From Bacteroidales bacterium (GTDB lineage: Bacteria; Bacteroidota; Bacteroidia; Bacteroidales; P3): a DNA stretch of 32,213 nt. Position numbers and translations under genes: made by a program. Below are positions 1-32,213 of this stretch, piece after piece (positions within the stretch are counted from its first letter, which is position 1; each line of letters opens with the position of its first letter). The notes below the pieces were generated by a model. The model saw nothing but the letters and a program-made list of their open reading frames with translations, made no database searches and was not told the DNA's origin. Where the stretch lies: assembly GCA_017509045.1 (NCBI GenBank), contig JAFWQP010000149.1, forward strand, positions 1-32,213, given 5' to 3'.

Positions 1-18
1 CAGTTTTATCTTTGCTGC

Positions 19-146
19 TTATGTTGCCTTTATCTAATAGTTGTCACTGTTGTCCAAGTTGTCTTCTATCTAAAAGAGAAGCCCTGCGGGCTTTTTAAAA
101 GACAACTATGACAACAACGGACAACAGCTGATTATGTTGCCTTTAT
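19..146. repeat. Direct repeats bracketing a small hairpin region
   Basis: The 15-mer TTATGTTGCCTTTAT occurs at 19-33 and again, identical, at 132-146. Between the copies lie several short inverted repeats built from GTTGTC/GACAAC (around 40-63 and 100-125). AGTTGTCTT at about 58-66 pairs with AAGACAACT at about 99-107. The segment has no coding potential. It may be a small palindromic intergenic element, but this is inferred only from symmetry. Confidence 0.5.
79..96 (+). terminator. Terminator-like hairpin
   Basis: AAGCCC (79-84) and GGGCTT (88-93) form a 6-bp stem over a 3-base TGC loop, followed by a short T run. It lies inside the bracketed region 19-146. It could end transcription of a gene left of the window. 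The tight loop and the larger surrounding palindrome leave open that it is only the tip of a longer hairpin. Confidence 0.4.
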
Positions 147-212
147 ACGAGTGAGTATTGCCAAATTCGGTTGTTTCTTTGATGAAATTGTCTGTGAAAC
201 AAAAAAAATCAG

Positions 213-220
213 TAACTTTG
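213..220 (+). promoter_or_regulatory. Candidate -7 promoter element upstream of anmK
   Basis: TAACTTTG matches the Bacteroidota -7 consensus TAnnTTTG exactly. The nearest upstream TTG (188-190) is 22 bp away, a little wider than the 19-bp spacing seen at other promoters in this window. If used, it would give anmK a leader of about 185 nt. Confidence 0.35.
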
Positions 221-313
221 TCATCGGATTGCGTTATCTGATTGTTTATTTATCTATTTAATTTACAGCTACAAAAATACTCCAATACATTAACTAGACA
301 GAGCTTATTAATA

Positions 314-408
314 ATGTGTGAATGTGTTAACGTGTGAATGTGTGAATGTGTTAGTCCTTGGCGCATCAAAGACTCACGAATTAACAAATTTACGAATTAA
401 CGAATTAT
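314..408. repeat. Short degenerate tandem repeats before anmK
   Basis: GTGTGAATGTGTTA-type units repeat at 315-353, and ACGAATTAAC-type units repeat at 377-406 directly before the anmK start. Together with the bracketed element and the promoter candidate these are the only recognisable contents of the gene-free stretch 1-411. Similar AATGTGAA-type repeats occur at the right end of the window. Confidence 0.5.
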
Positions 409-411
409 TAT

Positions 412-1461
412 ATGCATATACTCGGTATCATGTCAGGCACTTCCCTCGACGGGTTGGACATAGCCTACTGCGACATCAACGATAATAATTTTGAATTAAT
501 TGCCGCTGCGACTTACCCATACAGCGACGAGTGGGTGAGGCGGCTCTCCACCCTCGAGCATGCCTCCGCTCTCGACTACGCCCTAGCCAATGTTGATCTA
601 GGGCATTACATCGGACAGCAAATCAACCGCTTTAGGAAAGAACATCCCGGCCATGTGGATGCTATAGCCTGCCACGGACACACCATCTTCCACCAGCCCA
701 ACCGCCACCTCACCACCCAGATTGGCGACGGCGACGCCATCGCTGCCGAGACCTACCTGCCTGTGGTGTTTAACTTCCGCAATCTGGATGTGGCTCTCGG
801 CGGACAAGGTGCACCCCTAGTGCCCATAGGCGACCGCATGTTGTTTGGACAATATGCCGCCTGCCTCAACCTTGGCGGCATTGCCAACATATCATACGAA
901 ACCAGCGGGAACCGCCGCGAAGCATACGACATCTGCCCCTGCAATATGGCGCTGAACCACTTATCACGACGCATGAATATGCCCTACGACGACAACGGCC
1001 TCCTGGCCCGCAAAGGTAATGTGCTGAGACCTCTGCTCGCCAAACTCGACTCGCTAGGCTACTACCACCAGCCTTTACCTAAATCGTTGGGCAAAGAGTG
1101 GTTTGTCGCCAACATACTGCCACTTATCGATAGCAACGACTATAGCGTCTACGACCTCCTGGCGACCTTCGTAGAACATATAGCCCACCAGGTGGCTGGA
1201 GCGGTGAAAGGTCGGGGCATCGACACAATGCTTGTCACGGGTGGTGGTGCGAAGAACAAGTACCTCGTCGCCCGCCTGCAGGCTCAGATACCCGCCTGCC
1301 ACATCACCGTGCCTGCGGAAAGCGTCATCGACTACAAAGAAGCCATCATCTTCGCCCTACTCGGATACCTGCGCCTCACCCGCCGAAACAACTGCCTCAG
1401 CAGCGTCACCGGCGCACAGAAGGACAACTGCGGCGGCGACATTGCGGGAATAGTGTTATAG
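412..1461 (+). CDS. anmK: Anhydro-N-acetylmuramic acid kinase
   Basis: The enzyme phosphorylates and opens 1,6-anhydro-MurNAc to MurNAc-6-phosphate, a cytoplasmic step of peptidoglycan recycling. The 349-residue product is slightly shorter than many family members. It starts with the phosphate-binding motif GIMSGTSLDGLD (5-16), has NLGGIANIS (153-161) and ends with a VTGGGAKN motif. The usual catalytic DTGPGN segment reads DICPCN here (Asp173); the Asp, Pro and Asn are kept. The ATG follows an A/T-rich stretch without a Shine-Dalgarno site. Its last six bases overlap the tail of the convergent hemW. No murQ or amidase gene is adjacent, so the assignment rests on the protein alone. Confidence 0.93.
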   Translation: MHILGIMSGTSLDGLDIAYCDINDNNFELIAAATYPYSDEWVRRLSTLEHASALDYALANVDLGHYIGQQINRFRKEHPGHVDAIACHGHTIFHQPNRHLTTQIGDGDAIAAETYLPVVFNFRNLDVALGGQGAPLVPIGDRMLFGQYAACLNLGGIANISYETSGNRREAYDICPCNMALNHLSRRMNMPYDDNGLLARKGNVLRPLLAKLDSLGYYHQPLPKSLGKEWFVANILPLIDSNDYSVYDLLATFVEHIAHQVAGAVKGRGIDTMLVTGGGAKNKYLVARLQAQIPACHITVPAESVIDYKEAIIFALLGYLRLTRRNNCLSSVTGAQKDNCGGDIAGIVL

Positions 1462-2562
1462 GAAGAGTTCGGCGGCGATGCCGTCGGCATGGAGGAGGCC
1501 CTCGGGTGTAGGACGATAATGGGTGGGGGTGTCGAGAATGAGACCTGTGGTGACGAAACGCTGTATATCGTGCTGCAGACGGTTGGCGAAGGGTGCAGCG
1601 ACAAGATTTTTGTCGATACCTGCCACAGTGCGCAAGGCGGTCATCAAATACTCGTTGTGGGCATCTTTGAGAGTCAGCTCCTCTTCCTCATGCTCGATGG
1701 GACCTGACATGACGCTGTCAATATAGCGACGTGTGTCTGCCACATTCCAACGACGGTTGAGACCGTCGAAGCTGTGTGCTGCCGCACCTACGCCCAGATA
1801 GGGAGTGCGGTTCCAATAACGGCTGTTGTGCACCGCCATATGCCCAGGTCGGGCAAAATTAGATATTTCGTATTGGTGAAAATCGTGGTCAGCCGCCCAA
1901 CGGAGCAAGGCTTGATAGTGCGACAGGGAGGTATCCTCGTCGCAGGGCACAAACCTCCCCTGCCCTATTTGCTGATGAAGCATAGTGCCCTCCTCCACGG
2001 TGAGGGAATAGGCTGAGAGATGATGGATGGGAGAGCCCTCAAGATGGTGGAGATTATCGAGCCAGGCTTCAAGAGATTGGTTGGGAAGGCCGTAGATAAA
2101 GTCGACGCTGAGATTGGAGAAACCAGCGGCGGCAGCATTCTCCAATGCCTCTTGGGCCTGACGCGAATCGTGCCTACGATTGAGAAGGCGGAGGTCGGCA
2201 TCGTGGAACGACTGCACCCCGATGCTGATGCGGTTGAAGAAGTCCAGCTGGCGAAGATCTGAGAGATATGCGACGGTGAGGTCTTCGGGGTTTGCCTCGA
2301 TGGTGGTTTCTTCGAGGGCGGTGGTGTCGTAGTTGTTGCGGATGGCTTCGACAATTTGAGCCAATTGGGCGACGGAGAGCAGTGTGGGCGTTCCCCCTCC
2401 GAAATAGACAGTGCGCAAGGGTTTTTCAAGACTATGCCGACGACGTTTGAGTTCGAGACAGAGAGCGTCGACATAGGCCTGATGTCCCTCTGCCGTCACC
2501 GTGGAGTAAAATGCACAATAGGTGCATTTGCGATGGCAATACGGGATATGGACGTAGAGCAT
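1456..2562 (-). CDS. hemW: HemW, radical SAM heme chaperone
   Basis: This radical SAM protein is related to oxygen-independent coproporphyrinogen III oxidase but is better assigned as the heme chaperone HemW. The start at 2562 gives 368 residues beginning MLYVHIPYCHRKC. The [4Fe-4S] ligands are Cys9, Cys13 and Cys16 (CxxxCxxC). A YFGGGTPTLL motif follows. The HemW signature HNxxYW is present as HNSRYW near residue 245. The open frame extends upstream to 2808, but that extension is the meaB gene read in another frame, so 2562 is preferred. It starts 8 nt after the meaB stop, implying co-transcription, and overlaps the end of anmK tail to tail. Many databases mislabel this family as HemN. Confidence 0.93.
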   Translation of the reverse strand: MLYVHIPYCHRKCTYCAFYSTVTAEGHQAYVDALCLELKRRRHSLEKPLRTVYFGGGTPTLLSVAQLAQIVEAIRNNYDTTALEETTIEANPEDLTVAYLSDLRQLDFFNRISIGVQSFHDADLRLLNRRHDSRQAQEALENAAAAGFSNLSVDFIYGLPNQSLEAWLDNLHHLEGSPIHHLSAYSLTVEEGTMLHQQIGQGRFVPCDEDTSLSHYQALLRWAADHDFHQYEISNFARPGHMAVHNSRYWNRTPYLGVGAAAHSFDGLNRRWNVADTRRYIDSVMSGPIEHEEEELTLKDAHNEYLMTALRTVAGIDKNLVAAPFANRLQHDIQRFVTTGLILDTPTHYRPTPEGLLHADGIAAELFL

Positions 2563-2570
2563 GGCAACGA

Positions 2571-3674
2571 CTAGGCAGAGGGGGTATTCAGCAGGAGGTC
2601 GGCAGCGGCATAGGCGGATATTTTGTTGTCGAGGATGTCCTGACTGATTTGTGCGATGCGTTGTTCCATGCCCGGGGCGTTGAAGAAGCGGTCGCGGAGA
2701 CCGTTTTCGATAGCCTCGTTGAGGATGCGGATGTTTTGCTGCTGCCGTTTGTGGTAGAAGTAGCCGTTGGACTTGGTGAAGGTGACATATTCCATAACGT
2801 TGTTCCAAAGGTCTTGCACACCCTGATGGGTGTAGGCAGAGCAGAGCATCACTTTAACCATCCACTGCGAGTCGGGCATAGGAAAGAGGTGGAGGGCATT
2901 GCGGTACTGGGTGGCTGCAAGTTCGGCCTTCACGGGGTCGATGTCGCACTTGTTGATGGCTATCATGTCCGCCATCTCCATAATGCCGCGTTTGATGCCT
3001 TGAAGCTCGTCGCCCGTGTTGGCGAGTTGGAGTAGGAGGAAGAAGTCGACCATGGAGTGTGCCGCCACCTCGGACTGACCGACACCTACCGTCTCGACAA
3101 TGACCACGTCGAAGCCGGCAGCTTCGCAGAGGACGATAATTTCGCGGGTCTTGCGTGCCACACCACCCAACGAACCTGCCGAGGGAGAAGGACGGATGAA
3201 AGCATTGGGATCGACCGAGAGTTCTTCCATACGAGTCTTGTCGCCCAAGATACTGCCCTTGGAACGTTCGCTGCTGGGGTCGATGGCTAACACCGCCACC
3301 TTGTGGTTGTGGCTTGTGAGGTATTTACCCAGTGCTTCGATGATAGTGCTTTTGCCCGCGCCAGGGACACCCGTGATGCCAAGTCGAACCGACTTGCCCG
3401 AGTAGGGCAGACACCGCTCGATGACCTGTTGTGCACGCTGCTGATGGTCGTGCAGCGTACTCTCGACCAAGGTGATAGCACGGCTGAGCATAGTGCGGTC
3501 GCCGTGGGTGATGCCGCTGACAAGTTCCTCCACAGAGGGTTCGGCACGACGGCGCGCACGCACCTTGGCGAGATAGCTATCGTTCACTTGTCCAGGCTGT
3601 TTCACGCCTTCTTGCACACTTAGTGCTGATTCGTATTCGAAATTGCTGTATAATTTGTTATCTTCAGGGGTCAT
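2571..3674 (-). CDS. meaB: MeaB/ArgK-type GTPase chaperone of methylmalonyl-CoA mutase
   Basis: G3E-family P-loop GTPase that loads and protects the B12 cofactor of methylmalonyl-CoA mutase in the cytoplasm; the older name ArgK (kinase) is historical. The protein has 367 residues. Walker A is GVPGAGKST (102-110). LAIDPSS (129-135) and ETVGVGQSE (194-202) are switch motifs, and NKCD (241-244) is the guanine-specificity motif. The N-terminal helical arm and C-terminal dimerisation region have the usual length. It is the first gene of a pair with hemW. The mutase genes, often neighbours, are not in this window, so the partner is inferred. The gene begins about 140 bp from the divergent tRNA. Confidence 0.93.
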   Translation of the reverse strand: MTPEDNKLYSNFEYESALSVQEGVKQPGQVNDSYLAKVRARRRAEPSVEELVSGITHGDRTMLSRAITLVESTLHDHQQRAQQVIERCLPYSGKSVRLGITGVPGAGKSTIIEALGKYLTSHNHKVAVLAIDPSSERSKGSILGDKTRMEELSVDPNAFIRPSPSAGSLGGVARKTREIIVLCEAAGFDVVIVETVGVGQSEVAAHSMVDFFLLLQLANTGDELQGIKRGIMEMADMIAINKCDIDPVKAELAATQYRNALHLFPMPDSQWMVKVMLCSAYTHQGVQDLWNNVMEYVTFTKSNGYFYHKRQQQNIRILNEAIENGLRDRFFNAPGMEQRIAQISQDILDNKISAYAAADLLLNTPSA

Positions 3675-3751
3675 AACGCCATTTTTACGATTATTATTGA
3701 TAACGTAAAAAATTCATTTATAGTATAGAAAAAAATAATTTCAAAAAAAAT

Positions 3752-3782
3752 TTTGCCATATCACAAAAAGTTAGTACTTTTG
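3752..3782 (+). promoter_or_regulatory. Promoter of the tRNA gene (-33/-7 type)
   Basis: TTTG at 3752-3755 and TACTTTTG at 3775-3782 are separated by 19 bp. This matches the Bacteroidota sigma-ABfr consensus TTTG-(19)-TAnnTTTG. The tRNA starts 34 bases after the -7 box, leaving room for a short 5' leader. Confidence 0.8.
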
Positions 3783-3815
3783 CACTCGCTTTTCCGAAAG
3801 AAAGAGTGGTTATTT

Positions 3816-3889
3816 GGCGGGATAGCTCAGCTGGTTAGAGCGCTGGATTCATAACCCGGAGGTCATCAGTTCAAGTCTGATTCCCGCTA
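3816..3889 (+). tRNA. tRNA-Met (anticodon CAT)
   Basis: The 74-nt sequence folds into a cloverleaf. Acceptor arm GGCGGGA pairs with TCCCGCT, with one G-T pair at the end. The D arm contains AGCTCAG..TTAGAGC. The anticodon loop TTCATAA carries CAT. The T arm is ATCAG/CTGAT around a TTCAAGT loop. The CCA end is not encoded. A CAT anticodon can belong to elongator Met, initiator Met or lysidine-modified Ile2. The overall sequence looks most like elongator Met, but Ile2 cannot be excluded by eye. The top pair of the anticodon stem (A-C) is unpaired. Confidence 0.9.
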
Positions 3890-3890
3890 C

Positions 3891-3927
3891 AAAGAGCTTC
3901 GACGGACAGTCGAGGCTCTTTTGTTTT
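3891..3927 (+). terminator. Rho-independent terminator of the tRNA
   Basis: A 13-bp stem (3891-3903 with 3909-3921, one G-T wobble) over a GGACA loop is followed by TGTTTT. It starts 2 nt after the tRNA. The facing minus-strand gene ends at 3930, so the hairpin also separates the two convergent units. Confidence 0.85.
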
Positions 3928-3929
3928 GC

Positions 3930-6515
3930 TCACCTTATGATGGTGAAGGTACCTGCCATGGTCTTCCAATTGATATTACTGCCATCGATATAGCGCACGT
4001 AGTAGACATACGATGCCTGCGGAAGTGGCTTGCCGTTGTAGGTGCAGTCCCAGTCCTCCTTAAGTCCGTTGAAATGCGCCAGCCTCCTACCCATGCGGTC
4101 GAAGATGTAGACCTCGGCAGCCATCACATCATCACTACAAAAGAGGTGGAACCGACGGTTGATGTCGATGTCGCCGTCGGGAGTGACAACATTGGGAGCT
4201 AAAACAAAGATGGAATCGGCTGGAATGGTGTCGTGTGGCGGGTCGTGGTGAGTGAGGATAATGGTGAGGCTGTAGTCGATGATGCTGTCGCATTCGTCGC
4301 CAATATCGACGTGAACGGGGTAGTGACTCACTTCGTCGCCGAACGAGACACCGTTGTACACCCATGGCAGCATTATGTCGAGGACAGTATCGAAATAGGA
4401 AGAACAGTGGGGGCAGACGACAAGGTCGATTTGCCATAAAGTGTCACAGCCCGAAGGGGTCAGGAAGGTGGTGATATAGTGTGTGTCGGTAGTTTCTAAT
4501 ACATGTCCGCGGAATGTGAATGCACCCTCACACGAAGCTACGGAGATGGAGGTATCGTAGTGGATGCGCATCCATACGTGTGCAGAGAGTGTATCGGGAG
4601 GACGGGTGAAGACACTTTTGCACGCCACATAGCCCCAGTTGCTGTCCAGTGCTTCGTCCATATACTTTATGATACGGTTGATTACATAATGTCCAGTGTC
4701 AGCGTAGAGGTGTGTCACCCACTGCCCGTCCTCATAGCGGTAGCGTTCCACGTTGCCGTCGCCAAAGTCCCAGATGATACTGTCGGCAGGGCGTTCTACC
4801 CAGCCGTGGAACTGAATGGAGTCGTAAACGCACCAGAAACGGTCCTCGGGTATCTGGTCGACAGGCATACCGTTCAGCTCCAGATAGTTCTTGCTGTGTT
4901 GTAGGTGTGCATAACTATAGATGGCATGTTCGGCATCCTTTTCCGCATCTGCCACCACCCAAAAGGGACCACCCCTACGATTTTCGATGAGGTGGGCTTT
5001 ACGTAGGCTGTAAGGATCGGCAAAATAGTGTACATAGGCATAACTGTATGGGGTGCCTGGAATAGGGCGGAACATGGTGTCGATAGGAAAACGGTCGAAA
5101 TACATGCCGCCTATGTCGGCAGTGCGAGTAAAGATGTGGGTGGAATGATAGTACGACCATCCATTGCGGTTCTCGTCCACCCAATAGACCGGACTGCCGT
5201 TTACCGACCCGTTGTGCCACCATTCCACAGGAACAACCACCAAGGTTGCTGGGTCTCCTCGTGCCATAAATGAGGGAGGACGTCTCAAAAAAAGGCTTCC
5301 ACACGACGAAACCGAAGTGAGGATGGGATGGGTGGAGGTAATATAGAAGGGGCCTTCGTTGGTATCCATCAAAAACCAGTCGGACTCTCGGGCATCGAGT
5401 GTCAATGTGCGGGTGGGCAGTGTCGGGTCCGCAGGGTTTAGAATCGTTATCGCGGTGCCATCCACCAAACCAGTGAACTGGATAAAGTCATATCTAGATG
5501 CCACTAAATTAGGTACCACAAATTCCGTCCCAGCATAGCGGATAGGCATTGCCTGCTCAAACATAAAATCGGACGATCCCATCCCTCCAACTATCGCATA
5601 CGGAGAACCTTGGAACACCGCAATCCTCTTATAATCGCGGGCTTTGATGTAAGTGCCGCTGAGGTCTATCTGACAAGAGTCGAGATAGAAAGGTGATACT
5701 ACCGGATTGTCGGCAAACATGTGCGGTGGCAACGGAATTGGTCCCACAGATTCCCAGAACACACTATCATTGGAAAGACCACGGGTAGGAAATTTAGTAA
5801 GCCAATCACCGACTTTCACATTGTACATCATGCCACGGTTGAGCGTCACCGTCACTACGCTGTCCTTGGGTCGGCCCAACCAATCTTGGTCGCTAAGCGT
5901 TATGTCCACCACGGTGTTATCCTCGGTCGCTACAACCTGAAACATACTAAAATCATTCATCACAAACCCCAAAGTCGTGTCATCCATTACTTTGTAGGCA
6001 TGTTCGGGGTATAGCTGCACGACATATTCATCCCTAAGCATCTCAGTGGGCAGCAGGCAAGTCACATCGATTGCTCCCATAGCATAGGAGAACAGGTAGA
6101 CACAGATAGTGTCGGTACTAGTGATATGGAAAGCCCTTGCCTGAGGTTGCGTGACCGGCTGGTCGGCAGGCGGCACCCCATTATGGGCAATCGTGTCTTG
6201 GAAAAAAACCATCTCTGCCGGTAGTTCAATCAGGTTGAGCGTGTCGAGGCGCGAGTTGATCTCATGGCAGCCGATGATGCGCTTAGTATAGGTGTAATCT
6301 AAGATGGGATTGTGTATGGTCACTGTGCAGTTGTGCTCTGCCATGATGTAGAGACAGGCATGTGGCACAGACATCGCCGTTGCAGTGCGCGGCAGGCAGA
6401 ACCAAAAGTCGTTGCCATGCGTGGCATACTGCACACCACGATGCTCATACAACGGTGGCTGGCATATTGCCACATGTGCCAGCATCAGAAACAGTATTAT
6501 GAGCAATCGTCGCAT
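3930..6515 (-). CDS. IgGFc-binding-like/PKD surface protein with type B T9SS signal (paralog 1)
   Basis: Predicted cell-surface or secreted protein of 861 residues. A signal peptide (MRRLLIILFLMLAHVAIC, cleavage before QPP) directs export. Residues about 150-430 resemble the IgGFc-binding N-terminal domain: LPTEMLRDEYVV, VVATEDNTVVDIT, GTYIKARDYKRIAVFQG and EQAMPIRYAGTEF occur in the family order. A PKD domain (WDFGDGN) lies near 565-625, then a Cys-containing GCDTLWQIDL segment. The last ~87 residues form the type B T9SS sorting domain (NVVTPDGD..., IFDRMGRR, ASYVYYVRYIDG). It is the last and most downstream of three paralogs, 9 nt after paralog 2. Function is unknown; adhesion or substrate binding is a guess from the domains. 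Confidence 0.88.
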   Translation of the reverse strand: MRRLLIILFLMLAHVAICQPPLYEHRGVQYATHGNDFWFCLPRTATAMSVPHACLYIMAEHNCTVTIHNPILDYTYTKRIIGCHEINSRLDTLNLIELPAEMVFFQDTIAHNGVPPADQPVTQPQARAFHITSTDTICVYLFSYAMGAIDVTCLLPTEMLRDEYVVQLYPEHAYKVMDDTTLGFVMNDFSMFQVVATEDNTVVDITLSDQDWLGRPKDSVVTVTLNRGMMYNVKVGDWLTKFPTRGLSNDSVFWESVGPIPLPPHMFADNPVVSPFYLDSCQIDLSGTYIKARDYKRIAVFQGSPYAIVGGMGSSDFMFEQAMPIRYAGTEFVVPNLVASRYDFIQFTGLVDGTAITILNPADPTLPTRTLTLDARESDWFLMDTNEGPFYITSTHPILTSVSSCGSLFLRRPPSFMARGDPATLVVVPVEWWHNGSVNGSPVYWVDENRNGWSYYHSTHIFTRTADIGGMYFDRFPIDTMFRPIPGTPYSYAYVHYFADPYSLRKAHLIENRRGGPFWVVADAEKDAEHAIYSYAHLQHSKNYLELNGMPVDQIPEDRFWCVYDSIQFHGWVERPADSIIWDFGDGNVERYRYEDGQWVTHLYADTGHYVINRIIKYMDEALDSNWGYVACKSVFTRPPDTLSAHVWMRIHYDTSISVASCEGAFTFRGHVLETTDTHYITTFLTPSGCDTLWQIDLVVCPHCSSYFDTVLDIMLPWVYNGVSFGDEVSHYPVHVDIGDECDSIIDYSLTIILTHHDPPHDTIPADSIFVLAPNVVTPDGDIDINRRFHLFCSDDVMAAEVYIFDRMGRRLAHFNGLKEDWDCTYNGKPLPQASYVYYVRYIDGSNINWKTMAGTFTIIR

Positions 6516-6524
6516 TACTATTTA

Positions 6525-9095
6525 TTATCTTACGATTGTGAATGTCCCCGCCTGAGTCTTCCAGTTGCGGTTGCTGCCGTCGATGTAGCGGACATAGTAG
6601 GCGTATGACCCTTGAGGAAGAGGTTTGCCGTCGTAGGTGCCGTCCCAGTCCTCTTTGAGACCGTCGAAATGCGCCAGCCGCCTGCCCATTCGGTCGAAGA
6701 TATAGACCTCAGCCGCCACTACGTCTTCACTACAGAAGAGGTGGAAGCGGCGGTTGATGTCAATGTCGCCGTTGGGGGTAATGATATTAGGAGCAAGGAC
6801 AAAGGTGCTGTCGATAGGCTCGCCCCAATGGGGTATGACGATGAGATAATAATCGATGACACTGTCGCACTCATCACCTATATCGATATAGATGGGATAG
6901 TGCCTAACCTCGTGGGCAAACGAAATGCCATTGAAATACCAGGGCAGCTGTTCGTCGGAAATGGTGTCGGCGCGGAAAGAGCAGTGTGGGCAGGTGATGA
7001 GGTCTATCTGCCACAGCGTGTCGCAACCCGACTCGGTCCAATAGGTAGTTACATAATGAGTGTCGGTAGTTTCCAACACATGCCCACGAAACGTGAACGA
7101 CCCTTCGCACACCGTCACCGCAAAGGCACTGTCGTAATGATTATGCACCCATATCGAGACACACATCGTGTCAGACGGGCGTGTGAAGACGCTCTTGCAC
7201 GCCAAGTAGCCCCACTGAGTGTCCAATGCCTCATCCATATACTTAATGATGCGCCTCACTGCATAACGTCCTGTGTCGGTGTAGGTGTGAGTCACCCATT
7301 GCCCATCTTCATAGCGGTAGCGCTCCACGTTGCCGTCGCCAAAGTCCCAGATGATGCTGTCGGCGGGTCTTTCCACCCAACCGTGAAACCGGATAGGGTC
7401 GTACATACACCAGATGCTGTCCGGCCGTAGGGATTCTGCGGGAATGCCGTTCACCTCCAGATAGTTCTTTCCTGGCTGTAGGTGCGAATAGCTGTATAGC
7501 GAATGTTCTCCGTCTTTAGCCGCATCTGCCACTGCCCAGAATGCACCTCCCATACGGTTCTCCACACGATGGGCCAGACGTTGGTTCAAGGGCGAGTCGT
7601 CTCGGATTAAGGCATAGCTGTATGGCGTGCCCGGAATCGGGTGAAACAAAGTGTCTATCGGCGTACGGTTGAAGAACATCCCACCGACATCTGCAGTGCG
7701 AGTAAACAGGTGCACGGAATGGTAGTACGACCACCCATTGTGGTTTTCGTCAACCCAATATACGGGGCTGCCATTCGCTGGTCCGTTGTGCCACCACTCC
7801 ACAGGAACGACCACTACTGTGGCGGGGTCGCCTCGCGAAATGTTATTAACACAATAGTTATCCTGCAGCCCACATGACGAAACGGATGTCAATATAGGAT
7901 GGGTGGCAGTAATATAATAAGGACCATATCCTGAGTCAATAACAAACCAGTAAGATGCCCTTGCGTTTATGGTTGTAGTATGTGTCAACACAGGGGTATG
8001 CATGGGGGATGTAATGGTAATAGTTGTCCCGTCCACAAGTCCCATAAAATGGATATAGTCGTCTTTCGACGAGACCAAATTAGGTACCAGAAACTCCGTC
8101 CCAGCATATCGGATGGGCATCGCCTGCTCAAACATGAAGTCAGCGTACCCTCTAAAATTAACATGACCCATCTGGTTTCCTTGAAACACAGCTATTCGTT
8201 TGTTATCCCGTGCCTTGATATGTGTGCCGCTTAGGTCTTTTGTATACAAAAGCAATTCAATTGACGTATCTACAGGGAACCGATGCGCAATGACTGGTTG
8301 CGTTGTACACTCAGGCGTTTGTGGCGGATAATTAGGCGGATCAAAAATACAGCAGTCAGGATAGTCATGACGCCATAGGCCTACCTTGTCATGAAACATC
8401 ATACCTCGATTCAGCACTATCGTTATTACCGAGTCTTGCGTGCGGTCCATCCAATCCCTATCACTTAGTACTATGTCCACCACCGTACTATCCTCCGTCG
8501 CCACTATTTCGAAAAAGCCAGCGTTATCTCCCATATTAATCTTCTCTTCTGCTCCTTGTGGTCTAAAAATAGAATCTGGCCCATAGTCTGGATAAGACTG
8601 TATGACATACTCGTCCCGCAGCATCTCTGTGGGTAGCACATTGGTCACGCCTATGTTACCGTTCGAGTATGAAAATAAAAAGACGCTGATGGTGTCGGTG
8701 CTGGTGATATGGAAACCCTTTTTTTGTGCCCCGTATGCAGGCTCTCGGGTGGTTGGGCTATAATGATACAACGTATCTATACAGCTGATAAAGCTCCAAG
8801 GCAGCTCGATAAAGTTGAGGGTGTCGAGCCTCGAATTTATCTCATGACAACTAATAATATTCTTGGTATAGGCAAAATCATATATGGGGTTGCTTATCGT
8901 CACCCTGCAATTATGCTCTGCCATTATATACAGACAGGCATGATTATTAGAAATACCGCCGAGTGTACGTGGCAGACTGAACCAGAAGTCGGTGCCGTGC
9001 GTGGCATACTGCACTCCTCGATGCTCATATAGGGGTGGCTGACATATCGCCACGTATGCCAGCATCAATAACGGTATTATGAGTAGTCTTCGCAT
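6525..9095 (-). CDS. IgGFc-binding-like/PKD surface protein with type B T9SS signal (paralog 2)
   Basis: 856-residue paralog with the same order of parts: signal peptide ending AIC before QPP, the shared segment YEHRGVQYATHG, IgGFc-like motifs (LPTEMLRDEYVI near 153, GTHIKARDNKRIAVFQG near 288, EQAMPIRYAG near 322), PKD at about 567-630, and the T9SS domain from about 770 (NIITPNGD). The first ~45 residues and the last ~300 are nearly the same as in paralogs 1 and 3. The intervening region differs by substitutions and insertions, for example a Pro/Cys-rich stretch around 240-270. It is separated by 9 nt on each side from the other copies, which implies one transcript. Export through T9SS and anchoring at the outer surface are family knowledge, not visible here. 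Confidence 0.88.
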   Translation of the reverse strand: MRRLLIIPLLMLAYVAICQPPLYEHRGVQYATHGTDFWFSLPRTLGGISNNHACLYIMAEHNCRVTISNPIYDFAYTKNIISCHEINSRLDTLNFIELPWSFISCIDTLYHYSPTTREPAYGAQKKGFHITSTDTISVFLFSYSNGNIGVTNVLPTEMLRDEYVIQSYPDYGPDSIFRPQGAEEKINMGDNAGFFEIVATEDSTVVDIVLSDRDWMDRTQDSVITIVLNRGMMFHDKVGLWRHDYPDCCIFDPPNYPPQTPECTTQPVIAHRFPVDTSIELLLYTKDLSGTHIKARDNKRIAVFQGNQMGHVNFRGYADFMFEQAMPIRYAGTEFLVPNLVSSKDDYIHFMGLVDGTTITITSPMHTPVLTHTTTINARASYWFVIDSGYGPYYITATHPILTSVSSCGLQDNYCVNNISRGDPATVVVVPVEWWHNGPANGSPVYWVDENHNGWSYYHSVHLFTRTADVGGMFFNRTPIDTLFHPIPGTPYSYALIRDDSPLNQRLAHRVENRMGGAFWAVADAAKDGEHSLYSYSHLQPGKNYLEVNGIPAESLRPDSIWCMYDPIRFHGWVERPADSIIWDFGDGNVERYRYEDGQWVTHTYTDTGRYAVRRIIKYMDEALDTQWGYLACKSVFTRPSDTMCVSIWVHNHYDSAFAVTVCEGSFTFRGHVLETTDTHYVTTYWTESGCDTLWQIDLITCPHCSFRADTISDEQLPWYFNGISFAHEVRHYPIYIDIGDECDSVIDYYLIVIPHWGEPIDSTFVLAPNIITPNGDIDINRRFHLFCSEDVVAAEVYIFDRMGRRLAHFDGLKEDWDGTYDGKPLPQGSYAYYVRYIDGSNRNWKTQAGTFTIVR

Positions 9096-9104
9096 GCTAT
9101 ATTA

Positions 9105-11570
9105 TTATCTTACGATTGTGAATGTTCCCGACTTAGTCTTCCAGTTGCGGTTGCTTCCGTCTATATAGCGCACATAATAGGCATACGCCCCTTGCGGGAG
9201 CAGTTTGCCGTCGTAGGTGCAGTCCCAGTCCTCCTTGAGGCCGTCGAAATGCGCCAGCCGTCTGCCCACGCGGTCGAAGATATATACCTCCGCCTCCACA
9301 ATGTCTTCGCTACAGAAAAGGTGGAAACGGCGGTTGATTTCGATGTCCCCGTTGGGGGTAATGATATTGGGGGCAAGGACAAAGGTGCTGTCGAGTGGCG
9401 GCTCGCCCCAATGGGGTATGACGATAAGGTAGTAGTCGATGATGCTGTCGCACTCCTCCCCTATGTCGATATAGATGGGATAGTGCCTAACTTCGTGGGC
9501 AAACGAGATACCATTAAAGTACCAAGGCAAATTCTCGTCGGAGATGGTGTCACTGCGCTGTGTGCAATGAGGACATGTGGTGAGGTCTATCTGCCACAGC
9601 GTGTCGCAGCCCGACTCGGTCCAATAGGTTGTCACATAGTGTGTGTCGGTGGTTTCCAGCACATAACCGCGGAACGTGAACGGCCCTTCGCACACCGTCA
9701 CAGCAAAGGTGCTGTCGTAGTGGTTGCGAACCCATAGATGCGCATACATTGTGTCCGACGGCATCGTGAAGGCACTCTTGCATGCCACATAACCCCACTG
9801 GGTATCCAACGCCTCATCCATATACTTGATGATGCGCCTCACCTCAAAACGTCCCGTGTCGGCGTAGGTGTGTGTCACCCATTGCCCATTTTCATAGCGG
9901 TAGCGCTCCACGTTGCCGTCGCCAAAGTCCCAAATAATGCTGTCGGCGGGGCGTTCCACCCAACCATGAAAGCGGATTGGGTCGTACATACACCAGATGC
10001 TGTCCTGCGGCAACGAGTCGGCGGGCACATCGTTCACCTCCAAGTAGTTCTTTCCCGGCTGGATATGGGAATAGTGGTATGCTATACGTTCAAAGGCGTT
10101 AAGTACATCCGACACCACCCAGAATGTTCCTCCCAGCCGGTTCTCCACAGTGTGTGCCGTACGCGGGTTGATTGGCGAATTGGGGTCGATATAAGCGTAG
10201 CTATAGGGTGTGCCGGCTATCGGACGGAACAGCGTGTCTATCGGAAAGCGGTTAAAGTACATGCCACCGATGTCGGAAGTGCGGGTGAACACATGTAGCG
10301 AGTGCGCGCCCGACCAACCGTTGTTATTATCATCCGTCCAAAATACTTCGCTGCCATTCATAAATCCGTTGTGCCACCACTCTACAGGCAGTACCTCTAT
10401 AGTGGAAGGGAGGAACGTCGCAGTGAGGGACACAAGAATGGGATGATTAGCCGTGATGTAGAACGGGCCATCCCCGACACAGATGAGGAGCCATTCCGAC
10501 TCTCTAGCACCCAAAGACAAGGTGCGTGTTGGCATCGACGGGTCGCCCGTATTCATGACAGTTATCGTCGTCCCGTCCACCAACCCCGTAAACAGTATAC
10601 ATCCGTCAACCCTCGCCAAACTAGGCACCACAAACTCCATTCCGGCATAGCGGATAGGCATCGCTTGTTCTAATGTCAAATCCCCTCCCCTGCTACTACC
10701 ATACATACGATGATTACCTTGGAACACAGCTATCCGCTTACAGTCCCGCGCTTTAATATAGGTACCGGTGATGTCTACCGACAATGAATCATAGGAATTC
10801 GGGAACCAAACATGTCTTGTTGTGTCAAACATGTGCGGCGCAAATGGCTGTTTGACTCTGCAACCCGAATCTGGGGGCTTGGGGCAACAGGCAGTATATT
10901 TCACACACTGTTTACCTGCCTTCAAATTGTATATCTGGCCGTGGTTAAGCGTCACCGTCACCACACTGTCCTTCGGCCTTCCCAGCCAGTCGTAGTCGTT
11001 TAGCGTAATGTCCACCGTTGTATTGTCCTCCGTTGCCACCACCTGAAACATGGCCGTGCTATCGGCAAAAGACTGCACCACATACTCGTCACGCAGCATC
11101 TCAGTGGGCAGCAAATTTGTCACACCCATGTTCCCTCTCGAAAACGCAAACACAAAGGCACAGATCGTGTCGGTGCTGGTTAGATGAAAGCCTTTCCATT
11201 GCGGCTGTGCCGCCACTTGCCTATCATCCGACACCCCTGTCATCAATGTGTCGGCAAAACAGAAGAACTCCCAAGGCAGTTCTATAAAGTTAAGGGTGTC
11301 GAGCCTTGTATTAATCTCGTGGCAGTTCGTTATCTCTTTTGTCAGAACATAGTCGTATCTATCATGCCTAATCGACACCGTACAATTATGCTCCGACATG
11401 ATGTAAATGCCGGCAATGTTACGGGTATTACCATAAATTGTGCGCGGTATACAGAACCAAAAGTCGGTGCCGTGCGTGGCATACTGCACTCCTCGATGCT
11501 CATATAATGGAGGTTGGCACATGGAAATGTGCGCCAACAGTAAGAATATTATTATGAGCAATCTACGCAT
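9105..11570 (-). CDS. IgGFc-binding-like/PKD surface protein with type B T9SS signal (paralog 3)
   Basis: The first of the three paralogs in transcription order, 821 residues and the shortest. Signal peptide MRRLLIIIFLLLAHISMC is followed by QPPLYEHRG. IgGFc-like motifs: LPTEMLRDEYVVQ near 153, VVATEDNTTVDITL, DITGTYIKARD near 264 and EQAMPIRYAGMEFVVPSL near 300. PKD (WDFGDGN) lies near 540-600, and the sorting domain covers about 735-821. The size difference from the other copies comes from the central region, which lacks stretches present in paralogs 1 and 2, including an RGDPAT segment. It begins 36 nt after the SPOR gene. Ligand and role are not known. Confidence 0.88.
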   Translation of the reverse strand: MRRLLIIIFLLLAHISMCQPPLYEHRGVQYATHGTDFWFCIPRTIYGNTRNIAGIYIMSEHNCTVSIRHDRYDYVLTKEITNCHEINTRLDTLNFIELPWEFFCFADTLMTGVSDDRQVAAQPQWKGFHLTSTDTICAFVFAFSRGNMGVTNLLPTEMLRDEYVVQSFADSTAMFQVVATEDNTTVDITLNDYDWLGRPKDSVVTVTLNHGQIYNLKAGKQCVKYTACCPKPPDSGCRVKQPFAPHMFDTTRHVWFPNSYDSLSVDITGTYIKARDCKRIAVFQGNHRMYGSSRGGDLTLEQAMPIRYAGMEFVVPSLARVDGCILFTGLVDGTTITVMNTGDPSMPTRTLSLGARESEWLLICVGDGPFYITANHPILVSLTATFLPSTIEVLPVEWWHNGFMNGSEVFWTDDNNNGWSGAHSLHVFTRTSDIGGMYFNRFPIDTLFRPIAGTPYSYAYIDPNSPINPRTAHTVENRLGGTFWVVSDVLNAFERIAYHYSHIQPGKNYLEVNDVPADSLPQDSIWCMYDPIRFHGWVERPADSIIWDFGDGNVERYRYENGQWVTHTYADTGRFEVRRIIKYMDEALDTQWGYVACKSAFTMPSDTMYAHLWVRNHYDSTFAVTVCEGPFTFRGYVLETTDTHYVTTYWTESGCDTLWQIDLTTCPHCTQRSDTISDENLPWYFNGISFAHEVRHYPIYIDIGEECDSIIDYYLIVIPHWGEPPLDSTFVLAPNIITPNGDIEINRRFHLFCSEDIVEAEVYIFDRVGRRLAHFDGLKEDWDCTYDGKLLPQGAYAYYVRYIDGSNRNWKTKSGTFTIVR

Positions 11571-11606
11571 AACTCACGATACAAATGAGCCTATCCTGTG
11601 CCACTC

Positions 11607-12059
11607 TCAAATATCGTCTTCCGACTCCGGCACCATCTCGTCCCAATTAATCTGCGTGGGGAGAATATTGTCTCTGATTATCGTGCCGGGAAAATCGCCC
11701 CGGATATGCTGCAAGAATACATACGCCTCTAATCTCGTTCTGAAATCGCCCACCTTCACCTTGAAGTTAGGCTCGTCAAACACCACATACGCCTCCACGC
11801 CCGGATACATCTCGCGGATGCGCTCCTTCATCTCAAAGGCACGGTTTTTCGATGCCGTGCCCGACAGCGACGCCACCTGTATGCGGTAGCCCGGTATGGT
11901 GCGCACACGCTCGTTAAGCTCTATATGCTTCTGCACCAACTGCGATACCGCCACGTCGCCCTTTATCTCTATCCTTCCGCGGCTGCGGTTGGTAGAGTAA
12001 CTCTGCGCCAGCAACAGTTGGGGCAGCAACATAATGGCAAATATCAACAACCTTCGCAT
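11607..12059 (-). CDS. Small secreted SPOR-domain protein
   Basis: 150-residue exported protein. The signal peptide MRRLLIFAIMLLPQLLLAQ is followed by a short linker and a SPOR domain at about 57-135 (GYRIQVASLSG, ERIREMYPGVEAYVVF, FKVKVGDFRTRLEA). SPOR domains bind peptidoglycan strands stripped of stem peptides, so it probably sits in the periplasm. It lies between usp-type and T9SS cargo genes, 41 nt after the former and 36 nt before the latter, and is likely co-transcribed with them. Its first six residues (MRRLLI) equal those of the three following paralogs. This may be chance or a copied export signal. Confidence 0.88.
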   Translation of the reverse strand: MRRLLIFAIMLLPQLLLAQSYSTNRSRGRIEIKGDVAVSQLVQKHIELNERVRTIPGYRIQVASLSGTASKNRAFEMKERIREMYPGVEAYVVFDEPNFKVKVGDFRTRLEAYVFLQHIRGDFPGTIIRDNILPTQINWDEMVPESEDDI

Positions 12060-12079
12060 AGCGTCTCCTACTATATTAG

Positions 12080-12100
12080 GCCCGACGAATTGCCGTCAGG
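12080..12100 (-). other. Intra-operon hairpin after the usp gene
   Basis: On the minus strand CCTGACG and CGTCGGG form a 7-bp stem over a GCAATT loop directly after the usp stop codon. No T run follows. It therefore resembles an RNA-stability or processing stem more than a terminator. Its role is inferred only from position. Confidence 0.3.
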
Positions 12101-12916
12101 CTACTTTGCCAAACCGTTCACCTGCTCGGGACGGATTGAGAGGATGGGGCGGTGCGACATGGTCAGCATCTGCTGCGCATACGTGCCCAGCAAGAAACTA
12201 GCCAGCGACGACTCCTGCTCAGTCATGATGACAATCAGGTCAGCATTCACCTCGTCAGCATAATCAAGCGTTGTAACAGTCAAATTCTTAGGCACATCCA
12301 CACATTTGCACACATGCTCCACCTCTGCCTTGGTCAGATAGTTGTCCACCATACGCACATAGCCGTCCACAATATGCTTAATCGACTTGTTCTCCGAGGT
12401 ATAGAGACCCAGTATATGCAGCTCCGAACCGAACAGTTTGGCCATACGGGCGGCGTGAGGCACCTTCTGACGGGTGTCGGCGGTGCTGTCCAGAGGCACC
12501 ACGATACGGTCGAGGTTCTTATTGAAGTTGAAATCCTCGCGGATGGTCAATACCGGTACTTCCGACTCAGCAATGGTGCGGTAAGTGTTGCGTCCAATCC
12601 AATTCTTCTCAAAGCCCGACATGCCGTGCGTACCCACAATGATAAGGATAGCATCGTCCTCCTTAGCCTGTGCGCACAGCTCCTGCGAAACCTTTCCCTC
12701 ACGAATCACATACTCCAACTTAATGCCCTTAAGCAGGTGTGCCACACCGGCATTGCGTCGCTCTATCTCCTCGCGGATGGGGCCCTCTTCCTGGTCTTTT
12801 TCTTTCACATACACCAGTCTGAGGTCACATTTGTAACGATTGGCAATGTCGATGGCCAAGTCGACGGCATAGGCCGAACCCGTGGAAAAATCAAATCCGA
12901 CAAGTATCTTACTCAT
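12101..12916 (-). CDS. Tandem-domain universal stress protein (UspA family)
   Basis: Cytoplasmic 271-residue protein with two Usp domains. Domain 1 (about 1-127) begins MSKILVGFDFS and has the nucleotide-binding pattern G-2X-G-9X-G (Gly95, Gly98, Gly108), with Arg in place of the usual Ser/Thr after the last Gly. Domain 2 (about 134-265) starts LDRIVVPLDST and ends ..MSHRPILSIRP without a full motif. The open frame extends to 12967, but the start at 12916 is the one that begins with the conserved beta strand and lies about 30 nt after a predicted transcription start. It leads the operon containing the SPOR protein and three T9SS cargo genes. What it senses is not known. Confidence 0.9.
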   Translation of the reverse strand: MSKILVGFDFSTGSAYAVDLAIDIANRYKCDLRLVYVKEKDQEEGPIREEIERRNAGVAHLLKGIKLEYVIREGKVSQELCAQAKEDDAILIIVGTHGMSGFEKNWIGRNTYRTIAESEVPVLTIREDFNFNKNLDRIVVPLDSTADTRQKVPHAARMAKLFGSELHILGLYTSENKSIKHIVDGYVRMVDNYLTKAEVEHVCKCVDVPKNLTVTTLDYADEVNADLIVIMTEQESSLASFLLGTYAQQMLTMSHRPILSIRPEQVNGLAK

Positions 12917-12954
12917 ATCTTCTAGTTTAAATTTTACACAATAATTTGACGATA

Positions 12955-12984
12955 CAAAATTACACATTTTTTTTCGATTACCAA
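12955..12984 (-). promoter_or_regulatory. Promoter of the usp-SPOR-T9SS operon
   Basis: Read on the minus strand, TTG (12984-12982) and TAATTTTG (12962-12955) are 19 bp apart. This matches the Bacteroidota -33/-7 arrangement. Transcription would begin near 12948, giving a leader of about 30 nt. No other good promoter was seen before the downstream genes. Confidence 0.65.
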
Positions 12985-13017
12985 CATTTTTATTTCATTT
13001 TTTAGGAAAATTCATCC

Positions 13018-13190
13018 TCACCCCGCCCCACCCCCCTTTTCGTTCACGCCAACACCACCAAACCCAACCACCTGTTTCCAAACACAATAACTCAAATAAA
13101 AGATTCTTCACACGCCTTTCCTCACTCCACTTTTCTGCCGTTTTTTGCCTCCTTGCTCCCTCGCATTTTTAACATTTTCGACTTTGAAAA
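13018..13190. other. Pyrimidine-rich, G-poor intergenic segment
   Basis: The left half of the divergent usp/rnfB intergenic region is rich in C, A and T with very few G bases on the + strand (runs such as CCCCGCCCCACCCCCC at 13021-13036). It then switches abruptly near 13191 to purine-rich sequence. No gene, RNA or promoter was recognised in it. Confidence 0.5.
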
Positions 13191-13192
13191 GT

Positions 13193-13447
13193 ATGGGGAG
13201 TGCATAGGGAATGTATGGGGAGGGAGAGCGAAAGCAGAGTGGGAAAAATGGGAATCAAAAGGGAGTCAAGTGGGAGTGAAAAGGGAGACAATAGGGAGTG
13301 TGTAGGATGTGTGTAGGGGGTGTGTAGGGAATACATGGGGAGGGAGAGCGAAGGCAGAGCGAAGGGAGAGCGAAGGCAGAGCGAAGGCAGAGTGGAGGGA
13401 AAAAGGAGAAAATGGGGATGCGGAGGGCGGCAGATACGGGAGGGCGA
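13193..13447. repeat. Purine-rich tandem and dispersed repeats upstream of rnfB
   Basis: The + strand is almost pure G/A with occasional T/C. Positions 13201-13240 and 13321-13360 are copies of one another, 120 bp apart, with six differences. Within the second block an 11-bp unit GAGCGAAGGCA repeats at 13346, 13357 (variant GGGA), 13368, 13379 and 13390 (diverged). GGGAGTG-type short units fill the space between. Open frames here on the minus strand are Pro/Ser/Leu-rich translations of the repeat and are not considered genes. Confidence 0.8.
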
Positions 13448-13503
13448 CAAGAGTATTTAACAGGGGTGTTGAAATCTTTTTTGCAAAAAAATCACAATAA
13501 AGG

Positions 13504-13533
13504 TTGCCATTTCGAAAAAAAACCGTAAATTTG
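13504..13533 (+). promoter_or_regulatory. Promoter of the rnf operon
   Basis: TTG (13504-13506), a 19-bp spacer and TAAATTTG (13526-13533) match the Bacteroidota promoter consensus. Transcription from about 13540 would leave a leader of roughly 40 nt before rnfB. The geometry is the same as at the usp promoter on the opposite strand. Confidence 0.75.
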
Positions 13534-13582
13534 CATTTTATAAAATAAGTGTAAAATAAACAAGTAAAACACACATAAAGCA

Positions 13583-14482
13583 ATGACCAACATGATTTTG
13601 ACTGCAGTGCTGGTACTTGGCATAATAGGAGCCATCTTTGCCATAGTACTGTATTTTGTTGCCCAAAAGTTCAAAGTTGTCGAAGATCCCCTGATTGACG
13701 AGATCGCCGAAGTGCTGCCCGGAGCCAACTGTGGCGGCTGCGGAAAGGCGGGCTGCCGCGCCATGGCGGAGGCCTTCGTGAAGCAGGGTAACATGGACGG
13801 ATTGAAATGTCCCGCCGGCGGCGAGTCGGTAGCACAGAAAGTGGCCGCACTGCTGGGCTGCACCCCCGAGGTGTCGGAGCCCCAGGTGGCGGTGGTGCGC
13901 TGCAACGGCAGCTGCGCCAATGCCACTGCTAAGAACAAGTATGACGGTCTGCACGACTGCGCCTTTGCCAACAGTGTGTATGCCGGCGAGAGCGGCTGCG
14001 TGTTCGGCTGCCTCGGTTTGGGCAATTGCGCCAACGCCTGCCAGTTTGGTGCGCTGAGCATCGACACCGAGACGGGCCTGCCCAAGGTTGACGAGGAGAA
14101 GTGCACCGCCTGCGGCGCCTGCGTCAAGGCCTGTCCGCGCGGCATCATCGAACTGCGCAACAAGGGTCTGAAGAATCGTCGCGTGTATGTGGCTTGCCGC
14201 AACAAGGAGAAGGGCGCCGCCGCTCGCAAATCGTGCACCGCTGCCTGCATAGGCTGTGGCAAGTGCGAGAAGACCTGCCCCTTCGGAGCCATCAAAGTGG
14301 AGAACAACCTTGCCTACATCGACTACACGCTCTGCAAGATGTGTCGCAAGTGCGTCGCCGAGTGCCCGACGGGAGCCATCCACGCGGTCAATTTCCCTCC
14401 CCTGCCTCCTAAAAAGGATGTAGCAGCGGCTCCCGCCCCAGCGGCTGCCGCCCCTGCCACACCGGCTCAACAGAACGCATAG
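13583..14482 (+). CDS. rnfB: Rnf complex subunit B, ferredoxin-type iron-sulfur protein
   Basis: RnfB receives electrons from reduced ferredoxin for the membrane-bound, ion-pumping ferredoxin:NAD+ oxidoreductase. The 299-residue protein has one N-terminal membrane helix (about 5-27). A [4Fe-4S] domain follows with Cys50, Cys53, Cys58 and Cys76 (CGGCGKAGC). Further Cys-rich clusters include CxxCxxCxxxCP motifs near 174-184, 222-232 and 251-261, the first two or three forming typical 8Fe ferredoxin modules. The C terminus is an Ala/Pro-rich tail (about 270-299). It is the first gene of rnfBCDGE, 24 nt before rnfC. A second ATG three codons downstream is an alternative start. Confidence 0.95.
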   Translation: MTNMILTAVLVLGIIGAIFAIVLYFVAQKFKVVEDPLIDEIAEVLPGANCGGCGKAGCRAMAEAFVKQGNMDGLKCPAGGESVAQKVAALLGCTPEVSEPQVAVVRCNGSCANATAKNKYDGLHDCAFANSVYAGESGCVFGCLGLGNCANACQFGALSIDTETGLPKVDEEKCTACGACVKACPRGIIELRNKGLKNRRVYVACRNKEKGAAARKSCTAACIGCGKCEKTCPFGAIKVENNLAYIDYTLCKMCRKCVAECPTGAIHAVNFPPLPPKKDVAAAPAPAAAAPATPAQQNA

Positions 14483-14506
14483 TAGATAAACCAAACAATA
14501 TCGAAG

Positions 14507-15835
14507 ATGAAGACTTTCAAAATGGGTGGTGTACACCCCGAAGAAAATAAGATATCGACCAACGCCGTCATCGAGCAGATGCCCCTGCCCACACAGGTGG
14601 CCATTTTGATGAACCAGCACCTGGGAGCCCCGGCAACACCTATCGTGGCCAAGGGCGACAAGGTGAAGGTGGGACAGCTCATCGCCGAGGCGCAGGCCTT
14701 TATGTGTGCCAACATCCACTCGTCGGTGAGCGGCACGGTGAACAAGATTGATGTGTGCAAGGACATGACCGGACTGCCCAAGACCGCCATCTATATCGAC
14801 GTGGAAGGCGACGAATGGCTGGAGAGCATCGACCGCACACCCGACGTGAAACGCGAGTGCAACCTGGAGCCCAAAGAGATTGTGGCAAAGCTGAAAGAGA
14901 TGGGCATCGTGGGATTGGGCGGCGCCACTTTCCCGGCACATATCAAATATAGCATACCCGAAGGCAAGAAGGCGGAATACCTAATTATCAACGCTGCCGA
15001 GTGCGAACCCTACCTCACCTCCGACCACCGTGTGATGATAGAACATGCCGAGGAGGTGTGCGTGGGCGTGAGTATCCTGCGCAAGGCACTGGGCGTGCCC
15101 AACGCCTATATCGGCATCGAGAGCAACAAGCCCGAGCCTATCCGCGTAATGACGGAGATGGCACGCCAGTTTGAAGGCATCATCGTGGAGCCGCTGAAGG
15201 TGAAATACCCTCAGGGAGCAGAAAAACAGCTTATCAACGCCATCACAGGCCGCAAGGTGCCTAGCGGCAAACTGCCTATCGACGTGGGCTGCGTGGTGAG
15301 CAACGTGGGAACATCGTTTGCCGTGTACGAGGCGGTGCAGAAAAACAAGCCTCTGATTGAAAACATACTCACCGTCACGGGCAAGAAACTGCCCAGCCAG
15401 CACAACTATCAGGTGCGCATCGGCATTACCTACAACGATATTATCAAACAAGCCATCGGAGAACTGCCCGCCACCACCGGCAAGGTGATTAGCGGCGGCA
15501 CCATGATGGGCAAGGCTGTGAGCAACCTGTCGGCCCCCACAACCAAGGGTGCGGCCAGCGTGCTGGTGATGGACGAGGCGGAAGCCCGCCGAGCCCCGGA
15601 GACCAACTGCATACGTTGCGGCAAATGCGCCAACGCCTGCCCGATGGGACTTGAGCCCTACTTATTCTCGGCACTGGTGAAGAACAACCGAGTGGAAGAG
15701 GCTCAGGCACACAACATACTGGACTGCATCGAGTGTGGGTGCTGCTTCTTCAGCTGCCCCGCCAACAAGCCTCTGACCGACGAGATACGTCTAGGCAAGT
15801 TCAAGGTGCGTGCCATGATGGCTGCCAAGAAATGA
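14507..15835 (+). CDS. rnfC: Rnf complex subunit C, NADH-side flavo/iron-sulfur subunit
   Basis: RnfC is the peripheral subunit that exchanges electrons with NAD(H), resembling the NuoF-type fold. At 442 residues it matches the short Bacteroidota/Thermotoga forms without the long C-terminal Ala-rich extension of enterobacteria. The N-terminal barrel-sandwich segment (about 30-80) precedes a GLGGATFPAH nucleotide/FMN-binding motif near 137 and an INAAECEPYLTSD motif. Two [4Fe-4S] motifs are CIRCGKCANACP (near 368) and CIECGCCFFSCP (near 408). It is followed 39 nt later by rnfD. Confidence 0.95.
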   Translation: MKTFKMGGVHPEENKISTNAVIEQMPLPTQVAILMNQHLGAPATPIVAKGDKVKVGQLIAEAQAFMCANIHSSVSGTVNKIDVCKDMTGLPKTAIYIDVEGDEWLESIDRTPDVKRECNLEPKEIVAKLKEMGIVGLGGATFPAHIKYSIPEGKKAEYLIINAAECEPYLTSDHRVMIEHAEEVCVGVSILRKALGVPNAYIGIESNKPEPIRVMTEMARQFEGIIVEPLKVKYPQGAEKQLINAITGRKVPSGKLPIDVGCVVSNVGTSFAVYEAVQKNKPLIENILTVTGKKLPSQHNYQVRIGITYNDIIKQAIGELPATTGKVISGGTMMGKAVSNLSAPTTKGAASVLVMDEAEARRAPETNCIRCGKCANACPMGLEPYLFSALVKNNRVEEAQAHNILDCIECGCCFFSCPANKPLTDEIRLGKFKVRAMMAAKK

Positions 15836-15874
15836 CCGTTAATCAATACTCAAAGAATTTAATAATATTATAAT

Positions 15875-16870
15875 ATGAACTTATTAAATATATCAGGTTC
15901 TCCTCACGTACACAGCGACGAGTCGACGAAGAAAATCATGTGGCGCGTTAATTTGGCATTGGTGCCGATGCTGCTGTGCGGCATAGCCTACTTTGGCCTC
16001 AACGCGTTACTCATCAGCCTGGTATCGGTGGTGTGCTGCTGCCTGTTCCAATGGCTTATCGAGAAATTTATACTTAAAGTGCCCAGCACCGTGTGCGACG
16101 GCTCGGCCGTGGTGACGGGCTTGCTGCTGGCATTCAACGTGCCCGCCACTGCCGAGATGATATGGCTTGTGGCAATAGGTGCCTTGGTGGCAATAGGTGT
16201 TGGCAAGATGACCTTCGGAGGTTTGGGAAAAAACCCGTTCAATCCCGCACTGGTGGGACGCGTGTTTATGCTCATCTCCTTCCCCGTACAGATGACCACA
16301 TGGCCCACGGTGGGCAAATGGTTCCCCATGTCGTTGGACACCACCACGGGAGCCACCCCGCTCGGCATCATTAAGGAGGGACTGACACACGACGGCGCCA
16401 CCGTGCAGAGCGTGATAGAGGCCAACAACCTGCCCTCGCTGACCGAGATACTGCTGGGCCACATGGGCGGCTCGCTGGGCGAGGTGAGCGCGATAGCCAT
16501 ATTGATTGGCGCGGTGTATCTGCTGTGCCGCAAGGTTATCACCTGGCACATCCCCGTGGCATTTATCGGCACCGCATTTGTGTTTAGCGGCATACTGTGG
16601 CTGTGCAACCCCGGACAGTATATCGACCCCGTGACCACCATCCTGACGGGCGGTATCATGCTGGGTGCCTGCTTTATGGCAACAGACATGGTGACATCGC
16701 CCATGTCGAAGGTCGGACAGCTGATATTTGGTTTCGGCTGCGGATTGCTGACCATTATCATCCGTAACTGGGGAGCCTACCCCGAAGGCGTGAGCTTCGC
16801 CATCCTGCTGATGAACTCGGTGACCCCGCTCATCAACCGCTGGTGCACCCCCAAGAGATTTGCAAAATAA
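15875..16870 (+). CDS. rnfD: Rnf complex subunit D, flavinylated membrane subunit
   Basis: RnfD is a multi-helix membrane subunit (NqrB/RnfD family) thought to form part of the ion path. The 331-residue protein is hydrophobic throughout, with a soluble loop around 145-185. Covalent FMN attachment is expected at Thr161 in the motif TTGATPL. The family motif GGLGKNPFNPALVGR is also present (near 110-125). Start and spacing fit the operon. The downstream gap of 71 nt before rnfG is longer than its neighbours and carries a tandem repeat. Confidence 0.95.
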   Translation: MNLLNISGSPHVHSDESTKKIMWRVNLALVPMLLCGIAYFGLNALLISLVSVVCCCLFQWLIEKFILKVPSTVCDGSAVVTGLLLAFNVPATAEMIWLVAIGALVAIGVGKMTFGGLGKNPFNPALVGRVFMLISFPVQMTTWPTVGKWFPMSLDTTTGATPLGIIKEGLTHDGATVQSVIEANNLPSLTEILLGHMGGSLGEVSAIAILIGAVYLLCRKVITWHIPVAFIGTAFVFSGILWLCNPGQYIDPVTTILTGGIMLGACFMATDMVTSPMSKVGQLIFGFGCGLLTIIIRNWGAYPEGVSFAILLMNSVTPLINRWCTPKRFAK

Positions 16871-16885
16871 GATAAGAATAGAATA

Positions 16886-16926
16886 ACTAGTAATACTAGC
16901 AATACTAGCAATACTAGTAAAACTAG
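16886..16926. repeat. 9-bp tandem repeat between rnfD and rnfG
   Basis: ACTAG occurs five times with an exact 9-base period (16886, 16895, 16904, 16913, 16922). The full unit is ACTAG followed by TAAT, CAAT, CAAT and TAAA. The array ends 15 nt before the rnfG start codon. The two ACTAGT sites are self-complementary. It is noncoding and lies where an A-rich translation enhancer would normally be. Confidence 0.9.
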
Positions 16927-16941
16927 AAAAAAAACAATATT

Positions 16942-17508
16942 ATGGCAAAGAAAGCACAATCTACGTTAATCAATATGCTGCTGTCGCTCACCATCATCGC
17001 GGTGGTGGCAGCGGCGGCACTGGCGTTTGTCAGCAGTGTTACGGCCGAGCCTATCGAGCAGGCTCAGATAGCCAAGAAAGAGGCAGCCGTGAAGGCGGTG
17101 CTGCCCCAATTCGACCGACTGGAAGAGGCGGTTATCGACGAAGTGCCCTGCACAAAGGCTTATAATGCCGAAGGCGAATTGGTGGGTATGGCCATCGAGT
17201 CGAAAAGCAGCAAAGGCTTTGGCGGCAACTTGGTCGCCATGGTAGGTCTGGATGCCGAGGGCAATATCAGCGGTTACCAGATACTGGAGACGGCAGAGAC
17301 CCCAGGACTGGGCGCCAAAGCAGGCGAATGGTTCCAGCAAGGCAACAAGGGCAACGTTATCGGCAAGAACCCCGCCGACGGCCTGAAGGTGAAAAAGGAC
17401 GGCGGAGATGTGGACGCCATCAGCGGCTCGACCATCACATCGCGCGCATTCTGCGAGATTATTAACAACGCATACGCAATATTCCAGAAAGGAGGCAATG
17501 AGCAATGA
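16942..17508 (+). CDS. rnfG: Rnf complex subunit G, covalent FMN carrier
   Basis: RnfG has one N-terminal membrane helix (about 10-33) and an extracytoplasmic FMN-binding domain. In 188 residues it shows KGFGGNLVAMVGLD and ETPGLGAKA, typical of the FMN-binding domain, and the flavinylation site SGSTITS with Thr164 as the predicted acceptor. The upstream gap carries the 9-bp repeats. The downstream rnfE start overlaps its stop (ATGA, 17505-17508), which points to translational coupling. Flavin attachment would need an ApbE flavin transferase, which is not encoded in this window. Confidence 0.95.
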   Translation: MAKKAQSTLINMLLSLTIIAVVAAAALAFVSSVTAEPIEQAQIAKKEAAVKAVLPQFDRLEEAVIDEVPCTKAYNAEGELVGMAIESKSSKGFGGNLVAMVGLDAEGNISGYQILETAETPGLGAKAGEWFQQGNKGNVIGKNPADGLKVKKDGGDVDAISGSTITSRAFCEIINNAYAIFQKGGNEQ

Positions 17509-18095
17509 AAGCTGTAGACATTATCAAAAACGGACTCATTAAGGAAAACCCCACATGGGTACTGGTGCTGGGCATGTGCCCCACGCTTGCAACCACCACG
17601 TCGGCCATCAACGGTATGTGCATGGGACTGGCGACAACCTTTGTGCTGCTCATGTCGAACATCGTTATCTCACTGCTCAAGTCGGTAATACCCGACAAGG
17701 TGCGTATACCGGCATTCATCGTGGTGATAGCCACATTTGTGACCATCGTGCAGCTGGTGATGCAGGCATACCTGCCCGACCTGTACGCCACACTGGGTCT
17801 GTTCATCCCCCTGATTGTGGTGAACTGCATCGTGCTGGGACGTGCCGAAGCATTTGCCTCGAAAAACAATGTGTGGCACTCGCTGCTCGACGGCCTATTC
17901 ATGGGTTTGGGTTTCACCTGGGCACTGACCTTGGTGGGCCTGGTGCGTGAAATGCTGGGTGCCGGTGCGGCATTTGGCCATAATTTTATCGGAGGCAACG
18001 ACGGTATGCTGCTCTTTATCCTCGCACCGGGAGGCTTCTTGGTGTTAGGATTTTTGATGGCTTTGGTCAAGAAATTGCAAAAAGAAGTTAAATAA
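17505..18095 (+). CDS. rnfE: Rnf complex subunit E, integral membrane subunit
   Basis: 196-residue membrane protein with about six helices. Characteristic segments are NPTWVLVLGMCPTLATTTSA (17-36) and IPLIVVNCIVLGRAEAFA. It resembles NqrD/RnfE and pairs in other bacteria with the paralogous RnfA to form the membrane core. Here it overlaps rnfG by 4 nt but is the last rnf gene. The following 150 bp are noncoding and the next gene encodes an unrelated secreted protein. I chose RnfE over RnfA because of the CPTLATT segment and the position after rnfG. Confidence 0.93.
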   Translation: MKAVDIIKNGLIKENPTWVLVLGMCPTLATTTSAINGMCMGLATTFVLLMSNIVISLLKSVIPDKVRIPAFIVVIATFVTIVQLVMQAYLPDLYATLGLFIPLIVVNCIVLGRAEAFASKNNVWHSLLDGLFMGLGFTWALTLVGLVREMLGAGAAFGHNFIGGNDGMLLFILAPGGFLVLGFLMALVKKLQKEVK

Positions 18096-18109
18096 AGTTA
18101 AAAAACGGG

Positions 18110-18219
18110 CTCTAGGGGTGACGATTTTGGCACTTTTGACAGTATATGGTAAAAGCGCAAAAGAATGTTCATTTTTAAATTGGATAAAAAAGTAAATTGA
18201 AAACAGAAACACCCTAGAG
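18110..18219. other. Noncoding gap after rnfE with a spaced inverted repeat
   Basis: CTCTAGGGGTG (18110-18120) and CACCCTAGAG (18210-18219) are complementary apart from one extra G, and they frame about 90 AT-rich bases. No terminator with a T run and no full promoter consensus is visible between rnfE and the next gene. The promoter for the downstream cluster is therefore not identified. The paired ends could close a leader-RNA fold, but this is weak. Confidence 0.3.
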
Positions 18220-18245
18220 ACAATATTAACAAATACAATAATACC

Positions 18246-18695
18246 ATGAAAAAAATCGTTCTTACATTACTTGTCGTACTAGCCTTTGGATGGACAAGCC
18301 AGGCCCAGGAAAGGAATTGCAGAGCTGTTCTGTATCCGCTCTACGTCCTTGAAGGTGTAGACTCAACCTATCTACCCGAGGACAAGGCAGAAGACTACTG
18401 CGACTTTTCGCGGTGTGCCTTCTTCATCACCAACGAAGTGCCCAGCGATGCCATTGTGCACAACATCACCGAACTGACTGACCGCATCACGGGTAAAAAG
18501 GTACCCGACGGCTTTGTAGCAGACCTAAACACCATCAGCTATTGGGGCTACGACTACGACACGTTCCGTCCTCGCCGCTACGAGCAACCCATCTATTTCC
18601 GCATGGGGAGTGGCAAAAATGTGCAGTATCTGGGAGTGCGTGGCTACAGAGAGACCATGTCTCGCCACACCTATCCAGAACAATTTAAAGACTAA
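18246..18695 (+). CDS. Small secreted protein of unknown function
   Basis: 149 residues with a clear signal peptide (MKKIVLTLLVVLAFGWTSQA, cleaved before QE). The mature part of about 128 residues has Cys at two places (NCRAVLYPLY, then DYCDFSRCAFFI) and is rich in Tyr, Asp and Arg. There is no T9SS signal, membrane segment or lipobox. I recognise no family. It lies 31 nt before the first T9SS gene of the plus-strand cluster and is probably co-transcribed with it. A role linked to the large cargo proteins is only a neighbourhood inference. Confidence 0.75.
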   Translation: MKKIVLTLLVVLAFGWTSQAQERNCRAVLYPLYVLEGVDSTYLPEDKAEDYCDFSRCAFFITNEVPSDAIVHNITELTDRITGKKVPDGFVADLNTISYWGYDYDTFRPRRYEQPIYFRMGSGKNVQYLGVRGYRETMSRHTYPEQFKD

Positions 18696-18726
18696 ATGAG
18701 ATTATTAACGCCTAATACTAATTGAT

Positions 18727-21700
18727 ATGAAAAAGTTATTTCTGTTAGCAATAGCACTTGCCTTTGCCAGCGGTGTAATGGCGCAGAACGTGGTAACGCT
18801 GTATCTCGATTCCGCATCGAACGGCACTACACAGTTCGGCCCTGGCAACTCAGGCATGGCCATATTTGACGATGGCGGATCCAGTAATGAATACTCTCCC
18901 GGACACGACTACACCTTGACCATCCACTCTAACTGCGACACGGTGGACTCTACGGGTATGAAAAAAATGGCCGTCACATTCTATGTATTCGATGTCGGAT
19001 GTAAAGATACCTTCTATATCTATGATGGTCCAACTACCAGTTCACCATTATTGTTGAAAAGGAACAACTGCTACTGCACCGATTCCGCTGAGGTGCTCTA
19101 TATTAGTGCAGCCAACACTACTGGGGAATTGACCTTCAGACTGCGCAGTTCAATCCGCGACACCTCCGAACACTACGCCGGCATCCAACTGTCACTGAAT
19201 TGCATGTTCCCCTGCGAATACATCACATCGACCATCGACTCGGTGTTTGACCGTACAGACCTGGAAACAGGCGAAGTGGTGGGACATGGGCAGTTGAAAT
19301 GGGTGCCCTCCCTTGTTGATACCGTTTTCTATAACAGGTATGACACCATAGGTCCCGTTACCGTTTCTGACACCACTTGGGGCATTGATTCTACAACGAA
19401 TGACAGTATAATTGTAAGCATCTACCAACACGATACCATTTATTACGACACCATACAGACCGACAGCATTATCAGTATCGACACGCTGGGCATGGTGTGG
19501 GCTGCCTTGCTTTGCGAAGGACAGGGCGCCATATTCCATGGCCACGGCAATTACACCCATAACACAGGATTCTACTTCCCTGAAGACAGCAACGTTATGT
19601 TCTATTGGACACTCGGAAGTGACAACTACAATGACTATGGAGCCACGGAGGTAGTGTACAACGGTTTCCAATCGGCAGACTGCTATACTGTAGGTTTAAA
19701 ACTAGTAGACGAGAACGGGTGTCCAAGCCGAATAGACGCAGCGATACAAGTGCGAGTGTCGCCGAACCCAATTAAGACAATCTTTGACCTCAGCTCTATA
19801 TGTAGCAACGACTCGCTGATGGTGAATGTGGGTTACGACGGCGACAACGGTACCCTAACCCTTAAGAAGATTAAATTTGCCAAGGTTGTGACCAAAGTCA
19901 ACGAAGTGCGAACATTCATCCCCGATGGTCCTAATTGCTCAACACCTTGCTACCAGGCACCTGTCGACTTCACGGGTGAGTTCCCCTCAAGCAAAAAAGT
20001 CACAAGTCCTGATGAGATCTGCTCTGTCTGTATTAACTATGAGCATACCTACTTTGGCGACTACCGCATTTCCATCTTTTGCCCTATCTATGACAAGAAC
20101 ACTTCGCCGACTGTAGGTTACGCCGTCTTAAAATGGGGTAAAAACACACACTGCAGTACTTGTGACCCCGATGCCCCAGATGATTCGCCTGATGGAGGCA
20201 GCGCCGGCGGTTCAGAAGATGCCGGTTGGACTACCCACACTGACCGAGGCGGAGATGAAGCCTGCGACAGTCTGTGGAATCCCTTTGGCATCGGCCTCGA
20301 CTACTGCTGGTCGCGCAACGAGAACTATACACTTGTCACTGGCGACCCTGCCGACCTTCCTACTCGCTACCAACCTGGTTACTGGTACATCTCAACGATG
20401 GGTACTAATGGCTATTACGAGGAAGATGCTACCATCGACCTTCCCATCATGGCAAGCAACTATCACCAACAAGCCAATCCCAATCCCAACTCGTACCATC
20501 ACAGCGTCCGTCTGCACAGCAACCACGAAGAAAAGACCAACTACTACACTCCCGCAAGCGACTTTAGCGAACTGGTCGGATGCCCTCTGGCAGGTGTGTG
20601 GAATGCAGAGATATGCGACTTCTGGGGTGGTGATAACGGCTGGATTTTCAACTGGTCGCTCGACATCTGCGGCTCGGCCAGCGGCGACGACTGCGACTAT
20701 CAGGTCGGCATCGACTCCGTAGTGTGGCGTCCCGACACAGCCCAGACCGACTTCCGCGACGGCTTGTACAAAGGCATACGCATCAACCAGAAGTGGAACG
20801 ACACCACCGCAGCCTTCATCTCATCGCCCGACACAAGCGGCGACTTCAGAATCAGACTGTCCGTCTACGACGAATTTGGCTGCCGCTGGGATACGCTGAC
20901 ACACATTACAACCGTACGTACACCCGAACCCCACCTGGGCAACGACACCGTGCTGTGCGGCATCAACACCATCCAGCTGGACGCCAGCGACCCATACTCC
21001 AATGTGTTTGGCTACAGCTATACCTGGGAACCCACAGGCGACACCACGCCTATTATCACCACCCAATCTGGAACGTACGACACCAAGACATACATAGTGG
21101 AAGTGGGCAACTCAGCGCGTAACATTGAATGCTCCGCCCGCGACACCATCGTGGTCTCCATCAACCCACAGCCCGTGCCCAACTTTGACCCGGGCATCTA
21201 TCCCCTCGAAGGCTGCGAACCCTTCACCATCAACATCGACAACACCACAACCCACGGCTATAAATATCACTGGGTGTTTGGCGACGGTACCTACTCTACC
21301 CTCAAGAATCCCAGCCACTCCTACGCAGCAGGTAGCTACGACTTCAAATACTACGTGGAAAGCGACAAGGGCTGCAAAGACTCGCTAATCTACACCAACC
21401 TCATCAATGTATACCCCTCACCCAAGGCTGCATTCTCGTGGGATCCTGTGTTCCCGACAGTGCTGCACCCCTCCATCTCACTCATCAACAACACCACTCC
21501 CGACAACGGCAACAACCGCTACTTCTGGGAAGTGCAATACAACAAGGATATGCCTAACTCCTTCCAGACTCTTACCGATGTCAACCCGACTTGGCAATGG
21601 CCTGCCATCAATGGCGAGGACATCTCGGGCAACTACACCATCCGTCTCATCGCACGCACCGACAACTTCGGCCCTAGCGGACGACCGATACAGTGCTCCG

Positions 21701-22017
21701 ACACGGTAGAAAACTCCGTCCTCCTCATTAACGACAACCTCAAGTTCCCCAACGTCGTAACTCCTAACGGCGACGGAATCAACGACCGCTTTGTCATCGT
21801 CAACCTGGTCGAGGGTCTTGCCTATCCTATCAACCAACTCGACATCTACGACAAATGGGGCTCGCGAGTCTTCCATGCCGTCAATATCCTACGCGACGAC
21901 CAATTCTGGGATCCTGCCAAGACCAACACACCCGCAGGAACCTACTTCTACAGATTCTCTGGCAAAGGATACAAAGGCAATCTAGAACACAATGGTGTCA
22001 TCGAAGTTCTCAAATAG
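18727..22017 (+). CDS. Large CUB/PKD surface protein with type B T9SS signal
   Basis: Predicted T9SS-exported protein of 1,096 residues. The signal peptide ends ..GVMAQ (about 1-20). Residues about 35-160 look like a CUB domain (FYIYDGPTTSSPLL). A Thr/Asp-rich stretch (about 195-255) follows. The region about 411-655 resembles the P/Homo-B beta-sandwich (HTYFGDYRISIFCP ... LAGVWNAEICDFWGGDNGWI), interrupted by an Asp/Gly-rich segment near 477-505. A PKD domain (GCEPFTINIDN, WVFGDGT) spans about 826-910. The last ~90 residues are the type B sorting domain (FPNVVTPNGDGINDRF, IYDKWGSRVF). No protease catalytic domain was found despite the P-like domain. Function is likely adhesion or matrix binding, by inference. 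Its 3' end overlaps the next gene by 26 nt. Confidence 0.88.
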   Translation: MKKLFLLAIALAFASGVMAQNVVTLYLDSASNGTTQFGPGNSGMAIFDDGGSSNEYSPGHDYTLTIHSNCDTVDSTGMKKMAVTFYVFDVGCKDTFYIYDGPTTSSPLLLKRNNCYCTDSAEVLYISAANTTGELTFRLRSSIRDTSEHYAGIQLSLNCMFPCEYITSTIDSVFDRTDLETGEVVGHGQLKWVPSLVDTVFYNRYDTIGPVTVSDTTWGIDSTTNDSIIVSIYQHDTIYYDTIQTDSIISIDTLGMVWAALLCEGQGAIFHGHGNYTHNTGFYFPEDSNVMFYWTLGSDNYNDYGATEVVYNGFQSADCYTVGLKLVDENGCPSRIDAAIQVRVSPNPIKTIFDLSSICSNDSLMVNVGYDGDNGTLTLKKIKFAKVVTKVNEVRTFIPDGPNCSTPCYQAPVDFTGEFPSSKKVTSPDEICSVCINYEHTYFGDYRISIFCPIYDKNTSPTVGYAVLKWGKNTHCSTCDPDAPDDSPDGGSAGGSEDAGWTTHTDRGGDEACDSLWNPFGIGLDYCWSRNENYTLVTGDPADLPTRYQPGYWYISTMGTNGYYEEDATIDLPIMASNYHQQANPNPNSYHHSVRLHSNHEEKTNYYTPASDFSELVGCPLAGVWNAEICDFWGGDNGWIFNWSLDICGSASGDDCDYQVGIDSVVWRPDTAQTDFRDGLYKGIRINQKWNDTTAAFISSPDTSGDFRIRLSVYDEFGCRWDTLTHITTVRTPEPHLGNDTVLCGINTIQLDASDPYSNVFGYSYTWEPTGDTTPIITTQSGTYDTKTYIVEVGNSARNIECSARDTIVVSINPQPVPNFDPGIYPLEGCEPFTINIDNTTTHGYKYHWVFGDGTYSTLKNPSHSYAAGSYDFKYYVESDKGCKDSLIYTNLINVYPSPKAAFSWDPVFPTVLHPSISLINNTTPDNGNNRYFWEVQYNKDMPNSFQTLTDVNPTWQWPAINGEDISGNYTIRLIARTDNFGPSGRPIQCSDTVENSVLLINDNLKFPNVVTPNGDGINDRFVIVNLVEGLAYPINQLDIYDKWGSRVFHAVNILRDDQFWDPAKTNTPAGTYFYRFSGKGYKGNLEHNGVIEVLK

Positions 22018-25000
22018 TATTCCCAAACCACTATCTACAGCAGAGTGTGCCCGCAAAGGCACACTCTTGCTGCTATTATTATTACTAGCCGCCAACACCA
22101 CCTTTGCCCGCCAACGCGACACCTTGGGAACAGGCGGACGCACATATTTCATCGAAAATCAAGGACAATGGAACGAGCCCTTCCTCTTCAGGGCCCAAAT
22201 GCACAATGCCGCATTCTTTGCCGAGCGCGACTGCTTCACCATCGCCCTGCGAGAACAAGCCCACGACCATCAAAGCCACCATTTTCACCACCAGGTAGGC
22301 CAAATGATGCACGCCTATAAAGTAGTCTTCGACGGATGTAACCCTCATGCCATTATTACGGGGCAGGACATCGACACCCTCGGCGGCTACGACAACTACT
22401 ACTATGGCCACGACCCCAAGCGCTGGGTGTCGCGATTGCCACACTACGGCACGGTCTACTACCAAAATCTCTACCCTGGCATCGATCTCGACATCCGTGT
22501 GGCAGAAAAAGCCTTAAAGACCAACTTCTACATCTCCCCCGGAGCCGACCCCTCGGACATCGTGATGCGCTACGACGGGGCAGACAAACTCTACCTCAGC
22601 GGCGGCAACCTAATCATCCGCACCTCGGTAGGCGAACTGGTTGAACTCGAACCCTACGCCTACCAACCCTCCGAAACAGGCAATCGCGAGATACCTGCAC
22701 ACTATCGTATCAAAGGCACTCAAATCACCTTCATCCTCGACACCTACGACACCACCCAGCCCCTTGTCATCGACCCCATACTCCACTTCTCAACCTACAC
22801 AGGCTCCACCGCCGACAACTGGGGCACCACCGCCACTTATGACTTCTATAAAAACTCCTACACCGCAGGTCTGGTGTTCGACATCGGCTACCCCGTCTCT
22901 GTCGGTGCTTACGACGGCACCTACAACAGCAATGCCGACATAGGCATCTTCAAGTTCGACACCTCCGGCACCCAACGCCTCTACGCCACCTATCTTGGCG
23001 GAAGCCTTGCCGACATGCCCCACAGCATGTACGTCAACACCCTCGACGAGCTGGTCATCTTTGGCACCACAGGCTCGTCCGACTTCCCCGTCACCCCCGG
23101 AGCCTACGACACCACCTTCAACGGCGGCACCGCCCTCCAATTCGAAAGGACCTCCACCATCAACTTTGCACACGGCAGCGACATCTTCATCAGCCGTTTC
23201 AGCAGCGACGGTTCCCAGCTGCAGGCCTCTACCTACGTGGGAGGCTCCAACAACGACGGTCTCAATTACCACAACTCATACAATTACCGCAGCAACGTCA
23301 TCATGGGCGGCAACGACTCGCTCTACTTCAACTACGGCGACGGTGCCCGCGGCGAGCTCATCACCGACGACCTCAATAATGTTTACGTGGGAAGCACAAC
23401 CAACTCGTTCGACTTCCCCATCACACGCAACTGTATACAGTCCGCCTCTTACTCCACACAGAGCGGAATCGCATTCAAAATCGACTATAATCTTCGCAAC
23501 ATGATATGGTCCACCTACCTAGGCGGACTCGACCCCACCGCCGTCTACTCTATCGACGTAGACACCAGCTACAACCTAGTCGTCTGCGGCGGCACCTCAT
23601 CTCCAAGCTTTCCCACCACTCCCGGCACCTTACAGACCACCTATGGCGGTGGCACTGCCGACGGCTTTATCTCCAAAATATCATACGCAGGTGACAATCT
23701 CATGGCATCTACTTTCTACGGCACTTCAGTCTACGACCAACTCTATTTCGTCCGCTGTGGCATTAACAACGATGTCTTTGTCTACGGCCAAACCAAAGAC
23801 ACCACCAACGCCATGATCTACAATGCCAACTACAACGTCCCCGGTAGCGGAATGATTCTTGCCCGTTTTCAGCCCGACCTCAGCGGCCTTGTGTGGTCCA
23901 CCGTCTTCGGCACCCCCAATGGCAGCCCCAACCTCTCCCCCACTGCATTCGCTGCCGACCTTTGCGACCGTGTCTATGCTGCCGGTTGGGGACGCGACTT
24001 TGTCGACGGCTATAACATAAATTGGAATCAAGGCGGCACCACAGGTATGGAGACCACTACCAACGCCCTACAGGACACAACCGACGGTCAGGACTTCTAC
24101 ATCATGGCCATAGATGAGAATGCTTCGCGTCTCGATTTCGCATCCTTCTTCGGCGAGATTCACGGTGTCACCTCCCTCAACGGCGGCTACGACCACGTCG
24201 ACGGCGGCACCAGCCGTTTCGACAAGATGTCTACCCTCTACCAAAGCGTCTGCGCCAGTTGCTACCAAAACGACGGCTTCCCCACCACCGAGGGGGCTTG
24301 GTCGCGCCACAACCTCAGCAACAACTGCAACAACGCCCTTTTCCGTATCAATATCCACAACGACTATGCTGTGGCCGAATGTATCACTCCTCCCGTAGGT
24401 TGCGACACGCCCTACACAGCCAACTTTGTCAACACCAGCCGTGGCGACACCTTCTTTTGGGACTTCGGCGACGGCACCACATCCACCCTTCGCGACCCTC
24501 AGCACACCTACACCCAACCCGGGCATTACACCGTACAGCTCATCGCCTATCTCACCGATGGCTGCCGAGTCACCGACACCACCACTATACCAGTCTGGGT
24601 GCTTAGCGACAACGGCCTACACAGTCATTCCCTATCCTCCTGCACCAACGATCCTATCCAAATAGGTCCCCACCCCATCATGGGTTGCACCTACCATTGG
24701 CTCCAAGGCGAAGTTTCGGACAGCACCATTGCCAACCCCTTCGTCACCCAAACTGGCCAATACATCCTACAAATCACCACCAGCCTAGGCTGCTCTGAGA
24801 TCGACACCTTCACAGTCAATTACGTCAACCTTTTCGACACACTCATCGTCATCTCACCCACCTGTCCTGGTGGCAGCGACGGACGTGTCATAGCCGTCGT
24901 CCATCCCGATGTCAGCGACTCGGCACAATATCTTTGGGACGGCATCCCAGGCGACTCCATTCTTACAGGACTTAGCGCCGACGGTCGCACCCATACCCTC

Positions 25001-25789
25001 ACCATCACCAGTCACGGCTGCACCTACCAAACCACCTTCACCATCACCGACCCACCCACGCTCCAATACACCCTCGAATCTAAACCCGTCATCTGTGGCG
25101 ACGGCTGCGACGCATGGATTTCCGTCTCCTACGACCTCCCCAACCTACACGTAGGCGACACCCTTCTCGACAGCCTCTGCGAAGGTACCTACACCATCCA
25201 CTTCACCGACACCGCCGGCTGTCCCTATCAAGCCACCACCGAAATCATTCGCGACACCAACCTCCGTCACATGCGTGTCTGGGCCGACGACTCCATATTC
25301 TTCCTCACCGAAAGCGTACAACTCCACGTCACCGAAGTCCCCGGCTCCACCTACCAATGGACCAACGCCTACACGCTCGACCACCCTAACCGACCCAACC
25401 CTATTGCCACTCCAACCGACACTATCTCCGTCTACAGCGTCACCGTCACCGACAGTCTCAATTGCTCTTGGACTGGCAGTATCACGCTCCGCTGTACCGA
25501 AGTCATCTGTGGCAAACCCAATATCTTTATTCCTAACACCTTCTCGCCCAACCTCGACGGCATCAACGACCAGCTCTGTTTCCGTGGTAACTTTGTGCTC
25601 GACTTCTACCTTGCCATCTATTCCCGCTGGGGTGAGAAAGTATTCGAAACCCACGACATCAACCAATGCTGGGACGGCCACTACAACGGCAATCCCTGCC
25701 TTCCCGGAGTCTACACCTACACCTGCCACATCAAGTGCGAAGCCGGACAAGAAAACCTCCTCAAAGGCGACATCACGCTCATCCGATAA
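21992..25789 (+). CDS. DUF7948/SBBP-repeat/PKD/SprB-repeat surface protein with type B T9SS signal
   Basis: 1,265-residue exported protein. The start overlaps the previous gene by 26 nt. It gives an n-region of about 23 residues before a poly-Leu core ending NTTFA, a plausible though long signal peptide, and there is no later ATG before that core. A DUF7948-type domain covers about 50-260 (YFIENQGQWNEPFLF, YPGIDLDIRV). SBBP beta-propeller repeats fill about 270-770 (DFPVTPGAYDTTFNGG, DIFISRFSSDGSQL). PKD (WDFGDGTTSTLRDPQHTY) is near 805-885. Two SprB-like repeats (LIVISPTCPGGSDGRV and KPVICGDGCDAWIS) lie at about 945-1090. The T9SS domain runs from about 1177 (IFIPNTFSPNLDGINDQ). SprB repeats are known from gliding adhesins, but motility genes are not seen here. 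Confidence 0.88.
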   Translation: MVSSKFSNSIPKPLSTAECARKGTLLLLLLLLAANTTFARQRDTLGTGGRTYFIENQGQWNEPFLFRAQMHNAAFFAERDCFTIALREQAHDHQSHHFHHQVGQMMHAYKVVFDGCNPHAIITGQDIDTLGGYDNYYYGHDPKRWVSRLPHYGTVYYQNLYPGIDLDIRVAEKALKTNFYISPGADPSDIVMRYDGADKLYLSGGNLIIRTSVGELVELEPYAYQPSETGNREIPAHYRIKGTQITFILDTYDTTQPLVIDPILHFSTYTGSTADNWGTTATYDFYKNSYTAGLVFDIGYPVSVGAYDGTYNSNADIGIFKFDTSGTQRLYATYLGGSLADMPHSMYVNTLDELVIFGTTGSSDFPVTPGAYDTTFNGGTALQFERTSTINFAHGSDIFISRFSSDGSQLQASTYVGGSNNDGLNYHNSYNYRSNVIMGGNDSLYFNYGDGARGELITDDLNNVYVGSTTNSFDFPITRNCIQSASYSTQSGIAFKIDYNLRNMIWSTYLGGLDPTAVYSIDVDTSYNLVVCGGTSSPSFPTTPGTLQTTYGGGTADGFISKISYAGDNLMASTFYGTSVYDQLYFVRCGINNDVFVYGQTKDTTNAMIYNANYNVPGSGMILARFQPDLSGLVWSTVFGTPNGSPNLSPTAFAADLCDRVYAAGWGRDFVDGYNINWNQGGTTGMETTTNALQDTTDGQDFYIMAIDENASRLDFASFFGEIHGVTSLNGGYDHVDGGTSRFDKMSTLYQSVCASCYQNDGFPTTEGAWSRHNLSNNCNNALFRINIHNDYAVAECITPPVGCDTPYTANFVNTSRGDTFFWDFGDGTTSTLRDPQHTYTQPGHYTVQLIAYLTDGCRVTDTTTIPVWVLSDNGLHSHSLSSCTNDPIQIGPHPIMGCTYHWLQGEVSDSTIANPFVTQTGQYILQITTSLGCSEIDTFTVNYVNLFDTLIVISPTCPGGSDGRVIAVVHPDVSDSAQYLWDGIPGDSILTGLSADGRTHTLTITSHGCTYQTTFTITDPPTLQYTLESKPVICGDGCDAWISVSYDLPNLHVGDTLLDSLCEGTYTIHFTDTAGCPYQATTEIIRDTNLRHMRVWADDSIFFLTESVQLHVTEVPGSTYQWTNAYTLDHPNRPNPIATPTDTISVYSVTVTDSLNCSWTGSITLRCTEVICGKPNIFIPNTFSPNLDGINDQLCFRGNFVLDFYLAIYSRWGEKVFETHDINQCWDGHYNGNPCLPGVYTYTCHIKCEAGQENLLKGDITLIR

Positions 25790-25793
25790 CCAC

Positions 25794-26624
25794 ATGAAAG
25801 ACCAATTCGTCATTGCCTATCTTGCCGACCTCAGTATGACCAACGAAGTGGTCAGCCATGCCTGTTTCCTTGCCCGTATGCTTAACAAAGGGCTCATCCT
25901 CCTCTACGTCGAAGACTCCCACCACCACAACCCCACCGTTGCCCAAGCCACCCCCACACTCCTTCAAATCGAGGCTGCACACCCCGACGTACACCCCGCA
26001 CACGTAGCTATGAAAGGCAATACACGCGAAGTCATCGACGCTCTCCCCACCATGCTCAATGGGGTTATCGCTGTAGCTGGTGTCAACTCCGCCGCCCGTC
26101 GTGGCTCACCCACCCATCCCCTTCAAGTGTTGCACCTCTTTGGTGGCTGCAAGATTGCCTACCTCACCGTTCAGAGCCTTCTTTCCGACCCCACCGTCTA
26201 CACCCATGTAGGCTATGGCATCGACTTCCGCAAGGAGAGCAAGGAAAAACTCATTTGGGCAAGCTATTTCAGCCGCTTCAACCATAGCCACCTCACCATG
26301 CTCCACTTCAACTATACCGACGAAGGGTTGCACACCAAATGGCACAACAATGTTCGTTTCATGAACAAATTCTTCAACGGTCTTGGGGTTACCTACAACC
26401 AACAATCCGTCAGCGGTCACGCCCTCTTCCCCGAAACACTAGTCTGCGACACCGCCGCCCACATCGGCTGCGGCCTCCTCATCTCCGTCACCACCGATAC
26501 CCGCGACCTCGACATCATCGAATGGTTTGCCGGCACCCAGGAACGCCGCACCATCCGCAACCCCCACCACCTTCCCGTCCTCTACATCAATCCCCGCAAC
26601 GACATCTACGTCCTCTGCGACTAA
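25794..26624 (+). CDS. Degenerate universal-stress-like protein
   Basis: 276-residue cytoplasmic protein starting MKDQFVIAYLADLS, 4 nt after the stop of the T9SS gene, so translation is probably coupled. The frame is open further upstream (from 25275), but that part is the T9SS gene read out of frame. Length and two-part layout match tandem Usp proteins. The end (FAGTQERRT..HHLPVLYINP) lines up with the end of the other Usp in this window (LLGTYAQQML..SHRPILSIRP). The nucleotide-binding pattern G-2X-G-9X-G is missing from both halves, so ATP binding is doubtful. The family call is tentative and rests on fold-like features and the parallel position in the other secretion cluster. Confidence 0.7.
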   Translation: MKDQFVIAYLADLSMTNEVVSHACFLARMLNKGLILLYVEDSHHHNPTVAQATPTLLQIEAAHPDVHPAHVAMKGNTREVIDALPTMLNGVIAVAGVNSAARRGSPTHPLQVLHLFGGCKIAYLTVQSLLSDPTVYTHVGYGIDFRKESKEKLIWASYFSRFNHSHLTMLHFNYTDEGLHTKWHNNVRFMNKFFNGLGVTYNQQSVSGHALFPETLVCDTAAHIGCGLLISVTTDTRDLDIIEWFAGTQERRTIRNPHHLPVLYINPRNDIYVLCD

Positions 26625-26639
26625 ACCCCTATCCTTCAA

Positions 26640-26991
26640 CCCAAATCGGTCATTAGGGTTTATGGCAGATTAGCATTTGTTATGTTCCATGACGTTACTT
26701 GGTCTCGGCATAGAAAGCGAGCTTTCTCTGCTCTAGTCTTTCGTAATGACTCGAGCAGATTGGCCTCATCGCTGGCGAAGGTGAGAAAGGCATCCAGTGA
26801 ATGCCTTTCAGCTACGGCGAGACAGGGATGTGGACAAGATGCCGAACGTTACCAAAGGCGAGTGCAGAGCAAGCTTGCTTGCTATGCCGAGCCCAAGTAA
26901 CGTCATGGAACATAAAGAAATGCTGATATGGCATAAACAGACCTTACAAAGAGAGAAAGGATATAAAAGGCGGTCTAATGACCGATTTGGG
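26640..26991. repeat. Long imperfect palindromic element (giant hairpin)
   Basis: The outer arms are a perfect 17-bp inverted repeat (26640-26656 with 26975-26991). Further in, 23 bp pair perfectly (26680-26702 with 26893-26915), then CTCGGCATAG (26704-26713 with 26882-26891), then about 45 less exact bases. The tip is a 9-bp hairpin GAAAGGCAT/ATGCCTTTC (26785-26809). The right arm carries about 33 extra bases near 26940-26972. Secondary small hairpins sit in the left arm (GAAAGC/GCTTTC at 26712-26725; CTGCTC/GAGCAG at about 26728-26758). Short open frames across it show no recognisable protein. It could be a nonautonomous mobile palindrome or a structured RNA; no obvious target duplication was found. 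Confidence 0.85.
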
Positions 26992-27118
26992 ATTAATAGA
27001 ACCCACCATGAGTTGAATGGGGTATTTACATGACGAACCTGGTGGGGAATGGGAGATGGGATAGAAGAAGCGGACTAATTGATAGGTAATTACAAAACAA
27101 AAGGTAGATTTGCATTAG

Positions 27119-27146
27119 AAAACTGACAAATTGTCAGTTTTTTTTT
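27119..27146 (+). terminator. Rho-independent terminator upstream of dnaG
   Basis: AAAACTGAC pairs with GTCAGTTTT over an AAATT loop, followed by an unbroken T run to 27146. It would end transcripts coming from the T9SS/Usp cluster or the hairpin element. Its T run directly abuts the dnaG -7 box. Between the palindromic element and this stem (26992-27118) I see nothing recognisable. Confidence 0.85.
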
Positions 27147-27147
27147 G

Positions 27148-27155
27148 TACTTTTG
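27148..27155 (+). promoter_or_regulatory. Promoter -7 box of dnaG
   Basis: TACTTTTG matches TAnnTTTG and is identical to the -7 box of the tRNA promoter in this window. No TTTG is found 19 bp upstream, where the terminator stem lies. The ATG begins only 9 bases after the box, so the transcript would have a leader of a few bases or none. Confidence 0.6.
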
Positions 27156-27164
27156 CAGTCCGAA

Positions 27165-29213
27165 ATGATAAGCAAGGAGACCATACAACGCATCATGGAT
27201 GCCACTCATATCGAGGAGGTTATCGGTGAATTTGTATCGTTGAAGAAACGGGGTGCAAACCACATCGGCTGCTGTCCGTTCCACAACGAGAAGACCCCTT
27301 CGTTCTATGTCTCGCCTAACAAGGGCATCTACAAATGCTTCGGCTGTGGCAAGTCGGGCAACGCAGTAGGCTTTATCATGGACCACGAGCACTACACCTA
27401 CCCCGAGGCGCTACGCTATCTGGCGCGGAAATACAATATCGAAATAGAAGAGGAGCGCATGACCGAGGAACAGAAGGAACGCCAAACCGAGCGCGACGGC
27501 CTGTTCCACGTCAGCGAGTTTGCGCAGAAGTATTTCGCCGACTTGCTCTACAACGACGAGATGGGGCGTGCCGTCGGCCTCGCCTATTTCCACCAACGCG
27601 GACTGAGCGACGACATCATCCGCACCTTCGGCCTCGGCTACTGCCTCGACGACTGGCGCAACTTCACCGACCACGCACGTCGCAACGGCTACTCCGACGA
27701 GGTGCTCGAAAAGAGCGGCCTCACCATCTTCAAAGAGGAAGGCAAGTACTACGACCGCTTCCGTGGCCGCGTGATGTTCCCCATATTCAGCATCTCTGGC
27801 CGCGTGTTGGGATTCAGCGGACGCATCCTAAGCAGCGAGAAACAGGCTGCCAAATACGTCAACTCGCCCGACTCCGAAATCTACGACAAGAGCCACACCC
27901 TCTACGGCATCTACCAAGCTCGCAACGCCATATCCAAGGAGGATAAATGCTATCTGGTGGAGGGGAACGTCGACGTGGTCTCGATGCACCAGTCGGGCGT
28001 GTGCAACACCGTCGCGTCGTGTGGCACCTCCCTCACCGTCGAGCAGATACGCCTCATCAAGCGCTTCACTCCCAACGTCACTGTACTCTACGATGGCGAC
28101 AAGGCAGGCATCAAGGCCGCCCTGCGTGCCGTCAACCTGTTGTTCGAAGAGGGGATGCATGTGCGCGTGGTGCTCTTCCCCGACGGCGAAGACCCCGACA
28201 GTTATGCCCAGAAATACGGCTCCACCCAGCTACAGGAATACCTACACACCCACGAGGAAAACTTCGTAGCGTTCAAAACACGTGTGCTGCTCGAAGACGT
28301 AGAGCAAGACCCCATCCGCAAGTCGGAAGTGCTGAAGGAGATTGTCAACACCATCGCCTTAGTGCCCGACCGCATCGAGCAACAGGACTACATCCGCCTC
28401 GCCGCCTCCAAACTGCGCATGAACGAGCAGATCCTGCTACAAGAGCTTGGCAAAACTATCAACCTCAACCTCATCAAGCAGCGCAAGGAGGAAGCTCGCC
28501 AACACAGCCAGTCAGCCACTCCACCCACACAGCCACTACCCCAAGGCATCCCTACGGATGCACCTCCCCCACTCGAGCCCGAACCCGACGACTACGAGCT
28601 GATGCGCCAAAGTTCCACCTACCGCGCACCCGAACAAATCTTGGCTGCCGAGCATCCCGCCGAAGCGCAAGAGCAAAAGCTAGTGAGGCTGCTGCTGAAC
28701 TACGGTGCACACCAGCTGCCCCAAGAGGTGCAGGACGAAGAGGGCAACACCTTCACCGCCAACATGCCCATCGCCAACATCATCGTGGACGAAGTCACTG
28801 CCAACGAGCTCGCTTTCGACAATCGTCTCTACCAGCAGATTTTCGACCTCTACCGCCAGGCAGTGGAATCCGAGCAGCCCCTACCCGACGCCAACTTCTT
28901 TGCCACCAACAGCGACACCCTGCTACGCAACAAGGCGCTGTCGCTCATGGTTGAATCCTATTCCGTCAGCGACCTATGGCTGAAAGAGAAGCACATCGCC
29001 GTACCCTCTATCGAAAGTCGGCTCTACAAAGACGTTGAAGAATCAATACTCACATTCAAACAGAAAAAAATAGAACAAAAAATTGAATCCCTGAGCTACA
29101 AGCTACGCGAGTGCAAGGACGAGGAGCAGCAAATGATGCTTCTGGCAGAGCACCAACAATTGGTCGAGCTGCGCCAAACGGTGTGCAAATCGCTACGGCG
29201 TGTAATAGTATAG
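27165..29213 (+). CDS. dnaG: DNA primase
   Basis: DnaG makes RNA primers for replication and works with the DnaB helicase. From the ATG at 27165 it has 682 residues. The CHC2 zinc-binding domain (Cys37, His40, Cys58, Cys61; CPFH..CFGCG) is followed by the RNA-polymerase-like domain with EEGKYYDRFRGRVMFPI. The TOPRIM motifs are VEGNVDVV (near 264) and LYDGDKAG (near 308). A linker (about 440-510) rich in Pro/Gln/Glu leads to the C-terminal helicase-binding region. A TTG start at 27153 is also in frame, but it lies inside the predicted -7 box and is therefore rejected. The usual partner rpoD is not adjacent. Confidence 0.95.
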   Translation: MISKETIQRIMDATHIEEVIGEFVSLKKRGANHIGCCPFHNEKTPSFYVSPNKGIYKCFGCGKSGNAVGFIMDHEHYTYPEALRYLARKYNIEIEEERMTEEQKERQTERDGLFHVSEFAQKYFADLLYNDEMGRAVGLAYFHQRGLSDDIIRTFGLGYCLDDWRNFTDHARRNGYSDEVLEKSGLTIFKEEGKYYDRFRGRVMFPIFSISGRVLGFSGRILSSEKQAAKYVNSPDSEIYDKSHTLYGIYQARNAISKEDKCYLVEGNVDVVSMHQSGVCNTVASCGTSLTVEQIRLIKRFTPNVTVLYDGDKAGIKAALRAVNLLFEEGMHVRVVLFPDGEDPDSYAQKYGSTQLQEYLHTHEENFVAFKTRVLLEDVEQDPIRKSEVLKEIVNTIALVPDRIEQQDYIRLAASKLRMNEQILLQELGKTINLNLIKQRKEEARQHSQSATPPTQPLPQGIPTDAPPPLEPEPDDYELMRQSSTYRAPEQILAAEHPAEAQEQKLVRLLLNYGAHQLPQEVQDEEGNTFTANMPIANIIVDEVTANELAFDNRLYQQIFDLYRQAVESEQPLPDANFFATNSDTLLRNKALSLMVESYSVSDLWLKEKHIAVPSIESRLYKDVEESILTFKQKKIEQKIESLSYKLRECKDEEQQMMLLAEHQQLVELRQTVCKSLRRVIV

Positions 29214-29263
29214 AAAACACACTTCTCCCAATTCCCCATTTTCAACTTCAATAATCAATTCTC

Positions 29264-30520
<1,257 letters not shown>

Positions 30521-30570
30521 TCCCCGTCACAAGCCGCGCTGCCCACCCACACATCAACAGCACAACACAC

Positions 30571-31851
30571 ATGAAGACCAACGACCTTCATATCCTACTG
30601 CCCGCTTCCAAAAGCCTCAGCAACCGATGGCTGATGCTGAACCATATCTTGGGATTGCGGCAGAATGGGAACAACCCCAACAAAGGGTTACCCTTCATGC
30701 TGAAAAATCTGTCCGACGCCGACGACACACAATTGATGGCCGCCCTCCTTGCCCAGCTGCGTCACGGCACCTCCAACCTATTCTATTGCCACAACGCCGG
30801 CTCGGTGGCACGATTCCTGTTGGCGCTGCTTGCCGTTACCCCTGGCCAATGGCGGCTCACCGGCGACGACCGTCTCAAGCAACGCCCCATGCTGCCCCTT
30901 ATCCAATGCCTGCGCCACATGGGCTGCACCATCGTATGCACCGAGGAGGAAGGCTTCCTACCCCTCGACATAACAGGCTTCACACCCCAATACCGCATGG
31001 CTGAAATCGACCCCAACGAGAGCAGCCAGTACGTCTCCGCCATGATGCTTATCGGCTGCCTGCTGCCCAATGGGCTGACACTCACCCTCACCGACCGTGC
31101 CGCCTCACGCCCCTATATCGAGATGACCTGCGCCCTGCTCACTCAGGCAGGCATCAAAAACTCGGTCAGCCCCAACCGAAGGGTCTACCGTGTGGAAACA
31201 CTCCCTGCCGACACCCAGCACAAGAAACAGGTGGTAAACATCGAACCCGACTGGTCCTCGGCATCCTACATCTACGCCGCCGCCTGCTTGGTGCCAGGCC
31301 TCAGAATACGGATGCAAGGACTCTCCTATAGCCATTCCACCCAAGGCGACCGTGTAGCGAAAGAACTCTTTGCACAGTTGGGAGTCGAAACACAGGAGCT
31401 ACGCTCGCCCTATCGAGCCAACACCCGCTCCATAGCCATCGTGGGCACTGGCAAGCACCCCGACTCGTTCGAGTACAATTTCATCGACTGTCCCGACCTG
31501 CTGCCCGCCGTGCTGGTCAGCTGTGCCGCATTGGGCATGAAAGCCCGTCTGCGAGGCATCAAAAATCTGCGCATCAAAGAGTCCGACCGCATCAGCGCCC
31601 TCAAAGAAGAGCTGGAGAAGATGGGTGCCACCATCACGCAGACCGCCACCGAGGTACGCCTTGCCGCTGCTGGGCTGAAACCCTGCGCCTCCATCAGCAC
31701 CCACGCCGACCACCGCATAGCGATGGCATTCGGCGTGCTCACGCTCATCTTCCCCAACATGGTCATAGAAGAGCCCGAGCAGGTCAGCAAATCCTTCCCC
31801 GACTTCTGGAAACAGCTCGACCTCATCCGCCGTGCCGCCACAAATCGGTGA
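30571..31851 (+). CDS. aroA: 3-Phosphoshikimate 1-carboxyvinyltransferase (EPSP synthase)
   Basis: Transfers enolpyruvyl from phosphoenolpyruvate to shikimate-3-phosphate, the sixth step of the shikimate pathway. 426 residues, the normal length. Active-site motifs are present in order: PASKSLSNR (Lys14), NAGSVARF (75-82, Ser in place of the usual Thr), the SSQ substrate loop near 150, DCPDLLP near 306, KESDR near 337 and HADHRIAM near 378. A small insertion (RQNGNNPNKG, about 30-39) follows the first motif and is longer than in E. coli. Other shikimate genes are not in the window. The reading frame is intact. Confidence 0.95.
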   Translation: MKTNDLHILLPASKSLSNRWLMLNHILGLRQNGNNPNKGLPFMLKNLSDADDTQLMAALLAQLRHGTSNLFYCHNAGSVARFLLALLAVTPGQWRLTGDDRLKQRPMLPLIQCLRHMGCTIVCTEEEGFLPLDITGFTPQYRMAEIDPNESSQYVSAMMLIGCLLPNGLTLTLTDRAASRPYIEMTCALLTQAGIKNSVSPNRRVYRVETLPADTQHKKQVVNIEPDWSSASYIYAAACLVPGLRIRMQGLSYSHSTQGDRVAKELFAQLGVETQELRSPYRANTRSIAIVGTGKHPDSFEYNFIDCPDLLPAVLVSCAALGMKARLRGIKNLRIKESDRISALKEELEKMGATITQTATEVRLAAAGLKPCASISTHADHRIAMAFGVLTLIFPNMVIEEPEQVSKSFPDFWKQLDLIRRAATNR

Positions 31852-32213
31852 ATCGTCCCAACCCACGATAAAAAACAGGCTCTTCCGAGAAATGCGTAGG
31901 TGAGCTATCGGCCCGAATAGAATCCTTGTGCAAGGTCGGAAGATTGGGTATTGGAGGGCTGTATTTGCCCGTGTTTTCATGGTTGTGAAATAGGATTTGG
32001 CTTTTTGCAATACACTCTGTTATAGCGTTATACTAAAAAATGTAAAATGTGAAATTGTGAAATGCGTATGTTTTTTCCTCAATTCGGGTAATTTATTATA
32101 TAAATTATTAATTATTAATTAATTATATTAATTATACCATATTATATACCTACCCAAAAAACCAAAAATCATTGCATTTCACATTTCACATTTCACATTA
32201 GTACGTATGTAGC
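31852..32213. repeat. AT-rich intergenic end region with inverted AATGTGAA-type repeats
   Basis: No gene is supported here. A 29-base block at 32039-32067 (AATGTAAAATGTGAAATTGT...) is an imperfect inverted copy of 32171-32199, whose complement is (AATGTGA)-like triplets in tandem. The roughly 100 bases between them are almost pure A/T (32089-32157, TTAATTA repeats). The segment 31852-32038 shows nothing recognisable. The window ends before the next gene. Confidence 0.6.

What the first reader, a model, noticed from the sequence alone, without database searches (positions are those of the whole stretch)
26640..26991. A ~350-bp intergenic element that is one giant imperfect hairpin
Nested inverted repeats (17 bp outer, 23 bp middle, 10 bp inner, 9-bp tip) line up continuously, so the whole element can fold on itself, with smaller hairpins embedded in the arms and an extra ~33 bases in the right arm. 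It carries no transposase and no credible ORF. It could be a mobile palindromic repeat (MITE-like), a structured noncoding RNA, or a replication/segregation signal near dnaG. The near-perfect 23-bp arm in an otherwise drifting palindrome suggests selection or recent spread.
Basis: seen in the sequence. Interest (0 to 1): 0.7.

Follow-up and report, generated by a model that had tools for sequence, protein, structure and literature searches.

The report
Mobile hairpin element with conserved fold
The giant hairpin is one of dozens of copies of a small gene-less jumping element whose folded shape and arm lengths stay nearly the same in relatives that carry different jumping ends, which suggests that the fold itself has a so far unexplained job.

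Summary
The hairpin is real (17-, 23-, 10-, 9-bp arms exactly as listed; folding z -14.3) and repetitive: its terminal repeat has 57+57 hits in the host genome (control 3+3). Of 40 complete copies, 32 have exact 5-bp TSDs (shuffled mean 5.3, maximum 14); one nested copy has a paralogous empty site; a truncated IS1380-family transposase ORF follows an identical TIR. So it is a MITE. The window copy is an atypical, probably recombinant 352-bp form with a second hairpin repeat in both arms and mismatched TSDs.

The typical copy is a 193-nt hairpin, arms 78 and 111. Pairs covary strongly (17 of 19, 0/500 shuffles). Covariance models find the core in 22 of 393 order genomes (12 families) and only within the order in a 395-genome phylum sample. 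In some other families the ends are IS5-type with 3-bp TNA TSDs, yet lengths are 192-194 with arms 78-79/110-111. The same folded element thus seems to ride on two unrelated transposase families. One strand always folded better; whether RNA or single-stranded DNA is selected is open (RNA favoured).

The parts
26635..26639 (+). left 5-bp flank TTCAA (a TSD sequence of the family, but not matched on the right)
26640..26657 (+). left terminal inverted repeat CCCAAATCGGTCATTAGG, basal stem
26658..26680 (+). 5' arm of the basic element (GTTTATGGCAGATTAGCATTTGT)
26681..26746 (+). copy 1 of the ~66-nt REP-like hairpin module lying in the 5' arm
26746..26852 (+). conserved folded core (model R3 match, 31.1 bits, E 9e-5; ends overlap the two modules): GAG-CA-GA-UU .. 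AA-GA-UGCC
   Evidence: conservation
26785..26809 (+). alternative apical hairpin (GAAAGGCATCCAGTGAATGCCTTTC) that replaces the usual AGCGGGCT tip in this and several other copies
26849..26915 (+). copy 2 of the REP-like hairpin module, inverted, in the 3' arm
26916..26938 (+). 3' arm of the basic element
26975..26991 (-). right terminal inverted repeat
26992..26996 (+). right 5-bp flank ATTAA, unlike the left one

Best explanation
The element is a non-autonomous transposon (MITE). Shown: multicopy, 18-bp TIRs, 5-bp TSDs, a nested insertion with a paralogous empty site, and a (truncated) IS1380-family transposase gene behind the same TIR in the same genome. Inferred: that kind of transposase mobilises it in trans. 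The basic unit is a 193-nt hairpin whose base is the TIR stem. The window copy is probably a recombinant between a copy with a hairpin module in its 5' arm and one with the module in its 3' arm; this gave the 352-nt double-arm form with mismatched TSDs and may have removed a gene still present next to dnaG in a sister species (inferred). The fold is under selection (supported): stems covary, purine mismatches and the CGRG tip are largely kept, and arm lengths are conserved across elements with two unrelated kinds of ends. Most likely the selected molecule is an RNA copy of the + strand whose structure helps the element persist or spread whatever transposase moves it (inferred, about 55%); the binding partner is unknown.
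For: TIR 57+57 hits against control 3+3. Exact 5-bp TSD in 32 of 40 own-genome copies (shuffled mean 5.3, maximum 14; T2 and A4 in 32 of 32) and in 28 of 48 further copies. Nested insertion with a single-TTCAA empty site seen in paralogs. IS1380 transposase NF033539, 186.4 bits, cutoff 180, behind an exact 17/17 TIR. Covariation: A1 19 of 48 pairs and 118 cells changed on both sides against 26.6 cells shuffled, 0/500; A3 22 of 31 pairs; A5 17 of 19 pairs, score 0.522 against 0.171, 0/500, slid controls <=0.159. Core in 22 of 393 order genomes, own included. Geometry: 193/78/111 (58 copies), 192/78/110 (12 copies), 194/79/111 (6 copies) under IS1380-type and IS5-type ends. IS5-type ends: TNA TSD and an IS5-family transposase NF033580, 230.4 bits, in an IS with a similar TIR. 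+ strand more stable in 40/40, 48/48 read from the rows, 34/34 and 21/21.
Against: No transcription data. No consistent orientation relative to neighbouring genes (>E> 7, <E< 5; 10 and 13), so read-through mRNA function is not favoured. By eye I saw no promoter shared by the families. G-U versus A-C departures in stems are only mildly biased and not significant per pair (A1 20 vs 12 pairs, p 0.22; A5 10 vs 4, p 0.18), as are inferred changes (43:28 terminal, 13:5 internal branches, each p 0.096). The IS1380 copy is cut off at a contig end; its protein was found at E<=1e-40 in only 1 of 41 genomes, own included, and PF13701 in 2 of 59 genus genomes, so MITE-rich relatives such as G006, G017 and G021 show no such transposase in their assemblies. 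In two lineages the 3' arm is 5-11 nt shorter (G433, G427).
Confidence: 0.72

Rival explanations
1. The fold acts as DNA: the + strand, when single-stranded (lagging strand, or extruded as a cruciform), folds and brings the two TIRs together or is bound by a host or transposon protein, which helps excision or insertion.
For: No orientation bias relative to genes; TIRs form the base of the hairpin; G.T and tandem G.A are also stable in DNA (recalled); overall length and arm lengths are nearly fixed across families.
Against: The IS1380- and IS5-type transposases found are DDE enzymes believed to act on double-stranded ends, and long DNA palindromes are usually counter-selected (both recalled); a strand-specific apical loop and internal loops are not obviously needed for end pairing.
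Confidence: 0.27
2. The palindrome is only a mutational product: template switching between the arms (quasipalindrome correction) keeps the arms complementary, without function.
For: Would also give compensatory changes on both sides; palindromes are known to be corrected this way (recalled).
Against: Purine-purine mismatches (G.A, G.G, tandem G.A) and the ~32-nt arm asymmetry would be erased by correction, yet recur in distant families; a half-and-half A/B chimera (L225) has not been corrected.
Confidence: 0.1
3. A host structured RNA or chromosomal signal specific to the dnaG locus.
For: Intergenic, highly structured.
Against: Dozens of scattered copies with TSDs; the orthologous dnaG locus in G006 lacks it.
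Confidence: 0.02
4. Remnant of two inverted insertion-sequence ends (chance head-to-head IS fragments).
For: TIR shared with an IS.
Against: TIR-to-TIR units of this spacing occur in 13 of 120 genus genomes (in G074 the only match, and in G076 one of two, has another interior), with exact TSDs in 60 of 88 copies examined; the interior is conserved and, by eye, does not resemble the start of the IS.
Confidence: 0.02

Closest known systems
IS-derived MITEs of bacteria (e.g. P. gingivalis BrickBuilt/MITE464/MITE239 with IS5-family TIRs; PMC4596501, passages seen)
   Same: No transposase, TIRs shared with a resident IS, TSDs, intergenic, stem-loop folding
   Different: Here one folded interior of nearly fixed length recurs under both IS1380-type and IS5-type ends; I did not compare sequences with the P. 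gingivalis elements
BOX / RUP repeats of Streptococcus pneumoniae (PMC3049150, passages seen)
   Same: Tightly folded repeats with the TIRs paired as part of the structure; BOX is modular
   Different: Different phylum, no sequence relation tested; the find counts zero uses of compensatory and covariation in that paper's main text
Correia/NEMIS and ERIC elements (review PMC10969869, passages seen; the name NEMIS is recalled)
   Same: MITEs whose presence in transcripts affects mRNA processing or decay
   Different: Those act within read-through transcripts; here no orientation bias was seen
REP elements with GTAG/CGTC tags (PMC3733652, search listing only)
   Same: Palindromic extragenic repeats
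   Different: REPs are 20-40 bp; this is about 193 bp (window form 352 bp) with TIRs and TSDs. The arm module is REP-like in look, but its class was not tested

Membership tests
MITE | Many copies with precise terminal inverted repeats | tested here: met
MITE | Target site duplications of fixed length | tested here: met
   5 bp exact in 32 of 40 and 28 of 48; the window copy itself is mismatched
MITE | Empty sites without the element | tested here: met
   paralogous empty site for one nested copy; the window locus in G006 lacks the element but is not a clean empty site
MITE | No transposase inside; TIRs shared with an autonomous IS | tested here: met
   no ORF >=100 aa inside; exact 17-bp TIR before an IS1380 transposase ORF; the right end of that IS is not in the assembly
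MITE | Actual mobilisation by that transposase | not testable with these tools
   needs a transposition assay
IS1380-family mobilised element | 5-bp direct repeats as in IS1380 family | tested here: met
   IS1247 (IS1380) has a 5-bp DR in Table 2 of PMC3281130 (passage)
Rfam-listed structured RNA | Match to a curated covariance model | tested here: not met
   no match at E<=10 for 26600-27100; in 11 related loci only three matches at E<=1, all in flanks
Structured RNA | Compensatory base-pair changes | tested here: met
Structured RNA | Transcribed, strand-specific | not testable with these tools
   no expression data; strand-specific fold stability is only indirect
REP element (RAYT-associated) | 20-40 bp palindrome | tested here: not met
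   about 193 bp, window form 352 bp, with TIRs and TSDs; REP size from the abstract start in the listing

The most novel reading that the evidence does not exclude
A single ancient, order-wide structured nucleic-acid element, about 193 nt with nearly invariant arm lengths, that is not tied to one transposase: in different Bacteroidales families it carries IS1380-type, IS5-type or still other ends while keeping the same fold, CGRG tip and G.A internal loops, so the fold (probably an RNA bound by a host protein) is the selected, selfish principle and the TIRs are interchangeable.
Probability: 0.4. Interest if true: 0.87.

Novelty: new variant of a known kind. Interest (0 to 1): 0.7.

Why it matters
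MITEs are usually seen as passive deletion derivatives whose interior does not matter. Here the interior is the conserved part and the transposase-binding ends change. If true, it would be a bacterial counterpart of structured-RNA parasites such as Alu elements (comparison recalled), and it gives a defined set of conserved nucleotides (CGRG tip, bulged A, tandem G.A) with which to look for a binding protein or function. The covariance models could also help annotate these repeats, several of which lie at contig ends in the window's assembly.

Tried and rejected
Replication or segregation signal at dnaG: rejected, copies are scattered and the G006 ortholog lacks it. Rfam family: no match to the element. 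Read-through terminator or mRNA stabiliser acting in one orientation: no strand preference among tandem genes; only the excess of convergent over divergent neighbours stands (16 to 2; 11 to 3), from simple gene finding of my own. G-U bias as proof of RNA: first looked strong in raw cells (200 to 41), but that structure was predicted with G-U allowed; with Watson-Crick-dominated pairs only, the excess is mild and not significant per pair. Autonomous parent in viral contigs: none. Relatives elsewhere: plasmids were searched with the window element and one IS5-type element, phages with the IS5-type element only, no match; of three short patterns run on viral contigs two gave nothing and one hit a single contig, L320, which holds an element copy. 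Clean orthologous empty site at the window locus: not obtained. Literature searches whose listings showed nothing that I recognised as this element: (open-access PMC only; titles and starts of abstracts seen, and passages of PMC10969869, PMC3049150, PMC4596501 and PMC3281130).

Rows dropped before counts: one search used 61 of 88 copies (185-196 nt only); A1 used 60 distinct inner sequences; A5 used 26 of the 36 A4 matches (dropped: 5 antisense, 1 partial, 2 weak L292 rows, 2 near duplicates) plus 8 reference copies, from 11 families (my script label '12 families' is wrong). Two elements in the strand-stability counts (L082, L034) have other interiors, so their orientation is arbitrary. One search counts 34 parsed end pairs from eight genomes, of which seven look like spurious pairings of TIR-like matches; 19 are exact. 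One search measured 58 of 61 IS1380-type copies, 12 of 12 given for G377, 6 of 8 for G338/G419, 2 of 2 for G433, 1 of 1 for G427, 0 of 1 for G496. One search looked at 38 loci, several per genome. Only the top 9 candidates per genome were scored, so copy numbers are lower bounds; searches of more than 40 genomes used stricter filters, and E-values of the models are rough because calibration was short. R3 was run on the phylum sample only (and on the window), so its sensitivity across the order was not measured.

Full report
WHAT IS THERE. BLAST of 26630-27000 against the host genome gives 156 matches, counting pieces and both strands of the palindrome. I fetched and read the copies. A typical copy is 190-195 bp, begins CCCAAATCGGTCATTAGG and ends with its reverse complement; the TIR (<=3 mismatches) occurs 57 times on each strand against 3 on each for the reversed-pattern control.

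IT IS A MITE. Of 40 complete own-genome copies, 32 have exact 5-bp direct repeats of the form (T/A)TNA(A/T), with two exceptions at the outer letters, against 5.3 on average and 14 at most with shuffled flanks; of the other lengths from 3 to 9 only 4 bp gave any exact repeats, 2, no more than shuffled. Among 48 further copies, 40 from genus relatives and 8 from contigs titled Bacteroidales or Bacteroidetes MAGs, 28 have exact repeats. One copy (L048) sits inside an older copy; removing it together with one TTCAA restores a sequence that aligns through the junction with uninterrupted copies. An IS copy (L086) starts with the same 17 bp, is flanked by TTTAT on its left, and encodes a transposase (346 aa, open at the contig end) that passes the IS1380 cutoff (NF033539, 186.4 bits against 180; PF13701 E 5e-30). 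A 5-bp duplication is reported for IS1247 of the IS1380 family (PMC3281130 Table 2, passage). Against this link, that protein was found in only 1 of 41 genomes, own included, and PF13701 in 2 of 59 genus genomes, although MITE matches occur in 13 of 41; multicopy IS may be lost from such assemblies. None of the 40 copies is inside a gene predicted by my own simple gene finder, and convergent neighbours (16) outnumber divergent (2).

WHY THE WINDOW COPY IS GIANT. The 66-67-nt arms that give the 23-bp stem are copies of a second repeat, a REP-like hairpin with 49 BLAST matches in the genome, about 39 of them outside the MITE and some in tandem arrays at about 66 bp. Own-genome copies carry it in the 5' arm only (L040-L044) or the 3' arm only (L039, L049); of 88 copies the window copy alone has it symmetrically in both. 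Four other two-module copies (L032, L035, L037, L038) have the 5' module near the apex and have intact TSDs. The window copy has mismatched flanks, TTCAA and ATTAA, both of the TSD form. In sister genome G006 the same upstream gene and dnaG are separated by a further gene and no MITE. The simplest reading, an inference, is recombination between two MITEs that removed the intervening gene and joined two halves.

THE FOLD IS CONSERVED. Three sequence subfamilies in the genus (A 49, B 7, C 5 of 61 copies) share the fold. In alignment A1 (60 inner sequences), 19 of 48 pairs change on both sides, 118 cells against 26.6 shuffled, 0 of 500 shuffles reaching any measure, and slid structures score far lower. 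Mismatches in the subfamily A consensus are purine-purine on the + strand (G.A, G.G, tandem G.A/A.G) and its wobbles are G-U, none A-C (read by me). The + strand folds better than the - strand in 40 of 40, 48 of 48 (rows), 34 of 34 cores and 21 of 21 IS5-type elements. Within Watson-Crick-dominated pairs the G-U excess is mild and not significant, and so are changes placed on a tree, so this asymmetry rests mainly on conserved loops and fixed wobbles.

IT EXTENDS BEYOND ONE MITE FAMILY. Model R1 (from A1) matched 4 of 198 order genomes, three of them in other families (G027, G200, G258) and over its full length. Model R2 matched 22 of 393 order genomes in 14 of 206 genera, 12 families by my count, own genome included; the weakest by best hit, G497, lacks part of the motif. 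Model R3 in a phylum sample of 395 matched only G000 and G377, both in the order; how many of the 395 are from other orders is not printed, and the search used strict filters. The core alignment A5 (34 sequences, 11 families) has both-side changes in 17 of 19 pairs, covariation 0.522 against 0.171 shuffled. The tip loop is CGGG or CGAG in 33 of 34; an A stands at the bulge column in 26 of 34, and the two tandem positions are G.A in 24 and A.G in 20 of 34.

DIFFERENT ENDS, SAME GEOMETRY. In G377 and G338/G419 the ends are GAAACTGTTTTGAATTT or GAGCCTGTTTAAATTTT; over these and five further genomes with related ends, 19 of 34 parsed end pairs have exact 3-bp repeats (shuffled mean 9.2, maximum 16), mostly TNA. 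In G377 an IS of about 0.9 kb whose left end matches this TIR at 16 of 17 bases and whose right end at 14 of 17 encodes an IS5-family transposase (NF033580, 230.4 bits); its own flanks, TAA and TGA, are not an exact repeat. Eight of twelve G377 copies have the same folding energy, which fits recent spread. Yet total length, 5' arm and 3' arm are 192/78/110 in G377, 194/79/111 in G338/G419 and 193/78/111 in the window's family (medians). Two other lineages are shorter in the 3' arm (G433 189/79/106; G427 182/78/100). Families f81/f19 and f26 have yet other ends, whose TSDs I did not resolve.

HOW IT MAY WORK. The MITE step is well supported. That the fold is selected is supported by covariation, by persistence of mismatches that arm-to-arm correction would erase, and by the geometry under unrelated ends. 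Whether RNA or single-stranded DNA is the selected form is not decided: absence of orientation bias argues against simple read-through roles, and nothing here shows transcription. I favour RNA (about 55%) because of the strand-specific tip and purine loops.

NOVELTY. No Rfam family matches the element, and the listings of the open-access literature searches showed no description of this element or of one folded interior under IS1380- and IS5-type ends. Bacterial MITEs with folded transcripts, and possible mobilisation by several transposases, have been discussed (PMC10969869, PMC4596501; passages), so I file it as a new variant of a known kind.

Noticed in passing
own genome C102 10380-10561, C25 36663-36778, C20 10454-10637, and many single sites: A REP-like ~60-nt hairpin repeat (ACGTTGT..GAGCAGAGAGAGCTTGCTCGCTATGCCGAG..ACAACGT) occurs in about 39 places outside the MITE (of 49 matches), some in tandem arrays of ~66 bp; it has also entered the MITE at three different positions.
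   Followed up: partly
L083, L080, L078, L081 (own genome C72, C63, C37, C66): Solo TIR scars such as TTTAA-CCCAAATCGGTCATTAGGG-TTTAA (L083), as if the hairpin were deleted between the internal and external GGGTTTA repeats, perhaps by replication slippage.
   Followed up: no
window 26625-27150 versus L175 (G006): A gene (TraX-like by eye) between the upstream gene and dnaG in the sister genome is missing in the window genome, where the chimeric MITE sits; suggests a MITE-MITE deletion.
   Followed up: partly
L257, L259, L262, L264, L266 (G258): The 5 copies read (of at least 8 in that genome) all lie just upstream of a same-strand gene (pyrG-, ftsY- and ndh-like by eye); the element end contains TAATTTTG, which fits the recalled Bacteroidetes -7 box TAnnTTTG.
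   Followed up: no
L082 2730-3001, L034, G076:C100 2103-2300, G074:C49 12594-12776: The same TIRs enclose quite different interiors, some with other palindromic repeats, so the ends can carry other cargo.
   Followed up: no
L225 (G017:C39): A copy whose left half is subfamily A and right half subfamily B, with an uncompensated, weaker fold: recombination between copies.
   Followed up: no
L320 (IMGVR_UViG_3300018430_000047): One viral contig carries a copy with GAAACTGG..-type ends.
   Followed up: no
   Followed up: no
window 3816-3889: tRNA gene (Rfam RF00005, 63.8 bits).
   Followed up: no
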